From Gluconacetobacter azotocaptans (GTDB lineage Bacteria > Pseudomonadota > Alphaproteobacteria > Acetobacterales > Acetobacteraceae), in the NCBI RefSeq assembly GCF_014174355.1, contig NZ_JABEQF010000003.1, positions 248,001-312,000 on the forward strand: 64,000 nt of DNA. The letters are read 5' to 3'. The notes beneath the pieces are model-generated. The model was not told the DNA's origin. It made no database searches and worked only from the letters and a program-made list of their open reading frames with translations. Position 1 is the stretch's first letter. Each line of letters starts with the position of its first letter. Made by a program: the position numbers and the translations under genes. Below are positions 1 through 64,000 of this stretch, in pieces.

Positions 1-535
1 TGCCGGAGAATATCCTGGGCTGCTCGATTCCGCCCGTGCGGGACAGGTCGATGCCGAGCTCGGAAAGCAGCGACTTTGCCGTGAAGCTGTAGGGGAACGG
101 CGATTCGATGCTCATCGTGCCGCCATAGGACAGCAGCGTGCGCCCCCGGATACGGTACTCGTTTCTTTTGGCATGCCCGCCGAAATCGTCGTGATTGTCG
201 ATGACGAGAATGCGCGTGGCCGACCCGAGCGCGCGACGATAGAACCAGGCGGCGCTGAGCCCGGAAATCCCGCCGCCGACAACGACAAGATCGTAATGTT
301 CGCCGGTGTCGCGGGCCTGAACGGGCCCGGTGAAGCCGCCGTCGCGTGCGACATGGGCGATTTCGAACGAACCGGGATACTGGCCGCGCAGACCCTGCTT
401 CAGCGGGGGATCGTCTGCACGGGCGATGGTGGAATCCGCTGCCGAGGCGGCGTTTGGTCCGGCCAGCAGGCCGGAGAGGGTGGCGGCGGATACACCGTTT
501 ATGAAGTCTCGTCGTGTTATGGAGGATCTTGTCAT
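1..535 (-). CDS. FAD/NAD(P)-binding oxidoreductase, Tat-exported (partial, 5' end only)
   Basis: Only about the first 178 residues are present; the frame is open to the window edge. The start is chosen at 535 because an AGAGG ribosome binding site lies 10 nt upstream. Residues 6-13 read ITRRDFIN, a twin-arginine signal. A Rossmann dinucleotide site follows (VVVGGGISGLSAA, about residues 84-96), then NHDDFGGHAKRNEY near 114-127. The upstream gene shares these motifs and lies 57 nt away, so the two are tandem paralogs, probably co-transcribed. The family includes the spermidine dehydrogenase-like flavoproteins. Substrate is not shown by the sequence. Confidence 0.85.
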   Translation of the reverse strand, partial: MTRSSITRRDFINGVSAATLSGLLAGPNAASAADSTIARADDPPLKQGLRGQYPGSFEIAHVARDGGFTGPVQARDTGEHYDLVVVGGGISGLSAAWFYRRALGSATRILVIDNHDDFGGHAKRNEYRIRGRTLLSYGGTMSIESPFPYSFTAKSLLSELGIDLSRTGGIEQPRIFSG

Positions 536-592
536 TTCGGAAACCTCTTTCCACGGGTGATGCAATGTCGCCTGTTGGGGCGGGCATCCGGT

Positions 593-2623
593 TCAGAAGG
601 TGGCCGGACCGGGGGATGGCGGGACGAAAGGAAAAATCTGGCGGTCGAGCAGTTCGGCGACGGCGCGATGAGCGGCTTCGAACGCGGCGTCGGTATGGGG
701 GCTGGCGGCGGAATCCGCATTGGCGATGGCGATGCGGCCGAAGGGCTGGCGGCCGGTGACGCAGGGGCGGTTTTCCGATGCGGTGAAAACCCATTCGGGC
801 GGGTCGTAGAGGCTGTTGTAGGTATAGGCATAACCGTGCGGCCAGCGATTGACGGTGATCGCGGCGATGTCCCTGTCCGCGTCGAAGCCGCCTGGTCCGA
901 GGATATGTTGCAGCTGCCCCCGTATTTCCTTCTCGAAAGTGTCGAAGGAGGTGGCAAGGAGCATGGCGCGGCCGGCGCGATGCTGATCGCGTTTCGTCGG
1001 CAGGCCGGGCACCCCGAAGGTCTTGATCATGCGCACGACGTTCGGCATCGCGGGGTCGGATGGTGCCTTGAGGCCGCCGAGCGACGCCGCTTCGGCAAGC
1101 TGCACCTGTTCGAAATACAGTGTCGGACAATCGATGTCGGCGACACCAAGTTTATGGAAGGCGCGCCAGTTCCGGATCGCTACGTTGGCGTAGACGATCG
1201 GCCCCTTGACGCCGTAGGCGAGGGCGTCCTTCTGTTTCGCCGGCATGGTCGGCACAAGATAGGGGATGACCATGTTCCAGCAGGCAAGCACGACCTGCCG
1301 GGCGCGAATGCGGGTGATCGCGTCCGGATGCGGGTCGCCGGCCGGGGCGCAGAGGATGGAAACGGTTTCAGCCTGATCGGGCGGTCCGTCGTGCGCGATG
1401 TTCAGTGCCAGGGTGGACAGGCGGATGCGCGTCGGATTGCCGGCGAGATCCAGCTTCGCATAGTCGAATGTCGCCGTTCCCATCTCATCCTGGGTCCGCG
1501 CCCTGGTGGCGCCAGGGACGAGCGAGGCGACCAGGAGCCGGGCCAGGGTGGCGTTTCCGTCCGGAAAATGCACGGACTCACCGCTTTCGGCCTGTCTGCC
1601 GTGCTGTCCGCCGGGGAGATCGGACAGCAGGCCTTCGGGCAACGTACCCAGTCCGAGTCCGGAAAAGCCGGGATAGCCCATCGCCCAGGCGAACAGGGCC
1701 GGCATGGCATCGGCGCCGACACAGAAAACGCCCGCGCCGGCCTTGCTGAAGATCCGCACGACGGACGGATCGACCTTGGCGCAATCGCGCAGATAACGGT
1801 CATAGGCCATGGTCGCGAGGCGTTTCTTCTTTTCCGCGACGCTGGCACCGGCGAGATAGTCGGGTTGCCGCGATGCCAGCAGCCTGGCCAGATCTGCGCA
1901 GGCTTTTTCGCCGAGCGGCGCCTTCGCGACGAAATCGGGGCCGAAGCCATACCACGATGTACCGGGCGGGACGTGTCTGGGAACCAGGGTGTCCGCGGCC
2001 CAGCTTTCCCGGTCGAAGAAAAAGGCGCGATCCATGCCGAGCCGTTCGTACAGGCCGGCCTCCCGCCGGTTCTCGCGCAGGTAGGCGGAAATATCGACGC
2101 CTATCTCGTCGAGAATGCGTTTTGCCCATTCGTTGTAGCGGGCAGGGGACTCGATTTCGAGCGTGCCGCCGTTGAGGGCCAGGAGGCGGCCATCGACGAT
2201 GAATTCATTGCGTTTCGCATGACCGCCGAAATCATCATGATTTTCGAGGATCAGAACAGATTTGCCCGACCCTGCGTACCGGTGGAAGAAGTGGGCGGCG
2301 GCAAGGCCGCTGAGGCCACCGCCGACCACGACGAGATCGTAGAGTTCGCCGTCGTCATGCCCGCCGGTTGGCCGGAGGGTACCGTCGCGCAAGGCGTGGC
2401 CGGCTTCGAACGCGCCGGGGTGGCTGCCGCGCAGGCCGGTTCTGCGGGGCGGAGGCACGCTGTCCGGGTCGGTGGCGCCGAAAGCGGGAAATGTGCTGCA
2501 GGAGATGTTGGCGCATGCCGCGGCAGTCGCGACGCCGTTGATGAAATCCCGCCGCGTGATCGCGGACCTTGGTCCTGACCTGGGGGGCGGGCATCCGGGC
2601 CTTGGATCGGGGCGGTCGGACAT
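593..2623 (-). CDS. Tat-exported FAD-dependent oxidoreductase, spermidine dehydrogenase-like
   Basis: A protein of about 676 residues. With the start at 2623 (GGAG about 10 nt upstream) the twin-arginine motif AITRRDFING falls at residues 21-30, a normal distance; an earlier in-frame ATG at 2755 would put an unusual 66-residue stretch before it. A FAD-binding site (VVVGGGLSGLAAAH) and the NHDDFGGHAKRNE block follow, and the C-terminal part includes a NRWPHGYAY segment typical of flavin amine oxidase-like enzymes. Export as a folded flavoprotein to the periplasm is inferred. A divergent XRE-cupin regulator of the type that controls polyamine genes (PuuR family) supports an amine or polyamine substrate, but this is inference. 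Confidence 0.85.
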   Translation of the reverse strand: MSDRPDPRPGCPPPRSGPRSAITRRDFINGVATAAACANISCSTFPAFGATDPDSVPPPRRTGLRGSHPGAFEAGHALRDGTLRPTGGHDDGELYDLVVVGGGLSGLAAAHFFHRYAGSGKSVLILENHDDFGGHAKRNEFIVDGRLLALNGGTLEIESPARYNEWAKRILDEIGVDISAYLRENRREAGLYERLGMDRAFFFDRESWAADTLVPRHVPPGTSWYGFGPDFVAKAPLGEKACADLARLLASRQPDYLAGASVAEKKKRLATMAYDRYLRDCAKVDPSVVRIFSKAGAGVFCVGADAMPALFAWAMGYPGFSGLGLGTLPEGLLSDLPGGQHGRQAESGESVHFPDGNATLARLLVASLVPGATRARTQDEMGTATFDYAKLDLAGNPTRIRLSTLALNIAHDGPPDQAETVSILCAPAGDPHPDAITRIRARQVVLACWNMVIPYLVPTMPAKQKDALAYGVKGPIVYANVAIRNWRAFHKLGVADIDCPTLYFEQVQLAEAASLGGLKAPSDPAMPNVVRMIKTFGVPGLPTKRDQHRAGRAMLLATSFDTFEKEIRGQLQHILGPGGFDADRDIAAITVNRWPHGYAYTYNSLYDPPEWVFTASENRPCVTGRQPFGRIAIANADSAASPHTDAAFEAAHRAVAELLDRQIFPFVPPSPGPATF

Positions 2624-2816
2624 GGACGTACAACTCCGTAGCATGTTTCCTGACGGCCCGGTATTTTGCGGTAGCAGGCATGCCGGACGGCGGGAAAGAC
2701 GCAAACAGTGAGTGAGCGATGAATTCGTTGTAGTATCGTGACGAAACGAATGCAAGATTTTTTACTGTCGTGAAAAATTGGCTGTATCCGGACGTATGAT
2801 TATCGGTTCGTGAAGG
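2624..2816. promoter_or_regulatory. Divergent control region with TCGTGA repeats
   Basis: This 190-bp region separates the oxidoreductase pair from the XRE-cupin gene and is AT-richer than its surroundings. TCGTGA occurs three times on the + strand, at 2736, 2768 and 2808. The first lies in an imperfect palindrome, with TTCGT near 2724 matching ACGAA near 2741. They are candidate binding sites for the adjacent regulator; no promoter boxes are clear. Confidence 0.4.
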
Positions 2817-3395
2817 ATGTGCATGGAAAATCTGGACGGCGCCCTGGGGCGGCGCCTGCGTGAGCGGAGAAAGTCGCGGGGTCTGTCGCTACAGCAGATT
2901 GCCGATCAGGTCGGGATTTCGGTCGGGCATCTGAGCCAGATCGAACGCGGCATGTCCTCGCCGTCCGTGCGGGACCTGATTCGTATCGCAGAAATTCTGC
3001 AAACTTCGGCAGGAGAATTCCTGGACCTGTTCGAAGAGCCGTCGCGGGACCGGATTGTGGTGCGGCATGCGCAGCGGCCGCCTGTCGCGCTGAAGAACGG
3101 GATCACGAAACTGCTGCTGACGCCGCATGAGGAGGCGCCGCTGAAAATGTTCATGGTGACCCTGGCGCCGGGCAGTACGACGGGCGACGAATTATACGCT
3201 CATGAAGGAATCGAGGCCGGACTGGTTCTGGAGGGCCGGATCCGGCTGATCGTGGAACACCGGGAGATGCTGGTGGGCCAGGGCGACAGCTTCCGCTTCA
3301 CGAGCGATCGGCCTCATCGCTTCATGAATGCCCATGACGGTGAAAGCCAGGTGCTCTGGGTGAATTGCTCGATGCTTCCCGTGCATCTGGTCTAA
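2817..3395 (+). CDS. XRE-family regulator with C-terminal cupin domain (PuuR-like)
   Basis: A 192-residue protein with an N-terminal helix-turn-helix (about residues 10-65: LRERRKSRGLSLQQIAD then VGHLSQIERG) and a C-terminal cupin (about 110-185, with APGSTTGDELYAH and EGIEAGLVLEGRI). This architecture is common in ligand-responsive repressors such as PuuR. The start could also be the ATG at 2823. It is divergent from the two FAD oxidoreductases and probably controls them and itself through the shared 190-bp region. The ligand bound by the cupin is unknown. Confidence 0.88.
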   Translation: MCMENLDGALGRRLRERRKSRGLSLQQIADQVGISVGHLSQIERGMSSPSVRDLIRIAEILQTSAGEFLDLFEEPSRDRIVVRHAQRPPVALKNGITKLLLTPHEEAPLKMFMVTLAPGSTTGDELYAHEGIEAGLVLEGRIRLIVEHREMLVGQGDSFRFTSDRPHRFMNAHDGESQVLWVNCSMLPVHLV

Positions 3396-3477
3396 ACAGG
3401 CCCTGGTGCGGAACCGCATGGGCGGTGACGGTCAGCATTCAGTTCGTGCAGGCTCCGCTCTCATCCGCACCTTCAGC

Positions 3478-3578
3478 GGCATGCCTCAGGGCGCTGCCCT
3501 GAAACCCGCCAAAGGCCGGCGGCCTTTGGAAACCGACCTGTTTTATTCATGATCGGGGTTCGGGGCCTGGGGCCTTCC
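3478..3578. repeat. Modular intergenic hairpin repeat, copy 1
   Basis: Lies between two convergent genes. Modules in order: CAGGGCGCTGCCCTG hairpin, an AAACCCGCC linker, a CAAAGGCC...GGCCTTTG hairpin, a linker with TTTTATTCATGATCGGGGT, and a GGGGCCTGGGGCC-type hairpin. It ends 3 nt from the stop codon of the minus-strand esterase, so it could serve as a bidirectional terminator. The same modules recur through the window. Confidence 0.8.
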
Positions 3579-3580
3579 GG

Positions 3581-4225
3581 CTACCCCTGCGCCATCGCCG
3601 CCAGATGCTCGACCATCGGGGTCAGGCGGCGGACGATCTGCCGGACGCCGTCCGGACTGGGATGGATATGGTCGGCCTGCACCAGAGCGGGGTGGGCCGC
3701 GACGCCGTCCAGGAAAAACGGGTCCCACAGGATACCGGGGCGGTGCGACAGGCGGTCGAACACCGCGCGGAAGGACTGGCCGTAGGGGGTGCCCATGTTG
3801 GGCGGGGCATACATGCCCGACAGCAGCACCGGCAGACGCAGCGCCTGCAGGCGATCGAGAATGGCCGTCAGGTTGCGCTCCATCAGCGCCGGGTCCAGCC
3901 CGCGCAACCCGTCATTGCCGCCCAGTTCCACGATGACCGCGTCCGGCCGGTCGCCCAGCGCCCAGTCCAGCCGCGCCAGGGCGTCGGTGCTGGTGTCGCC
4001 CGACACCCCGCCATCCAGAATGGTGATGCGGTCGCCGCGCGCATCGAGCGCGGCCTGAAGCCGGACCACGAACCCGTCGCCATGCGCCAGGCCATAGCCC
4101 GCCGTCAGCGAATCCCCCAGCGCGAGGATCCGGACCGGGCGGGCAGGGCCGTCCGCCGCCCGGCCCGACGAACCGATGCAGACCGCGCCGCACAGGCACA
4201 GGACGGCAAAAAGGGTTCGGGCCAT
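3581..4225 (-). CDS. tesA: Periplasmic GDSL esterase / acyl-CoA thioesterase I-like (TesA)
   Basis: A 214-residue SGNH hydrolase with a signal peptide (about residues 1-23). Block I is [14 protein letters not shown] (nucleophile Ser), block II contains GGVSGDTS, block III is [10 protein letters not shown], and block [10 protein letters not shown] supplies the Asp-His pair. The family hydrolyses acyl-thioesters, esters and lysophospholipids in the periplasm. The frame stays open well upstream, but 4225 is preferred because the signal peptide begins there and a purine-rich GGCGCGGGCGA precedes it. It is divergent from ybbA-ybbP, the gene arrangement seen with tesA in E. coli. Confidence 0.9.
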
Positions 4226-4283
4226 TCGCCCGCGCCATGTAGCGTATGAAACGAGGCAAACCGGATTGTCGGAAGGAGCACGC

Positions 4284-5048
4284 ATGGACGGCGAAGGATT
4301 CCCCAGCGGACGACCGGCCCTGATAGAGGCGGAGGACCTGTGGCTGACAGTGCCGGCCCGTCCGGCGGGGGTCAACCCGAAGGGCGGCGGCCAGAACGAC
4401 AGGGCCGGCGGCCTGGACATCCTGTCCGGCGTCAGCCTGCGGGTCGGCGAGGGCGAGGCCGTGGGAATCGTCGGCCCCTCGGGGTCGGGCAAGACCTCGC
4501 TGCTGATGCTGCTGGCCGGGCTGGAACGTCCGACGCGGGGCAGAGTGCGGATCGCGGACACGGTGCTGGGCGACCTGGACGAAAACGCCCTGGCCCGCTT
4601 CCGCCGCCGGACCACGGGCATCGTCTTCCAGTCCTTCCAGCTGATCCCGACCATGACGGCGCTGGAAAACGTGCTGGTGCCGCTGGAACTGGCCGGCCGC
4701 GCCGATGGGGTCGCGACCGCGACGGCCGCCCTGGCGTCGGTGGGGCTGGACGGGCGTCTGGGACATCTGCCGACCGAACTGTCGGGCGGCGAGCAGCAGC
4801 GCGTCGCGCTGGCGCGCGCGTTCGTCACCCGGCCGCGCCTGCTGCTGGCGGACGAACCGACGGGCAATCTGGACACCCGCACCGGCGAGAGCGTCATGGC
4901 GCTGATGTTCAGCCTGCAGCAGCACTACGGCACCACCCTGGTGCTGATTACCCACGACCCGGCACTGGCCGCCCGATGCGACCGCCGGCTGCATGTCCGC
5001 GACGGCCGGGTAACGGCCGATCATCCCTTGCGGCGGGACGATCCATGA
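4284..5048 (+). CDS. ybbA: ABC transporter ATP-binding protein (YbbA)
   Basis: A 254-residue ATPase of the LolD/MacB-like family. Walker A is GPSGSGKTS, the signature is LSGGEQQR and Walker B is [12 protein letters not shown]. The start at 4284 follows a strong GGAAGGAG site; an earlier in-frame ATG at 4176 lies inside the divergent tesA gene and is unlikely. The stop overlaps the start of the permease gene by 4 nt (ATGA), so translation is coupled. With YbbP it forms an inner-membrane ABC complex, probably of the extrusion type that acts on lipophilic or envelope substrates. Confidence 0.92.
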
Positions 5049-7684
5049 GCCCGGCCCCGACGCCCGGCCTCACGCCCGACGTCGTCACCCAGGACGCCGG
5101 GCCGACGGGCCTGGCGGCGCTGCGGCTGGCGGCGCGGCTGGCGCTGCGCGACCTGCGGGGGGGCATCGGCGGATTCCGGATCGTGCTGCTGTGCCTGGCG
5201 CTGGGGGTGGCGGCGATCGGGGCCGTCGGCGGGTTGCGGGCCATGATCCAGGACGGGATCGCGGACCAGCAGCGCACGCTGCTGGGCGGAGACCTCGCGA
5301 TCGACAGCAGCGACCCGCTGCCCGACGCGCTCTCCCGCTTCGTGACGGCGCATGGGGGGCGGATCGCGCATGTACTGCGCATGCGTTCGATGCTGTATGC
5401 CCCGCACGACGTCGCGGCCGACAGCCAGGCCGGGCCGGGTGGACGGATGCTGGTCGAAATCGAAGCCGTCGACGGGGCCTATCCGCTGGTGGGCGCTGTC
5501 GCCAGCACGCCGTCCCGGCCGCCCGGGCAGGCGCTGTTCGCCGATACCGACCCGCCCGGCGTGCTGGCCCAGCCGATCGTGATCGACCGGCTGGGCCTGA
5601 AACCGGGGGACCTGCTGCGGATCGGCTCGGCCCGGTTCCGCCTGGCGGGGACATTGACGCACAGTCCCGACAATGCCGGCGGCGTGGTGCTGGCGCCGAC
5701 CGTGATGATGGACCGCCGGGCCCTGGACGCCGCCGGCCTGCTGCAGGTCGGCGCGCTGGCCAACCGGTCGCTGCGGATCGCGCTCGACGGGCCGGACATG
5801 GGGCGAAGCGCGCGCGCGGCGGAGCTGGCCGACGCCATCGCCCGGCACTTCCCCGACCAGGGCTGGCGAATCCGGGGCGTGGCCGACGCCGCCCCCGGCC
5901 TGACACGCACGATCGACCAGGTCGCGCGGTTCATGAGCCTGACCGGCCTGACAGCCCTGCTGCTGGGCGGGCTGGGCGTATCGGCGGGGGTCGCCTCATG
6001 GCTGGAGGGGCGGGGGCGCACCATCGCGGTCCTGCGCTGCCTGGGGGCACCGGCCCGGCTGATCTCGTTGACCTTTGGCCTGCAGATCATGGGGCTGTGC
6101 GGCATCGGCATCGCCGCCGGCATGGCGGCCGGCCTGCTGCTGCCGTCGGTGGGGGCCCACGCTCTGTCGGGCCTGCTGCCGGTGGCCCCCACGCGGACGG
6201 TGGCGGTGCGGCCCGTGCTGCTGGCGGGCCTGTTCGGCGCGCTGGTGGCCGCGTTTTCAGCCATCCTGCCGCTGGTTCGGGCGGCTGCGACCCCGCCTGC
6301 GTCCCTGTTCCATGACCAGGGACGCAGGCGGGGGCTGGACCGCGCCGGCCGGATCCGGACGGGGGCCGCGCTGGCGGCCTGTGCCATCCTGCTGGGCCTG
6401 CTGGCCGAGGCGATGACGCCCGGTCACCTGTTCGTCGCCGGGTTCGTCGGCGTGGCGCTGGCGGCGGCCGGCGCCCTGGCACTGGTCGGGCTGGGGCTGC
6501 GCCGCGTCGTCGGCCGGATGGTACGGCACATGGGGACGGAACGTGGTGTGTTGCGCCTGGGGTTGGCGCTGTTCGCCCGCCCCGGCGCGCCGACGGCCCG
6601 CCTGGTCGTGGCACTGGGCGCGGGGCTGGCGGGCATGGCCACGATCGTGCTGGTCGAAGGCGCCATCATGGCGCAGTTGCGCGACCAGTTGCCGCGCCAG
6701 GCGCCGTCCTTCTATTTCGTCGATATCCAGCCCGACGACCTCGACCGGTTCGACCGCGTGGCGCGCGCCCAGCCCTCGGTCAGCGAAATCCGCCAGCTTC
6801 CGTCGATGCGCACGCGCATCGTCGCGATCGACGGGGTGCCGGCCGAACGGGTGCCGGCCACGCCGCAGACCCAGTGGGCCCTGCGCGGCGATCACGGGCT
6901 GACCCTGTCGGCGACACCCCCGCCCGGCACGCAGCTTGCCGCCGGGGCATGGTGGCCGGCCGATTATGACGGGCCGCCGCTGCTGTCGCTCGATTCCGGG
7001 CTGGCCGCCGGATGGGGCGTGAAAATCGGCTCGGTCGTGCGGCTGAACGTCCTGGGCCGGTCGATCGATTTCCGGGTGGCGAACCTGCGCACGGTGGCGT
7101 GGCGGTCGCTGCAGCTGAATTTCGCGTTCGTGGTGTCGCCGGGCCTGCTGTCGCACGCCCCGCACACCTTCGTGGCGACGGTGATGACCTCCGGCCGGCC
7201 GGATCAGGACGCCGCCGTTCTGGCGGCCGTCACCGACGCCCTGCCTGGTGTCACCGGCATCCGGGTCGCCGACGTGCTGGCCGAACTGGGAACGCTGGTG
7301 GGTCGTCTGGCCGTGGCGCTGGCGGCGGCGGCCTCGGTCGTCCTGGCATCGGGCGGCCTGGTGCTGGCGGCGACATTGGCGGCAGGGTGGCGGCAGCGCG
7401 TCGCCACGGCCGCCACCCTGCGGGCGCTGGGGGCTGGCGCGGGGCAGATCCGGGCGATCTGGCTGGTGGAATTCATCGTGCTGGGGCTGGCCGCCGGCCT
7501 GTGCGCGGCGGGGCTGGGCACGCTCATCGCCTGGCTGGTGACGCGCGGCGTCCTGCATATGCCCTGGACCGGCGCATGGACCGACCTGGCCCTGACCCTG
7601 TCGGGCACGCTGGTTGCGATGATCGGCTCGGGGATGCTGTTCTGCCGCTGGGCCCTGCGCGCCGCCGGGCGTAACCGACGTTAG
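5045..7684 (+). CDS. ybbP: FtsX-like ABC transporter permease (YbbP)
   Basis: An 879-residue permease. A first membrane segment lies at about residues 44-66, followed by a periplasmic domain; FtsX-type membrane blocks start near residues 295 (MSLTGLTALLLGGLGV) and 745, each ending in the family's R-LRxLGA pattern. Size and layout match YbbP, the partner of YbbA. The start overlaps the ybbA stop. A perfect 17-bp inverted repeat lies inside the coding sequence at 6291-6333. A modular intergenic repeat follows the stop directly and may terminate transcription. Confidence 0.9.
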   Translation: MSPAPTPGLTPDVVTQDAGPTGLAALRLAARLALRDLRGGIGGFRIVLLCLALGVAAIGAVGGLRAMIQDGIADQQRTLLGGDLAIDSSDPLPDALSRFVTAHGGRIAHVLRMRSMLYAPHDVAADSQAGPGGRMLVEIEAVDGAYPLVGAVASTPSRPPGQALFADTDPPGVLAQPIVIDRLGLKPGDLLRIGSARFRLAGTLTHSPDNAGGVVLAPTVMMDRRALDAAGLLQVGALANRSLRIALDGPDMGRSARAAELADAIARHFPDQGWRIRGVADAAPGLTRTIDQVARFMSLTGLTALLLGGLGVSAGVASWLEGRGRTIAVLRCLGAPARLISLTFGLQIMGLCGIGIAAGMAAGLLLPSVGAHALSGLLPVAPTRTVAVRPVLLAGLFGALVAAFSAILPLVRAAATPPASLFHDQGRRRGLDRAGRIRTGAALAACAILLGLLAEAMTPGHLFVAGFVGVALAAAGALALVGLGLRRVVGRMVRHMGTERGVLRLGLALFARPGAPTARLVVALGAGLAGMATIVLVEGAIMAQLRDQLPRQAPSFYFVDIQPDDLDRFDRVARAQPSVSEIRQLPSMRTRIVAIDGVPAERVPATPQTQWALRGDHGLTLSATPPPGTQLAAGAWWPADYDGPPLLSLDSGLAAGWGVKIGSVVRLNVLGRSIDFRVANLRTVAWRSLQLNFAFVVSPGLLSHAPHTFVATVMTSGRPDQDAAVLAAVTDALPGVTGIRVADVLAELGTLVGRLAVALAAAASVVLASGGLVLAATLAAGWRQRVATAATLRALGAGAGQIRAIWLVEFIVLGLAAGLCAAGLGTLIAWLVTRGVLHMPWTGAWTDLALTLSGTLVAMIGSGMLFCRWALRAAGRNRR
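6291..6333. repeat. Perfect 17-bp inverted repeat inside ybbP
   Basis: The left arm, 6291-6307, reads CCCCGCCTGCGTCCCTG and the right arm, 6317-6333, is its exact complement; the loop is 9 nt. It lies in frame in the permease gene at about residues 416-430, in the cytoplasmic stretch after the first FtsX membrane block. Fourteen of the seventeen pairs are G-C, so the mRNA hairpin would be very stable. Confidence 0.9.
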
Positions 7685-7815
7685 ACAAGTCGGGCTTTGC
7701 CCGAACCCACCCGTTATCCCGGATTGGGGGCCTGAGGCCCTGGACCCCGATCATAAAACGACTGGGTTTCCAAAGGGCGATGCCCTTTGGCGGGTTTCAG
7801 GGCAGCGCCCTGAGA
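7685..7815. repeat. Modular intergenic hairpin repeat, copy 2 (inverted orientation)
   Basis: Starts right after the ybbP stop and ends 2 nt before the stop of the convergent small gene. Same modules as copy 1 in reverse order: TCGGGCTTTGCCCGA, GGGCCTGAGGCCC, CCCCGATCATAAAACGACTGG, CAAAGGGCGATGCCCTTTG and CAGGGCAGCGCCCTG. Likely acts as a two-way terminator here. Confidence 0.8.
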
Positions 7816-7816
7816 C

Positions 7817-8029
7817 TCAAGGCCGCCGTTCGACTTTCAATTCGCCGACCGTCAGCTTCTCGACCCGCATGTCCCGGATGGTGACCCGTCCCAGCGCCAG
7901 CCGCCCGATCGCGACGGCCCCGATGGCCAAGGCGCCGACCGAGAGCGCGCCAACCGCCAATGCCCCCACGGATCCGGCTCCGAGGCCCAAAATCCGCAGT
8001 CCCCGGCGCCCGGGTGACGTTACGTCCAT
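7817..8029 (-). CDS. Small protein made of pentad repeats
   Basis: A 70-residue protein preceded by a GGAAGG site 7 nt before its ATG. From about residue 21 it is nine uninterrupted five-residue units: GALAV, GALSV, GALAI, GAVAI, GRLAL, GRVTI, RDMRV, EKLTV, GELKV. The pattern (hydrophobic centre, small or charged flanks) resembles pentapeptide-repeat proteins, although the usual A(D/N)Lxx consensus is replaced by G(A/R)LxV. A short right-handed beta-helix coil is a reasonable structural guess; function is unknown. Gly and Ala dominate the first six units and charged residues the last three. Confidence 0.65.
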   Translation of the reverse strand: MDVTSPGRRGLRILGLGAGSVGALAVGALSVGALAIGAVAIGRLALGRVTIRDMRVEKLTVGELKVERRP

Positions 8030-8246
8030 GTCTACCTTCCTGCCATGCAGGCCGTTTGGCGTCGCCGCTCTCCCCTCAACTGATGGGGCAGGTCAGACAT
8101 GACATCAAAACATGATCCCGCGAGGACCGCAGGCGGCTCGGACATCGGAGATCTGTCTATCGATAACAGGGAAGGTCGCGACGCGGCGATTATCCGTCAA
8201 TATGCCCAAAGGCGCTGACAGACCAAATCGCCAAAACGGGTAGAAA

Positions 8247-8268
8247 GAGGGGCAGCGTTTTGCCCCTC
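8247..8268 (-). terminator. Intrinsic terminator downstream of tRNA-Ala(GGC)
   Basis: Read on the minus strand, GAGGGGCA pairs with TGCCCCTC across a 6-nt loop and is followed by TTTCT. It lies 40 nt past the 3' end of the tRNA gene. Confidence 0.6.
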
Positions 8269-8308
8269 AACCCGATATACTGATTTTTTGTGAAAAACCG
8301 GCAGGAAC

Positions 8309-8384
8309 TGGTGGAGCCAATCGGAATCGAACCGACGACCTCCTGAATGCCATTCAGGCGCTCTCCCAACTGAGCTATGGCCCC
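8309..8384 (-). tRNA. tRNA-Ala (anticodon GGC)
   Basis: A 76-nt cloverleaf on the minus strand with an encoded CCA end. The acceptor stem is GGGGCCA with TGGCTCC (one wobble pair), the D arm is GCTCAGTTGGGAGAGC, the anticodon stem is CCTGA/TCAGG with loop ATGGCAT (anticodon GGC), and the T loop is TTCGATT. It reads GCC and GCU alanine codons. It ends about 80 nt from the 3' end of maf. Confidence 0.95.
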
Positions 8385-8465
8385 GCCGTCACCGTCGCCA
8401 ATCCGTCCGGCGCCGTGTGAGTGCGCGGGGTATAACTGCCGTCCGACCCCTTGGCAACCCCCTAT

Positions 8466-9104
8466 TTACGACATCACCACCCCATGCTGGCGCAGGAAAC
8501 CCAGCAGCTTCAGAAGCGGCAGACCCAGGATGGCGGCGTGCTCGCCCTCCACCCGGTCGAACAGGTGCACGCCGCGCCCTTCCAGCAGGTAGGCCCCCAC
8601 CGACGACAGGATCGCCTCGCCCTCGGCCGCCAGGTAGCGGTCGAGGAAGGCCTCGGAAAACGGCCGCATGGTCAATTGCGGCCGCGCGACATGCCGCCAG
8701 ATCGTCTGGCCGCCACGCCGCACCACGACTGCCGTATGCAGCACATGCGTCCGCCCCCGCAGCCGCAGCAGTTGCACCCGCGCACCATCGCGATCGGCCG
8801 GCTTTTCGAACCATTCGCCGTCGCAGGCCAGGATCTGGTCGGCGCCGATAACCACCGCGTTGGGATCGTCGATGCGCCCGGCCTTCATTTCGGCCAGCAG
8901 CAAGGCCGCTTCGTCGGGCGACGCGCCCTCGGCCAGCGCCGATTCCCGAATGGCGTGCTCGTCGACGCGGGCGGGGCGGGATTCAACGGACAATCCAGCC
9001 TGTTCCAGCAGAATTCTGCGGGTTCGGGACTGGCTGGCCAGTACTATCCGGGGCGACTCGGCCTGTAACCGGGCGGGGGTAGGTACTAATGACGAGTCGC
9101 TCAT
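8466..9104 (-). CDS. maf: Maf-like nucleoside triphosphate pyrophosphatase
   Basis: A 212-residue Maf/ITPase-fold protein. The N-terminal block is VLASQSRTRRILLEQAGL, the catalytic region contains GADQILACDGEWFEKP, and a C-terminal SVGAYLLEGRG block follows. The family hydrolyses non-canonical or modified nucleoside triphosphates to monophosphates and is linked to septum formation. The start at 9104 has a GGAGG site 8 nt upstream; the open frame extends to 9398 but that part is the origin-like spacer. In many alphaproteobacteria maf lies on the far side of the replication origin from hemE, as here. Confidence 0.9.
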   Translation of the reverse strand: MSDSSLVPTPARLQAESPRIVLASQSRTRRILLEQAGLSVESRPARVDEHAIRESALAEGASPDEAALLLAEMKAGRIDDPNAVVIGADQILACDGEWFEKPADRDGARVQLLRLRGRTHVLHTAVVVRRGGQTIWRHVARPQLTMRPFSEAFLDRYLAAEGEAILSSVGAYLLEGRGVHLFDRVEGEHAAILGLPLLKLLGFLRQHGVVMS

Positions 9105-9430
9105 GATCGGTGCCTCCGTACTGCGATAATCAAAGGGCTTGTTCGGCCCGAACGAGTACTGGGGTACATGGGGATAGTACTCCGGACGCTTCTTGACCGT
9201 ACCGAGTACCGTGGACAACGTCCATCGGGCTCCGTACGGTGGGTTGTACACAGCGCCTTGTCGGTAGTTTCTGGATAAGTTCGCTAACCCCTTGAAGATC
9301 AATCGCCTGCAAACTGTACACCCTGTGGGAAAGACGGGGTACGTTTTTGGAAACGTGGGTACCCCGTCATCCACAGGCCCTATAACCCTCAACAGCATTT
9401 CTTTCTTCTTATTTCATGTTTAGAGGTGGG
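9105..9430. other. Candidate chromosomal replication origin (oriC) between maf and hemE
   Basis: A non-coding spacer between divergent maf and hemE. DnaA-box-like 9-mers with one mismatch to TTATCCACA occur at 9367-9375 (TCATCCACA) and 9270-9278 on the minus strand (TTATCCAGA); two-mismatch versions occur at 9210-9218, 9244-9252 and near 9324. An AT-rich tract (about 9398-9422, ATTTCTTTCTTCTTATTTCATG) could be the unwinding element. Eleven GTAC tetramers fall between 9118 and 9362. hemE next to the origin is established for Caulobacter, Rickettsia and Rhizobiales. Calling this oriC is inference from position and motifs. Confidence 0.6.
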
Positions 9431-9532
9431 ACCCGAAAGCTGGTGACGACGTACCGGACGTTCACGACGGTCCTGTCATCTTCGGCGAAAGTACGGAATA
9501 TTCCCCCGATGACAGGAATGAACGACAGGGCG

Positions 9533-10591
9533 ATGACGGAAACAGGCAAACCTCTGCTGCGGGTGCTTCAGGGCGAGGCCGTCTGGCCACCTCCGCTGTG
9601 GCTGATGCGGCAGGCCGGGCGATATCTTCCGGAATTCCGGGCGTTGCGGGACAAGGCGGATTTCATCACCCGCTGCATGACGCCGGATCTGGCGACCGAG
9701 ATCACGCTGCAACCCATCCGGCGCTATGCGATGGACGGGGCGATCCTGTTTTCCGACATCCTGATCCTGCCCTGGGCCATGGGCCAGTCGCTGGATTTCG
9801 TGCAGGGCACGGGGCCGGTGCTGGGTGCGATCCGGTCCGAGGCCGATCTGGCGCGGCTCGACCCCCGGCGCGTTGCCGACGCGACGGCGCCCGTGATGGA
9901 AACGCTGTCGCGCCTGCGCGCGACCCTGGACGGCCCCGACCCGATCGGCGCGGCGCAAGGCGGCAAGGTGGCGCTGCTGGGCTTCGCCGGCGCGCCCTTC
10001 ACCGTCGCGTGCTACATGGTCGAAGGCCATGGTTCGCGGGATTTCGAGGCGACGCGGGGCATGGCCTATGCCAACCCGATGCTGTTCGACCGACTGATGG
10101 ACATGCTGACGCGGGCGACGGCGGACATGCTGTGCGCGCAGATCGATGCCGGGGCCGAGGCCGTGATGCTGTTCGACAGCTGGGCCGGCCTGCTGCCGCC
10201 GGCGCAGTTCCGCCGTCATGTCATCGCGCCCACGCGGGCCATCGTGCAGGAAATCCAGACCCGTCGCCCTGGCATTCCGGTCATCGGCTTCCCGCGTCTG
10301 GCGGGCATCATGGCCGCGGAATATGCTCGCGACACCGGCGTGAAAACCATGGCGCTGGATACCGGAACCGACATGGCGGCGATGGCCGGCCTGGTGCCGG
10401 ACCTGCCCTTGCAGGGCAATCTCGACCCGCTGCTGCTGCTGGCCGGCGGCGACGCGATGGCGGCCGAGGCCCGGTCGATCCGCGATGCGATGAAAGGCCG
10501 GCCGCATGTCTTCAACCTGGGGCACGGGGTCGTTCCCCCCACCCCGCCGGAACATGTCGGCGAACTCGTACGCATCGTCAGGGAGGGGTGA
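9533..10591 (+). CDS. hemE: Uroporphyrinogen decarboxylase
   Basis: Decarboxylates the four acetate side chains of uroporphyrinogen III to give coproporphyrinogen III in heme synthesis. Family signatures are present: PLWLMRQAGRYLPEFR near the N-terminus, FSDILILPWAMG, GFAGAPFT, LFDSWAGLL and a C-terminal FNLGHGVVPPTPPEH. The start at 9533 gives 352 residues, normal for HemE, with an ACAGGGCG purine run before it; ATGs at 9518 and 9509 are alternatives. The frame is open back to 9416, but that part lies in the origin-like spacer. It leads a tight cluster with a HAD phosphatase and hemJ. Confidence 0.95.
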   Translation: MTETGKPLLRVLQGEAVWPPPLWLMRQAGRYLPEFRALRDKADFITRCMTPDLATEITLQPIRRYAMDGAILFSDILILPWAMGQSLDFVQGTGPVLGAIRSEADLARLDPRRVADATAPVMETLSRLRATLDGPDPIGAAQGGKVALLGFAGAPFTVACYMVEGHGSRDFEATRGMAYANPMLFDRLMDMLTRATADMLCAQIDAGAEAVMLFDSWAGLLPPAQFRRHVIAPTRAIVQEIQTRRPGIPVIGFPRLAGIMAAEYARDTGVKTMALDTGTDMAAMAGLVPDLPLQGNLDPLLLLAGGDAMAAEARSIRDAMKGRPHVFNLGHGVVPPTPPEHVGELVRIVREG

Positions 10592-10593
10592 GC

Positions 10594-11301
10594 ATGCTGC
10601 CCAGGGCTGTTCGGCCGGACGGGCGCCTGCGCCTCGTCATCTTCGATTGCGACGGGGTGCTGATCGACAGCGAGGGGCCGTCCTGCCGGGCGGTTGCGCA
10701 CGAACTGCGCCAGATCGGGCTGGATCTGGACGATGAGGCGGCGGTCCATCGCTTTGCCGGCAAGGCGCTGACGGCGATCAAGATCGAAGCCGAGACCGAA
10801 ACCGGCCGCGCGCTGCCGGCGGATTGGGCCGCGACGATGCAGGGCAAGCTGGTCGAACTGATGCGGCGGGAAGCCCGGACCATCGACGGGGCGCACGGCA
10901 TGCTGACTGCGGTGGTCGGGCTGGACCTGCCGGTGCGCGTCGGCTCCAATTCGTCCATCGCGGAAATGGATGTGAAATTCGGTCGTACCGGCCTGGACCA
11001 GTTCGTGGCCGACCGCATTCATTCGGCGCGGGACATGGGCAAGCCCAAACCCGATCCGGCGGTCTATCTGCACGCCGCGGAAATCGAAGGCGTAGCCCCG
11101 GACGATTGTATCGTGCTGGAAGACACCGATACCGGCGCGCGGGCGGCACAGGCGGCGGGTATGGCCTGCGTGCTGCTGCGCCCGCTGGACCATCCGGCGC
11201 CGGACTGGCCCGGCCTGTTCCGCATCGGGCACCTGTCCGAATTCGCACCGTTCCTGGAACGGATCCTGGCATCGCAGGGCCGGGACGGGGGACGGTCTTG
11301 A
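10594..11301 (+). CDS. HAD-superfamily hydrolase, phosphoglycolate phosphatase-like
   Basis: A 235-residue HAD phosphatase. Motif I is FDCDGVLIDSE (nucleophile and acid Asp), motif II contains RVGSNSS, motif III Lys is in DMGKPKPDPAVYLHAA, and motif IV is VLEDTDTGARAA. The helical cap after motif I puts it in subfamily IA with the phosphoglycolate and sugar-phosphate phosphatases. It begins 2 nt after hemE and overlaps hemJ by 4 nt, so it belongs to the heme transcription unit, though no heme role is shown. The substrate cannot be read from the sequence. Confidence 0.88.
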   Translation: MLPRAVRPDGRLRLVIFDCDGVLIDSEGPSCRAVAHELRQIGLDLDDEAAVHRFAGKALTAIKIEAETETGRALPADWAATMQGKLVELMRREARTIDGAHGMLTAVVGLDLPVRVGSNSSIAEMDVKFGRTGLDQFVADRIHSARDMGKPKPDPAVYLHAAEIEGVAPDDCIVLEDTDTGARAAQAAGMACVLLRPLDHPAPDWPGLFRIGHLSEFAPFLERILASQGRDGGRS

Positions 11302-11747
11302 TCGAGGGGTTCCTGCCGTTCCTGGCATGGTTCAAGGCCCTGCACGTGATGTCCCTGATCGCGTGGATGGCGGGCCTGTTCTACCTGCCGCGCCTGTTCG
11401 TCTATCATTGCCAGGTCGCGCCCCGGTCGGCGGAAAGCGAACGGTTCAAGATCATGGAACGCAAGTTGCTGCGGCAGATCATGACGCCGGCGATGATCTG
11501 CACGTTCCTGTTCGGCATCCTGCTGGCCCTGACGCCGGGCACCGTCGATTGGCATGCCGGCTGGTGGTACACCAAGATTGCCGGCGTGCTGGGCCTGGCG
11601 GGTTTTCACGGCGCCTGCGCCTCCTGGCGGCGGCAATTCCAGTCCGACCGCAACACGCGGCCGGAAAATTTCTATCGCGCAGCAAACGAAATTCCGACCG
11701 TGCTGATGATGGTCGTTGTCATCATGGTGATCGTCCGGCCGTTCTGA
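11298..11747 (+). CDS. hemJ: Protoporphyrinogen IX oxidase HemJ
   Basis: A 149-residue membrane protein with about four transmembrane helices, matching the HemJ family (formerly UPF0093), which oxidises protoporphyrinogen IX in many alphaproteobacteria and cyanobacteria. Conserved blocks are WFKALHVMSLIAWMAGLFYLPRLFVYH, with its invariant His residues, and WWYTKIAGVLGL. The start is TTG at 11298, overlapping the upstream stop in a TTGA arrangement; the protein would lack its first conserved helix if a later ATG were used. Clustering with hemE places two steps of heme synthesis in one transcript. Confidence 0.88.
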   Translation: MIEGFLPFLAWFKALHVMSLIAWMAGLFYLPRLFVYHCQVAPRSAESERFKIMERKLLRQIMTPAMICTFLFGILLALTPGTVDWHAGWWYTKIAGVLGLAGFHGACASWRRQFQSDRNTRPENFYRAANEIPTVLMMVVVIMVIVRPF

Positions 11748-11873
11748 CGGTCGGGTTCAGGCAAGTGCAGCGCCCGATCTTCCTTTCAATGCCTATGGGG
11801 GCAAAGCCCTTGTGAAATGACGCCGCCATATGTTTTCCGATAGGTTCGGCCTGTCAGGATGGGGGCAGCGACA

Positions 11874-12761
11874 ATGGATGTAACGGATCATGCGTTCGGG
11901 ACCGACCGGATAACGGTTCGCGTCGCCGCGGCGGGGGCCGAGCTTCATTCGCTGCGCGATGCGGCGGGGCGCGAGCACATCTGGCCCGGCCTGCCGGCGT
12001 GGCCGCGCCATGCGCCGGTTCTGTTTCCCATCGTCGGACGACTGGCCGACGATACGGCCTGGATCGACGGCAAGCCCTACCACCTGACCCAGCACGGTTT
12101 CGCCCGCGACCGGATGTTCAACTGGGTCGAGCGGACCGGGGCCGGATGCACGCTGGTCCTGACCGATGACGAGGCCAGCCGGCACATCTTTCCCTTCCGC
12201 TTTTCCCTGACGATCACGTATCGCGTCGACGGGAACGTGCTGCATGTCGGCTATACGCTGCACAATCCCGATGATCACGTCGTCCTGCACGCGTCGCTGG
12301 GCACGCATCCCGCCTTTGCGTGGCCCTTGCGTCCCGACGTGGCGAAGGAGGATCACATCCTGGAATTCGCCCATCCCGAACCCGCGCCGGTCCGGCGGCT
12401 GGCCAAGGGATTACTGCTGCCCGACCTGTTTCCTTCGCCGATCGAAGGGCGGGAGCTGCCCCTGTCCGAAGATCTGTTCGCGGCCGATGCGCTGATTCTG
12501 GATCATCCGGCCAGCCGGCAGGTCACGTTCCGCACGCCGGATGGCCAGGGGCTGACGATGGCATGGCACGGCTTCAGGCAACTGGGTCTGTGGATGAAGC
12601 CGGGGACGGATTTCCTGTGCATCGAACCGTGGTATGGTTTTGCCAGTCCGGTGGGTTTTTCAGGGGATTTCGCAACGAAGCCGGGTTTGCTGCATATCGC
12701 GCCCGGGCAAAGCTGGACCGCCGCATGGTCGGTAAGACTGGAGCCTGGTCTCAATCCGTAG
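11874..12761 (+). CDS. Aldose 1-epimerase family protein
   Basis: A 295-residue galactose-mutarotase-like protein of the LacX/YihR-type branch. Recognisable blocks are AGAELHSLRDAAGREHIW, HAPVLFPIVGRL, HGFARDRMFNWVE, HNPDDHVVLHASLGTHPAFAWP and IEPWYG, which hold the conserved His and Glu of the sugar site. It probably interconverts alpha and beta anomers of a sugar or sugar phosphate. The ATG at 11874 and one 15 nt earlier (11859) are both possible starts. It stands alone on the plus strand, followed by an intergenic repeat. Confidence 0.87.
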   Translation: MDVTDHAFGTDRITVRVAAAGAELHSLRDAAGREHIWPGLPAWPRHAPVLFPIVGRLADDTAWIDGKPYHLTQHGFARDRMFNWVERTGAGCTLVLTDDEASRHIFPFRFSLTITYRVDGNVLHVGYTLHNPDDHVVLHASLGTHPAFAWPLRPDVAKEDHILEFAHPEPAPVRRLAKGLLLPDLFPSPIEGRELPLSEDLFAADALILDHPASRQVTFRTPDGQGLTMAWHGFRQLGLWMKPGTDFLCIEPWYGFASPVGFSGDFATKPGLLHIAPGQSWTAAWSVRLEPGLNP

Positions 12762-12777
12762 TATGAATGATTCTTCG

Positions 12778-12902
12778 GCGGCATATCTCGGGGCGCTGCC
12801 CTGAAGCCCGCCAAAGGGCATCGCCCTTTGTAAACCCAGTCGTTTTTATCCATGATCGGGGTCCAGGGCCTCAGGTCCTGGTGGGTTCGGGCAAAGCCCG
12901 AT
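12778..12902. repeat. Modular intergenic hairpin repeat, copy 3
   Basis: Module order as in copy 1: GGGCGCTGCCC, CAAAGGGCATCGCCCTTTG, the AAACCCAGTCGTTTTTATCC linker, CAGGGCCTCAGGTCCTGG and TCGGGCAAAGCCCGA. It lies between two genes on the same strand and ends 20 nt before the start codon of the SRAP gene, so any promoter for that gene must lie within or upstream of the repeat. Confidence 0.8.
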
Positions 12903-12922
12903 TTGAATACGGTCGTTTTCCA

Positions 12923-13576
12923 ATGTGTGGACGTTTTGCCAACGATCTGCCGAAAGAGCTGATGCAACAGATCTTTCGGACGACGGGCCCGGCGCCGGAG
13001 TGGCTGGCATCCTGGAACATCGCGCCACGACAGCCCGCGCCGGTCGTGCGGCGTCATCCGGCAACGGGCGAACGCAGGCTGGATCTGCTGATGTGGGGCC
13101 TGGTGCCCAACTGGGCACGAAGCATGGATCGGCAGCCGATCAATGCGCGTGCCGAAACGGTGGCGACCTCCGGCATGTTTCGCGCGGCGTTCCGATCGCG
13201 GCGGTGCCTGGTCCCGGCGACGGCCTATTATGAATGGAAGAGCGGTTCGCACCCCCGCGCGCCCTATGCCTTTGCGCGGCGCGACGGGGCGCCGCTGGCG
13301 CTGGCCGGCTTGTGGGAGTCGTGGGAATACGAGGGCGATATTCTGCGCACGTTCGCGATCATCACGACCCAGGCCAGCGACGCGATGCGGCCGATCCATG
13401 ACCGGATGCCTGTCCTCATCGCCGACCGGGACCAGGACACGTGGCTGAACGCCCCGCCTCAGGTCGCGGGCGATCTGCTGCATGGGACCGGGGATGATGT
13501 CCTGCGCTTCTGGCCGATCGGCGTGGCCGTTAACAACACACGCAACAACAGACCGGAATTGCTGGACGCGGGCTGA
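12923..13576 (+). CDS. SRAP-domain protein (YedK/HMCES family abasic-site shield)
   Basis: A 217-residue SRAP protein. The start at 12923 is fixed by biology: the family needs Cys2, exposed after Met removal, to form a thiazolidine link with abasic sites in single-stranded DNA, and here the protein begins MCGRFAND. The frame is open back to 12767, but that part is the repeat. The conserved INARAET (Asn), YYEWK (Glu) and IHDRMP (His) blocks are all present. No clear Shine-Dalgarno site precedes the ATG. It is not beside repair genes. Confidence 0.93.
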   Translation: MCGRFANDLPKELMQQIFRTTGPAPEWLASWNIAPRQPAPVVRRHPATGERRLDLLMWGLVPNWARSMDRQPINARAETVATSGMFRAAFRSRRCLVPATAYYEWKSGSHPRAPYAFARRDGAPLALAGLWESWEYEGDILRTFAIITTQASDAMRPIHDRMPVLIADRDQDTWLNAPPQVAGDLLHGTGDDVLRFWPIGVAVNNTRNNRPELLDAG

Positions 13577-13592
13577 TAATCGGGTGGCGAAG

Positions 13593-13632
13593 GCAAGGGT
13601 GAAATCCTTGCCGGGTTCGGGCAGAGCCCGGG
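13593..13632. repeat. Partial intergenic repeat with two hairpins
   Basis: GCAAGG pairs with CCTTGC (13593-13611), followed by GGGTTCGGGCAGAGCCCGGGC, a variant of the last module of the large repeats. It lies between convergent genes (SRAP and DUF2171) and could terminate both. Confidence 0.55.
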
Positions 13633-13650
13633 CTGTCTCGCCAGCCGGTG

Positions 13651-13875
13651 TTATTCCTCGAACGTCACCGCGACGTCCCCATTCGCCGACAGCCGCACGG
13701 TGTCGCCTTCGACGCCGGCGATCAGGCCGATCGAGATGTAGTGATTTTTGCCGTCCGCGGCGTCTGCTTTCGCCAGTCGGATGCGATGGTGCTCGACATG
13801 ATCGACGGTGCCGACATGCACGCCGTCGGCACCGATCACATCGGCATGTTCCTTGATCCGGGTCAGGTCAACCAT
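13651..13875 (-). CDS. DUF2171 protein
   Basis: A 74-residue acidic protein. The sequence MVDLTRIKEHADVIGADG followed by HVGTVDHV and a closing beta-rich segment matches the DUF2171 family, whose members are small PRC-barrel-like proteins often annotated as stress-related. The start at 13875 has a GGAG site about 10 nt upstream; the longer open frame to 14064 lacks one. Function is unknown. Confidence 0.8.
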   Translation of the reverse strand: MVDLTRIKEHADVIGADGVHVGTVDHVEHHRIRLAKADAADGKNHYISIGLIAGVEGDTVRLSANGDVAVTFEE

Positions 13876-13939
13876 CGGATTTTCTCCAATGCTCCAGACC
13901 CGGTCTAACGCGGCATCGCATGCCCGGTTGCGGCGCTCG

Positions 13940-14422
13940 TCAGGGGTGTTCCGCGTGGTGGATGTCATCCGCCGTGGACGATGCCGGGGCCGGCGTGCGG
14001 ATAAGCCAGTAGACGATCCCCAGGGACAGGACGGCGGCCGACAGCGCCAACATTTCCAGGACATTCACGCCGTTGAGGTCAAGGACGATGAATTTCCGCA
14101 CGGTGGCCATCATCCCAATCAACAGCACCGAGCGCATGCGGACCATGCTGTGCGGTTGGACGTCGGGCAGTACCAGGATGGAATGTTTGAATTCCAGGGC
14201 GATCAGGACGGTAAAGAACATGCCGAATACGCTTTGCAGCACCTGCGGGCTGGTGGGCGACAGGCCGGTGGTCAGCAGCATGTGTCCGACGGCCACCACG
14301 ACATGGAACAGCGACAGGCTGGCAATGATGACGATCAGGAACGTCAGCACCAGCATCGCGCATTCTTCGAACAGGTCGAATGCTTTCGCCGTCTGCAGGA
14401 AGCCTGGTATTCGGGAAATCAT
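13940..14422 (-). CDS. PsiE-family membrane protein
   Basis: A 160-residue inner-membrane protein with four predicted helices (about residues 20-45, 62-82, 96-112, 122-142). The conserved core FTVLIALEFKHSI and the following MRSVLLIGMMATVRKFIVLD match the phosphate-starvation-inducible E (PsiE) family. The molecular role of PsiE is not established. No phosphate-regulon site is evident upstream. It lies 64 nt upstream of the DUF2171 gene on the same strand, so the two may be co-transcribed. Confidence 0.8.
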   Translation of the reverse strand: MISRIPGFLQTAKAFDLFEECAMLVLTFLIVIIASLSLFHVVVAVGHMLLTTGLSPTSPQVLQSVFGMFFTVLIALEFKHSILVLPDVQPHSMVRMRSVLLIGMMATVRKFIVLDLNGVNVLEMLALSAAVLSLGIVYWLIRTPAPASSTADDIHHAEHP

Positions 14423-14514
14423 CTCGGTCCGCCTCTGTCTATCCTATGAGGCCAAGGTAACAGAAACGCGATCGCTTAGACACCGTAAGGTCGGAAGGCA
14501 GGGGCGGGGGGAAT

Positions 14515-15978
14515 TCAGGCCGCCTGTGCGCCTGCCTCGGCCAGGATGGCGCGCAGGACCGGCCATAATTTCGGCTGGTCGGCGACACTGACCGTAAAGC
14601 GCAGCATGGTGGACGGGGCCTGCATCGGCGAGAACAGCGAGCCGGGCGCCAGCAGCACGCCGTGTTCCGCGGCCAGGCGCGCGACGGTTTCGGAATTGCG
14701 CCCGCAATCGGCCCATACGAACATGCCCGCATAGGGCAGGTGCGGCAGCATCAGGCCGCAGCCGGTCAGGGCCTCGATGCAGTGATGGCGCGCCTGGTCG
14801 ACACGCTGGCGCACACGGGTCAGGTGTCGCGCATAATGGCCTTCGTGCAGAAGGCGATGCACCACGCTTTCGCCCAGGCGCGGCGTCGTCAGCCCGGCCA
14901 GCAGCTTCAGTTCGGTCAGGCGCGCGATCAGGTCCGGCCGCGCGGCCAGCATCCCCACCCGCAGGCCCGCCGCCAGCGTCTTGGCATAGCCCCCGACCAG
15001 GATGACGCGGCGCAGGCGGTCCAGCGTCGCCAGCCGGATGGGCACGCCCGGGTGGAAATCCGCATAGGTGTCGTCTTCCACGATCAGGAAATCATGCCGT
15101 TCGGCCAGGCGCAGCACGTCATGGGCCGCCGCCGCGCCCAGCGTATGGCCGGTCGGGTTATGCACCGCGCTGTTGATCAGGAACAACCGGGGCCGGTGCG
15201 CCGCGGCCAGCCGGTCCAGCGCCTCCAGGTCGGGTCCGTCCGGGCCGCGCGGCACGCCGACGATGCGCGTGCCATAGGCTGCCAGCCGCCCGAACAGCAG
15301 GAACCAGCCGGGGTCCTCGACCAGAACGGTGTCGCCGGGCTGCACCAGCAGGCGCAGGACCAAATCCAGCCCCTGGGTCACGCCGGCCGTCGTCATCAGG
15401 TGATGGTCGGGATGGGCGGCGATGCCCTGGCTTTGCAAGGTCGAGGCCAGTTGCGCGCGCAGCGGCGGATGTCCGCGCGGATGGCCGTAATCGAGGAATT
15501 CCGTGCCGGCCTGGCGACCGACCGCGCGGATGGCGGCGGTGATCATCTCCGCATCCAGCCAGCCCGGGGGCAGAAGGCCGGCGGCGGCCGGAATGGCGAC
15601 CGGCGCGCCGTCATCGAACATGCCCCGCAGCAGCCATGCGACATCCAGTCGCGATGACGGCACGCCGGCCGGCGAAACCGCATCGGCGATCGGCGCCGCC
15701 GCCGCCCGCGTTCGCACGAAATAGCCCGACCCGTGGCGGGGTTCGACCAGGCCGCGCGCCACCAGCCGTTCGTAGGCCTCGACGACGGTAAAGCGGCTGA
15801 CGCCGGCGCTGTCGGCCATGCGCCGTACCGACGGCAGGCGGCTGCCCGGGCGCAGGGCATGGTCGGCGATGCGGGCCGAAAGCTCGTCTTCCAACTGCGC
15901 GACCAGCGTCCGGTCGCCCCCGCGCACCGGCTGCCAGCGGGGCAGAAGGCCCGAAGGGCGGGGGTGTTCAACTGGCAT
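14515..15978 (-). CDS. MocR-type (GntR/aminotransferase) PLP-dependent regulator
   Basis: A 487-residue MocR regulator: an N-terminal winged helix (about residues 25-95, with HALRPGSRLPSVRRMAD and RFTVVEAYERLVARG) fused to a class I aminotransferase fold. The PLP lysine is in GGYAKTLAAGLRVG, preceded by VEDDTYADF. Family members sense PLP with an amino acid or amine and activate divergent genes. The start at 15978 has a GGGAG site about 8 nt upstream. It is divergent from a LysE exporter and an Asp/Glu racemase across a spacer with a strong inverted repeat, so it very likely controls them. Confidence 0.92.
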   Translation of the reverse strand: MPVEHPRPSGLLPRWQPVRGGDRTLVAQLEDELSARIADHALRPGSRLPSVRRMADSAGVSRFTVVEAYERLVARGLVEPRHGSGYFVRTRAAAAPIADAVSPAGVPSSRLDVAWLLRGMFDDGAPVAIPAAAGLLPPGWLDAEMITAAIRAVGRQAGTEFLDYGHPRGHPPLRAQLASTLQSQGIAAHPDHHLMTTAGVTQGLDLVLRLLVQPGDTVLVEDPGWFLLFGRLAAYGTRIVGVPRGPDGPDLEALDRLAAAHRPRLFLINSAVHNPTGHTLGAAAAHDVLRLAERHDFLIVEDDTYADFHPGVPIRLATLDRLRRVILVGGYAKTLAAGLRVGMLAARPDLIARLTELKLLAGLTTPRLGESVVHRLLHEGHYARHLTRVRQRVDQARHHCIEALTGCGLMLPHLPYAGMFVWADCGRNSETVARLAAEHGVLLAPGSLFSPMQAPSTMLRFTVSVADQPKLWPVLRAILAEAGAQAA

Positions 15979-15988
15979 GGTCCAACTC

Positions 15989-16026
15989 CCGGTACAGTAT
16001 GGCGAAAGGGGGGTTAACTGTACCGG
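15989..16026. promoter_or_regulatory. Operator-like inverted repeat between MocR and LysE genes
   Basis: CCGGTACAGT (15989-15998) and its exact complement ACTGTACCGG (16017-16026) are separated by 18 bp, giving a 28-bp centre spacing, close to three helical turns. It lies 11 nt from the MocR start and 64 nt from the LysE start. The most likely use is as a MocR operator. Confidence 0.6.
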
Positions 16027-16089
16027 TCCTGTTCCGGCCAGATCGTCAATACTGTCGGCAGGCACCTTCCCGCAAACGGAGATTTACCC

Positions 16090-16704
16090 ATGTCCGCCTT
16101 CTGGCACAGTTTCGGCCCCCTGGCGGTGTTCGCCCTGGTCGCGTCGATCACGCCCGGGCCGAACAACACGATGCTGGCGGCGTCGGGCCTGACGCACGGC
16201 TTCCGGCGGACGCTGCCCCATATGCTGGGCGTCTCGGCCGGCTTCGTGGTCATGGTGGGGCTGGTGGGCGTGGGGCTGGACACGGTCTTCGACCGGCTGC
16301 CCTGGCTGTATGTGCTGCTGAAATATGTCAGCGCGGTCTACCTGCTGTGGCTGGCGTGGAAGATCGCGCAGGCGGGCGCCGGGGCGTCGTCGTCGGGGGC
16401 CGGGCGGCCGCTGGGCTTTCTTCAGGCGGCCGGTTTCCAGTGGGTGAACCCGAAGGCCTGGGTCATAGCCATCGGCATCGTGTCCGCCTATACGCCCCGC
16501 GACGAATTCCTGTTCAACCTGCTGGTCGCCTGCCTGATCTGCGGGGCGATCAGCCTGCCGACGGTCGGCCTCTGGGCGGGGTTCGGCGCGGGCATGCGGC
16601 GCTGGCTGGCGCGGCCGGCCATCCTGCGCGGCTTCAATCTGGCGATGGCGCTGCTGCTGGTGGCGTCGCTCTACCCCCTGATGCAGGAGGCCGCCGCGCG
16701 ATGA
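16090..16704 (+). CDS. LysE/RhtB-family amino acid exporter
   Basis: A 204-residue inner-membrane protein with about six helices. The family signature ASITPGPNNTMLAASG lies in the first helix, and GFQWVNPKAWVIAIG in the fourth. LysE/RhtB proteins export amino acids and related compounds. The stop overlaps the next start by 4 nt, so export is translationally coupled to the racemase. The divergent MocR regulator suggests induction by an amino acid or amine. Which amino acid is exported is unknown. Confidence 0.9.
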   Translation: MSAFWHSFGPLAVFALVASITPGPNNTMLAASGLTHGFRRTLPHMLGVSAGFVVMVGLVGVGLDTVFDRLPWLYVLLKYVSAVYLLWLAWKIAQAGAGASSSGAGRPLGFLQAAGFQWVNPKAWVIAIGIVSAYTPRDEFLFNLLVACLICGAISLPTVGLWAGFGAGMRRWLARPAILRGFNLAMALLLVASLYPLMQEAAAR

Positions 16705-17396
16705 AGACGATCGGCCTGATCGGCGGCATGAGCTGGGAGAGTTCGGCGGTCTATTACCGCCTGATCAACGAGGGCGTGCGCCAGCGCCTGGGCGGGCTGC
16801 ATTCCGCGCGCTGCCTGATGTGGTCGTTCGATTTCGCCGAGATCGAGGCCCTTCAGCGCGCCGATCGCTGGGACGACGCGACGGCGCTGATGATCGACGC
16901 GGCGCGGCGGGTGGAACGGGGCGGGGCAGCCTTCGTAATGATCTGCACGAACACCATGCACCGCATGGCCGACGACGTGCAGGACGCCATCGGCGTTTCG
17001 CTGCTGCACATCGCCGACCCGACGGCCGAACGCATCCGCGCGGACGGGCTGCATCGCGTGGGCCTGCTGGGCACGGCCTTCACTATGGAGCAGGATTTCT
17101 ACAAGGGCCGCCTGGCCGGGCGGCACGGCCTGGACGTGCTGGTCCCGGACGCGGGCGACCGCCAGACGATCCATCGGGTGATCTTTCAGGAACTGGTGCA
17201 GGGGCGTCTGCTGCCGGACTCGCGCCAGGCGTGCCGCGAGATCATCGGGCGGCTGGTGGAACGCGGGGCCGGGGCAATCATCCTGGGCTGCACGGAACTC
17301 ATGCTGCTGCTCGGCCCGCAGGACAGCCCGGTGCCGCTGTACGACACCACCGCGCTCCATGCCCATGCCGCAGTGACGATGAGCCTGGAGAAATGA
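16701..17396 (+). CDS. Aspartate/glutamate racemase family protein (YgeA-like)
   Basis: A 231-residue PLP-independent racemase. The two catalytic cysteines are visible in ICTNTMHRM (about residue 81) and LGCTELMLL (about residue 197), and the N-terminus GLIGGMSWESSAVYYRLIN is typical of the YgeA branch. The family interconverts L and D forms of aspartate, glutamate or broader substrates. Coupling to a LysE-type exporter under MocR control suggests a module for making, degrading or exporting a D- or L-amino acid. The direction is not known. Confidence 0.9.
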   Translation: MKTIGLIGGMSWESSAVYYRLINEGVRQRLGGLHSARCLMWSFDFAEIEALQRADRWDDATALMIDAARRVERGGAAFVMICTNTMHRMADDVQDAIGVSLLHIADPTAERIRADGLHRVGLLGTAFTMEQDFYKGRLAGRHGLDVLVPDAGDRQTIHRVIFQELVQGRLLPDSRQACREIIGRLVERGAGAIILGCTELMLLLGPQDSPVPLYDTTALHAHAAVTMSLEK

Positions 17397-17702
17397 ACTC
17401 CCGATCGCCGAATGTCCGCGCAGGGGGCAGAGCGCGATCCGCGTGATCACGAAGATCCTGGCTTTTGTGTCGGAAACAATACAATAAGGAGGATTATCCT
17501 CCTTGACCCGCCGCCCTCTGGAATTCAGCATCGCAATATCTGGACACAGGGTCGCGATATTGCGTCCAAAGGTTTTGCCCCTGATGTCCGCCAAGTATTG
17601 AAAAGGAACAAGGAAGAGGCGTACGCTACCACAGGAACACGGCAGGCACGGGATCGCCGGCAACTTCGGTCTGTCACCGTCTCGTTGATGTGGAGAACCT
17701 GA
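17397..17702. other. Spacer with two inverted repeats upstream of the diguanylate cyclase
   Basis: No convincing gene. A 19-bp palindrome at 17486-17504 (AAGGAGGAT, central T, ATCCTCCTT) and a second inverted repeat at 17532-17540/17556-17564 (CGCAATATC...GATATTGCG, 15-nt spacer) lie 28 nt apart. The first could be a terminator-like hairpin of the racemase operon or an operator; neither is followed by a T run. An open frame at 17412-17702 has no recognisable features. Confidence 0.6.
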
Positions 17703-19172
17703 TTGGGCTGGAGACCTTGCCGACCGGCTGAGTCCAAACGGGGTATCAAGAGCGCCGTCCTGCTGGTGGCGGCCTTCGGGGTAAGCGCCCTGACCACGCG
17801 CTTCCTCTGCTCTGACGAGTTCGGCTATTCTTCCTTCTGGCCGGCAAATGCGGCGATGCTTGTCGCCCTGCTCACCCTGCGGGCACGCCTTTCGGTCTTT
17901 GTCGTGGTGGCGTGCTTGCTCCTGAATTTCTTCATCAACAAGCTGAGCGCCCTGTCGCCGCCCGAGTCATTGCTCGCATGCATTCTCAACGTGATTCTGG
18001 TGTTGCTTGCCGCGCCGTTCACCCGGCGTTTCTGTGGTGCGCTTACGGACCTGACCCGTCCGCACCGTTTCGTGGCGTTCACGATCATCGCGATGCTGTC
18101 CGCTGCCACCGAGGCCGGGATCGGCGTCCTGATCGAGACCGTGTTCCTGAACGACCCCGGCACGCCGTTCGCGGAATGGCTGCAATGGGTTTTGTGCGAC
18201 GCGCTCGGCCTGATGCTGGCCACGCCTGCGGCCCTTCATCTGGTGCGATCGTCACTGCGCGCGCGTCCCTACCCCGATCCCGACGGCAAGGCCGTTACCC
18301 TGCTTATGCTGTGCATCCTGTTGACGATCCTGAGTTTCTCCTGGTCCAGATCGCCGTTGTTTCTGTTTGTCTATCCGGTGCTGGCGATGCTGGGCTTCCA
18401 TGCCAGGCCGATCTGGATTCTTATCTCGATCTTCTTCGTTTCGATCTTTGCCTCGGCTTTGACGGCGCACGGCTTCGGGCCGATCGCCCAGCTGTCGCCG
18501 GACGGGCATCTCATGCGCGAGGATATGCTGCAGCCGTACCTGTTCTCGCTGTTCCTGGTGGTGTTGCCGATCAACAATGCCATTGGCGAGAGACGGCGCT
18601 ATACCCGCAGGCTCCTGCTGATGAAAGTCAATCTGGAACACGTCGCGACGCACGATATGCTGACGTCGGCGATGAATCGCCAGATGTTCGAAACCGCCCT
18701 CCGTTCGATGATCAGGAACGCCACGCCCGGCGCCGTACTGTTCATCGATATCGATGATTTCAAAGGCATCAACGACAGTCTGGGACACCAGGCGGGAGAC
18801 GATTTTCTCAGGGTGTTCAGCGCAAGACTGATCGAGTTGATCAAAGGCTTCCAGGGCTGCGTGGCCCGCTATGGGGGCGACGAATTCGCGGCGATCATTC
18901 CCGGGACGTTCTCATACGAAAAGCTCGATCTTCTCTGCGCCTCCTTGTCGGACAGCCTGCGCGAACCGTATCTGTTTTTCGGGATCGAACGGTCGGTCAC
19001 CGCCAGTATCGGCGCGGCGACGATTGAATCGAACAGCATCAATGCCGACGACATCATGCGTCGGGTCGATATCGCCCTCTATATGACCAAGGCGTCGGGG
19101 CGCAACGGCTACTCCCTCTTCAACGACCACGTTGTCGAAGCCCCTCCGCCACGCGTGAGCACGTGGCGGTAG
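17703..19172 (+). CDS. Membrane diguanylate cyclase (MASE1-GGDEF)
   Basis: A 489-residue protein with an N-terminal MASE1-type sensor of about eight to ten helices (residues 18-290; FWPANAAMLVALLTLRARLSV is typical) and a C-terminal GGDEF domain (about 315-475). The active site is intact (ARYGGDEFAAI) with the metal Asp in FIDIDDFKGIND. No RxxD inhibitory site is seen five residues before GGDEF. It should make cyclic di-GMP at the inner membrane. The start is a TTG at 17703 with GTGGAG 8-13 nt upstream. An 8-bp hairpin (CCGCCACG...CGTGGCGG, 19147-19170) overlaps the 3' end. Confidence 0.88.
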   Translation: MGWRPCRPAESKRGIKSAVLLVAAFGVSALTTRFLCSDEFGYSSFWPANAAMLVALLTLRARLSVFVVVACLLLNFFINKLSALSPPESLLACILNVILVLLAAPFTRRFCGALTDLTRPHRFVAFTIIAMLSAATEAGIGVLIETVFLNDPGTPFAEWLQWVLCDALGLMLATPAALHLVRSSLRARPYPDPDGKAVTLLMLCILLTILSFSWSRSPLFLFVYPVLAMLGFHARPIWILISIFFVSIFASALTAHGFGPIAQLSPDGHLMREDMLQPYLFSLFLVVLPINNAIGERRRYTRRLLLMKVNLEHVATHDMLTSAMNRQMFETALRSMIRNATPGAVLFIDIDDFKGINDSLGHQAGDDFLRVFSARLIELIKGFQGCVARYGGDEFAAIIPGTFSYEKLDLLCASLSDSLREPYLFFGIERSVTASIGAATIESNSINADDIMRRVDIALYMTKASGRNGYSLFNDHVVEAPPPRVSTWR

Positions 19173-19181
19173 CGGCACCCA

Positions 19182-19254
19182 CCAGGGCGCTGCCCGCTTA
19201 TCCATGATCGGGGTCCAGGGCCTCAGGCCCTGGCGGGTTCGGGCAAAGCCCGAA
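19182..19254. repeat. Modular intergenic hairpin repeat, copy 4 (shortened)
   Basis: CAGGGCGCTGCCC is joined directly to TTATCCATGATCGGGGTC, CAGGGCCTCAGGCCCTGG and TCGGGCAAAGCCCGA. The CAAAGGGC module present in other copies is missing, so modules can be lost individually. Confidence 0.8.
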
Positions 19255-19446
19255 TTTCCTGCCGGCAGAGAACCGCGTTAGGCGAAGATTTTCACAGATC
19301 TGTCGGTGGAGGTCGAGCGCACCCTGATGCGGGCGCGGCGCCCCAAATCCAAACCGGGCCATGGGGCGCGTCCGCGTCGAACCCGCATAACCGTCGCCGT
19401 ACAGCAACGTTGTCTGGCCGGGGGATGGGGATGAAAGGGCGATAAC

Positions 19447-19758
19447 ATGAACAACCGGCCAGCCACGCTTTCGCACCATATCTTACAGAGCGCGGGGACG
19501 ATGATCGGCGTCTGCGTGACGCTGATCGGGCTCGTCAAGGTCGTCGAGGCCCGTGTCGGCCCCTCTCATGTCGACGAATATGCCGCCCTGACCTCGCTGC
19601 TTTTCCTGGCCAGCGCACTATGGTCCTATATTGCGATGCGGCATCCTAACCGCCCGCGTCTCGGCGCCCTGTGCGAGGCCTCCGCCGACCTGTGCTTCCT
19701 GCTGGGGCTGATCGCGATCGCGCTGATCTCGACCTTCTTCGCCTACGAGGTCATCTGA
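19447..19758 (+). CDS. Small inner-membrane protein
   Basis: A 103-residue protein with three predicted transmembrane helices (about residues 17-35, 48-66 and 80-100) and a short His/Asn-rich N-terminus. GGGATGAAAGGGCG precedes the ATG and contains a weak ribosome binding site. It resembles uncharacterised membrane proteins that are common in alphaproteobacteria. No catalytic motif is visible. It ends 130 nt before the tRNA-Ala(CGC) gene, which is on the opposite strand. Confidence 0.65.
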   Translation: MNNRPATLSHHILQSAGTMIGVCVTLIGLVKVVEARVGPSHVDEYAALTSLLFLASALWSYIAMRHPNRPRLGALCEASADLCFLLGLIAIALISTFFAYEVI

Positions 19759-19889
19759 CGGGGCAGGGCCGTGATGCACTGCTGTTTGCTCGACCGTGCG
19801 ACGTTGGTCGCGCGGGAGGGGCAGCAAGAAGGGCAGGATTTACCCTTTTCTCTCAAGGCTCTGATTTTTTGAGGAAAATAGTCAGCCAG

Positions 19890-19965
19890 TGGTGGAGCTG
19901 AGGGGAATCGAACCCCTGACCTCCTCATTGCGAACGAGGCGCTCTCCCAACTGAGCTACAGCCCC
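19890..19965 (-). tRNA. tRNA-Ala (anticodon CGC)
   Basis: A 76-nt cloverleaf on the minus strand with encoded CCA. The acceptor stem is GGGGCTG/CAGCTCC, the D arm GCTCAGTTGGGAGAGC, the anticodon stem CCTCG/TGAGG with loop TTCGCAA (anticodon CGC), the T arm AGGGG/CCCCT. It reads GCG alanine codons, frequent in this GC-rich genome. Its 3' trailer shares the string CTGATTTTTTG (as read on the + strand) with that of tRNA-Ala(GGC). Confidence 0.95.
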
Positions 19966-20096
19966 ACTGCCTGACGCGCTGGATAAATAACGGCACGCCG
20001 GCGTTTGTCAAGCGGCGATCCGGGGGCGGGGTGGAGTTGTGCCGGCCTGCGGCTGGCGATAGGATTTCCGTCCAGCCATCGCAGGGGATTGCCGCG

Positions 20097-20405
20097 TTGA
20101 TCACTCTTGTCTTCACCCTGTTGTTCGAACTGATCCGGCTATACACATGGGTGCTGGTGATCTCGTGCGTGTTCAGTTTCCTCTATGGATTCGGCGTGCT
20201 CGATCCCCGTAACCGGATCGTGTGGAATATCGGCAGTTTCCTGAATCGCCTGACGGAACCCGTCCTGCAGCCGATCCGCCGTATCCTGCCGGCAATGGGC
20301 AACATGGATTTCAGCCCGCTGGTGCTGCTGCTGCTGATCCAATACCTGCTCACCCCGTTGCTGCGGCAGCTTTATTTTGCCCTGATCATCGGCGGCATAC
20401 CCTGA
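20097..20405 (+). CDS. YggT-family membrane protein
   Basis: A 102-residue membrane protein of the YggT family, linked in other bacteria to osmotic stress and cell division or envelope assembly. It has two hydrophobic halves and the family motif PVLQPIRRILPAMGNMDFSPLVLLLLI. The start is set at TTG 20097, with an AGGGGA site about 8 nt upstream; an earlier ATG at 20031 would add 22 residues that do not look like the family. It runs between a tRNA gene and a DUF2501 gene. Confidence 0.85.
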   Translation: MITLVFTLLFELIRLYTWVLVISCVFSFLYGFGVLDPRNRIVWNIGSFLNRLTEPVLQPIRRILPAMGNMDFSPLVLLLLIQYLLTPLLRQLYFALIIGGIP

Positions 20406-20487
20406 GAGACGGGCAATTTTCATCCTTCACGAAGCGGACATAATTCCGGCCCACGATGGCCGGCGTGACAAGAGAAAGGACATGGCC

Positions 20488-20898
20488 ATGACCGGACGTA
20501 TCGCCGTTTCGTCGGCTCTTGCCGTTCTGGCGCTCGCTGCGGGTATCGGGGCGGCGCGGGCGCAGATGCCGAGCATGCCCGGGATGCCCGGCATGAATAT
20601 GGGCAGTGGGCTGGGGATGCCGTCCGTGACGTCGGCGGCGCCGGGCAATCTGGCGGGCGTGCTGGGGTTCTGCGTGCAGAACAACTACCTGGGTGCCGGC
20701 GCGGCGTCCCCGGTCATGAGCGCCCTGGGCCAGAAGACCGGCACCGACAGCAGCCAGTACCAGGCCGGGCAGCGCGGCCTGCTGGATACCGGAAATGGCG
20801 GGACATTCTCGCTGGCCGGCGCCGGTCAGGGCATCAAGCAGCAGATGACACAGAAAATCTGCAACATGGTCCTCAGCCGCGCGCAATCGCTGCTGTAA
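20488..20898 (+). CDS. Secreted DUF2501 protein (YjjA-like)
   Basis: A 136-residue exported protein with a signal peptide ending near ARAQ (about residue 26), then a Met/Pro/Gly-rich segment (MPSMPGMPGMNMG), then the DUF2501 domain with two cysteines (FCVQNNYL and ICNMVL). The same family includes YjjA of E. coli, of unknown function. The ATG at 20488 is preferred over 20482 because AAAGGA sits 7-8 nt before it. Confidence 0.8.
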   Translation: MTGRIAVSSALAVLALAAGIGAARAQMPSMPGMPGMNMGSGLGMPSVTSAAPGNLAGVLGFCVQNNYLGAGAASPVMSALGQKTGTDSSQYQAGQRGLLDTGNGGTFSLAGAGQGIKQQMTQKICNMVLSRAQSLL

Positions 20899-20901
20899 CC
20901 G

Positions 20902-20918
20902 TAAGGGGCATCGCCCCT
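20902..20918. terminator. Hairpin between convergent DUF2501 and dehydrogenase genes
   Basis: AAGGGGCATCGCCCCTT, with arms AAGGGGC and GCCCCTT, resembles the CAAAGGGC module of the larger repeats. It lies just after the DUF2501 stop and 8 nt before the stop of the convergent gene. Confidence 0.55.
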
Positions 20919-20925
20919 TGCCGCC

Positions 20926-21972
20926 TTATTCGCCGATACTGAGCAGCACCTTCGACGCGCTCTGCCGGTCGGACGACGCGGTGAAGGCGGCGTCATAGGA
21001 CGTAAAGCCGAATTCGTGGGTGACCAGCCCGTCTGCGATGTCGGGATGCGTCGCCAGCAGGGCCAGCGCGTCGGCGAATTCGGAATCGAATCGGAACGAT
21101 CCGCGCAAATCCAGTTCGCGCGCGATGATCTGCGCCATCGGCACTTCGATATTGCCCGGAGGGAACATCCCGACCTGGACCAGGACGCCGCCCCGGCGTG
21201 TATGCGCGATGGCGAAGGGCAGGGCCCGGACGACGCCGGTGGCCTCGAACACGATGTCGAATTCCTCGTCCGGGGCGGCGGTGGCGGTGTTCCAGGTCTC
21301 GGTCGCGCCCAGGCGGCGGGCGACCGACAGCGGAAAATCATGCAGGTCGGTGGCCACGATGCGGGCGGCCCCCCGCACGGCCAGGCCGGCGACGATCAGC
21401 GCCCCGATGGGGCCGGACCCCTGGACCAGCACCGAGGCCCCGGCGCAATTCCCGGCACGGGCGATGGCGTGCAGCGCCACCGCGAACGGCTCGGCCAGTG
21501 CCGCGCGGCGCAGATCCAGCCCCGGCGGCAGATGATGCAGTTGCGACGCGGCGACGGTCATGGTCCGGCGGAACCCGCCATGGGTGTGGGGCAGGTAGGC
21601 CGCGCTGCCGAAAAACCGCATGTTGCGGCACAGGTTATGCAGCCCCCGCCGGCATTCGGGGCATGTCCCGCACGGGCGGGCCGGGTGGATCGCGACCGGG
21701 TCCCCGGCCTGGAAACCGGTGACGTTGGCGCCGCAGGATACGACGATGCCCGACACCTCATGCCCCAGCACCATGGGTTCGCGCAGGACGGATGCGCCCA
21801 CCCCCCCATGGTGCAGGTAATGCATGTCCGATCCGCAGATGCCGCCCCAGGCGATGCGGACACTGACCTCGTCAGGGCCGGGCGGTGGAAGTGCGATCGA
21901 ATCGATCCGCAGGTCGCCCGCGCCATGGATGACCAGGGCGTCGGTGGTGGAAAGATCCGTCATGAGATCCAT
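20926..21972 (-). CDS. Zinc-dependent polyol/L-idonate 5-dehydrogenase-like
   Basis: A 348-residue medium-chain dehydrogenase. The catalytic zinc region is GGICGSDMHYLHHG and LGHEVSG; the structural zinc has four cysteines in CGTCPECRRGLHNLC; the nucleotide site is VLVQGSGPIGALIVAGL. It is closest in pattern to L-idonate 5-dehydrogenase and related sorbitol/xylitol dehydrogenases that oxidise a secondary hydroxyl with NAD(P). A second in-frame ATG at 21963 may be the true start. It diverges from the UPF0303 gene and a possible sugar-acid catabolic cluster. Confidence 0.87.
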   Translation of the reverse strand: MDLMTDLSTTDALVIHGAGDLRIDSIALPPPGPDEVSVRIAWGGICGSDMHYLHHGGVGASVLREPMVLGHEVSGIVVSCGANVTGFQAGDPVAIHPARPCGTCPECRRGLHNLCRNMRFFGSAAYLPHTHGGFRRTMTVAASQLHHLPPGLDLRRAALAEPFAVALHAIARAGNCAGASVLVQGSGPIGALIVAGLAVRGAARIVATDLHDFPLSVARRLGATETWNTATAAPDEEFDIVFEATGVVRALPFAIAHTRRGGVLVQVGMFPPGNIEVPMAQIIARELDLRGSFRFDSEFADALALLATHPDIADGLVTHEFGFTSYDAAFTASSDRQSASKVLLSIGE

Positions 21973-22148
21973 CGCGTCGATATCCGCAGTGAAAAGGGGG
22001 AGCCGGCAAGGCGTGCCGCGACTATTGATCCGGATGGGGGGCGACAGAAATCACGATAAAGTCACTCTCGGCCGCCACGAGGTTTTCGGTGCTATCGCGG
22101 CACATCATGTCGCCGCATCGCGGCGTCGTACAGGCATGGAGCACATGG

Positions 22149-22685
22149 ATGGCGGATCAGGCAGGAACGGGCGGGGCGGCCAGCGGCGTGTCGTCGGTGG
22201 TCAGGGACCTGGAACTGATCGCCCGGCAGGAGGGCGATCTGGTCCTGCCCGGCCTGACCGAGGACGACGCCTGGGAACTGGGATGCTGGCTGCGGCGTAC
22301 GGCGGCGGACAGCGGCCACCCGATCGCGATCGACATCCGGCGCGGCGGGCAGACATTGTTCAGCGCGTGCCTGGACGGGGCGACGCCGGACAATCTGGGC
22401 TGGATCGCGCGCAAGACCCGCGTGGCCGAACGCTTTCATCGCCCTTCCTATGCGATCGGGTTGCTGCTGCAGCAGGAAGGCAAGACCATCACCACGCGTT
22501 TCGGCCTGCCGGAGGCCGAGTACGCCCCCTTTGGCGGCGCCTTTCCGCTGCGTGTGCGCGGGGTCGGGGTGGTGGGCACGGTCTGCGTGTCCGGCCTGCC
22601 GCAACGCGAGGACCACCGGCTGGTGGTCGAGGCGCTGGGCGCGTTCCTGGACGTCCCGGTGAATGGGATTCAGCTTCAGCCCTGA
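22149..22685 (+). CDS. UPF0303 / heme-degrading-domain family protein
   Basis: A 178-residue protein of the UPF0303 group, related to the HbpS/GlcG fold. Characteristic segments are SGHPIAIDIRRGGQTLF, NLGWIARKTRVAERFHRPS and the C-terminal RGVGVVGTVCVSGLPQREDH. Members are often next to sugar or small-molecule catabolic genes; a biochemical role is not settled. The start at 22149 begins the conserved region; an in-frame ATG at 22089 would add 20 residues. Confidence 0.82.
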   Translation: MADQAGTGGAASGVSSVVRDLELIARQEGDLVLPGLTEDDAWELGCWLRRTAADSGHPIAIDIRRGGQTLFSACLDGATPDNLGWIARKTRVAERFHRPSYAIGLLLQQEGKTITTRFGLPEAEYAPFGGAFPLRVRGVGVVGTVCVSGLPQREDHRLVVEALGAFLDVPVNGIQLQP

Positions 22686-23004
22686 TTGCGTTTATAAATT
22701 TTGCAGCGCACAAATACGAATTTGTGAAGTAGATCGCCTCCGCGGGTGCTTGCGGCGCATGGGGCGATGCCCTCTATCATGCCAATGCGTATCCTGCGGG
22801 GGCGGCGGCCATGCCGTTCCCGGGAAACGGGTTGCCCGGACGACCGACAGACAGGACTGCAACGCGAGGGAGGGGGCCGGATACGGCCCTGTGGAACTCT
22901 CGGCGCCGTATCGTGTTTTTTGGTGCAACGTCCGACCGCCACGGCAATCTCAACAATAACATAACGGGAACGGACCGGGGCCTGGCGCCTCGAGGGAGGA
23001 CGGA
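22686..23004. promoter_or_regulatory. Upstream region of the oxidoreductase cluster, with an inverted repeat
   Basis: No gene seen. At 22709-22726, CACAAAT and ATTTGTG form a perfect inverted repeat with a 4-nt spacer, 24 nt after the UPF0303 stop and 278 nt before the next start. The size is that of a typical repressor operator. The remainder holds the promoter of the downstream cluster; I cannot place it. Confidence 0.4.
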
Positions 23005-24009
23005 ATGACGCATCCGACCGGATGGGGTCTGATAGGTGCCAGCAATGTCGCACGGGAATGGATCATCGACGCGATCCGGGCACAGCCCGGAGGCGAGGTC
23101 CGCGCGGTTCTGAGCAGCAGTGCCGAGCGCGGCGCCGCCTTCGCCCGCGACAACGACATTGCCTATCACACCACGTCGCTGGACGATCTGCTGTCCAGGC
23201 CGGACATCGACGCGGTGTACATCAGCACGAACAATCGCCTGCATTTCGAGCAGACCATCGCCGCGGCGCGGGCAGGCAAGCATGTGCTGTGCGAAAAACC
23301 CCTTGCCCTGTCGGTCGAGGATGCGAACGAGATGGTCCGCGTCTGCCGTGCGTGCAACGTCGTGCTGGGCACCAACCACCATCTGCGCAACGCGGCGACC
23401 CATATCGCGATCCACGGCATGATCGAGGACGGGCGGGTCGGGCGGCTGATCGCCGGACGGGTCTTCCACGCCAATTTCCTGGCCGCCGCCCTGCAGGGCT
23501 GGCGCGTCAACGACCAGGGCGGCGGGGTGATCCTGGACAGCACCATCCATGATATCGACACCCTGCGTTTCCTGTTCGACCAGAACCCGATCAGCGTCTT
23601 CGCCATGACGCAGAGCGGCCGTCTGGCCCAGGACGGGATCGAGGACGGGATCATGGCCGTCCTGCGCTTTCCCGACGACATGCTGGTCCAGATCCATGGC
23701 GGCTATACCGTGCCCTATGCCCCGGGCGGGGTGGAGATCATGGGCGAGCGCGGCGTCATCATCGGCCGCGATTGCATGAGCCAGCGCCCGATCGGCACCG
23801 TGTCGGTGCGCGATGGGGATGGCGAACGTGAAATTCCGTTGAAGCACCATAATCTTTACCACCGAGCCCTGGAACTGTTCACCGATGCCATCCATGGCGG
23901 CGGCCTGCCGGCCGCCACCGGCGAGGATGGGGTTGCCTCGCTGGCCATTGCGCTGGCCCTGCGTGAATCCGCCAGAACCGGACGCGAGATCGGGGTAGAC
24001 GTGACATGA
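23005..24009 (+). CDS. Gfo/Idh/MocA-family oxidoreductase
   Basis: A 334-residue NAD(P)-dependent dehydrogenase. The Rossmann start is WGLIGASNVAREW, the family motif CEKPLAL lies near residues 95-101, and the C-terminal domain follows with GGGVILDSTIHDIDTLRF, where the catalytic His is expected. Such enzymes oxidise sugars, inositols or pseudo-sugars. A GGGAGG site precedes the start. The stop overlaps the start of the MHS transporter by 4 nt, so enzyme and transporter are coupled and probably act on the same compound. Confidence 0.9.
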   Translation: MTHPTGWGLIGASNVAREWIIDAIRAQPGGEVRAVLSSSAERGAAFARDNDIAYHTTSLDDLLSRPDIDAVYISTNNRLHFEQTIAAARAGKHVLCEKPLALSVEDANEMVRVCRACNVVLGTNHHLRNAATHIAIHGMIEDGRVGRLIAGRVFHANFLAAALQGWRVNDQGGGVILDSTIHDIDTLRFLFDQNPISVFAMTQSGRLAQDGIEDGIMAVLRFPDDMLVQIHGGYTVPYAPGGVEIMGERGVIIGRDCMSQRPIGTVSVRDGDGEREIPLKHHNLYHRALELFTDAIHGGGLPAATGEDGVASLAIALALRESARTGREIGVDVT

Positions 24010-25433
24010 AACAGCCAATTCTTGCCGGGGCCGCGCAGATGCGCGCCGCCGGTCCGTTGCCGCGCGCCGCGACCCGGGATGCGGGGATGGCGCACCACAC
24101 CGTGACGACGGCGGACCTGCGCCGCGCGGCGTGGACCAGTTCCCTGGGCAGCGCCCTCGAATATTACGATTTCGCGCTTTACAGCCTGGCGGCGGCACTG
24201 GTGTTCGGGCCGCTCTTCTTCCCGCACCAGAGCCCCAGCATCGCGCTGATCTCCAGCTTCGGCACCTATTTCCTGGGCTTTGCCGTCCGGCCGGTGGGCG
24301 GCATCCTGTTCGGGATGATGGGCGACCGGTACGGGCGCAAGATGGTGCTGCTGATCACCGTCACCCTGATGGGCGGCGCCAGCACCGCGATCGGCCTGAT
24401 CCCGACCTACCAGAGCATCGGCATCTGGGCGCCGGTCCTGCTGATCGTGCTGCGCTTGCTGCAGGGGCTGGGGGCCGGCGCGGAACAGGCGGGCGCCGCC
24501 GTGCTGATGACCGAATACGCGCCGAAGGGACAGCGGGGATTCTATGCCGCACTGCCGTTCCTGGGCATCCAGATCGGCACCGTCGTCGCGGCGGTGGTAT
24601 ATTTCGGGCTGCTGTTCCATGTCCGGGACGTCCTGGACAGCTGGATGTGGCGCCTGCCGTTCCTGCTCAGTTCGCTGATCCTGGTGGTGGCGCTGTACAT
24701 GCGGGTGAAGCTGAAGGAATCGCCGGCCTTCGCCGAGATCGAGGAAGAGGAGCGCGCGCAGTCGCAGTCCCTGGCCGAGGTCGTGCGGGAATCGTGGAAG
24801 ACGATCCTGCTGGGCATGGGCCTGCGGATGGCGGAAAACGGCGGGTCCTCGATCTACCAGGTGCTGGCCGTCAGCTATTCGGTCAATGTTGTGGGCATGC
24901 GCAACGCGACCGGCGCGCTGTCCCTGCTGTGCGCCGCGATCGTGGGGGCGTTCGTCGTGCCGGCCGCCGGCATGCTCAGCGACCGGTTCGGGCGGATCAA
25001 GGTCTATCGCGCCTTCGCGATCCTGCAACTCGTGGCGGCGATCCCGGTCTGGTACACCCTCAGCCTCGGCTACCTGCCGCTGACCATCCTGGCCCTGTCG
25101 ATCGCGCTGGGCTGCGCCACGTGGGGGATGTTCGGAACGCAGGGGGCGCTGTTGCCGGAAATGTTCGGCAGCCGTCACCGGTATCTGGGCGTGTCGATGA
25201 CGCGCGAGATCTCGGCCGTGCTGTCGGGCGGCCTGGCCCCGCTGGTGGGGTCGGTGATCATCGCCATGGTGTCCAGCCATTATGCCGACGCGGCCCGTCC
25301 GGGCCTGATCTCGTGGCTGCCGCTGGCGCTGTATGTCATGCTGCTGGCCTGCATGACCATCGTGGCGACCCTGTTCGCGCCCGAACCGCGCGATCGCGAC
25401 CTGCTGGACCGGCGGGACCTGATCAATAGCTGA
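24006..25433 (+). CDS. MFS transporter, metabolite:H+ symporter (MHS) family
   Basis: A 475-residue protein with twelve predicted helices. The MHS pattern is clear: SSLGSALEYYDFALYSLAAALVFG after the N-terminal tail, then FAVRPVGGILFGMMGDRYGRK. The family moves organic acids and related solutes by proton symport (ShiA, KgtP and others). The N-terminus before residue 28 is long; ATG 24087 is an alternative start. A 10-bp hairpin follows the gene at 25443-25475. Coupling with the Gfo/Idh enzyme suggests uptake of its substrate. Confidence 0.9.
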   Translation: MKQPILAGAAQMRAAGPLPRAATRDAGMAHHTVTTADLRRAAWTSSLGSALEYYDFALYSLAAALVFGPLFFPHQSPSIALISSFGTYFLGFAVRPVGGILFGMMGDRYGRKMVLLITVTLMGGASTAIGLIPTYQSIGIWAPVLLIVLRLLQGLGAGAEQAGAAVLMTEYAPKGQRGFYAALPFLGIQIGTVVAAVVYFGLLFHVRDVLDSWMWRLPFLLSSLILVVALYMRVKLKESPAFAEIEEEERAQSQSLAEVVRESWKTILLGMGLRMAENGGSSIYQVLAVSYSVNVVGMRNATGALSLLCAAIVGAFVVPAAGMLSDRFGRIKVYRAFAILQLVAAIPVWYTLSLGYLPLTILALSIALGCATWGMFGTQGALLPEMFGSRHRYLGVSMTREISAVLSGGLAPLVGSVIIAMVSSHYADAARPGLISWLPLALYVMLLACMTIVATLFAPEPRDRDLLDRRDLINS

Positions 25434-25442
25434 AGAGCCGCG

Positions 25443-25475
25443 CCGCCCCCGGATGGCTTTCGCCGCCGGGGGCGG
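25443..25475 (+). terminator. GC-rich hairpin after the MHS transporter
   Basis: CCGCCCCCGG (25443-25452) pairs perfectly with CCGGGGGCGG (25466-25475) over a 13-nt loop, 10 nt after the stop codon. There is no T run, so termination may be partial or Rho-assisted. Confidence 0.55.
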
Positions 25476-25516
25476 TATCGTGGCGTCGTTCCGAGTTGGC
25501 GTGCAGGAGTATTTAC

Positions 25517-26272
25517 GTGACCGCTTCAGTCGATCATCTGGCCGGGTCCTTTCTCCGGGTCCGGTCCGGTGCCCCGCCCCTGGCCCGCCTGCCCGAGGGG
25601 TACCGGGTCGTGTCCGCCGCCGACGCCTATGCGGTGCAGCACGAAACCATCCGCGCCCTGGGCGGGCGGATCGCCGGATGGAAGGTCGGGGCACGCACCC
25701 CCGAGGCCGAGCCCTTCGCTGCCCCGATCCTGCAGGCGACCCTGTTCGACGACACCACGGTCCTGCCGCCGGGCCTGTGCCGCCATATCGGCGTCGAGGC
25801 CGAGATCGCCTACCGGTTCGGCCGCGCGTTGCCCCCGCGCGACGAACCCTACACCACCGCCGAAATCCGCGACGCGATCGCCTCGGTCCACACGGCGATC
25901 GAAATCGTGGACACGCGCTTCGTCACCCCCGGCAGCCAGCCGGCGCTGGACCATCTGGCCGACCAGCAGAGCCATGGCGCCCTGTTCGTCGGCCCCGCGG
26001 TCGCCGACTGGCAATCGCTTGTTCCGCTGGAGGAACGGGTGATCCTGACGATCGACGGCAAGGTGGTCGCCGATCATGTCGGCGGCAATTCGGCGGGCGA
26101 CCCCATCCGCACGCTGGTCTGGCTGGCCGGGCACGCCGCGCGGTACGCCGGCGGCCTGGCCGAAGGCGCGATCGTCACCACCGGGTCGACGACCGGCACC
26201 ATCTTCGTCGCACCCGGCGCCCGCGTCAGCGCGACCTTCGCGCATCTGGGCACGCTGTCGATCACCTGCTGA
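25517..26272 (+). CDS. 2-keto-4-pentenoate hydratase / fumarylacetoacetate hydrolase-family protein
   Basis: A 251-residue protein of the MhpD-like branch. Recognisable segments are GGRIAGWKVGA, HIGVEAEIAYRFGRALP with the metal-binding EAE, AIEIVDTRF, and GLAEGAIVTTGSTTG near the C-terminus. The fold hydrates or cleaves 2-keto acids in aromatic or sugar-acid breakdown. The start is GTG 25517 with GGAG 9-10 nt upstream. Its place between the MHS transporter and a 2-hydroxyacid dehydrogenase suggests keto-acid processing in the same pathway. Confidence 0.85.
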   Translation: MTASVDHLAGSFLRVRSGAPPLARLPEGYRVVSAADAYAVQHETIRALGGRIAGWKVGARTPEAEPFAAPILQATLFDDTTVLPPGLCRHIGVEAEIAYRFGRALPPRDEPYTTAEIRDAIASVHTAIEIVDTRFVTPGSQPALDHLADQQSHGALFVGPAVADWQSLVPLEERVILTIDGKVVADHVGGNSAGDPIRTLVWLAGHAARYAGGLAEGAIVTTGSTTGTIFVAPGARVSATFAHLGTLSITC

Positions 26273-26369
26273 CCCTGGCACTGCTGACTCTGGCATCTGC
26301 CGGGCCCGGCCGCCTCAACCCTGTTCCATTCCCCCGCCCGCCATGCCGGGCGAAGACCGGAGACCATGA

Positions 26370-27296
26370 ATGAAACCCGACATTCTCCTGCTCGAACCGA
26401 TGATGCCGCAGATCGAAAAGGCGCTGGACGATGCCTATACCGTGCATCGCTTCACCGACGTGGCGGCCCTGAAGGGGGTCGCGTCGTCCATCCGCGGGAT
26501 TGCGACGGGCGGGGGCGTGGGCGTGCCGCCCGACGTGATGGCGGCATTGCCGGAACTGGGGATCGTGGCGATCAACGGCATCGGTACCGACGCGGTGGAC
26601 CTGAACGTGGCGCGTGAACGCGGCATCCGTGTAACGACGACGCCCGGCGTGCTGACCGCCGATGTCGCCGACATGGCCCTGGGCCTGATCCTGGCGACCT
26701 GCCGTGGGCTGGCGGTCGGCGACCGCTATGTCCGGGCCGGGTCGTGGGGTACGGCGCCGCTGGCGCTGGGCCACACCGTCACGGGACAGAAGATGGGGAT
26801 CCTGGGCCTGGGCCAGGTCGGCCGCGCGATCGCAGCCCGGGGCCAGGCATTCGGCATGCCCATCGCCTATCACGACATCCGCGAATTCCCCGAGACCGGC
26901 TACACCTACCATGCCGACCTGGTCGAACTGGCGCGCGCCAGCGATATCCTTGTCGTCGCGGCGTCCGGCGGCGCGCAATCGCGCAACATCGTCAACCAGG
27001 CGGTGCTGGAAGCCGTGGGCCCCGAGGGCGTGCTGATCAACGTGGCGCGCGGCAGCGTGGTTGACGAGGACGCGCTGGTCGCCGCCCTGCAGGCCGGTAC
27101 GCTGGGTGGCGCCGGGCTGGACGTGTTCCAGCACGAACCGCATGTGCCCGACGCGTTGAAGACGATGGACAATGTCGTGTTGCAGCCCCATCGCGCCAGT
27201 GCCACGGTGGAGACGCGCCTGGCCATGGGCGACCTGGTCGTGCGCAACCTTGCGGCCTGGTTCGCCGGGGAGTCGCTGCTGACCCCGGTCGTGTAG
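26370..27296 (+). CDS. D-isomer-specific 2-hydroxyacid dehydrogenase
   Basis: A 308-residue NAD(P)-dependent dehydrogenase of the glyoxylate/hydroxypyruvate reductase type. The nucleotide site is MGILGLGQVGRAIA. Catalytic residues are seen in order: Arg in ATGGGVGVPPD/INVARGSVVDE, Glu in DVFQHEP and His in LQPHRAS. It probably reduces a 2-keto acid such as hydroxypyruvate or oxidises the matching hydroxyacid. It follows the hydratase by 97 nt on the same strand and is followed by a terminator-like hairpin, which would close the cluster. Confidence 0.9.
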   Translation: MKPDILLLEPMMPQIEKALDDAYTVHRFTDVAALKGVASSIRGIATGGGVGVPPDVMAALPELGIVAINGIGTDAVDLNVARERGIRVTTTPGVLTADVADMALGLILATCRGLAVGDRYVRAGSWGTAPLALGHTVTGQKMGILGLGQVGRAIAARGQAFGMPIAYHDIREFPETGYTYHADLVELARASDILVVAASGGAQSRNIVNQAVLEAVGPEGVLINVARGSVVDEDALVAALQAGTLGGAGLDVFQHEPHVPDALKTMDNVVLQPHRASATVETRLAMGDLVVRNLAAWFAGESLLTPVV

Positions 27297-27303
27297 CATG
27301 AGG

Positions 27304-27335
27304 ACGCCCCGGTGCGGTTCCCGGCCCCGGGGCGT
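27304..27335 (+). terminator. GC-rich hairpin after the 2-hydroxyacid dehydrogenase
   Basis: ACGCCCCGG (27304-27312) pairs with CCGGGGCGT (27327-27335), loop 14 nt, 7 nt after the stop. No T run follows. Confidence 0.5.
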
Positions 27336-27367
27336 GTCGGGGCCTGGGACCACAGGAAGGGTTTTCG

Positions 27368-27871
27368 GTGCATTCATCGCCTGACACGGGGCCTGACGCG
27401 GGGCCGGGAACCCTGGCCCATGTCATCCTCGACGACCTGGATGACGGGCAACTGGCCAGCCAGACCCGGCGGCACGAGGTCGACCAGGCGATCGCCGACC
27501 TGCGGCAGACGGCCCGTTTCATGCCCGAGGGGCTGACCGGGCCGTTCAACCTGCATCTGTCGGTCCAGACCAACGGGCTGATCTTCGACCTGCGTCACGC
27601 CGACGACGACCGGCCGTTGCGGATCTATCGGGTCTCGCTGATGCCGTTCCGGCGGCTGATCAAGGATTACATCCTGCTGGTCGACAGTTTCGACGAAGCG
27701 GTGACCGAGGGCAACACGATGCGGGTCCGCGCCATAGATATGGGGCGGCGCGGCCTGCATAATGACGGCGCCGAACTGATGATCGCTCGTCTGCGGGGCA
27801 AGATCGAAATGGATGCCGAAACCGCGCGCCGGCTGTTCACCCTGGCCTGCATCCTGCAACAGCGCCGATAG
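27368..27871 (+). CDS. UPF0262 family protein
   Basis: A 167-residue protein matching UPF0262, found almost only in alphaproteobacteria. Conserved segments include LSVQTNGLIFDLR, SLMPFRRLIKDYILLVDSFDEAV, IDMGRRGLHNDGAELMIARL and RRLFTLACIL. The start is GTG 27368 with AGGAAGGG about 8 nt upstream. Its role is unknown. Here it is followed by the convergent RidA gene after only 14 nt. Confidence 0.88.
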   Translation: MHSSPDTGPDAGPGTLAHVILDDLDDGQLASQTRRHEVDQAIADLRQTARFMPEGLTGPFNLHLSVQTNGLIFDLRHADDDRPLRIYRVSLMPFRRLIKDYILLVDSFDEAVTEGNTMRVRAIDMGRRGLHNDGAELMIARLRGKIEMDAETARRLFTLACILQQRR

Positions 27872-27885
27872 GGGAACAGCGGGCC

Positions 27886-28209
27886 TCAGGCGTCGGGCTG
27901 TCCCACCACCAGTTCGATCTCGATCAGGACCTCGGGATCGTCGAAACCGGGGACCAGGCGCAGGGTCGTGGCCGGGCGGCCCGCTCCGAACGCTTCGCGC
28001 AGGTGGGGAAAGCAGGCGGCGAAGCCATCGGTGTTGTTCAGCAGAAAGACAACCCGCGTCACGTCCTGCATGGCATGGCCGCTCCGCGCCAGGACCGCCG
28101 CGCCGTGGTCCAGGGCCAGGCGGCATTGCTCGACCAGGCCGGGGCCGGCCTGGCCGGTTGCCCGGTCGATCCCCGTCAGATGGTGAACATGGATGTCCTG
28201 TCCCGTCAT
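27886..28209 (-). CDS. RidA-family enamine/imine deaminase-like protein
   Basis: A 107-residue YjgF/YER057c/UK114 fold protein. The pattern QCRLALDHGAAVLARSGHAMQDVTRVVFLLNN and the closing PEVLIEIELVVG are typical. RidA proteins hydrolyse reactive enamines or imines such as 2-aminoacrylate. The arginine that binds the carboxylate in archetypal RidA sits in a GRPATTLRLV context here, so a related subgroup is possible. It diverges from hprK; an 8-bp inverted repeat with a 6-bp spacer lies 35 nt upstream. Confidence 0.83.
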   Translation of the reverse strand: MTGQDIHVHHLTGIDRATGQAGPGLVEQCRLALDHGAAVLARSGHAMQDVTRVVFLLNNTDGFAACFPHLREAFGAGRPATTLRLVPGFDDPEVLIEIELVVGQPDA

Positions 28210-28243
28210 GTCGTGCGGACGCTCCTTTGCCTATCGCAAAAAT

Positions 28244-28265
28244 AACGGAATCGTCATATTCCGTT
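28244..28265. promoter_or_regulatory. Palindromic operator-like site between ridA-like gene and hprK
   Basis: AACGGAAT (28244-28251) and ATTCCGTT (28258-28265) are exact complements around a 6-bp spacer. The site lies in the only AT-rich part of the divergent spacer, 35 nt from the RidA start and 115 nt before hprK. Confidence 0.45.
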
Positions 28266-28379
28266 TCCGATGAATTTCAACCGCTGAAATGCGCTTCCGG
28301 TCCAGCCTGTGCCCCTGCGGCCATAACGGCAATGATCATGTCGGTCGTCCGCATGTCGGGACAAGCGGGGAGGGTGAAA

Positions 28380-28832
28380 ATGGATCGGGGCGGTCTGGGC
28401 GGCGTGCAGCTTCATGCAAGCTGCGCCGCGCGCGGCGGGGAAGGCGTCCTGCTGACGGGGCCGTCGGGGGCGGGGAAATCGGACCTGCTGCTGCGGCTGG
28501 TGGATGCCGGCTACGATCTGGTCGCCGACGACCGGGTCGATTTTCTGGACGGGTGGGCCTCGGCCCCGGCGCGTCTGGCGGGGCTGATCGAAGTCCGCGG
28601 CATGGGGATCGCGCGGATGCCGTTCCTGGCCCGCGCGCGCGCCGTGCTGATGGTGCGCCTGGTCGGGCCGGGGCAATGGCCCGACCGCCTGCCGGTGCCC
28701 GGACAGGACGGGGTGACGGGCCTGCCGGAAATCCGGATCGATCCCGCTTTGCCGTCGGCCGTGGCACGGGTCAATCTGGCCCTTGACTGCCTGGATGGGC
28801 GTTGCAAAATGTTAACGTCCGAGCAGATGTGA
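28380..28832 (+). CDS. hprK: HPr kinase/phosphorylase, short alphaproteobacterial form
   Basis: A 150-residue protein holding only the catalytic part of HPr kinase. Walker A is TGPSGAGKSDLLLRL, followed by LVADDRVDF, and the HprK signature region LIEVRGMGI. The N-terminal domain of the Firmicute enzyme is absent, as is normal for alphaproteobacteria. The start at 28380 follows GGGAGG by 7 nt. It should phosphorylate and dephosphorylate Ser58 of the HPr encoded downstream, linking it to carbon or envelope control. Confidence 0.92.
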   Translation: MDRGGLGGVQLHASCAARGGEGVLLTGPSGAGKSDLLLRLVDAGYDLVADDRVDFLDGWASAPARLAGLIEVRGMGIARMPFLARARAVLMVRLVGPGQWPDRLPVPGQDGVTGLPEIRIDPALPSAVARVNLALDCLDGRCKMLTSEQM

Positions 28833-28962
28833 TGCGTGCGGTTCTTTCCTTGCCCGCCCGTTCGGTGTCAGATGCAGGGGCGTCGACTGCCTATCCATGT
28901 GCGGCGCGACGACCGTTCGCGGTTTCCGAACGGTTCGGCCCGTTGTCCAGCCAGGATTTCCC

Positions 28963-30006
28963 GTGACGGATTCTTCACATGACGGAGTGCCGGCGCCACG
29001 TCGCATCCTGCTGGTCACCGGCCTGTCCGGGGCCGGAAAATCCTCGATTCTGCGCATCCTCGAGGATCTGGGCCACGAGGTGATCGACAACCCGCCGCTG
29101 GGCATGCTGGACGAGATCGTGACCCGTGCGGAACAGCCGGTGGCCATCGGCGTGGATTCCCGCACCCGGGGGTTCGACGCCACGGCGGTACTGGCGGCGC
29201 TGGCGCGGCTGCGCGTCAATCCGGAATTGCAGGCCGAACTGATCTATGCGACCGCCGAGGAAAGCGTGCTGCTGCGCCGCTATACCGCGACGCGACGCCG
29301 CCATCCGCTGGCGATGCGCGGCACGGTCAAGGAAGGCATCGAGGCCGAGATCGCGCTGACCGCCCGGCTGCGGGCGGCGGCGGACGTGGTGATCGACACC
29401 TCGGACCTGCCGCCGCCGGAACTGCGGCAGATCGTCGAAACGCGCTTCGGCCAGTGGGGCGGCCGCATGGCCGAGGGCCTGACCGTCGCCCTGATGTCCT
29501 TCGCCTTTCCCGCCGGCCTGCCGCGCGAGGCCGACATGGTCTTCGACGCCCGCTTCCTGCGCAATCCGTACTACGACCCCGCCCTGTCCAGCCTGACGGG
29601 GCTGGACGCCCCGGTCGCGGCCTATGTCGGCGCCGATCCCGATTATCTGCGCTTCCTGGACCAGATCGACGGAATGCTGGACCTGGTGCTGCCGCGCTTC
29701 GTGCGCGAGGGCAAGAAATACGCCACCATCGCCATCGGCTGCTCGGGCGGGCGGCACCGGTCGGTGACGCTGGTCGAAGCCCTGGCCGGACGGCTTGCCG
29801 AGCGTGACAGAACGGAATCTGCCCCCCATATTGAAAAGGCCTCTGGCCCGCCCGATGTGCAATCGGCTATGGCGGATGGGCGGGGGGCATGGCCGGTCAT
29901 CGTCATGCACCGCGAGCTCGCCCGACAGGGACGCTGCAGCTGGCGATGGGCCAGCCGGCCGAAGGAATACGCGACGGACGTCGTGGAAGGACGATATTCT
30001 TCATGA
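28963..30006 (+). CDS. rapZ: RapZ/YvcJ-family nucleotide-binding protein
   Basis: A 347-residue protein. Walker A is VTGLSGAGKSSILRILEDLG, and the C-terminal domain carries ARFLRNPYYDP, YATIAIGCSGGRHRSV and a late HREL. RapZ binds small RNAs in enterobacteria; in other groups it is a nucleotide-binding protein of less certain role. The usual length is about 285-300. The excess here is an approximately 30-residue insert between GGRHRSV and VMHREL plus a tail of about 25 residues. The start is GTG 28963 with AGGA upstream. The end overlaps the EIIA gene by 4 nt. Confidence 0.88.
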   Translation: MTDSSHDGVPAPRRILLVTGLSGAGKSSILRILEDLGHEVIDNPPLGMLDEIVTRAEQPVAIGVDSRTRGFDATAVLAALARLRVNPELQAELIYATAEESVLLRRYTATRRRHPLAMRGTVKEGIEAEIALTARLRAAADVVIDTSDLPPPELRQIVETRFGQWGGRMAEGLTVALMSFAFPAGLPREADMVFDARFLRNPYYDPALSSLTGLDAPVAAYVGADPDYLRFLDQIDGMLDLVLPRFVREGKKYATIAIGCSGGRHRSVTLVEALAGRLAERDRTESAPHIEKASGPPDVQSAMADGRGAWPVIVMHRELARQGRCSWRWASRPKEYATDVVEGRYSS

Positions 30007-30500
30007 TCGGTATGGTTCTCGTCACCCATGGCGAGTTGGGGGAAACCCTGAAACGCGCGATGGAACACGTGGTGGGGCCCCAGCGCCAGTTGTCCACCTT
30101 GAATATCGAGGCCGAGGACGACCCCGTGCTGCGTCGCGGGGATCTGCAGGCGGCGATCGCCGGCGTCGATACTGGCGACGGCGTCCTGTTGCTGACCGAC
30201 ATGTTCGGCAGCACGCCGTCCAACCTGGCGATTTCCACCCTGGAAGACGGACGGGTCGAGGTTCTGGCCGGCGTCAACGTGCCGATGCTGGTGAAGCTGG
30301 CGCAGATCCGCAACGGCCATACGCTGGCCGAATGCGCGGACCTGGCCGAAGGCGCGGGGCGCAAATACATCTCCACCGCCTCGCATCTGCCGCCGCAGTG
30401 CCTGGGCGGCGCGCGCAGCTGCCTGTATGGCGACCGCCCGGCAGAGGTGCCGCCCCAGGTGGCGTACCGCGCCGCGCCGCGGCGGGTCGCCGCCGGCTGA
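30003..30500 (+). CDS. PTS EIIA component, mannose family
   Basis: A 165-residue EIIA(Man)-type protein. The phosphorylated residue is His9 in MVLVTHGELGETL; TDMFGSTPSNLA follows near residues 65-76. The extra C-terminal 30 residues are Pro/Ala/Arg-rich and probably disordered. No EIIB, EIIC or EIID gene is nearby, so this EIIA is likely the regulatory end of a phosphorelay from EI and HPr, as known for alphaproteobacterial 'incomplete' PTS. Confidence 0.9.
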   Translation: MIGMVLVTHGELGETLKRAMEHVVGPQRQLSTLNIEAEDDPVLRRGDLQAAIAGVDTGDGVLLLTDMFGSTPSNLAISTLEDGRVEVLAGVNVPMLVKLAQIRNGHTLAECADLAEGAGRKYISTASHLPPQCLGGARSCLYGDRPAEVPPQVAYRAAPRRVAAG

Positions 30501-30507
30501 TCCGGGC

Positions 30508-30813
30508 ATGTCCACGGCCGGGCTTGATCCCCAGGACCCCGAAGTTCTGTCCGTCACCGTGACCATGGTCAATCGCCGTGGCCTGCATGCGCGCGCGGCG
30601 GCGAAGCTGGTCACGGTGGCCGAGCAGTTCGACGCGAATGTCGAGGTCGCGCGCGCCGACCAGAGCGTCTCGGCCCGTTCGATCATGGGGCTGATGATGC
30701 TGGGCGCGGGACGGGGGGAATCGATCATGCTGCTGGCCACGGGATGGGATGCCCATGCGGCGGTCGAGGCCCTTGTGGCCCTGGTCGAGGCCGGCTTCCA
30801 TGAAGACGACTGA
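30508..30813 (+). CDS. ptsH: HPr phosphocarrier protein
   Basis: A 101-residue HPr. The EI-dependent site is His27 in VNRRGLHARAAAKLV; the HprK-dependent site is Ser58 in VSARSIMGLMMLGAG. Thus both phosphorylation inputs are preserved, in agreement with hprK in the same operon. The start is 7 nt after the EIIA stop. The 15 residues before the HPr fold are a small extension. Confidence 0.93.
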   Translation: MSTAGLDPQDPEVLSVTVTMVNRRGLHARAAAKLVTVAEQFDANVEVARADQSVSARSIMGLMMLGAGRGESIMLLATGWDAHAAVEALVALVEAGFHEDD

Positions 30814-32686
30814 CGGCATGTCCAGCGGCGTTTCGGGCGCCGTCCCCGCCGAAGGACGCGGCCGGCGCGCGCGTGCCGCCGACCGTGGGACCCGGGTGCT
30901 GGCGGAATACCGGCTGGAAGGGGACGCGACCGCGCATGGGGTCGCCATCGGCCCCACGGCGATGGCCGTCGAAGGCCCCGCGCCCGATATCGACGAGGCC
31001 GCGCGCGCCGACGACCCCGCCCACGAACAGGCCCGCCTGACCGAGGCGATCGAACGGTCGATCCGGCAGGTCGAACGCCTGCGCGACCGGCTGGCCCTGC
31101 TGCCCGAGGACAGCAAGCTCGAAATCGGGTCGCTGCTGGAGGTCTATCGCCGGATGCTGGGCCCGTCGCGGCTGCAACGCGGCATCCGGCAGCGTATCGC
31201 CCAGGACGGGCTGCTGGCCGAGGCCGCCGTCCGGCAGGAGGCCGAGGCCCTGGCGCAGGCCATGCTGGGCGGGCCCGGTCGCCCGGCGCCGGCCGGCGAG
31301 GACGCCGCCGCCGCCCAGCGCCGCGCCGGCGAATTCCGCGAGATCGGGCGCCGGCTGGTCCGCAATCTGGGCCAGATGCCTTTCCGTTCGTTCAACGCGC
31401 TGCCCGTGGGCGCGGTGCTGGTGACCGAACAGCTGCGCCCCTCCGACGCCGCCCTGATCGACCCGTCGCGCATCGTCGCGGTGGTGACCGAAGAGGGCGG
31501 GTCGACCGACCATACCGCGATCATGCTGCGCGCGCTGGGCATTCCCGCCGTGCTGGCCGTCCACGGGCTGATGGCGCGGGTGCGCGACGGCGCCACCATC
31601 GTGGTCGACGGCAGCGCCGGCACGGTGGTGATCGACCCCGGCGAGGACACGCTGGCGGCCGCCCGTCGCGGCGTGGCCGACTACGCGCGCGAACGCCAGG
31701 CGCTGGGCCGTCTGCGCCGCCTGCCGGCCAAACTGTCCAGCGGCGAAAAGCTGCAATTGCAGGCCAACCTGGAACTGCCCGCCGAACTGCCGCTGATCGC
31801 GCAGTCCGGTGCGTCGGGCATCGGGCTGCTGCGCACCGAATTCCTGTTCATCAACGCCCAGACGATGCCCGACGAGGACGGACAGGAAGCGGTCTATACC
31901 GAAGTGATCGCGGCGATGGCCGGCGATACCACCACCATCCGCGTCGTCGACTGGGGCGGCGAGAAGCAGAGCGAGGCCCTGACCCGCGCGGGCCTGGCGG
32001 ACGCGGGCGACAATCTCAACCCCGCGCTGGGGGTAAGGGGGCTGCGCCTGCTGCTGCGCCATCCCGCGATCCTCGAAACGCAGTTCGCCGCCATTCTCAG
32101 GGCGTCGGCGGCCGGCCCGGTTCGCGTCATGCTGCCGATGGTGACCTCGGCGCACGAAATCCGCGAGGCGCGCGAGATCTATCATCGCGTCGCCCGCCGC
32201 CTGCGCCGCCGGGGCGTGAAGCTGGGCGACACCCTGCCGCCGCTGGGCATCATGGCGGAAACGCCGGCTGCCGCGATCATGGGCGACGCCCTGGCGCAGG
32301 AGGCCGAGTTCCTGGCCATCGGCACCAACGATCTGACGATGTACACCCTGGCGGTGGACCGGGCCTCGGCCGAGGTCGCGTCGCTGTATCACCCGCTGCA
32401 TCCCGCCGTGCTGCGCCTGATCCAGACGGTGACCGAGGCTGCGCTGCGCCAGTATCGGCCGATCTCGGTCTGTGGCGAGATCGCGGGCGACCCCCGGGTG
32501 GTGCCGCTGCTGATCGGGCTGGGCCTGCGGTCGTTCTCGATGACCGCCTCGGCGGTGCCGCGCGTCAAGCGGGTGGTGCGCGCCCTGTCGTTCGAGGATT
32601 GCCGGCGCCTGGCCCATCGCGTGATGCAGGTGTCGGGCGTCGATGAAGTGACCGCCCTGATCGACGCCTTCGCCGCCGGCGAATGA
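30800..32686 (+). CDS. ptsI: Phosphoenolpyruvate-protein phosphotransferase (enzyme I)
   Basis: A 628-residue EI. The active His is in EEGGSTDHTAIMLRALGIPA; the PEP domain carries GIGLLRTEFLF, IMAETPAAAIM, FLAIGTNDLTMY and the Cys loop SVCGEIAGDP. There is no N-terminal GAF domain, so it is not the PtsP paralog. About 35 residues precede the normal EI start. ATG 30800 overlaps ptsH by 14 nt with GAGG upstream; ATG 30818 is an alternative. It feeds phosphate from PEP to HPr and then EIIA. Confidence 0.92.
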   Translation: MKTTDGMSSGVSGAVPAEGRGRRARAADRGTRVLAEYRLEGDATAHGVAIGPTAMAVEGPAPDIDEAARADDPAHEQARLTEAIERSIRQVERLRDRLALLPEDSKLEIGSLLEVYRRMLGPSRLQRGIRQRIAQDGLLAEAAVRQEAEALAQAMLGGPGRPAPAGEDAAAAQRRAGEFREIGRRLVRNLGQMPFRSFNALPVGAVLVTEQLRPSDAALIDPSRIVAVVTEEGGSTDHTAIMLRALGIPAVLAVHGLMARVRDGATIVVDGSAGTVVIDPGEDTLAAARRGVADYARERQALGRLRRLPAKLSSGEKLQLQANLELPAELPLIAQSGASGIGLLRTEFLFINAQTMPDEDGQEAVYTEVIAAMAGDTTTIRVVDWGGEKQSEALTRAGLADAGDNLNPALGVRGLRLLLRHPAILETQFAAILRASAAGPVRVMLPMVTSAHEIREAREIYHRVARRLRRRGVKLGDTLPPLGIMAETPAAAIMGDALAQEAEFLAIGTNDLTMYTLAVDRASAEVASLYHPLHPAVLRLIQTVTEAALRQYRPISVCGEIAGDPRVVPLLIGLGLRSFSMTASAVPRVKRVVRALSFEDCRRLAHRVMQVSGVDEVTALIDAFAAGE

Positions 32687-32710
32687 TGTCCGGGGCGTGG
32701 TTGGCGTCCG

Positions 32711-32745
32711 GCCAGGGGGCCCTGGTGGGTTCGGGCAAAGCCCGA
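32711..32745. repeat. Modular intergenic hairpin repeat, copy 5 (short)
   Basis: Only the last two modules remain, a degraded CCAGGGGGCCCTGG and TCGGGCAAAGCCCGA. It lies between ptsI and pabB and ends 11 nt before the pabB start codon. Confidence 0.75.
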
Positions 32746-32756
32746 TCATCGCCCCG

Positions 32757-34145
32757 ATGGTGATGACAGTCCGTGCGGTCGAACTGCCCTGGCGGGATCC
32801 GGACGATGTGCTGTGGTCCTGGCGGGACGAACCGTGGCTGGCCTGCCTGGACAGCGGTGGAGAGGTCGGCCCGCGCGCACGCTGGACCATCCTGTGCCGC
32901 CGGCCGATCCATGTGGTCGATTGGCGCGGCGGGGTCTGCCGCCTGGACGGCGTGCCGGTCGCGGGCCAGGGGGCGGGGGAAGACATCGACCCGCTGGCGG
33001 TCCTGCGCGGCCTGCTGCCGCCGCGCATCCCGGCCGGCGACTGGCCGTTCGCCAGCGGCCTGATCGGCTTCGCGGGCTACGCGGTGGGGCAGCGCCTGGA
33101 AGGGGTGGCGACCCGCCATGCCCCGGATCCGGCCTGTCCGGATCTGGCGGCGGGCTATTACGATCATGCCCTGCTGTTCGACCGCATGGCGCGGCGGGTG
33201 CATCTGGCGAGCATTCGTGCCGAACCCGGCCCCCTCTTCGCCCGCACCATGGCGGAGTGGCAGGCGATCGCGACCGCGCCGCCGCCCGCCCCCCTGCCGC
33301 ACCTGCGCTTCGTGCCCGACCAGACGCCCGACCACTACGTCGCGGCGGTGGCCCGCGCGGTGGAACGGATCGCCGCCGGCGACATCTTCCAGGTCAACAT
33401 CACCGGGCGCATGCGCGCCGTCCGTCCCGGCGGCCTGGCGGATATCGACATCTATCGCGCGCTGCGCCGCGCCTCGCCCGCGCCGTTCGGGGCGTGGCTG
33501 GCCTGTGGGCCGGGCTTCGGCCTGCTGTCGGCGTCGCCCGAACGGTTCGTGCATCTGGGGGCGGACGGCACCCTGCGGACGCGGCCGATCAAGGGCACCC
33601 GCCCGCGCGGCGCCACCGCCGACGAGGACGCGGCCCTGCGCGCCGAACTGGCGGCGGACGACAAGGAACGGGCCGAAAATGTGATGATCGTGGATCTGAT
33701 GCGCAACGATCTGGGCCGGGTGGCGCGGATCGGCAGCGTCCATGTCCCCGAACTGCTGGCGGTCGAACGCTTCGCCCATGTCCATCACCTGGTGTCCGAG
33801 GTGCGGGCGGTCCTGGCCCCGGGGCGGGATGCCTTCGACCTGCTGCGCGCCACCCTGCCGCCGGGCTCGGTCACGGGCGCGCCCAAGCAGCAGGCGATGC
33901 GGATCATCGACACGCTGGAAGCCTCGGCCCGGCACGCCTATTGTGGGGCGGTCTTTCGCATCGGAACCGACGGCGCGATGGACAGTTCGGTCATCATCCG
34001 CGCGCTGGCGACGACCCCGCACGGGATCGAGGCCGCGGCGGGGGGCGGGATCACCATCCTGTCCGATCCGGATCGGGAATATGCTGAAATGTGCCTGAAG
34101 ATCGCGCCGCTGCTGTCTCTGTTCGACGGGACGGCCGGATCATGA
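32757..34145 (+). CDS. pabB: Aminodeoxychorismate synthase component I
   Basis: A 462-residue chorismate-utilising enzyme. The catalytic domain has IFQVNITGRM, LLSASPERFV, the nucleophile region RTRPIKGTRPRG, ENVMIVDLMRNDLGR, PPGSVTGAPK and AAAGGGITILSDPDREYAE. It transfers ammonia to chorismate to make 4-amino-4-deoxychorismate for folate. ATG 32757 and 32763 are both possible; the frame upstream to 32697 is repeat sequence and should not be translated. It overlaps pabC by 4 nt. Confidence 0.92.
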   Translation: MVMTVRAVELPWRDPDDVLWSWRDEPWLACLDSGGEVGPRARWTILCRRPIHVVDWRGGVCRLDGVPVAGQGAGEDIDPLAVLRGLLPPRIPAGDWPFASGLIGFAGYAVGQRLEGVATRHAPDPACPDLAAGYYDHALLFDRMARRVHLASIRAEPGPLFARTMAEWQAIATAPPPAPLPHLRFVPDQTPDHYVAAVARAVERIAAGDIFQVNITGRMRAVRPGGLADIDIYRALRRASPAPFGAWLACGPGFGLLSASPERFVHLGADGTLRTRPIKGTRPRGATADEDAALRAELAADDKERAENVMIVDLMRNDLGRVARIGSVHVPELLAVERFAHVHHLVSEVRAVLAPGRDAFDLLRATLPPGSVTGAPKQQAMRIIDTLEASARHAYCGAVFRIGTDGAMDSSVIIRALATTPHGIEAAAGGGITILSDPDREYAEMCLKIAPLLSLFDGTAGS

Positions 34146-34945
34146 GGTGGCTGTGGCTGAATGACGGGCTGGTGGCGGCCGATGCAGCGCGCATCGACCC
34201 AGGTGATCGCGGCCTGACCCTGGGCGACGGCGTGTTCGAGACGATGCGCGTGGCCCACGGCCGTATCGCCCATGTCGCCCGGCATCTGGACCGGCTGTGC
34301 CAGGGGGCGGAAGTGCTGATGTTCCCCAGGCCGGACCTGGACCGGGTCGAAGACGCGCTGCGCCAGGTGGTACGGCGCAACGACATGACGGACGGATCGC
34401 TGCGCCTGACGCTGACGCGCGGTTGCGGCCCGCGCGGGGTCATGCCCCCGGCCCAGCCGTCGCCGACCCTGCTGGTCACGCCCGCCCTGCCGCCCGCCAC
34501 CCCGCCGCCGCCCGCGCACATGATCGTCAGCACACAGATCCGGCGGGACGAGGCCTCGCCGCTCTCGCGGATCAAGAGCCTGAACTACCTTCCCAACATC
34601 CTGGCGCGGCTGGAAGCCGCCCGGCAGGGCGGCGACGAGGCGCTGATGCTGAACCTGGCCGGCCGGGTGGCCGAGGCCTCGGCCAGCACCGTCGTCATCC
34701 ACCGCCAGGGCCGGCTGGTGACGCCGCCGGTGGCCGAGGGCGCGCTGCCGGGCATTGCACGTGCGGTCCTGCTGGCGGCGGGGATGCTGGACGAGGCCCC
34801 GCTGGAACTGGACGATCTGCGCCAGGCCGACGGCGTGTTCCTGACCAGCAGCCTGTCGGTGCGCGAGGTCGCCCGTCTGGACGGGGTGGTCCTGGCGCGT
34901 AACGCGGGAATGGCGGACGCCATGCGGGCCTGTGTGTATTCGTAG
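34142..34945 (+). CDS. pabC: Aminodeoxychorismate lyase / branched-chain aminotransferase-like
   Basis: A 267-residue fold-type IV PLP enzyme. The PLP lysine is in LSRIKSLNYLPNILA; GDRGLTLGDGVFETMRV near residue 22 and LTSSLSVREV near the end are typical. Next to pabB, it most likely converts aminodeoxychorismate to 4-aminobenzoate and pyruvate. D-amino acid aminotransferases share the fold, but the operon argues for PabC. Confidence 0.9.
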   Translation: MRWLWLNDGLVAADAARIDPGDRGLTLGDGVFETMRVAHGRIAHVARHLDRLCQGAEVLMFPRPDLDRVEDALRQVVRRNDMTDGSLRLTLTRGCGPRGVMPPAQPSPTLLVTPALPPATPPPPAHMIVSTQIRRDEASPLSRIKSLNYLPNILARLEAARQGGDEALMLNLAGRVAEASASTVVIHRQGRLVTPPVAEGALPGIARAVLLAAGMLDEAPLELDDLRQADGVFLTSSLSVREVARLDGVVLARNAGMADAMRACVYS

Positions 34946-35044
34946 GAATACCAGGTCGGGCTTTGGCCGAACCCACCAGGGCCTGAGGCCCTGGACCCCG
35001 ATGGGGGATATTTCCAAAGGCGCGGGGCCTTTGGCGGGTCGGAA
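34946..35044. repeat. Modular intergenic hairpin repeat, copy 6 (inverted orientation)
   Basis: Begins right after the pabC stop: TCGGGCTTTGGCCGA (imperfect), CCAGGGCCTGAGGCCCTGG, CCCCGATGGGGGAT, CAAAGGCGCGGGGCCTTTG and GGCGGGTC. It separates the convergent pabC and TonB receptor genes. Confidence 0.8.
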
Positions 35045-35052
35045 GGTCGTGC

Positions 35053-37578
35053 TTACAGGGTAAGGTTCGCGCGCAGATAATAATATCCGCCATTCATGTC
35101 GAGCTGCGAAGTGCTCATGTAATACTGCGGAACGCCGAGATAGCGGTTCTTGTCCGGTACCCTGCTGGGCCGCGCATCAAAGATATTGTCCGCCCCAAGC
35201 GTGAACGACCAGTTCCGGTTGGCACGGTAGGTGATGTCCAGGTTCGTGATGAATTTGGGCGTGTTCCGGAACGGAAGGAAGACCGAATTGGACAGGGCGC
35301 CCGTATTGGCCGCTCCGGTATAATAGGTCAGTTCGGACGTGGTCTGGCCGTAACGGATCTCGTGCACGCCGACCGTCCACGCCCCGTTCGTGAAACGTCC
35401 GCCGAATATGATCTTGCTGCGCGGATAGGCCGTCGTCAGATATGCGATGCTCTGGGCCGACAGAAGGGGCCGCCCAGTCGTACCGTCCGCCTGATGCGAA
35501 AGGCGGGTGCGGTTCAGATTGATGGCGACATCCCAGTTGATCGTGCCGACATTGCCCAGTCGGGTCGGGTAAGTGGCGGTCAGGTCCAGCCCCTGCGTGC
35601 GCGTGCTGGCCACGTTCGCAAACCAGTTGGCCGAAAGAGAGGCGTCCGCCCAGTTGTCCGATCCATCGGGCAAGGTGAAGCCGTTCAGGGCAAGAGCGGA
35701 ACGCGCCGGATTGCCGATGATATTGCCGCCCGGCAGGATCTGGTCCCGCAGATTGATCTGATAGACGTCGACGGTCACATGCAGGTTTTTCACGGGCTCG
35801 ATGATGATGCCGCCCGTGGCGTTCGTGGACCGCTCGGGCTTCAGCTGCGCGGCGCCATTGGCCAGGGCGCCGGGCGAATTCGCGGCAATCAGCCCGCGCG
35901 CCGCCGTGGGCGAGATGGTCAGCGAACTGTAATGCTCCTGCGCCAGCGTGGGCGCATGGAAACCGTTCGAGAGGGTGGCGCGGAAAGCAAGCCATTTGAA
36001 GGCATCGTAACGGGTGGAGACCTTGCCCGTTTCCGTATCGCCGACATCGGTATAATGCTCGTACCGGCCCGCGAGATCCAGTTGCCAGTTTTTCAGAAGA
36101 TGCGTGGCGACATCGATATAGCCGCCAACCACATCCCGGTTGTAATTTCCGGCGTTGCCCGGGTTGGTTCCCGCCAGGGCGTCGGAACCGCTGCCATAGG
36201 TCGAATCGGGAGAACCCGTGCCGACCGAATAGCTTTCGTAGCGATATGTCGCGCCGCCGGCCACGTTGATGCTATGCGGCCAGCCCGATACATGAAACGC
36301 CCTGCTCAGGTCGAAGGTGTTGCTCCACTGCGCGTCGTTGAAGCCCTGCGCCTGAATGGTTGTCGGCGTGCGGCCGGTGTCGCGTGCGACAGCGAAATTT
36401 GCCGAGTCCTTGAGGCCGATGGCGTCATAGTCGCGTCCATAGACCGATGAAAGATCCCAGTTCCAGCCAAGAAGAATGCCCTTTACCCCCGCCGTGACCT
36501 CCCAGTCGTTCTCGTCGATCGTCTCGAGAGGCGAGTAACCCCTGGGATAAATCGCCGCGTACGCGGGGTAATTGGTCAGAGAGCCGGGCAGGCGATAGTT
36601 CTGATACGCTTCCGCATGCCGGTGGGCATAAGTCGCGAGTGCGTAAGCCTGGATATCGTCGGTCAGATTATAGCCTGCCTTGATCGCCACGCTTTCGCGC
36701 GTCTGCTCCGGCTGGCCCTGAAGTTTGTTGATTTTCGTCCCCGTCCTGAGATCGGGTGCGCTGCGGTAGGTGTGATCCTGGTGAACGAAGTCGCCGCTGA
36801 CATGCATGAATCCGCGTGCGCCGAGCTTCGCGCCGCCATCAAGATAGACACCCTGCTGGAAGCCGTCCTTCGCCGCGGTGATGCCGCTGATCGACTGGGC
36901 ATTGAAGCCATGATTCTGCTTCTTGAGAATGACGTTCACCACGCCGGCGACGGCGTCCGACCCATACTGGGCCGAGGCTCCGTCGCGCAGGACTTCCACG
37001 TGATCGATGGCCGCAAGGGGAATCATGTCGATATCAACAGGGGTCGTGCCCTGTTGCGGCCCGCCGTCGGCATAGAGATTCGCCGTGGTGTGGCGCCGCT
37101 TGCCGTCCACCAGGACAAGGGTCTCGTTGGGGCTCAGCCCGCGCAGACTGAAGGCCGATGTCAGGGCGCCGGTGTCGAATCCGCCGGTGGGAAGCGTAAG
37201 GGACGGCAGCAGCAGGCCGAGCGCCTGACGAAGATTCGGCTGCCCCGTCTCGGAAATCTGCTTCGCTGAAACGATGTCGATCGGCGCCACGCTGTCCCGC
37301 GCCTTTTTTCCTATCTCGCGCGTGCCGGTCACGATAATGGTCTCGCCGGCATCGGCCGCCTGAACGGGTCGGCCGGACGTGCGCACAGGCGCATTCACCG
37401 TCCGTGCATGTGCGGGCCCGGGTGTCGTGTCAGGCGTGGGGGCAGCCCTTGCCTGCATCATCGGCTCGAACGACAGAATGGAGGCGGCAAGCAGCGTGCA
37501 CCGGAAGCTGCCATTCAGAACGGATATCGCCTTGCCGATACGGGCGGGATTCGTGGTTGGTGCAACGAGTGAGGGCAA
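35053..37578 (-). CDS. TonB-dependent outer-membrane receptor
   Basis: An 841-residue receptor if started at TTG 37578, which has GGAG 7-10 nt upstream; an ATG at 37632 would add 18 residues. An N-terminal signal (about 20-50) ends near ARAAP. The TonB-box-like ETIIVTGTRE is followed by the plug domain (NLRQALGLLLPSL, LRGLSPNETLVLVDGKRR, VEVLRDGASAQYGSDAVAGVVN) and a long beta-barrel ending in NLTL. The ligand is unknown; there is no nearby transport operon and no riboswitch in its leader. Confidence 0.9.
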   Translation of the reverse strand: MPSLVAPTTNPARIGKAISVLNGSFRCTLLAASILSFEPMMQARAAPTPDTTPGPAHARTVNAPVRTSGRPVQAADAGETIIVTGTREIGKKARDSVAPIDIVSAKQISETGQPNLRQALGLLLPSLTLPTGGFDTGALTSAFSLRGLSPNETLVLVDGKRRHTTANLYADGGPQQGTTPVDIDMIPLAAIDHVEVLRDGASAQYGSDAVAGVVNVILKKQNHGFNAQSISGITAAKDGFQQGVYLDGGAKLGARGFMHVSGDFVHQDHTYRSAPDLRTGTKINKLQGQPEQTRESVAIKAGYNLTDDIQAYALATYAHRHAEAYQNYRLPGSLTNYPAYAAIYPRGYSPLETIDENDWEVTAGVKGILLGWNWDLSSVYGRDYDAIGLKDSANFAVARDTGRTPTTIQAQGFNDAQWSNTFDLSRAFHVSGWPHSINVAGGATYRYESYSVGTGSPDSTYGSGSDALAGTNPGNAGNYNRDVVGGYIDVATHLLKNWQLDLAGRYEHYTDVGDTETGKVSTRYDAFKWLAFRATLSNGFHAPTLAQEHYSSLTISPTAARGLIAANSPGALANGAAQLKPERSTNATGGIIIEPVKNLHVTVDVYQINLRDQILPGGNIIGNPARSALALNGFTLPDGSDNWADASLSANWFANVASTRTQGLDLTATYPTRLGNVGTINWDVAINLNRTRLSHQADGTTGRPLLSAQSIAYLTTAYPRSKIIFGGRFTNGAWTVGVHEIRYGQTTSELTYYTGAANTGALSNSVFLPFRNTPKFITNLDITYRANRNWSFTLGADNIFDARPSRVPDKNRYLGVPQYYMSTSQLDMNGGYYYLRANLTL

Positions 37579-37875
37579 GGGGCGTCTCCATAATTCACCA
37601 AAAGATAATGTTGATATAAAAAATACCACCATTAAGATTAGTGACTTGTATCATCGCTCCATACGATCGTGAATTTTTTAAATACACGTTTCAACCCATT
37701 TCCAGGGGGTGTGTCTTTTGGGATACATAGTGTTGCGATATCGAACCATGCCGACACGGGACCATGACCGGGCAGGCCCCGCCTGCGCCTGAATCTTGCA
37801 CTGGACGATTGCCCCTGCGATCCGGGTTGGATAAGGGACGCGGGCTTTGCACCCCCTCGTGAAAGGTCGCCCCCG

Positions 37876-39453
37876 ATGACCCAGACGCCCGTGCCGGTCC
37901 GGCGCGCCCTGATTTCCGTCTCCGACAAGACGGGACTGCTCGATCTTGCCCGCGCCCTTGTCGCCCATGGGGCGGAAATCCTGTCGACCGGCGGGTCGGC
38001 CAAGGCGCTGCGCGAGGCCGGCTTGCCGGTGACCGAGGTGTCGGACCACACCGGCTTCCCCGAAATCCTCGACGGCCGCGTCAAGACGCTGGTGCCGCAG
38101 ATCCATGGCGGCATCCTCGGCCGCCGCGACCTGCCCGCGCATCTGGCGCAGATGCAGGCGCACGGCATTGCGCCGATCGACCTCGTCGCGGTGAATCTGT
38201 ACCCGTTCGAGGCGACGGTGACCTCGGGCGCCGGCCCCGAGGACTGCATCGAGAATATCGATATCGGCGGGCCGGCCCTGATCCGCGCGGCGGCCAAGAA
38301 CCATGACCATGTCGCCGTGCTGACCGATCCGGCCCAGTATCCGGCGATCATCGACGCGCTGGCCGCCGGCGGCACGACGCTGGCGGCGCGGCGCGCGCTG
38401 GCGGGGGCGGCCTATGCCCGCACCGCCGCGTATGATTCCGCCATCGCCACCTGGTTCGCGGCCCAGCGCGGCGACGTGCTGCCCGATCGGTTGACCGTGG
38501 CGGGCCTGCGCCGCGAAAGCCTGCGCTATGGCGAGAACCCGCATCAGCACGCCGCCTTCTATGCCGACGGCAGCACGCGCCCCGGCGTCGCCACCGCCCG
38601 CCAGGTGCAGGGCAAGTCCCTGTCCTACAACAACCTGAACGACACCGACGCGGCGTTCGAGGCCGTGGCGGAGTTCGACGGCCCGGCGGTGGTCATCGTC
38701 AAGCATGCCAACCCCTGCGGCGTCGCCACGGCCGACACGCTGGCGGCGGCATGGGACCTCGCGCTGCGCTGCGACCCGGTTTCGGCCTTCGGCGGGATCG
38801 TGGCCTTGAACCGCACCCTGGATGCCGAAGCCGCGTCGCGCATCGCCGCCATCTTCACCGAGGTCATCGTGGCCCCCGACGCGACCGACGAGGCCCGCGC
38901 CATCCTGGCGAAGAAGAAGAACCTGCGCCTGCTGCTGACGGGCGCGATGCCCGACCCGGCCGAAGGCGGCGTCACCATCCGCTCGGTCGCCGGCGGCTTC
39001 CTGGCCCAGACGCGCGACAACGGCCGGATCGCACCCGCCGACCTGAAGATCGTGACGGCCCGCGCGCCGACCGAGGCCGAGATGGCGGACCTGATCTTCG
39101 CCTTCCGCGTCGGCAAGCATGTGAAGTCGAACGCCATCGTCTACGCCAAGGGGCAGGCGACCGCCGGCATTGGCGCCGGACAGATGAGCCGCGTGGACTC
39201 CGCGCGCATCGCCGCGGTCAAGGGCGCCGAGGCCGCGAAGGCTGCCGGCCTGGACCAGCCGCTGACGACGGGCAGCGTGGTGGCCTCCGATGCGTTCTTC
39301 CCCTTCGCCGACGGGCTGGAAGCCGCCATCGCGGCCGGCGCCACCGCCGTGATTCAGCCCGGCGGATCGATCCGCGACGACGAGGTCATCGCCGCGGCCG
39401 ACCGCGCGGGCATCGCCATGGTGTTCACAGGTATGCGTCACTTCCGGCACTGA
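37876..39453 (+). CDS. purH: Bifunctional AICAR transformylase / IMP cyclohydrolase
   Basis: A 525-residue enzyme for the last two steps of IMP synthesis. The N-terminal cyclohydrolase part begins [20 protein letters not shown] and includes [10 protein letters not shown] and [17 protein letters not shown]; the C-terminal transformylase part has [14 protein letters not shown], the catalytic KHANPCG, and closes with [14 protein letters not shown] and [15 protein letters not shown] precedes the ATG. A hairpin at 39476-39508 follows. Confidence 0.95.
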
Positions 39454-39475
39454 TCCCCCGGCGGCGGGGATTGCG

Positions 39476-39508
39476 GGGCGGGACGGGATCCATTTCACTG
39501 TCCCGCCC
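39476..39508 (+). terminator. Hairpin after purH
   Basis: GGGCGGGAC (39476-39484) pairs with GTCCCGCCC (39500-39508) over 15 nt. A smaller ATCCCC/GGGGAT stem precedes it. No T run follows. Confidence 0.5.
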
Positions 39509-39562
39509 GTGCCGCGTCCGCCGCACCGGGACGGATGCAAGACGACAGAGACGAGCACTGGC

Positions 39563-40324
39563 ATGGACACTTCCCGGCGTTTCCTCCTCCTTCCCGCCTC
39601 CTGCCTTCTGGCGGCCGCCGGGCTGTTCGTGTCCGCCGGGGCATTCGCCAGGGCGGCCGCGCCGGTCGCGCCGATGACGGCCCAGGAAAGCCATCCGATA
39701 TCGGCCTATGATTTCGCGCCGCTGCCGGTGACGACAGGCGTCGTCGCCCAGTACCTGCCGACGCCGGCAGGGGATGTCGACGGGCTGATGCTGACTGATG
39801 GAACCCAGGTCCTGTGCTCGCACGAACTGGGCCTTGCCATCGCCAGCATCGTGAAGCCGGGCGACCGGATTTCCGTCAGCGGGCTGAAGGGCCGCGACCT
39901 GCCGATCGTCCGCGCCTATGCGGTGACCAGCCCGCGCGGCCGGCGGGTCGAGGACGCGGGGGCGACCTCGATGCGGCTGCCCACGCCGACCAGCGGGCCG
40001 GATATCGTGGTGACCGGCACGGTGCGGTCGCCCCTTTATTCCCTGCATGGCCAGCTGATCGGGGCGGTGATGCAGGATTACAGCGTCGTGTATCTGACGC
40101 CGGCCGAGGCCACGCGCCTGGCGGCGTGGCTGCAGCCGGGGCGCACGCTGCATGCCGTGGGCAATGGCAGCACGGGCGCGCTGGGGCGGGCGATCGACGC
40201 GCGCGACATCGGACCCGCGCCCGGCCAGACCATCCGCGTCGCGCCGGCCGACGCGCCGATGGCCGGCGCCTTTCCCGGCAGCGCCGCGTATGACGAAATC
40301 CCGGGCGCCACGTCCCGGCCGTGA
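39563..40324 (+). CDS. Secreted protein of unknown function
   Basis: A 253-residue protein with a signal peptide (about residues 1-33, ending AFARAAA). Two similar halves suggest tandem OB-like beta domains: VAQYLPTPAGDVDGLMLTDG with VKPGDRISVSGLKG, then VTGTVRSPLYSLHGQLIGAV with LQPGRTLHAVGNG. I do not recognise a named family. It stands alone between purH and the ATP synthase operon. The start at 39563 opens the signal peptide; an in-frame ATG at 39509 adds 18 residues without support. Confidence 0.7.
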   Translation: MDTSRRFLLLPASCLLAAAGLFVSAGAFARAAAPVAPMTAQESHPISAYDFAPLPVTTGVVAQYLPTPAGDVDGLMLTDGTQVLCSHELGLAIASIVKPGDRISVSGLKGRDLPIVRAYAVTSPRGRRVEDAGATSMRLPTPTSGPDIVVTGTVRSPLYSLHGQLIGAVMQDYSVVYLTPAEATRLAAWLQPGRTLHAVGNGSTGALGRAIDARDIGPAPGQTIRVAPADAPMAGAFPGSAAYDEIPGATSRP

Positions 40325-40367
40325 TTGCCCGACCCATCCCGCCGGCTGTAACATTGCGGTTGGCGGA

Positions 40368-40409
40368 GGATATTATATGCGCCAATTGCGTGTCAGGTCT
40401 GTAATATCC
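40368..40409. repeat. Inverted repeat upstream of the ATP synthase operon
   Basis: GGATATTA (40368-40375) and TAATATCC (40402-40409) are exact complements separated by 26 bp. They lie 130 nt upstream of a -35-like TTGACA. Confidence 0.5.
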
Positions 40410-40541
40410 GCATGTCAAAGGGCGGGCCGTGAACGTGGATCGGCCGTCCGGTCGGTCGCCCGGTCCGTGCCAACAGGGGAAGCGGGGCTGCCTCATTGGG
40501 AAAGATGGCTGTTTTCCTCGGCAGGAAACGCCAGCGTTTGC

Positions 40542-40570
40542 TTGACAGCTTATTGCCACCTCGTTAGCTA
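40542..40570 (+). promoter_or_regulatory. Possible promoter of the F0 operon
   Basis: TTGACA at 40542 matches the sigma-70 -35 consensus; 17 bp later comes TAGCTA, a weak -10. The distance to atpI TTG is 29 nt. The rest of the 40325-40599 spacer holds no gene. Confidence 0.35.
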
Positions 40571-40599
40571 GCGCCTGCACCCGCCTGGAGGTGTGAAAT

Positions 40600-40923
40600 T
40601 TGGGTAAGGATCCGGACGACTCCCAGGAGTCCTTCGACCGCAGGTTGCGACAGGCCATGGACCGGCAGAAGCCGGACCGGGCGACGCAGCCGAAGGCGGC
40701 GGGGGGCGACATGTCCGACCTCGGGGTTGTCCTTCGGGCCGGCACCGAGATGGTATCGGCCCTGGTGGTCGGTGTCGCGATCGGATGGGGATTGGACCGA
40801 TGGCTGGGCTCGCGCCCGGCGTTCCTGATCCTGTTCACGTTCCTAGGCGGCGCTGCGGGCGTGCTGAATGTCTGGCGTCTGGTCAGGACCATCGACACGC
40901 CGGGGGACAAGCCGGGCCCGTGA
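40600..40923 (+). CDS. atpI: ATP synthase protein I
   Basis: A 107-residue protein with a charged N-terminus (residues 1-38) and two membrane helices (about 45-65, 72-92), with GWGLDRWLGSRPAFLI between them, as in AtpI. It assists c-ring assembly. The start is TTG 40600, with GGAGG 12-16 nt upstream. First gene of the F0 operon. Confidence 0.88.
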   Translation: MGKDPDDSQESFDRRLRQAMDRQKPDRATQPKAAGGDMSDLGVVLRAGTEMVSALVVGVAIGWGLDRWLGSRPAFLILFTFLGGAAGVLNVWRLVRTIDTPGDKPGP

Positions 40924-40954
40924 CAGGGGCCGGAACGGTATAGGGAAGACGAAG

Positions 40955-41704
40955 TTGGCGGCCGGATCCACCATCGACGCACTCGGTCAGTTCGAACTCC
41001 ACCCCATGCTGGGTGGGCTTGGGCAGTCGCTGCACTTCAGCCAGTCGCCGGTCATGATGATCGTCGCATCCATCCTGGTGCTGGCGTTCCTGTATGTCGG
41101 CATGCGTCCCGCCGCCGTCGTGCCGGGCCGTCTGCAGGCCGCGGCGGAAATCTGCTACGATTTCATCTACAACATGGCCGTGGACACGATCGGCCCGGAA
41201 GGCCGCGCCTTCTTCCCGTTCGTCTTTACCCTGTTCTTCTTCATCCTGGCCGGCAATTATCTCGGCCTGCTGCCCTTTTCCTTCGCGTTCACCAGCCATG
41301 TCGCCGTCACGCTCGCGCTTGCGCTGCTGGTGTTCGTCCTCTCGGTCATCGTCTCGCTCAAGGCGCAGGGCGCGAAATTCTTCGCGCATTTCATGCCTGC
41401 CGGCGCGCCGGTCGCCCTGGCGCCGCTGCTGGTGCCGATCGAGATCCTCTCGTTCCTCTCCCGTCCCGTCAGCCTGTCGATCCGACTGTTCGCCAACATG
41501 GTGGCAGGCCATGTGATGCTGGAGATGTTCGCCGCCTTCACGATCATGCTGGCCGGGCTCGGGCTGGTCGGCGACGTGCTCGCCGTCGGACCGGTGGCCA
41601 TCAATATCGCGCTGATGGCGCTCGAATTGCTGGTGGGTGCGCTCCAGGCCTACGTGTTCGCGATCCTCACCTGCATCTACCTGCGGGAGGCGGTCGCACA
41701 CTGA
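40955..41704 (+). CDS. atpB: ATP synthase subunit a
   Basis: A 249-residue, five-to-six-helix membrane subunit that forms the proton half-channels. The essential arginine is in SLSIRLFANMVAGH; QAYVFAILTCIYL near the C-terminus is typical. The start is TTG 40955 with AGGGA upstream; reading from ATG 40868 would add 29 residues that overlap atpI and do not fit the family. Confidence 0.95.
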   Translation: MAAGSTIDALGQFELHPMLGGLGQSLHFSQSPVMMIVASILVLAFLYVGMRPAAVVPGRLQAAAEICYDFIYNMAVDTIGPEGRAFFPFVFTLFFFILAGNYLGLLPFSFAFTSHVAVTLALALLVFVLSVIVSLKAQGAKFFAHFMPAGAPVALAPLLVPIEILSFLSRPVSLSIRLFANMVAGHVMLEMFAAFTIMLAGLGLVGDVLAVGPVAINIALMALELLVGALQAYVFAILTCIYLREAVAH

Positions 41705-41760
41705 TCGCGACCTATCCCCAGCCTCACCTGAACGCCTGAACAAACAAGGAAAGCCTCGCT

Positions 41761-41985
41761 ATGGACATCGCTGCAGCCCGGGAAATTGGTGCCGGTATCG
41801 CCGTTATCGCCCTCGCCGGCGTCGGCATCGGCCTGGGTAACATCTTCTCCACGCTGGTCAGCAGCATCGCCCGCAACCCCGCCGCGCGTCCGCACGTGTT
41901 CGGCCTGGGCATGCTCGGCTTCGCCCTGACGGAAGCCGTGGCCCTGTATGCCCTGCTGATCGCCTTCCTGATCCTGTTCGTCTGA
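41761..41985 (+). CDS. atpE: ATP synthase subunit c
   Basis: A 74-residue hairpin of two helices forming the rotor ring. The polar loop is ARNPAARP; the proton carrier is the glutamate in [25 protein letters not shown] lies upstream of the ATG. Confidence 0.96.
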
Positions 41986-42000
41986 GCATCGGAGGCCGAC

Positions 42001-42612
42001 GTGGCACGTTCCGCGGTGTCGATCACCCGAAAGGCGGCGTCGTTTGTGACGTCGTCCGCGCTGGCCCTGCCGCTGATGGCCATGGCCGCGCCGGGCGCGC
42101 GCGCCGTGGGCATGCCGCAGCTTGACTTCGCCAACCCCCTCGTCACCGGCCAGGTGATCTGGGGCGGCGTCATCTTTCTGGTGCTGTATCTGCTTCTCAG
42201 CCGTTCGGCGCTGCCGAAAGTCGAGAAGGTTCTTGCCACCCGTCGCCTGACGATCGAGAACGATCTGGATATCGCCCACCGCGCCAAGGCTCATGCCGAC
42301 ACCGCGGTCAATGACCTGCACCAGGCCCGTCGTTCGGCGATGGCCGAGGCGCAGGCCAACGTCGAGAAGGTGGTCGAGGACGCCCGCCTGGCCGCCCTGC
42401 GCCAGACGCAGGAGATGAACGCCCGTCTGGCGGAGGATATCCGCCAGGCCGAGGCGCGCGTCGCCGCGGCCCGGGCCCAGGCCCTGGGGTCCCTGCGTCA
42501 GATCGCCGACGAGACGGCGCAGGCTCTGGTTCATCAGGTGTCGGGTGCTTCGGTTCCGGGCGACGTGCTCGCCAGCCGGGTGAACGACGCCGCGACGGCC
42601 CACGGTTTCTGA
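42001..42612 (+). CDS. atpF2: ATP synthase subunit b'
   Basis: A 203-residue b-type stator. GTG 42001 starts a leader with a hydrophobic stretch (about residues 17-36), then a membrane helix (VTGQVIWGGVIFLVLYLLLS) and a long charged coiled coil. The extra N-terminal segment is a feature of b' subunits. With AtpF it forms the heterodimeric stalk of alphaproteobacterial enzymes. Confidence 0.92.
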   Translation: MARSAVSITRKAASFVTSSALALPLMAMAAPGARAVGMPQLDFANPLVTGQVIWGGVIFLVLYLLLSRSALPKVEKVLATRRLTIENDLDIAHRAKAHADTAVNDLHQARRSAMAEAQANVEKVVEDARLAALRQTQEMNARLAEDIRQAEARVAAARAQALGSLRQIADETAQALVHQVSGASVPGDVLASRVNDAATAHGF

Positions 42613-42642
42613 CCGGGGCGTAATAGGAACAGGTCCAAGACC

Positions 42643-43137
42643 ATGCTGCACGAACCCCGTTTCTGGTCGGCCGTCGCATTCGTTCTGTTCTTCGTCCTGT
42701 TCGGGAAGAAGGTCTGGACGCCGCTGGTCAATGCGCTGGACGGCCGGGCGGCGCGCATCCGCGCCGATCTGGACGAAGCCGCGCGCCTGCGCCGCGAAGC
42801 CGAGCAGATGCTCGAGGACGCCACGCGCGAGCGCGAACTGGCCCTGGCCGAGGCCCGCGCCCTGGTCGAGCATTCGCTGGCCGAGGCGGCGCGCATCGCC
42901 GAGGAAGCCCGCAAGGAAGCCGAGGCCGTCGCCCGCCGACGCGAACAGATGGCCCGCGACCGGATCACGGCATCCGAACGCAGCGCGGTGCGCGAGGTCC
43001 GGCTGGCGGCGATCGACGTCGCCATGCAGGCGACGCGCGACGCTCTGGCCGCCGCTCTGCCCGCCGAGGCCGGCCAGACGATCATTGACCGGGCCATTGC
43101 CGACCTGCCGTCGGCCCTGACCCGTCACGCCGCCTGA
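42643..43137 (+). CDS. atpF: ATP synthase subunit b
   Basis: A 164-residue stator subunit: a single N-terminal helix (EPRFWSAVAFVLFFVLFGKKVW) followed by an Arg/Glu/Ala-rich coiled coil. It is the last F0 gene; F1 genes are not in the window, in line with separate F0 and F1 operons in alphaproteobacteria. Confidence 0.94.
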   Translation: MLHEPRFWSAVAFVLFFVLFGKKVWTPLVNALDGRAARIRADLDEAARLRREAEQMLEDATRERELALAEARALVEHSLAEAARIAEEARKEAEAVARRREQMARDRITASERSAVREVRLAAIDVAMQATRDALAAALPAEAGQTIIDRAIADLPSALTRHAA

Positions 43138-43198
43138 CGGGCCGCAGTTTCTGACCGCGCCCGCGTCCTCCGCCCGTCCGGACCCTGCTCTCACCATC

Positions 43199-43906
43199 GT
43201 GGTGGCGGTCCTGAACGAGGCGGACAATATCCGTCCCGTCTGCGTCGAAATGGCCGAGGCCTCCAAGGCCCTGCCGGACTGCGAATTCGTCTTCGTCGAC
43301 GACGGCAGCACGGATGGGACCGTGGACGCCCTGCTGGCGGTCCGGCAGCAGGGCATCCTGACCGGCCTGCGGGTGCTGTGCCACGATCGCCGCCTGGGCA
43401 AGTCCGCGGCCCTGCGCACCGGCATCGAGGCTGCGCGCGGCCGCTGGATCGCGACCATCGACGGCGACGGCCAGGACGACCCCACCGAAATCGCCGGCAT
43501 GCTGGCCCTGGCCATGGCCGCGACCGGGCGGCCGCCCCTGGTGGTCGGCGTGCGGCTGCGCCGGCGCGACACGCTGTCGCGCAGGATGGCGACGCGATTT
43601 GCCAACGGCCTGCGCCGGCGCCTGCTGCGCGATGGCTGCCCCGATACCGGCGCGCCGCTGAAGTTGTTCCTGCGCGACGATTTCATGCGGCTGCCGCAGT
43701 TCGAAGGGCTGCACCGCTTCCTGCCCTCGCTGATGGGGCGTTATGGCGTGCCCCTGCTGTGCCTGCCCGTGCGGCATCGCAACCGCCTGCACGGGCATTC
43801 CAAATACACGAACCTGAACCGGGCGCTGGTCGGCATCCGGGACCTTCTGGGCGTGATGTGGCTGAACAACCGCACGAGGCTGCCCCATCGCGTCATCGAA
43901 CGCTGA
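43199..43906 (+). CDS. Family 2 glycosyltransferase (polyprenyl-phosphate sugar transferase-like)
   Basis: A GT-A glycosyltransferase of about 235 residues: VAVLNEADNIRPV, VFVDDGSTDGTVDAL, ATIDGDGQDDPTEI (DxD) and HRNRLHGHSKY. It resembles DPM1/ArnC-type enzymes that load a sugar onto a lipid phosphate. GTG 43199 is the first usual start, but it cuts the first beta strand; the in-frame upstream sequence (FLTAPASSARPDPALTIV) completes it, with a CTG at 43151 the only near-start codon after an in-frame stop at 43118. A GT39-type transferase follows after 13 nt and probably uses its product. Confidence 0.85.
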   Translation: MVAVLNEADNIRPVCVEMAEASKALPDCEFVFVDDGSTDGTVDALLAVRQQGILTGLRVLCHDRRLGKSAALRTGIEAARGRWIATIDGDGQDDPTEIAGMLALAMAATGRPPLVVGVRLRRRDTLSRRMATRFANGLRRRLLRDGCPDTGAPLKLFLRDDFMRLPQFEGLHRFLPSLMGRYGVPLLCLPVRHRNRLHGHSKYTNLNRALVGIRDLLGVMWLNNRTRLPHRVIER

Positions 43907-43919
43907 GGAGGCGTGCCGG

Positions 43920-45578
43920 ATGACGCGGCTGACCTTGCGCCACTATGTGCTGCTCGCGCTGTGCGCGTTCCTGATCTTCCTGCCCGGCCGGGCCACCCTG
44001 CCGCCGCTGGACCGCGACGAACCCCGCTATATGGAAGCCAGCGCGCAGATGCTGCGCAGCGGCAATTTCATCGACGTCCGCTTCCAGGACCAGCCGCGCT
44101 ACCTGCAACCCGCCGGGATCTACTGGCTGGAGGCCGCGTCGGTGGCCGCCACCGGCACGCTGCGGCAGAAGGCGGTATGGGCCTATCGCATTCCCTCGCT
44201 GCTGGCGGTGACGGGCTCGGTCGTGCTGACGGCATGGATCGGGGCCACGCTGTTCGGGCCGGCCAGCGGGCTGCTGGCGGCGGGGCTGCTGGCGGTTTCG
44301 GTGCTGATGACGGCCGAAGGGCGCATGGCCACGATCGACACCACCTTGCTGCTGGTGGTTCTGCTGGCCGAAACCGGGTTGCTGCGCGCCTATCTGGACC
44401 GGGAACGCGACCGGCCGACCCCGCTGTCCGCCGCCCTGCTGTACTGGACGGCGCTGGGGGTGGGGCTGATGCTCAAGGGGCCGGTGGTGCTGATCCCGGG
44501 CTTCGGCACGCCGCTGGCGCTGGCACTGGTGGAACGGCGGGCGGACTGGTGGCGCCGGCTGCGGCCGGCCTGGGGATGGGCGCTGATGCTGGCGATCGTC
44601 CTGCCCTGGTGCATCGCCATCGGCGTCCTCAGCCACGGCGATTTCTTTTCCCGGGCGGTGGGGACCAACTTCCTGGGCAAGGTCGCCAGTGGCCAGCAGG
44701 CGCACGGGCTGCCGCCGGGCTATCACCTGGCGGTGTTCGCCGTCGCGTTCTGGCCGGGTTCGATCTTCGCGGCGATGGCGTTACCGTTCGTCTGGACCCG
44801 CCGGCGTCTGCCGTCGGTGCGGTTCCTGTTGTGCTGGATCGTACCACACTGGCTGGTGTTCGAGGCGATCGCGACCAAGCTGCCGCATTACGTCCTGCCG
44901 ACCTATCCGGCCATCGCCCTGCTGACGGCCGCCGCAATCATGACAATGCCGCATCGCTGGTCCTGGCCGGCCAGCCGGTGGGGGCGGGGCGTGCTTGCGG
45001 CCTATGGGACAATCTGGTTCGTGCTGGGGGTGGCGCTCTGTCTGGCGGGGCCGGTCCTGCTGTGGCGGCTGGAACATGCCACCGAACCGGCGGCGCTGAT
45101 CGTGCCCGCCGGCGCCCTGCCGCTGCTGGGGGTGGCGCTGTGGCTGCTGCTGCGGGGTGACGCACTGCGCGCGACCATGAGCGCGATCGCCGCCGCCGTG
45201 ATCATCCACGTCGGCCTGTTTCTGACCGTCATCCCGAAATTGCAGACGATCTGGCTCAGCCCGCGTCTGGCGGCGCTGGTGGACGATTACCGTCCCTGTC
45301 CGGACACGGTCGTGGCCTCGCCCTCGTTCTCGGAACCCAGCCTGGTGTTCCTGGTTGGCCAGAACACCGCCCTTGTTGGCCCGGTCGGGGCGGCCGACCT
45401 GCTGCGGGACAACCGGGCCTGCGGCCTGGCGCTGGTAGACCGCAGGGACGAACCTGCCTTTCGCGCCCGCCTGCGCCAGAACGGGCTGGACGCCGTCGAA
45501 TTCGGCCGCGTGGCGGGCCTGAACTATTCGACCGGCAAGCGCCTGGATATCGGGCTGTTCGCGCCTTCATCCCCCTGA
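43920..45578 (+). CDS. ArnT/PMT-like (GT39/GT83) lipid-linked sugar transferase
   Basis: A 552-residue integral membrane protein with about eleven or twelve helices. The first periplasmic loop has PLDRDEPRYMEASAQML, with the acidic catalytic pair, then RYLQPAGIYWLEA; VGLMLKGPVVLIPGF and KLPHYVLPTYPAIALL are typical of ArnT and relatives. It should move a sugar from a polyprenyl-phosphate donor to an acceptor on the outer face of the inner membrane, for example lipid A or a hopanoid. The upstream GT2 probably makes the donor. Confidence 0.88.
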   Translation: MTRLTLRHYVLLALCAFLIFLPGRATLPPLDRDEPRYMEASAQMLRSGNFIDVRFQDQPRYLQPAGIYWLEAASVAATGTLRQKAVWAYRIPSLLAVTGSVVLTAWIGATLFGPASGLLAAGLLAVSVLMTAEGRMATIDTTLLLVVLLAETGLLRAYLDRERDRPTPLSAALLYWTALGVGLMLKGPVVLIPGFGTPLALALVERRADWWRRLRPAWGWALMLAIVLPWCIAIGVLSHGDFFSRAVGTNFLGKVASGQQAHGLPPGYHLAVFAVAFWPGSIFAAMALPFVWTRRRLPSVRFLLCWIVPHWLVFEAIATKLPHYVLPTYPAIALLTAAAIMTMPHRWSWPASRWGRGVLAAYGTIWFVLGVALCLAGPVLLWRLEHATEPAALIVPAGALPLLGVALWLLLRGDALRATMSAIAAAVIIHVGLFLTVIPKLQTIWLSPRLAALVDDYRPCPDTVVASPSFSEPSLVFLVGQNTALVGPVGAADLLRDNRACGLALVDRRDEPAFRARLRQNGLDAVEFGRVAGLNYSTGKRLDIGLFAPSSP

Positions 45579-45588
45579 CGTTGCTTCG

Positions 45589-45703
45589 ACAAGGGCTTTG
45601 CCCTTGACCCACCAAAGGGCATGGCCCTTTGGAAACCCGGTCGTTTTATCCCTGATCGGGGTCCAGGGGCCTCAGGCCCTGGTGGGTTCGGGCAAAGCCC
45701 GAC
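45589..45703. repeat. Modular intergenic hairpin repeat, copy 7
   Basis: CAAGGGCTTTGCCCTTG, CAAAGGGCATGGCCCTTTG, the AAACCCGGTCGTTTTATCCCTGATCGGGGTC linker modules, CCAGGGGCCTCAGGCCCTGG and TCGGGCAAAGCCCGA. It separates the convergent ArnT-like gene and the 45-residue membrane protein. Confidence 0.8.
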
Positions 45704-45713
45704 CTACGTACGA

Positions 45714-45851
45714 TCATCCATTGAAGAAAATCAGCGCGGTCGACAACCCGAAGGCGACCGCAAGGGCCAGGACGCCGACAAAATCCCAGATATTGAACGA
45801 CCGGGCGCGATATGTGCTGCCGTGCCCGTAACGGCTCACTCCCCTCAACAT
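45714..45851 (-). CDS. Small single-helix membrane protein (45 aa)
   Basis: A 45-residue protein: a basic N-terminus (MLRGVSRYGHGSTYRAR), then one transmembrane helix (about 22-42) ending in FFNG. GGAGGG lies 5 nt before the ATG, a near-ideal site; the longer open frame to 45977 has none. No family recognised. It may be a small subunit or accessory of a membrane complex. Confidence 0.6.
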   Translation of the reverse strand: MLRGVSRYGHGSTYRARSFNIWDFVGVLALAVAFGLSTALIFFNG

Positions 45852-46015
45852 GGGACCCTCCTGCCGGGAGGAAAGTGCCTCCCGATCGCCAGGATATGGG
45901 GGGCTGCCGGCCTGTTTGAAGACGGCATTCGGGGGCTCACGCAAAAAGAAGGGCCGCCGTCTGTCTGACCGCGGCAACTTGACGCGGCGTACGCCTTTCC
46001 ATCATCTATCGCGAT

Positions 46016-46090
46016 GAACCGGGGTGTCCGCAAACGCGGGCTGAGATCAAACCCGTTGTACCTGACCTGGGTCATGCCAGCGTAGGGAGA
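46016..46090 (+). promoter_or_regulatory. TPP riboswitch (THI element)
   Basis: Conserved elements occur in order: GGGGTG, GCGGGCTGAGA (46036-46046), ACCCGTTGTACCTGA, then CTGGGTCATGCCAGCGTAGGGA (46067-46088). These match the thiamin pyrophosphate aptamer. The terminal GTAGGGAG is itself the ribosome binding site of the TonB receptor, whose ATG follows at 46096, so ligand binding should block translation directly. Confidence 0.95.
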
Positions 46091-46095
46091 AGATC

Positions 46096-48513
46096 ATGAA
46101 ACGCATGCGCAGACATGCGCGCACGCTCTCGGGCGTGTTTGTCCTGTCCCATATTCCCGCCCTGGCCGTTGCCGCGTCCCCCCCGGTCCCTGCTGCCCCG
46201 GCCGCATCGTCCGGGACGGTGCCGGAGGGCACGCCGGTCCGTCGTCCCGCCGGCGAACGGATCGTGGTGACGGGCGACGGCACCTTCGCCACCGCCAACG
46301 GGCGGATCGGCAACCAGCCCGGCGGTGGGCTGATCCGGCCCGAGACCGCCACGCGGTCGGTCAGCACCCTGTCGGCGGACGCCATTGCCCGGCAGGCGCC
46401 GAGCGCCAGCGCGTTCGACATGGTGGCCCTGCTGCCGGGGGCGAACGTCAGTTCCTCCGACCCGCTGGGGTTCGCGGCGCAGACCAACCTCAATGTGCGC
46501 GGCCTGTCCGGCGATTCCATCGGCTATGTGCTGGAAGGGATGCCGCTGAACGACATCGCCTATTATTCCGGCTATCCGGGCCAGTTCGCGGACAACGAGA
46601 ATTATGACGAAATCGCCCTGGCCCAGGGATCGGCCGACCTGGACAGCCCGGTCCTGAATGCCTCCGGCGGGCTGATGTCCCTGCGGTTCCGCGACCCGTC
46701 GCACGACGCCGGCGGGATGGTCGACGCCTCCTACGGATCGTATCACACCGACCGGGCATTCGCCCGGATCGACACCGGCGAGATCGGGCACAGCGGCATC
46801 CGCGCCTTCGTGTCCTATTCCCATGGCGAGACCAGCAACTGGCGCGGCTCGGGACGCGACCGGCGCCAGCATATCGACTTCAAGGCGGTGAAGGAGTGGG
46901 GGGATGGCAACCGCGTGTCGGTGCTGGGCACCTGGAACGACGCAGTGACCAGCAACTACCCCCAGATCGGCATGGCCGACTGGCATGCCTATGGCGTCTC
47001 CGGCCCGAACAATTACGCCAGCACCTACGACCCCGGAAACGCGGCCGCCGGGACGGATTACTGGCGGCTGTATCAGGACCCGTACCGCCTGTTCTATGTC
47101 GCGGCGCCGTCGCGCTTCACGCTGACGCGCGCGCTGCACCTGTCGGTGACGCCCTATGCCCAGTGGGGGTACGGCAACGCCCCCGGCGGCACCGTGCTGT
47201 CCACCACCGGCAACCGGCAGGGAACCGAGGCGCTGCCGTATGCCGTGTCCATTCCCGGCGCGCAGGACGGCATGGCGACGGTGATGGCGGATTATACCCA
47301 ATCCAGCTATCGCACCGGCTTCACCTCGGCGCTGGACTGGCGGCTGGGGCGCCATCGCCTGACGATGGGGTACTGGTACGACTATTCGGACGATACCGAA
47401 ACCCAGCCCTTCTCGCCGCTGCCGAGCAACGGCCATCCGGGGAATATCTGGGCGGATTCGGCCGACGGCACGATCCTGCTGCCCGACGGGCGGCAGCTTC
47501 TGGGCGGCGACAACCACACGATCTCGCAGGTCAGCGCCCTGTTCGTAGGCGACACGATGTCGTTCCTGGACCAGCGACTGACAATCGAGGCCGGGTTCAA
47601 GGAGGTCATGCTGTCGCGCGACGGCACCAACAACCTGCCGGGCCCGCAATACCGGTCGACCATGAACGTGGCCGAACCGCTGCCCAGGCTGGGGGCGCGG
47701 TTCCAGATCAATCCGCAGCATCAGATTTTCGCCAGCGTCAGCACGAATTTTCGTGCCCCGGCGGAATCCTCGCTGTACGACGCGTACGACCCCGCCAGCG
47801 GGGCGCTGGTCAATGCGGCCAACACCAATTTACGCAACGAATATTCGATTTCCGAGGAAATCGGCTACCGCTATGCTGGCCAGCGGGTGATCGGCAGCGT
47901 CACCTTCTTCAATTACAATTTCACCAACCGGCAGATCCAGACGGTGGTGTCGCATAACGGGTCGCTGATCGGATCGACCGTCAACGCCGGCGGCCAGACG
48001 TCGCGTGGCATCGATGTCGAAGCCGGGTTGCGGCCCTGGCATCATTTCAGCCCGTACGTATCCGGCGAGTACCTGCACGCCACCATCGACAACGACATGA
48101 CGATGGACGGCGACGTGCTGCCCACTCAGGGCAAGACGGCCGTGCGCAGCCCGTCGCTGCAGGCCGCGGTCGGCCTGACCTATGACGACGGTACGTTCTT
48201 CGGCATGGCCAGCGTCAAATATGTCGGCCACCAATATGCGACCTTCATGAACGACGAACGCATGCCCGACCATACGACCGGAAACCTGACGCTGGGCTAC
48301 CGGATGTCGTCGATCGGCGTGGCGCGTCATCCGGAATTCCGCCTGAACTTCATCAACATCACCGACAGCCATTATCTGTCCGGCGTCGCCAACCCCACCC
48401 TCAACGCGCGCGACACCACCGGCCGGTACGGCACGACGATCGCGGGCGAGGCCCCGACCTATTACGTCGGCGGCGGCTTTGCGGTGATGCTGACCGGTTC
48501 CAGCGCGTTCTGA
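46096..48513 (+). CDS. TonB-dependent receptor for thiamin or a thiamin precursor
   Basis: An 805-residue outer-membrane receptor with a signal peptide (about residues 1-28), a TonB-box-like RIVVTGDG near residue 55, a plug domain (ASAFDMVALLPGANVSS, LNVRGLSGDSIGYVLEGMPLND) and a beta-barrel ending GGFAVMLTGSSAF. A TPP riboswitch in its leader shows regulation by thiamin pyrophosphate, so uptake of thiamin, its pyrimidine (HMP) or a breakdown product is likely. A ThiY-like binding protein follows after 23 nt. Confidence 0.93.
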   Translation: MKRMRRHARTLSGVFVLSHIPALAVAASPPVPAAPAASSGTVPEGTPVRRPAGERIVVTGDGTFATANGRIGNQPGGGLIRPETATRSVSTLSADAIARQAPSASAFDMVALLPGANVSSSDPLGFAAQTNLNVRGLSGDSIGYVLEGMPLNDIAYYSGYPGQFADNENYDEIALAQGSADLDSPVLNASGGLMSLRFRDPSHDAGGMVDASYGSYHTDRAFARIDTGEIGHSGIRAFVSYSHGETSNWRGSGRDRRQHIDFKAVKEWGDGNRVSVLGTWNDAVTSNYPQIGMADWHAYGVSGPNNYASTYDPGNAAAGTDYWRLYQDPYRLFYVAAPSRFTLTRALHLSVTPYAQWGYGNAPGGTVLSTTGNRQGTEALPYAVSIPGAQDGMATVMADYTQSSYRTGFTSALDWRLGRHRLTMGYWYDYSDDTETQPFSPLPSNGHPGNIWADSADGTILLPDGRQLLGGDNHTISQVSALFVGDTMSFLDQRLTIEAGFKEVMLSRDGTNNLPGPQYRSTMNVAEPLPRLGARFQINPQHQIFASVSTNFRAPAESSLYDAYDPASGALVNAANTNLRNEYSISEEIGYRYAGQRVIGSVTFFNYNFTNRQIQTVVSHNGSLIGSTVNAGGQTSRGIDVEAGLRPWHHFSPYVSGEYLHATIDNDMTMDGDVLPTQGKTAVRSPSLQAAVGLTYDDGTFFGMASVKYVGHQYATFMNDERMPDHTTGNLTLGYRMSSIGVARHPEFRLNFINITDSHYLSGVANPTLNARDTTGRYGTTIAGEAPTYYVGGGFAVMLTGSSAF

Positions 48514-48536
48514 TCCCTCCATCGACCGGAGCCGAC

Positions 48537-49688
48537 ATGATGAAAAAGCTGCTGCGCCTGCTTGGAGCCTGTTTGAAAATGTGGGCTGGGGAGCGAGAGC
48601 GGAACGCAGTGAAGCGCCCGGCGTATGTTTTTGGGCACCGAAGCGGAGCGGCCTTATCGGCCGCCCGCCACGGAGCGCAGAAAACGCGCGTCGGATCACC
48701 GCCGGCGCGCATTTTCAAACAGGCTTTGTCGGGGCTTGCGATCGTGCCAATCCTGGGCACGATCCTGGCCGGGCCGGCGGCACGCGCGGATGCGCCGGAC
48801 AGCGCACCGGAAACCGTGACGGTCATCCTCGACTGGTTTCTCAATGCCGATCACGCGGCCCTGCTGGCGGCGGAGTATGGCGGCGCGTTTCGTCGCCACG
48901 GGCTGCGGGTCAAGCTGATCGCGCCGGCCGACCCCGGATCGCCGGCGCGGCTGGTGGCGGCAGGGCAGGCGGATCTGGCGATTTCCTACCAGACGCAACT
49001 GGGCATGCTGGCGGAGCAGGGCATTCCGTTGCTGCGGGTCGGTACGCTGATCGACACGCCGCTCGATACCCTGATCGCGGCGCCGGGTATCCGTTCGCTG
49101 GCCGACCTGAAGGGGCGGACGATCGGGATCTCGATGGCGGGGGTGGACGACGCCGTGCTGGCGACGATGCTGGGGTCGGTGGGGCTGTCGCTGTCCGACG
49201 TGCGGCAGGTCAACGTGAATTTCCAGCTGGAACAGGCGCTGATGTCGCATTCGGTCGATGCCGTGATCGGCGCGACGCGCACCTACGAGCTGATTGACCT
49301 GCAGCAGAAGGGCGTCTCGCCGGTCGCCTTCTACCCCGAGGAGCACGGGGTGCCCCTGAATGACGAACTGATCTTCGTCGCGGCGCGCGACCATGCGCAC
49401 GATGCGCGGATCGTCCGGTTCATGGCGGCGCTGGAGGAGGGGACGAACACCCTGCTGAACCACCCCGACACAATCCTGGCGCAGGCCATCAAGGAGCATC
49501 CCGAACTGGACACGCCGTTGAATCGCGCGGCCTGGACGGCGATCCTGCCGCGCGTGTGCAAGCAGCCGTCAGTACTGAACGGCCGGCGCTACCGGGCGTT
49601 CATGGCCTTCCTGCGCGAACGGGGTGTGGTGCGACGGGACCTGGCGCTGTCGGCCTACGCCGTCGATCCGGCGGACGGCACGCCGTAG
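48537..49688 (+). CDS. ThiY/NMT1-like periplasmic pyrimidine-precursor binding protein
   Basis: A 383-residue protein. After about residue 90 it matches the THI5/NMT1-SsuA fold: VTVILDWFLNADHAALLAAE, AGQADLAISYQTQLG, LADLKGRTIGIS. ThiY-type proteins bind formylaminopyrimidine or HMP precursors. The N-terminus is odd: MMKKLLRLLGA is separated from ALSGLAIVPILGTILAGPAARA by about 53 residues encoded by a palindromic element; joined together these would be an ordinary signal peptide. No ThiX permease or ThiZ ATPase follows. GGAG lies 6-9 nt before the start. Confidence 0.85.
   Translation: MMKKLLRLLGACLKMWAGERERNAVKRPAYVFGHRSGAALSAARHGAQKTRVGSPPARIFKQALSGLAIVPILGTILAGPAARADAPDSAPETVTVILDWFLNADHAALLAAEYGGAFRRHGLRVKLIAPADPGSPARLVAAGQADLAISYQTQLGMLAEQGIPLLRVGTLIDTPLDTLIAAPGIRSLADLKGRTIGISMAGVDDAVLATMLGSVGLSLSDVRQVNVNFQLEQALMSHSVDAVIGATRTYELIDLQQKGVSPVAFYPEEHGVPLNDELIFVAARDHAHDARIVRFMAALEEGTNTLLNHPDTILAQAIKEHPELDTPLNRAAWTAILPRVCKQPSVLNGRRYRAFMAFLRERGVVRRDLALSAYAVDPADGTP
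48566..48725. mobile_element. MITE-like palindromic element inserted in frame
   Basis: Perfect 16-bp terminal inverted repeats: AGCCTGTTTGAAAATG (48566-48581) and CATTTTCAAACAGGCT (48710-48725). The element is 160 bp with a smaller CGGCC...GGCCG palindrome in the middle. It is open in the frame of the host gene and adds Arg/Ala/Gly-rich residues. TTG flanks both ends (48562-48564 and 48726-48728), a possible but weak target duplication. It has no transposase and no second copy in this window. Confidence 0.75.
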
Positions 49689-49720
49689 GGCGTGGTGTCA
49701 TGGCACGTCGCGTCATGAAT

Positions 49721-49790
49721 GGTTTTCTCGGGGCATTGCCCTCGGGGGTCCGGGGCCTCAGGCCCTGGTAGGGTTCGGTCAACGCCCGAC
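49721..49790. repeat. Modular intergenic hairpin repeat, copy 8 (degraded)
   Basis: TCGGGGCATTGCCCTCGGGGGTC, then GGGGCCTCAGGCCCTGG and a decayed TCGGTCAACGCCCGA. It separates the convergent ThiY-like gene and the 43-residue protein. Confidence 0.7.
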
Positions 49791-49842
49791 CCGTCCTGCC
49801 AGTGTAGGGCAGGGCGCCGGGCCCTGCCGGACGGCGTGGGAG

Positions 49843-49974
49843 TCAGGCGATGCGGTCGGACACGGCGGTGGCGACCACCAGGGCGGCGACGATCGGCAGA
49901 AAGGCAACCAGCGGCAGGAACGACGCGACGCCCATCGAGTTGGCGACAAGGTTACCGATTTCCTGAATAAGCAT
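49843..49974 (-). CDS. Small hydrophobic membrane protein (43 aa)
   Basis: A 43-residue protein on the minus strand: MLIQEIGNLVANSMGVASF, then a hydrophobic helix LPLVAFLPIVAALVVATAV ending SDRIA. TAGGAT sits about 8 nt before the ATG. Codon use is ordinary for the genome. No family is recognised. Its leader contains a long stem-loop at 50076-50128. Small size, one helix and a structured leader resemble type I toxins, but this is a guess. Confidence 0.5.
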   Translation of the reverse strand: MLIQEIGNLVANSMGVASFLPLVAFLPIVAALVVATAVSDRIA

Positions 49975-50322
49975 TATCTAAAATCCTATGGATTGGTGTT
50001 GGGGCGGGAACCAACACCGAATCCCGGGCCTGCGCAACAGGAAAGAATATGGGGTCTGATAGCTGAAAAATGCATAGTAAACGACACATGAATATTCTGT
50101 TCATTCTGTGAACATGTGGTCGTTTACTTGGGTTCGTCGACGGAATAGATCGCAGGGAATCCTGACGCGATTCTAGGCGATAACCGGTGCAGGACCAAAT
50201 GAGGCCCCGGAAAGTGACTTAATTTTAAGCAGAATGATTTATTTTTCACCACACGCCGATGTGATCGAAAAAAGTTCGCTGGTATCGGCGGGCCGGGGAA
50301 TATCCCCTGCCCGTGATGCCGG
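49975..50322. other. AT-rich spacer with a long stem-loop
   Basis: No gene seen between the 43-residue protein and the DUF2721 gene, both on the minus strand. AT content is clearly higher than in the flanks. The 53-nt hairpin described separately is its main structure. It probably includes the promoter and leader of the small protein. Confidence 0.55.
50076..50128. ncRNA. Long stem-loop, possible structured leader or small RNA
   Basis: AGTAAACGACACATG (50076-50090) pairs with CATGTGGTCGTTTACT (50113-50128), fifteen pairs with a single bulged base. The 22-nt loop contains a further TTCA/TGAA pairing. No T run flanks it. In RNA from the minus strand it would sit about 100 nt upstream of the 43-residue ORF. 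Confidence 0.45.
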
Positions 50323-50811
50323 TCAGTTTTTCGGCTTGGGCAGCCGCATCCAGGATGTCGTCATGCGCAGCCCATGCCACGCCACCAGGCTGTCGCACAG
50401 GAACATGCCCAGCGCGCCCACCGTGCACGTCAGCGCGACACCGAACATCAGGACCAGCCACCAGGCGACGGCGGAATCCCGCAGGCTGCCCAGGAACAGG
50501 ACGAAGGCGGCGCCGCAGGCCGATGCCCCGCCGATGGCGCCCAGCAGGATGGCGGCGTCCAGCAGCAGGGTGCGGCGGTGCAAGTGCTTCAGGTGCTGGC
50601 GCAGGCGGCGGCGCTGCGTGGCGCTGTTGGCCTGGTCCAGGGTTTCGGTCGCTTTCTCGATATGGTCGGACACGCGGGCCAGGCGCGTGTTGAACAGGTT
50701 CAGCAGCGTGCCGATGCCCGACAGCATGAAGACTGGCGTCAGCGCGGTCTGGATCAGATGGGCGACGCTGTCGACGGGTTCGTCGGGGAGCAGGGCGGGA
50801 AAGGGGGACAA
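50323..50811 (-). CDS. DUF2721 membrane protein
   Basis: A 162-residue protein with three predicted helices: LIQTALTPVFMLSGIGTLLNLFNTRLARVSDHIE at the N-terminus is diagnostic for DUF2721, followed by a basic coiled region and two more helices. The start is TTG 50811, with GGAAGG 9 nt upstream, reached by reading back from the conserved region. Function is unknown. Confidence 0.82.
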   Translation of the reverse strand: MSPFPALLPDEPVDSVAHLIQTALTPVFMLSGIGTLLNLFNTRLARVSDHIEKATETLDQANSATQRRRLRQHLKHLHRRTLLLDAAILLGAIGGASACGAAFVLFLGSLRDSAVAWWLVLMFGVALTCTVGALGMFLCDSLVAWHGLRMTTSWMRLPKPKN

Positions 50812-50945
50812 GATGGGGCGCCTTCCGGTTGGTCGTCGGTTACAGGGTTGAAGCCAATCGGGACGCGCGGCGCAACAGGGCATACCGAGTTGTCTTGTTC
50901 CGCTTTCCTGAATCGGCCAGTCTGCGGGTGCAGGAGGGCCGTGCT

Positions 50946-51212
50946 GTGTCCCATAATTATGCGATGCCGCTGACACCCGAAAGACGTCTGGCCCGCCTGA
51001 TGGCGCGGATACCGGACGACTGGGCGGTCCGGATCGAGAAAGTGGCGGATGCCGATGCGGTCCTGCGCTGGCGTGCCGCGGTCGGCCTGCCCGACGCCCC
51101 ACCGCAATGGAGCGCATTTCACGACACCATGCCCGATGCGCTGGAGGCCGCGTGGAAGGCGGCGCGGGCCGGACGGTCCGACGTATCGCAGGGCGGGCGC
51201 CCCATCGGATAG
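50946..51212 (+). CDS. Small hypothetical protein
   Basis: An 88-residue protein with basic N-terminal helices (LTPERRLARLMARIPDDWAVRIEKV) and an acidic-to-aromatic C-terminal part (PPQWSAFHDTMPDALEAAWKAAR). GTG 50946 has GGAGGG 8 nt upstream; ATG 50964 and the longer frame from 50829 are alternatives. No family recognised. Confidence 0.55.
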   Translation: MSHNYAMPLTPERRLARLMARIPDDWAVRIEKVADADAVLRWRAAVGLPDAPPQWSAFHDTMPDALEAAWKAARAGRSDVSQGGRPIG

Positions 51213-51712
51213 AAGGCCTTGAATTTCCGAGGCTTGCGCCTATTGTAACGCTCCCGCGTCTTTCTGGGCCGCCTGGCCATGGATTGTCCGACATGAACCA
51301 TCGTCCGGCATCGCCGTCCGTCGCCGAATCCCTGTGCGTGACCAGCCGCCCGCCTCGGTGATCGGTATATATTTCGATGTCATATTGACTTCGTCAATCT
51401 GGTGTCCCTAGTGTTTACGGAGTGCTTCTGTCGCATGCGGGCATCCCGGCGGAATTTCGGTGATGGGGTGGATGTGTCCGGACGTCCAGGAGGGACATCA
51501 TGCGAAGGGCCGGCAAGGATAGCCGTTTCGGAATCTTTTCGGTTTTTTCCATCAGGGAATGCGACAGATCCGGGACGGATCGGGGCGAGGGGTGACGGCC
51601 CGGTTCTTATACGCACGTGCGGATCTGTTTCCGGCCCTGCACGTATACTGTCGGTTTCTTTCGTCGGCGCGCATGTCTTCGGGGCGAAGCGGCGAAAATC
51701 TGGATCGAGTGG
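51213..51712. other. Spacer upstream of the phosphodiesterase gene
   Basis: 500 bp without a confident gene. A small inverted repeat ATTGAC-TTC-GTCAAT lies at 51384-51398 in the only AT-rich part. A 31-codon open frame with a strong ribosome binding site is listed separately. The remainder shows nothing I can assign. Confidence 0.5.
51500..51595 (+). CDS. Possible 31-residue leader peptide
   Basis: MRRAGKDSRFGIFSVFSIRE and 11 more residues, with AGGAGGG 6 nt before the ATG. It lies about 120 nt upstream of the phosphodiesterase start. The strong ribosome binding site is the only support. Confidence 0.3.
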   Translation: MRRAGKDSRFGIFSVFSIRECDRSGTDRGEG

Positions 51713-53785
51713 ATGGACATGGCGTTCCTGACGGATTCATCGCTGTTCCTCTGCCCGGTACCGATCGGCCTTGCCGCGGCGCCGGTCCTGCCTGACCATT
51801 TCATCTGTCTTCTCGATCATGCCGGTGACATCACGGGCTGGAGCGCCGATGCCGAGCGGATCTCGGGCTATCGGGCGGCCGATATCCTGGGCCGGCCGTT
51901 CTCCGATCTCTTTCCGTCCGACCAGGGTGGGGTGGGTGTGCTGTCGCAGGCGCTGGAGGCCGCGTGGAACTGGGGGCGAGGCGAACGAACCGGCACGGCC
52001 GGGCGCAAGGACGGCAGCCGTTTCCGCGCGCAGGTCGTCGTCCATGCCTTTACCGACGACCAGGGCCGGCCGACGGTCGGGGCCGCGGCCTTCATCCGCG
52101 ACCTGACGGTTCAGAAACTGCCGGCCGGGCCGCACTGCCCGGCTGATACGGCGCTGGATATCATTCTGCGAAAACTGTCCGAAGGGGTTGCGCTGTTCGG
52201 GGCCGACCATGGGCTCGTCTATTGCAATGCCCGCTTCGGCGCCATTCTCGGCCTGTCGGAGGACCTTCTTCGATACGGAACGTCGTCCGACCAACTGCTG
52301 TCCGAACTGATGGGCGTCCCCGGCGATGGGGGCGATGCGATGGTCCTGCATCAGACTCATGTGGGACTGGAGGAGCAGCGCGACTGGACGATCGAGATCC
52401 GGCGCCTGGATCGTTCGGTCCTGCTGTCGTGTTTCGTGCTGCCCGACGGCCGCCGCGTCGTGACCTGCGACGACATGACCGCCCGGCGGCAGGCGGAAAG
52501 CCGGGCAACCTACCTCGAACAGCACGATCCCCTGACGGCCCTGGCGAACCTGTACGGTTTGCAGCGGCATCTGCAGATACATTGCGCGCGGCCCGGCAAC
52601 CGGTTTTCCGTCTTCTATTTTGATCTTTTCGGATTCAAGCGTGTCAACAACACGATGGGGCATGCGGCTGGGGACGAACTGCTGCGGATTGCCGCCGGTC
52701 GTATCCGGGCGATCCTGGGATCGTCCGATCTGGGCGCGCATCTTCGCGGCAACAAATTCGCGATCGTCGCGCATTCGGAACAGGAAGATGGGGGGATCGA
52801 CGCTCTGGCGCGCCGCCTGCGCACCGCCCTGACGCGACCGATTGCCGTTCTGGGGCATGAGGTCACGGTCGGCGTCGGTATCGGCATCGTTCGCTTCCCC
52901 GAGGACGGTGCCGATCGCGACACCCTGCTGTGGAACGCCGATATCGCGCTCCAGCACGCGAAGGATGGAGACGCCAGCCGCATCCGTTTCTACGATCCGG
53001 ACATGGATGAGGCGCGGCGCCGGCGCATGGAGCTGGAACGCGACCTGCGCTTTGCGCTGGAGCGGGACGAATTCGTCCTGTATTACCAACCGTTCCTGAA
53101 TCTCAAGACCAACCGCATCGTCGGTTTCGAGGCCCTGATCCGGTGGCAGCATCCCCAGCGGGGCCTGGTCTCGCCTGGTGATTTCATCCCGGCCGCCGAA
53201 AGCATGGGCCTGATGTACGACATCGGCGTCTGGACGCTGGATGCTGCATGTCGCGAGGCGGTCGGCTGGCCGGCCGATACCGTCGTCTCGGTCAATGTGT
53301 CGGCGGCCCAGTTCCGACATGGCGGGCTGGTCGAAACGGTGAAGCGCGCCCTGGCATGCTCGGGGCTGGATGCGATGCGTCTGGAACTGGAAATTACCGA
53401 AACCGCGATGATCGACGACGTACCCCATGCGGGCCGCGTGCTGCGCCAGTTGCGCGACATGGGCGTACAGATCGCGCTGGACGATTTCGGGACGGGCTAT
53501 TCATCCCTCAGCTTCCTGCACAGCCTGCCCTTCACCCGCATCAAGATCGACCGCAGCTTCATCCGCGACATGGGCAACGGCATGGGCGACGGCGGGGCGA
53601 TCGTCCGGGCGATTACCGGCCTGTGCGGCAGCCTGGGCGTGGTGGCGACCGCCGAAGGGGTGGAGACGCAGGCGCAGTTCGATTACCTGAAGCAGGTGAA
53701 TTGTTCCGAAATCCAGGGATTTTTCTTCAGCTACCCCTGTCCGGCGGCAGAGGCGCGGAAGCTTCTGGACGTCCATCGGGATTAG
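51713..53785 (+). CDS. Cyclic di-GMP phosphodiesterase (PAS-PAS-GGDEF*-EAL)
   Basis: A protein of about 690 residues. Two PAS-like domains (about 20-140 and 145-260), a GGDEF domain (about 275-430) whose signature is changed to LRGNKF, and an intact EAL domain (about 445-690): FEALIRW, NVSAAQF, LEITETAMI, DDFGTGYSSL, KIDRSFI and EGVETQAQ. The GGDEF part is expected to be inactive in synthesis and may bind GTP as an effector. The start MDMAFL at 51713 is a choice; the frame is open to 51617. Such proteins tune cellulose synthesis and motility in acetic acid bacteria. Confidence 0.88.
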   Translation: MDMAFLTDSSLFLCPVPIGLAAAPVLPDHFICLLDHAGDITGWSADAERISGYRAADILGRPFSDLFPSDQGGVGVLSQALEAAWNWGRGERTGTAGRKDGSRFRAQVVVHAFTDDQGRPTVGAAAFIRDLTVQKLPAGPHCPADTALDIILRKLSEGVALFGADHGLVYCNARFGAILGLSEDLLRYGTSSDQLLSELMGVPGDGGDAMVLHQTHVGLEEQRDWTIEIRRLDRSVLLSCFVLPDGRRVVTCDDMTARRQAESRATYLEQHDPLTALANLYGLQRHLQIHCARPGNRFSVFYFDLFGFKRVNNTMGHAAGDELLRIAAGRIRAILGSSDLGAHLRGNKFAIVAHSEQEDGGIDALARRLRTALTRPIAVLGHEVTVGVGIGIVRFPEDGADRDTLLWNADIALQHAKDGDASRIRFYDPDMDEARRRRMELERDLRFALERDEFVLYYQPFLNLKTNRIVGFEALIRWQHPQRGLVSPGDFIPAAESMGLMYDIGVWTLDAACREAVGWPADTVVSVNVSAAQFRHGGLVETVKRALACSGLDAMRLELEITETAMIDDVPHAGRVLRQLRDMGVQIALDDFGTGYSSLSFLHSLPFTRIKIDRSFIRDMGNGMGDGGAIVRAITGLCGSLGVVATAEGVETQAQFDYLKQVNCSEIQGFFFSYPCPAAEARKLLDVHRD

Positions 53786-53852
53786 GAACCGGTTCAGGGG
53801 TCTTCCCGCCTCAAGGGATTGGCCCCTGGGTGCCAAATTATAAGGAAAAGGA

Positions 53853-53972
53853 AGGTCGGGCTCTGCCCGAACCCGGCAAGGGCTTCGGCCCTTGCATCCC
53901 GTTCGTTTCACAAAGTCTGGGGTTTCCAAAGGGCTATGTCCTTTGGTGGGTCAAGGACAACGCCCTTGTCTT
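53853..53972. repeat. Modular intergenic hairpin repeat, copy 9 (inverted), overlapping a coding end
   Basis: TCGGGCTCTGCCCGA, CAAGGGCTTCGGCCCTTG, a linker, CAAAGGGCTATGTCCTTTG and CAAGGACAACGCCCTTG. The AraC-family gene on the minus strand reads into it, so part of the repeat is coding. Confidence 0.75.
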
Positions 53973-54867
53973 CAAATCCAATCGGCGTCCGCCCGTGATG
54001 GCGGGCATATTCGGTGGGGGTCAGCCCGGTGTGCGTCCGGAAGCGGGCCGTCAGGTGGCTGTGGCTGCTGAAGCCGCACAGGATGGCGATCCGCGATGGG
54101 GGCCAGCCCCGGCGCAGCAGGGTCTGCGCGCGTTCGATCCGCCGGCGCGTCACGAAGCCGTGGGGCGTCTCGCCGCGCGACTGGCGAAAGGCGCGCGCGA
54201 AATGGAAGCTGCTCAACCCCGCTGCTCCGGCCAGGTCGTCGAGGGAGAGGGGGTGGTCCATATGGGCATCGACCAGCGCCTCGACCCGGCGGAATGCCGC
54301 CATGGACAGGCCGCCTCGCCGTGGCAGGTCGGGACGCCGGTCGGTCATGTGGGCCAGCAGGTAGGCCATCAGGCCCGTCGCCGCCTGGCCCACAGCCACC
54401 CGGTCGGCGGGCCGCGACCACTGAAGCGGCAGGATGGCCGACCGCACCACGTCCTCGAGCGGGCCATGCCGGAAATAGGCGTCCTCGCGCAGGCTGACGC
54501 GGGCGGGGTCCATGTCGAACATCTCGCACGTCGCGCGGTCGAAGGCATGCGGCGCGATATAGAGATGGAACATCCGGATCGGCCCGCTGACCTCCCAGTC
54601 GCTGGTCGCCCGGGCGGGCATCAGGCACAGATCGCCCGCGCCGTTGCTGCACTTCCACCCGTCGTTCAGCCGTTTGCGGAAGCCTTCGCCATGTTCCAGA
54701 TAAAGGCTGAGGGTATGGTGGTTGGGGTTGTCGTACCGGGTAAACGCAATTTCGTTCCGGTCCCACACCGCGATGGCCAGGCCGTCGCCGATCTGCGATG
54801 ACGCCTGCAGCGCGACGCCGGCGTCGTGGAGGCAGCGAAATACGGTCAGGTCGGACAGGCTGGTCAT
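53908..54867 (-). CDS. AraC-family transcriptional regulator
   Basis: A 319-residue regulator with an N-terminal sensing domain (about 1-190) and a C-terminal double HTH (about 195-295): LSLDDLAGAAGLSSFHFARAF and PPSRIAILCGFSSHSHLTARFRTHTGLTPTEYA. The last 22 residues (after TPIGFE) are encoded by an intergenic repeat that also supplies the stop codon. It diverges from an EamA exporter gene across 170 bp and may control it. Confidence 0.88.
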   Translation of the reverse strand: MTSLSDLTVFRCLHDAGVALQASSQIGDGLAIAVWDRNEIAFTRYDNPNHHTLSLYLEHGEGFRKRLNDGWKCSNGAGDLCLMPARATSDWEVSGPIRMFHLYIAPHAFDRATCEMFDMDPARVSLREDAYFRHGPLEDVVRSAILPLQWSRPADRVAVGQAATGLMAYLLAHMTDRRPDLPRRGGLSMAAFRRVEALVDAHMDHPLSLDDLAGAAGLSSFHFARAFRQSRGETPHGFVTRRRIERAQTLLRRGWPPSRIAILCGFSSHSHLTARFRTHTGLTPTEYARHHGRTPIGFEDKGVVLDPPKDIALWKPQTL

Positions 54868-55038
54868 CGCACGGGACTGGGCATGGGGTCGTGGCTTCCT
54901 GCACCGACCATACAGCGCCGGGGGGCCGGTTCAACGACGATGGCGCCAACAAACAGCATGATCCTGACAGCGGCCGGCCGGCCCCGGCCGGTTGTTTCCG
55001 CTAGGCTGGATCAGGTTCCGCCCAGAAAAGGTCCGGTC

Positions 55039-55926
55039 ATGCTTGCCTTGCTGTTCTTCGCGGTCGTCCTGATCTGGGGCACGACGTGGTTTGCCATTCA
55101 TGTCCAGGTCGGCGTGACGACGCCTCAAACGGCCATTTTCTGGCGTTTTCTTCTGGCGTCCCTGGTGATGGGGGCGTGGTTGCGTCTGTCGGGACGGTGG
55201 CGGCCGGTCCCGTTGCGGGTTCATGGCTGGCTGGCCTCGATGGGGGCCTGCCTGTTTTCGTGTAATTTCCTGGCGATCTACGGGTCGGAGACCTATCTGG
55301 CCAGCGGCACCGTCTCGGTCATCTTCAGTCTGGCCACCCTGTTCAATACGCTCAACCAATGGGTGTTCTTCCGCCATCGCCCCGGCCTGCGCAGCGTACT
55401 GGGCGGGTGCATCGCGATCGCGGGCGTGGGGTTCCTGACCGGCCTGACGGGTGTCGGCGGTATTTCCCCCATCGGAACCATCCTGGCGTTGACGGGCACG
55501 TTCCTGTTCTCGTGCGGCAACATGCTGTCCCGCCGGGCGGTGGCTTCGGGGGTCGACCTGCCGAACGCGGTCTTTCGCGGCATGGTGTGGGGATGCGTGT
55601 TCCTGGCCGTCCGGGTCCTGGCGGGCGGGTCGTCACTGGCCGGATCGACCGATCCCGCATGGATCGGGTCGCTGCTGTATCTTGCGGTCCCGGGATCGGT
55701 GGTGGCGTTCCTGGCCTATCTTCACCTGGTGCATCGGATCGGCGCGGACCGCGCGGCCTATACCACCATCCTGTCGCCCGTCGTCGCGCTGGCGATCTCC
55801 ATCGTCTATGAAGGCACGCTGTGGACATCGGGCATGACGACCGGTGTGATCCTGATCCTGCTGGGCAATCTGGTCACCTTCGCGCCGCTGGGGCGGCTGG
55901 GCGTCCCGACGCCGGTCCGGTCGTAA
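55039..55926 (+). CDS. EamA/DMT-family transporter
   Basis: A 295-residue membrane protein with ten predicted helices in two EamA halves (LIWGTTWFAIHVQVG in helix 1; FLFSCGNMLSRRAV in helix 6). Members export amino acids or other metabolites. ATG 55039 begins the first helix; the longer frame to 54826 would overlap the AraC start region. GAAAAGG lies upstream. Divergent from the AraC regulator. Confidence 0.87.
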   Translation: MLALLFFAVVLIWGTTWFAIHVQVGVTTPQTAIFWRFLLASLVMGAWLRLSGRWRPVPLRVHGWLASMGACLFSCNFLAIYGSETYLASGTVSVIFSLATLFNTLNQWVFFRHRPGLRSVLGGCIAIAGVGFLTGLTGVGGISPIGTILALTGTFLFSCGNMLSRRAVASGVDLPNAVFRGMVWGCVFLAVRVLAGGSSLAGSTDPAWIGSLLYLAVPGSVVAFLAYLHLVHRIGADRAAYTTILSPVVALAISIVYEGTLWTSGMTTGVILILLGNLVTFAPLGRLGVPTPVRS

Positions 55927-55942
55927 AGGCACGACCCCGTAG

Positions 55943-55970
55943 GAGAAGGAAGGTCGGGCTTCGCCCTTGG
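55943..55970. repeat. Remnant of the modular repeat
   Basis: GGTCGGGCTTCGCCCTTGG keeps only the last hairpin module, 17 nt after the transporter stop. Confidence 0.45.
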
Positions 55971-56082
55971 CGCAAATCGGGCGGACCATGCGCCTGGCCG
56001 TATCCGGCAACGCTGGATCGGGGCGGCGGATCGTTCCACACTCGGTCTGACGAACGACGCGGCAACCGGGGCAGGGGACGAT

Positions 56083-57426
56083 ATGGACAGGCAGGCGGAC
56101 AGGGGTGATATGCCGGTCATGATGTCGTCGGTGCTCGATGTGTTGCCCCTGTCGCGCGTCCATGTCCGCCTGCTGCTGATCGGGGGGCTGGGTTATCTGT
56201 TCGACGGTCTGGACGGGTCGTCCCTGGCGTTTTTCCTGCCGGTCCTGCGCGGGGCCTGGCATCTGTCGGGCGTGCAGGCGGGGCTGATCGCCTCCAGCAC
56301 GTCGCAGGGTTATCTGATCGGCTCGTTCCTCTCGGGCTTCCTGGCGGACAGGATCGGTCGCCGGCGCATCATGATGTCGGCGCTGGCGCTGTATTGCGTG
56401 GCGTCATGCCTCAGCGCCCTGGCACAGGACTGGCAGTCCTATTTCGTCCTGCGCCTGGTCTGTGGCATCGGCACGGGGGCCGAGGCCGTGGTCATCATCC
56501 CCTATATCGCCGAATTCCTGCCGGCACGCCTGCGCGGGCGACTGTGCGGGGCGGTGGTCGGGTTCTTCTCGTTCGGTTATTTCCTGGCCGCGTGCCTGGG
56601 CTATTTCGTCGTCTCGGCCGCGCCGGAGGGTTGGCGCATGGCCTCGGTGATGACGGGCCTGCCGATCCTGCTGTTGTTGTGGTGGCGGCGCGCGCTGCCG
56701 GAATCGCCGCGCTGGCTGGAAATCCGGGGCCGCCATGCCGAGGCGCGTCTGGTCATCCAGGCATTTGCCGGGGGCAGAGGGCGCGATCGGCTTCCGCCGG
56801 ACCAGGCGTGGGCGGAGGGGGCTTCGCCGGCCGGTCCGGGTGTGTGGTCGGCGCGGTGGCGTTCGCGGGTGCTGCTGTGCGTGTGGCTGTGGACGTGGCT
56901 GTTCTTCTCCTTCTACGGTTTCTTTTCGTGGATTCCGAGCCTGTTGCTGAAGCACGGGCTGAACCTGTCCGACAGTTTCGGCCTGTCGTTGCTGATCTTC
57001 GCGGCGCAGATCCCCGGATATTTCGTTGCGGCCTGGCTGAACGGCCCGTTGGGGCGACGGCGGGTGATGATCGGCGCGCTGTTGCTGGCCGCACTGTCGG
57101 CGCTGCTGCTGGTCCGGGCAGAGGGCGTCGCCGGCCTGCTGGCGGGGGCCATGGGGCTTTCGGCGGGACTGAACGGCGCGGTCGCGGCGCTGTACGCCTA
57201 CACGCCCGAACTGTTTCCCACCCGCATCCGCGCGACCGCGATGGGCCTGGCGTCGGGGATCAGCCGCCTGGGGGCCATCGGCGGGGTGTTCGGCGTCAGC
57301 CTGATCGCCGAACGCGGCGGCACGGCCCCGGTCTTCGCCGTCACCGGCGCGGCGCTGGGGCTGGCGGTGCTGGCGCTGTTCACGGCCGCGCCGGAAACCG
57401 ACAACAGCGCCCTGCCCGAACAATGA
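56083..57426 (+). CDS. MFS transporter (sugar/aromatic acid type)
   Basis: A 447-residue, twelve-helix protein. GYLFDGLDGSSLAFFLPVL in helix 1, GFLADRIGRRRIM in the 2-3 loop, RLVCGIGTGAEAVVIIPYIAEFLP and YTPELFPTRIRATAMG are family markers close to the AAHS and SV2-like groups. AGGGGA precedes ATG 56083; ATG 56110 is possible. Substrate unknown. A small ABM monooxygenase follows after 84 nt. Confidence 0.88.
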   Translation: MDRQADRGDMPVMMSSVLDVLPLSRVHVRLLLIGGLGYLFDGLDGSSLAFFLPVLRGAWHLSGVQAGLIASSTSQGYLIGSFLSGFLADRIGRRRIMMSALALYCVASCLSALAQDWQSYFVLRLVCGIGTGAEAVVIIPYIAEFLPARLRGRLCGAVVGFFSFGYFLAACLGYFVVSAAPEGWRMASVMTGLPILLLLWWRRALPESPRWLEIRGRHAEARLVIQAFAGGRGRDRLPPDQAWAEGASPAGPGVWSARWRSRVLLCVWLWTWLFFSFYGFFSWIPSLLLKHGLNLSDSFGLSLLIFAAQIPGYFVAAWLNGPLGRRRVMIGALLLAALSALLLVRAEGVAGLLAGAMGLSAGLNGAVAALYAYTPELFPTRIRATAMGLASGISRLGAIGGVFGVSLIAERGGTAPVFAVTGAALGLAVLALFTAAPETDNSALPEQ

Positions 57427-57510
57427 CACGGCGAGCAGCGCCCTGAGACGTGCTGCGGCATGATAGGGTAGCATGGACGCCCAACTTCATGACCCGGGGA
57501 GTGAAACCGG

Positions 57511-57804
57511 ATGCAAAAATCCCTCTACGCCACCATGCGCGCGCTGCCGGGACAGGCGGAGCATCTTGCCGGCCTGCTGCGGGACCTGGCGCGCGATGTC
57601 CGTGCCGAACCCGGCTGCGTGCGCTTTGTCGTCTACCGCTTGGAAAGCGACCCGGCGTTCTTCCATGTGGAAGAGACCTATCGCGATGCGGCCGCGTTCG
57701 AGGCCCATATCGGCATGGCGCATGGCCGGCGTTTCAACGATGCGATCAAGACACTGGTCGAAGGCGGCGCATCGATCGTCACGTTCCTCGATCCGGTGGC
57801 GTAG
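57511..57804 (+). CDS. ABM-domain (quinol monooxygenase-like) protein
   Basis: A 97-residue antibiotic biosynthesis monooxygenase fold protein: TMRALPGQAEHLAGLLRDLA, EPGCVRFVVYR, FFHVEETYRDAAAFEAHI, similar to YgiN. Such cofactor-free dimers oxidise quinols or protect against reactive aromatics. GGGAG lies upstream of the ATG. Co-directional with the MFS gene. Confidence 0.85.
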   Translation: MQKSLYATMRALPGQAEHLAGLLRDLARDVRAEPGCVRFVVYRLESDPAFFHVEETYRDAAAFEAHIGMAHGRRFNDAIKTLVEGGASIVTFLDPVA

Positions 57805-57960
57805 CGGCCACCGGCTGGACTTGTCCAACACCGCGTGGCATGCGCAAAATCTTGAGAGACTGGTTTGAACCATGTCCTGTTCGCGCCCCGCTGCGCGGCG
57901 GCACTCTTGCTTGACAGGCCGCAGTTCAAATCAGCCTCTGAGGGACGCAAACTGGTATCT

Positions 57961-58296
57961 ATGATGATCAAGCGCAGGATTACGTTACTCCTGGCCGTGG
58001 CTGTTACCGGGTGCGCCCCGGACAATATTGCCAAGCGCCTGACCGGACGCGACTGCAATGCCGGCTATATCCAGGCAGGCGAGGACTGGTGCGCGCCACA
58101 GGCCAGGCCACCGGCCCCGCAGCCCTACTGCACGCAGAGCTGGAATGGCGTGGATTGCTGGAGCCGCCCCGACCTTATGCCGAACGTCGCCCGCGAGGTC
58201 GCGGAAGGGCCGACGGGTCTGACGCAGGACCAGAACGCGAACAGGCTGAACATGCCCGTCCAGAAGGTCCCGCCGACGAACGCATATATTCCGTAG
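57961..58296 (+). CDS. Small lipoprotein
   Basis: A 111-residue protein with a lipoprotein signal: MMIKRRITLLLAVAVTGCAP, lipobox VTGC, modified Cys about residue 18. The mature part has four more cysteines (DCNAGY, DWCAP, YCTQSW, DCWSRP), which may form two disulfides, and a Pro/Gln-rich tail. Function unknown. The frame is open to 57865, but the signal peptide fixes the start. Confidence 0.75.
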   Translation: MMIKRRITLLLAVAVTGCAPDNIAKRLTGRDCNAGYIQAGEDWCAPQARPPAPQPYCTQSWNGVDCWSRPDLMPNVAREVAEGPTGLTQDQNANRLNMPVQKVPPTNAYIP

Positions 58297-58306
58297 GGCG
58301 GTGGGC

Positions 58307-58323
58307 GGCCGGCGGCGCCGGCC
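58307..58323. terminator. Hairpin between convergent genes
   Basis: GGCCGGC and GCCGGCC around a 3-nt loop, ending directly at the stop codon of the minus-strand gene. Confidence 0.55.
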
Positions 58324-60858
58324 TTACTCGGGCAGGGAAATCGAATTTATCGAGGACGTTACTTCCTGACGCTTTGTCAGCAGCTTGAACACGCGCTCGC
58401 TGTTATGTTCCATCTGCCTGTCCCCGACCCGGTCGGTGATCCAATCCAGCGTGGGCCGATCACCCGCCTGCGCGGCGTCCGACGCCAGACGAAGCGCAAG
58501 AGCCTGCTGTTTCCTTGTCAGCGGGTTTTTCTTCGGGATTTCGGTTTCCGCGATCCTGCGCACATCGCGCACCGCCGCGGCCCACTCGTCCTTCCCTTCA
58601 TGAATGCGCGCACTCATGTCCAGCGCGGCCATGTTCGTATCCCCCCGCAGCAGGGAAAGGGAGGCCGTCTGGTCGCCCGTCGCCAGGGCTATCTTTGCCA
58701 ATATCCTGCGTTCGTTCGCTTTCAGCTCAACCGGAAGACCGGGATCGTCCGTTCTTGCCAGTGCCTCCGCCGCGTCCTTCGGCAGGTTCCTCGCGATATC
58801 GGCGTTCGCAAGCTCCTCGCCCGCCAGCGCGCGGACAGCAGGAGAATCAAGCATCGGGATTGCGTCGGAGAACGCCTGGGCCGCTTCGTCCGGCAGCCCG
58901 AGCGCAAGAAGCATCTTGCCATAGGGAACCAGAATGTCCCCCTTCTTCGGCCCGGGCGGCAGCTCCGGCAGATGCGCCCTCAGCAGCGCCGTATTGTGCA
59001 GCAGGCTGCCCTGGTCCGTTCCCTTTGCCCCTGCGTCGGCAATCTCGGCAAGGGTCTGGAAAAGAAGCGGAGCGACCATATCGTGCGATACCAGGGACGA
59101 TGCGGCCTGCGCCTGATCAATGGCGGTCAGCGCGTCGCTCCATTTTTCCATCCGTCCATACACATCGGCCTGCAACAGACGCACGGCGGCTTCCCGGCCG
59201 GCCAGACGTGCGTCCGGGATCATGGAGCCGAACTGCTCGGCTGCCGAGTCGGGGGTTATGCGACCATCGGCAAGGTCGAGCGAGATCACCTGCTCGAGGG
59301 CCTTTTCGGAAATGATCGGGTTCCTGTTGTCGACCAGCTTCCGGAACGCCGCGTAGGCCCGGTCGCGTTTGCCGGTCCGCAATTCCTTGAACGCGGCGGC
59401 CAGCAGGTACGGTGCGCCTGCCGGCATGCCGTCCAGCGCGGACAGCTCATCCGGTGACCCGTAGCGCCCGATCTCTTCGGCGGCGATCGGAAGAACGATA
59501 TCACGCACGGTATCGGGATAGTTTTTCAGCCTTGCGAAATCCCGCGCCAGAAGGGACGCGGCTTCCGTGTCATGCCCCCCCGTGGACGCTAGATAAAGAC
59601 CGCGCCAGACCTGCGTCGCACGCACCTGGTCGTCCGGCCATGGTCCGGCCAGCAAGGACGCTTCTTCCGTGCTCCCGCTGAGCAGTTCGGACGCCGCGAG
59701 AAGGAACCGGACATCCGACCGGGCCCCTTCTTCCGGGTCATCCTGCAGGGCGACGGTCAGGATGCCGCGCGCTTCCACGAAGGCTCCGGCGCCGAATGCG
59801 GCCCGTGCGGCGTCAAGGCGGCGCGCGAAGCGCTGTGCCGGCTGGGAATCCGCGGCGGCGATGGTCGCATTATGGAAGCGTGCCCCAAGCGCCTTGCCCG
59901 AAAGGTTTCGAAGGTCCAGCCAGTGCAGGTCGACGTCACTGCCGTAGACCGCCGCCGCACTGTCGGGAACGGATGTGCCGGACGAGGTCAGAAGGGCGCC
60001 CTCGGGCGTCGCCTTCAGGCCGATGTCCGGAGACCGGGCCGCAACGACCACCCCCTCCGTCGTCGGCCACACGTCGTACCCGTCTCCGTTTCGAAGCGAA
60101 AGGATGCCGCCGTCGTCACTTGCCGAGGTGCCGACAAGAAGTCGCGCGCCCGAGGTCGGGTCGGTGATCGAGAGCACGCGCCCAGGCCGGCGCATCGGGT
60201 ACAGGATGCCCCCGCTGTCGCCCTGCCGCGGGTTGATGACGGGCCTGTCGTTGTAATCGGCTTCGGGCGGGGGCTTGTCTCCAAGCACCCATCCTTCGGA
60301 CTGCTGCGACAGGTAGAGATGCCGGGTGTCGGGAAGGCGCACCTGAATCACGGTGGCATCGGGCAGGGTATTGACGGTGAGTGTCGAGAAGATGCCGTCG
60401 CCGCGCAACGCGCTGGTGTCCATCGGCTCGGCATTGTCGACGACGATGACGAAATTGTCGCCACTAGGGAACCCGGCGATTCCCATGTGCGGAGGCAGCG
60501 GTATCAGAACGCGATTCCGCGAGGGTTCGGCCTGAGGCGGCACGTTCGCCCCCGTGGCGGCGGTCGTGGCCGTGGTCCTGACCCTGGCGTTCCTGCTCCT
60601 GTTGCCGGCGCCCGCCTTCGAAGGCGGGGCAGGAACATCAAGAACCGTCGCCTTCCATGAAGACGGCAGTCCTTTCGGGAGCCCCGCTTCGGAGGGATCG
60701 TTATCCTGCGGCGCGCCTTGCACCTGGGTCGGGGCAGGGGCAGAGGTGGGGGCGGGGTGGCGCCCGGCGGCCATCACCGGAGTCATAGCCGAGCATGACA
60801 GCAGCATGATAACCGGAAGCGCGATGCGACCTCTCACGCGCGAGGCTTTGAAATGCAC
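58324..60858 (-). CDS. Large secreted repeat protein of unknown function
   Basis: An 844-residue exported protein. A signal peptide (about 1-31, ending VMAAG) is followed by a Pro/Ala-rich linker to about 110, a beta-rich part (110-330; PLPPHMGIAGFPSGDNFVIVVD) and a long alpha-helical part (340-844) with TPR-like helix pairs such as ARRLDAARAAFGAGAFVEAR and MLLALGLPDEAAQAFSDAI. I do not recognise the family. It lies beside MotE and FlaF genes and may be part of the motility locus, perhaps a periplasmic motor or export factor. Confidence 0.75.
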   Translation of the reverse strand: MHFKASRVRGRIALPVIMLLSCSAMTPVMAAGRHPAPTSAPAPTQVQGAPQDNDPSEAGLPKGLPSSWKATVLDVPAPPSKAGAGNRSRNARVRTTATTAATGANVPPQAEPSRNRVLIPLPPHMGIAGFPSGDNFVIVVDNAEPMDTSALRGDGIFSTLTVNTLPDATVIQVRLPDTRHLYLSQQSEGWVLGDKPPPEADYNDRPVINPRQGDSGGILYPMRRPGRVLSITDPTSGARLLVGTSASDDGGILSLRNGDGYDVWPTTEGVVVAARSPDIGLKATPEGALLTSSGTSVPDSAAAVYGSDVDLHWLDLRNLSGKALGARFHNATIAAADSQPAQRFARRLDAARAAFGAGAFVEARGILTVALQDDPEEGARSDVRFLLAASELLSGSTEEASLLAGPWPDDQVRATQVWRGLYLASTGGHDTEAASLLARDFARLKNYPDTVRDIVLPIAAEEIGRYGSPDELSALDGMPAGAPYLLAAAFKELRTGKRDRAYAAFRKLVDNRNPIISEKALEQVISLDLADGRITPDSAAEQFGSMIPDARLAGREAAVRLLQADVYGRMEKWSDALTAIDQAQAASSLVSHDMVAPLLFQTLAEIADAGAKGTDQGSLLHNTALLRAHLPELPPGPKKGDILVPYGKMLLALGLPDEAAQAFSDAIPMLDSPAVRALAGEELANADIARNLPKDAAEALARTDDPGLPVELKANERRILAKIALATGDQTASLSLLRGDTNMAALDMSARIHEGKDEWAAAVRDVRRIAETEIPKKNPLTRKQQALALRLASDAAQAGDRPTLDWITDRVGDRQMEHNSERVFKLLTKRQEVTSSINSISLPE

Positions 60859-61029
60859 GTGTCGTCAATCCTGAAGGCTGAATGCCTGGGCGCTGTGGCG
60901 AAAATCATCCGCAGCCCGGTTCGTCGGTGACGGCGCATGAAGCGATGATGACCGACGGCGGCGAAACGAAGGCACCCACCCTACGCGTGATGAACCCATC
61001 TGACGGAACCGCGCACGTGCGGGCGCCGG

Positions 61030-61278
61030 TCAGGCGAGCAGGTTGACGAAACTTGCCGTTGCGGAATTCTGCTTGTGCGACGTCGTCGAGGGAATGATCT
61101 GTCCCGTCGCATCGAACTGTGCGGACGACGTCGACCCATCGACATTTCTGGACACGATATTCATGCCGGTGGCCGCCGCATGTTCCGGCTTCGCGGCCCG
61201 ATAGGCCGCATGCGTCATTTCCGTGGTCGCTGCACGCATGCTGGAAGCCAGCGCCGCGGCCGCCGAAGTGTCTGCCAT
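61030..61278 (-). CDS. Small Ala/Thr-rich hypothetical protein
   Basis: An 82-residue protein with an N-terminal amphipathic helix (AAAALASSMRAATTEMTHAAY) and an Asn/Ser/Thr-rich C-terminus. No signal peptide. It resembles small proteins next to flagellar genes, but I cannot name a family. The sequence before the start (AGGGCGATAAAG) holds a weak ribosome binding site. Confidence 0.5.
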   Translation of the reverse strand: MADTSAAAALASSMRAATTEMTHAAYRAAKPEHAAATGMNIVSRNVDGSTSSAQFDATGQIIPSTTSHKQNSATASFVNLLA

Positions 61279-62326
61279 CTTTATCGCCCTTCAAAGTCGG
61301 AGAAAGAACAGGGAAAGCAAAGATCTTCCCGGCAGAGAAGCCGAAACGGACCGAACGGCAAACGTGCCGCCGGATTGTAGCTTCCTGCTTTATGATCCCT
61401 GTCAGGCACGATGCGTCTTTCCTGGTTCATCATGTTCCGGCAGCGACCGCTGACCCCCGGCATCGACAGGACCGTCCACAACGGCCGCCATGCCATGAGC
61501 CATGGCTGACCTATACCACCTCAGATTATGGGATGGCCATGCCTTAGCCAAGGTGTTTTTTGGCCTCTGTCCCCCGTCCTTTCCCACGGAGCAAATATTT
61601 AAGAAATGTAACGATGCGGGCCGGTGATAGAGTGCGGACCTGACGCAATGGATCTGAGGCCGATCCGCAGTAACCGTGAAAATTTGGAAAATGGCTGCCA
61701 TTCTGCCGTTGGCGAATGCGCAAACGAATTTCAGCGTCGGGACACGGCCAGCGATTACCGCGACGGCACGCCCGTTGGCCCGATCACCGACCTTTCCACG
61801 GCGGGGGCGAGAGGTTCAGGCTGATGCTGAAAATTCTGCATGGCTTGACAGGAGCGACCATTCCACCCCATCAGTATTCTGTACGACGTCTGATTTTCTG
61901 CTTACGAGGGCTAGCAATACAGGCCGAACCGCAACGCTGCCGATCCAGGGGTGTGAGGGGGCCGGACCGCCGGGAATGGACGGCGCGAGCATGGCCAGGC
62001 AGGGAAAATCCAAGGGAAGTGGTATGAGGGACGGTGATCATGTGTTCGGCAGGGCGACTGGGCCGGACCAGACCAGCCGGGGGCTGTCCAGCCGTTCTCC
62101 ATGGGCGACGCGCGCATGACGTTACGTCCCCCGTTCCGCAGGCTGTGGCAGCGGATCGCGGCAGGTGGCATAACCGGCACAGATGGTATAAGTAGCGTGG
62201 ACCGGCGTTCGGCAGGGCAATACCTGATGGACAGCCTGTGGACTGTATAAATATTCGTGCCCTTGGCCGGTGCCGGGGACATTGCTTGTGGCAGCCGTCA
62301 GAAAACCACGAGTGGACCAGGTCGTG
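61279..62326. other. About 1 kb with no confident gene
   Basis: Several open frames exist (for example 61676-62119 on + and 61871-62332 on -), but none has a good start, recognisable motif or family. Base composition is mixed, with AT-rich patches near 61590-61610 (AAATATTTAAGAAATGTAAC) and 62241-62252 (TGTATAAATATT), the latter a possible -10 region for the MotE-like gene. It may hold promoters, a small RNA or a decayed gene. Confidence 0.45.
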
Positions 62327-63295
62327 ATGCAAATACCCCGTCTGTCATTCGGAAAACTTGTACCCATTTCGTCAAGCCTGATGACGCTTCTGCTGGCGAT
62401 GAACATGCATGCGCTTGCCAGCCACTTTAAAGACGATGGCGCGGACGCGACCGAGCCGACCATCATGCCTCAGGCCCAGGCAGCGGAAGGGCCGGCTGCC
62501 GGGACGGGTTCGGACGATCCTCAGCCGTCCGGCCAGGATTCCCCGACCCAGGCCGGCGGCAGGGAGGCCATCAAAAGCACCAATGATGCCCAGGGGTGGA
62601 TGTCCCTTCTGACGTCCGATGAGAACGGCACAGCCGTAAACGCGGTTTCCCCCTCCGCGCAGGCGAAGAAGGCGTCCGCGTCCGAAGGGGGGTGCCAGCC
62701 GGGCGTGCCCTGCGCAAGAACAGCATCGGCGGCGACCGGCCCGGACGGGGATGTCGATCCCAAGGTCGGCAAGGCCGAGGCGGACCTGGTCAGGGATATT
62801 CTGGCGCGCCGATCCGGCATCGACAGTGAACAGAAGACTCTGGACGATCAGAGGCATGTCCTCAATGCGGCCAATGCCGCGCTTGACCAGCGAATGCGCG
62901 ACCTCGACGCGTCCATGGCGCAGCTTGCCCAAAAGCAGGCGGCACAACGCGAGATCATGCTGGCCGAGACCGACAGGCTGGTGAGGATATACGAGGACAT
63001 GCCCGCCAAGGAGGCTGCGGCGGTCTTCAACATCATGGATATCCATGTGCTGGTGTCTCTCGCCAACACGATGAGCCCTCGGAAGGTTTCAGCCATCATG
63101 GGGTACATGACGCCGGAACGTGTGAACCTGGTTTCACAATTCCTGGCTGGCGTGAGGAGTTTCCACACGACCCATGCATCGGACGACGGCAAGGCGGAGC
63201 AGGCGGCCGATATCGGGGCATCGCCCTGGTGGTCGCGGAACCCGCCCACGCAGCGGCTGGCCGAGCAGGGGCCGCTGAAACCTTCGCGGCAATAG
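62327..63295 (+). CDS. MotE-like flagellar protein (MgtE-N/FliG-like domain)
   Basis: A 322-residue protein with an N-terminal membrane anchor (about residues 10-32), a low-complexity Ala/Gly/Pro segment (40-165), a coiled coil (170-225) and a terminal domain YEDMPAKEAAAVFNIMD followed by MSPRKVSAIMGYMTPERV, which matches MotE and the N-domain of MgtE. MotE is a periplasmic chaperone that stabilises MotC at the flagellar motor. ATG 62327 or GTG 62324 starts the anchor. Confidence 0.8.
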   Translation: MQIPRLSFGKLVPISSSLMTLLLAMNMHALASHFKDDGADATEPTIMPQAQAAEGPAAGTGSDDPQPSGQDSPTQAGGREAIKSTNDAQGWMSLLTSDENGTAVNAVSPSAQAKKASASEGGCQPGVPCARTASAATGPDGDVDPKVGKAEADLVRDILARRSGIDSEQKTLDDQRHVLNAANAALDQRMRDLDASMAQLAQKQAAQREIMLAETDRLVRIYEDMPAKEAAAVFNIMDIHVLVSLANTMSPRKVSAIMGYMTPERVNLVSQFLAGVRSFHTTHASDDGKAEQAADIGASPWWSRNPPTQRLAEQGPLKPSRQ

Positions 63296-63457
63296 CCATG
63301 AACCTCGCCGGGTTTGTCACGGGGGAACGCGTCCCGGAGTGACGGCCAAAGGCGGGTCAGGATGGTCAGGATCGTGGGCCAGGTGTAGAAACGGTTTGTG
63401 GTGACACGCCAGAATTTCATAACCGATGGTAAAGAGTAACGGACGGCAGACGGTGCG

Positions 63458-63859
63458 ATGATGACTCACCCCGCAATGAAGGCTTACCGCAGCGTCGCGG
63501 ACACTTCCCTGACAGGAAGACAGGCCGACGCAGCATGTTTCAAAATGCTCGCCAATGAACTTGAGACCGCCGCGGCGAGTGCCGATCCGACTGTCCGGCT
63601 GAAGGCTCTGTCGAGGCATCAGCGGCTCTGGTCGATGATTATGAAGGTGAATGCCCTGGATGCAGGCCTCACCCCGCTCGATGAGCGCAAACTTTTTGTC
63701 ACTCTGGCAAATCAGGCCCAGAGATACGCGATCAAGGCCATGCTGGAGCCCGATTTGCCTCTCACCCCCTTGATTGAGATCGCGGAAAACGTTCGCTCCG
63801 GTCTGGAGGCAGTCGTGAGCGACAGTGAGCAGGAATTCAACACCGACATCCATCTCTAA
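63458..63859 (+). CDS. flaF: Flagellar biosynthesis regulator FlaF
   Basis: A 133-residue protein matching FlaF: AYRSVADTSLTGRQADAACFKMLANEL, then RLKALSRHQRLWSMIMK, LDERKLFVTLANQAQRYAI and LIEIAENVRSGLEAV. In alphaproteobacteria FlaF acts with FlbT on flagellin production and secretion. ATG 63458, 63461 and 63476 are possible. Downstream sequence to the window end may be the leader of another flagellar gene. Confidence 0.87.
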   Translation: MMTHPAMKAYRSVADTSLTGRQADAACFKMLANELETAAASADPTVRLKALSRHQRLWSMIMKVNALDAGLTPLDERKLFVTLANQAQRYAIKAMLEPDLPLTPLIEIAENVRSGLEAVVSDSEQEFNTDIHL

Positions 63860-64000
63860 GGCAACGGCAGGCGGGGCCACCGAAGCGGAGAGGCGTCTGA
63901 GGCAGGTTACGCGGCCCTTCTTGGCCGCATTGCCCGCGAATGATCGTTCAGAGAAAAACGGCCGCGTCGCACGCGGGTCCCGAATCTTCGGGAAGGAAAC
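63860..64000. other. Window end, downstream of flaF
   Basis: No start of a gene is visible in these 141 bases. A GGGTCCCGAATCTTCGGGA stem near 63976-63994 and a GGAAGGAAA run at the edge could be a leader and ribosome binding site for the next gene. Confidence 0.3.

Follow-up and report, generated by a model that had tools for sequence, protein, structure and literature searches.

A MITE of 162 bp with IS5/IS1031-type ends has very probably inserted in frame, with duplication of a 3-bp target, into the signal-peptide region of a substrate-binding protein gene of Gluconacetobacter azotocaptans, and the product is likely exported. The element was found in a 64,000-nucleotide stretch of this genome (G000:C3:248001-312000), hereafter the window. 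An earlier note on this DNA had described a 160-bp element at 48566-48725 with perfect 16-bp terminal inverted repeats; this was confirmed, and, judging by the GAGCC...GGCTC termini of other copies, the full palindromic element extends one more base on either side, to 48565-48726. The 16-bp perfect repeats (AGCCTGTTTGAAAATG) lie at 48566-48581 on the plus strand and 48710-48725 on the minus strand. Their arms reach 24 nt at 88% complementarity (48566-48589 and 48702-48725) and were the sole inverted-repeat pair reported within 48400-48900. A scan of the entire window for pairs of at least 20 nt within 300 bp reported one more, at 6291-6333, whose 20-bp arms are 95% complementary and enclose a loop of 3 nt. 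As RNA, the element had a computed folding energy of -96.2 kcal/mol (z = -7.25), which none of 200 shuffles equaled. Rfam gave no match on the element, and the two matches that it returned in the rest of 48000-49800 scored below the gathering threshold; a structured RNA family was dropped as its identity.

The element contains no stop codon in the frame of an ORF at 48537-49688 on the plus strand, where it sits in signal-peptide codons directly after codon 9. The product of this ORF, 383 aa including the insert, was identified by a profile match as an NMT1/THI5-like substrate-binding protein (PF09084; E 7e-52). A TonB-dependent receptor gene on the same strand (46096-48513) ends 23 nt ahead of the start codon. 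Downstream of the host gene, and convergent with it, is a small minus-strand ORF at about 49843-49974 encoding 43 hydrophobic residues (MLIQEIGNLV...SDRIA); sequence resembling it also lies 3' of the ortholog at at least four other loci in the genus (L010, L012, L019, and L020).

Twelve of 14 genus genomes, including that of the strain studied, encode a close ortholog. The 11 others share 83-95% identity with the host gene, and the remaining two genomes had distant matches only. None of the 11 close orthologs in the genus carried the element at the gene start. In the two closest, from G006 and G011, the start codon and the upstream GGAG are conserved, and the site without the element reads MMKKLLRLL-A-GLAIA and MMKKLLRLL-T-GLAIV, respectively, compared with MMKKLLRLL-56 aa-GLAIV here. 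The net gain over these two orthologs is 55 codons, or 165 nt, which fits the 162-bp element together with a duplicated target of 3 bp. The earlier proposal of a repeated palindromic element placed in frame in an otherwise normal signal peptide is thus upheld, since the ends recur in other copies and the orthologs lack the insert. The element is open and lengthens the protein, as had been claimed; the figure of about 53 added residues did not hold, the net gain being 55. The ortholog comparison suggested at that time gave 11 of 11 close orthologs lacking the added residues; neither repeat-free orthologs with the same residues nor ends confined to this single site were found. The locus is a clean case in which a MITE adds 55 residues to a signal peptide, with two close sites free of the element.

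The search for the 16-bp ends, likewise proposed in the earlier note, showed that they recur in the genome. The genome itself (4.13 Mb in 57 contigs) gave 41 DNA matches to the element, some of them fragments of one copy, and a second copy used as query matched in all 14 genus genomes. With the same query, 22 of 150 sampled Acetobacteraceae genomes matched at E <=1e-10; three of these 22 belong to the same genus, and many of the other matches were partial. An exact 25-base end pattern occurred in 14 stretches of the named collection, of which G. johannae LMG 21312 contains 12 and G. diazotrophicus PA1 5 the other 2. PLSDB plasmids gave no match at E 1e-5, and a plasmid-borne family was dropped from consideration. 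The MITE family is a large group of Gluconacetobacter.

For a closer description of the family, 146 loci were taken, some of which were fetched twice or were common to species. Ends could be defined in 139, of which 94 passed quality filtering and 87 were left after de-duplication; the 52 loci omitted from this set of 87, the window copy being one, either had weaker ends or repeated a site already present. Copy length was 161-164 bp in 69 of the 87. The element itself ends in GAGCCTGTTTGAAAA..., and the family ends are of the GAGCCTGTTTGAAAATG type. Compared with a 13-copy consensus that includes it, the window copy has 12 differences, within a range of 3 to 23, and its last base is altered. 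Several variant arrangements were also seen. In G000, short copies of 55-117 bp (L057, L061, L049, L052, and L044 among others) retain both ends, as if internally deleted. Subfamilies vary in the outer end, TGTTTGAAAA or TGACCGGAAA, and the two ends of one copy agree with each other (L007, L050, L066, and others), a pattern suggestive of pairing with different partner transposases. Tandem neighbors of two or three copies occur at G007:C7:92015-92500 and G005:C5:137525-137853.

Identical 3-bp flanks were present in 36 of the 87 copies, with TNA in 28 of the 36 and other triplets in 8, although both the end finder and the quality filter credit TNA and thus favor these TNA counts. When copies were scored by their ends alone, 26 of 72 had identical flanks, most commonly TCA (12) and TGA (7); the strict GAG end rule behind this count shifts copies reading GAGAGCC by two bases. 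The family is short, multi-copy, and transposase-less, with IS-like terminal repeats and, at the family level, TNA duplication, as in MITEs of the IS5/IS1031 type.

Full-length relatives were found elsewhere in the genus. Genome G003 carries 883-bp insertion sequences with GAGCCTGTTTGGAAAGTC at both ends; two were read, with flanks TAA/TAA and TAA/TTA, and the transposase of one scored 234 bits against the IS5 model NF033580, for which the cut-off is 110. Relatives of 883 and 897 bp in G009 are flanked by TTA and TAA duplications. The end of the MITE (GAGCCTGTTTGAAAA) is near-identical to that of the G003 883-bp insertion sequence (GAGCCTGTTTGGAAA), and exact GAGCCTGTTTGGAAA ends are present on short paired copies in G001, G002, G009, and G010. 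In its own genome, no full-length insertion sequence with these ends was found. Two matches to DUF4096 transposases were examined there: one has other ends, and the other lies near a contig start, its best end match having 4 mismatches in 14. Because the genome is a draft in 57 contigs, a partner insertion sequence may be missing from it. From its ends, the TNA duplications of other copies, and the full-length IS5 relatives in the genus, the element is best read as an IS5/IS1031-type MITE.

The event that we propose is as follows. The non-autonomous MITE would have been mobilized in trans by an IS5-family transposase of the IS1031 subgroup and would have inserted directly after codon 9, duplicating a 3-bp TNA target, presumably after the split from G006, the closest sampled relative. 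The flanks of the window copy, TTG at 48562-48564 and TGT at 48727-48729, are not identical, and we take them to be the left and right copies of that duplication after later decay; the net 165 nt equals 162 + 3. The unmatched triplets and the last base, which departs from the consensus, make this copy look old. Since 162 + 3 is divisible by three and the family consensus is open in the frame concerned, 55 codons would have been gained without a frameshift. The consensus has three open frames, namely +1, +2 (the frame used here), and -2, so no mutation was needed to open the used frame.

Whether the lengthened protein still leaves the cytoplasm was judged from the host gene and its signal peptide. 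Outside the insert, comparison with G006 over 293 codons gave dN 0.016 and dS 0.152. With G011 as the outgroup, 20 synonymous and 3 nonsynonymous codon changes fell on the branch of the strain studied. By these substitution patterns the host gene is under purifying selection, and the product is therefore probably still exported; part of the selection signal may predate the insertion. On balance we favor a protein that starts at the ancestral ATG, carries the insert in a basic n-region of about 64 residues that precedes a still intact hydrophobic core, and is exported. The 56-residue stretch contains 11 K/R and 2 D/E. Beyond it, the hydrophobic core has a score of 2.5 over 12 residues (the two closest orthologs: 2.6 and 2.5), and a putative cleavage region of the AxA type follows. 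A possible though rather unlikely alternative is that export is broken or that translation restarts at an internal codon, either TTG or GTG just past the element or ATG inside it. An n-region of roughly 64 residues is unusual, and a strong RNA hairpin starts 28 nt past the first base of the start codon, both as this alternative would have it; however, the GGAG and the ancestral start are retained, the core is about as hydrophobic as in the two closest orthologs, and the 20:3 ratio of codon changes counts against it. The lengthened signal peptide, in a gene that looks selected, offers a natural test of the limit on n-region length.

The distribution of the other copies raised another reading, namely that the family is targeted to stop codons, the TNA within CTNAG being the stop itself, and that the window copy is a rare misplacement that made a retained long signal peptide. 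In 52 of the 87 copies, the 3-bp target coincides exactly with the stop of a neighboring called gene (for example, L004, L005, L048, and L066). The coincidence was also seen in 39 of 68 flank clusters, in 42 of the 87 copies when strong gene calls only were used, and in 30 of 72 copies under the strict GAG rule. By comparison, stops make up only 80 of the 835 noncoding TNA sites that the flanks contain. The copies also show a preference for CTNAG, with both outer bases present in 39 of 87, and CTGAG at gene ends is often a stop. By motif class, noncoding TNA sites that are stops numbered 15 of 53, 59 of 317, and 40 of 566 in the window plus 14 loci. When the null was matched for motif and confined to the 60 nt behind stops, 52 coincidences were observed versus 35 expected, of 64; these are counts with no p-value, from copies that are not fully independent, and the null sample still includes MITE copies. 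The stop-codon bias is largely explained by the CTNAG preference together with survival behind genes, and we regard dedicated targeting as doubtful. If true, it would mean that each insertion duplicates the stop, adds a 3' mRNA hairpin, and leaves the protein unchanged. The bias is testable and is possibly worth more than the insertion itself.

Far less probable is that the element belongs to a gene-invading class like the palindromic elements of Rickettsia, adapted to specify a peptide that proteins tolerate and to multiply within genes. The earlier note had drawn this likeness, and part of it stands: the element is palindromic and lies in a frame that can be translated through it. The insertion at this site is in frame. 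There are 39 copies exactly 162 bp long; 29 of them are open in the used frame, and the remaining frames are open in 1, 18, 28, 23, and 20. Mononucleotide shuffles of the window element left one frame open in 19%, so base composition alone does not account for the openness of the family. However, several frames of the element are open rather than a single one, and membership in a gene-invading class failed on location. Only one of the 139 loci with defined ends, the window copy itself, lies within a called gene, by a test whose codon model was trained on 26 window ORFs and in which some loci are the same site twice or are shared by species. None of 20 loci picked for long open frames was within a called gene; these were drawn from a peptide search, and 17 of them lie outside the 146. 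That search gave 619 matches in the 14 genomes, so the loci examined are a minority. A flank-only, frame-independent test placed none of the 139 in genes; it recovered 262 of 300 positive controls set 150 nt or more from gene ends and is blind very near a gene end, as at the window copy. An earlier in-gene test with lax edges, which counted antisense frames, had given 29 candidates among the 139; it was superseded by the stricter test. A separate 300-bp codon scoring was too coarse for frame assignment. Coding targets are abundant: in the window plus 14 loci, 3372 of 4308 TNA sites and 69 of 122 CTNAG sites are in called coding sequence or overlap it. Because most such sites are coding, the rarity of copies inside genes points to loss of harmful insertions rather than to a want of targets. 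A gene-invading class of the Rickettsia type was rejected on the in-gene counts of 1 of 139 and 0 of 20. An assembly artefact, with the repeat misplaced in a draft of 57 contigs, is barely credible: family copies do lie at contig ends in G006, but the window copy is deep inside a 406-kb contig, with its own 12 differences from the consensus and its altered last base.

The insertion of an IS5/IS1031-type MITE into this signal peptide is a clear but essentially ordinary event. The available parts of the literature found on Gluconacetobacter or Acetobacteraceae MITEs and on Acetobacter IS1031 (PMC4686929, PMC3733652, and PMC9818992) do not describe the family, which is no proof that a description is absent. 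The available text of the genome papers on G. diazotrophicus (PMC3035290 and PMC2765452) mentions insertion sequences and transposases and does not mention the MITE family.

Several known systems invite comparison. The IS1031 subgroup of IS5 is described, in the available text, as having TNA targets and a 3-bp repeat, and the end of one member is GAACCTGT... (PMC12016507). The element resembles the IS5 family and this subgroup in its GAGCCTGTTTG-type ends, its 3-bp TNA duplications, and the presence in the genus of 883-897 bp partners with IS5 transposases. It differs from full-length IS5/IS1031 elements in having no transposase gene, and the kinship rests on ends and duplications rather than on the core. 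Another class of bacterial palindromes, REP/BIME, goes with a REP-associated tyrosine transposase (RAYT). By the available description, these are palindromes of 20-40 bp tagged at one end (PMC3733652); the size of the element and its TNA duplications point elsewhere.

That MITE-like repeats can fuse in frame with genes is already known, according to the accessible portions of the sources, from the RPEs (PMC10969869) and the RU elements (PMC2759123). RPEs are palindromic, about 150 bp long, and translatable in frame within a gene, and nearly half of those first reported were in genes (PMC10969869, in the text available). Compared by description rather than by sequence, our element is like them in being palindromic, of similar length, and translatable in frame inside a gene, and unlike them in that 1 of 139 loci lies in a called gene, so that a recurrent in-gene location was not found. 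RU elements are likewise fused in frame with genes, and RU-2 lies within the predicted signal peptide of YPO1552 (PMC2759123, as far as its available text goes). Likened by description, the element shares with the enterobacterial RU-1 and RU-2 that small MITE-like repeats have been joined to reading frames; it differs in occurring in other bacteria and in that an RU forms part of a predicted signal peptide, whereas here an existing n-region has been lengthened.
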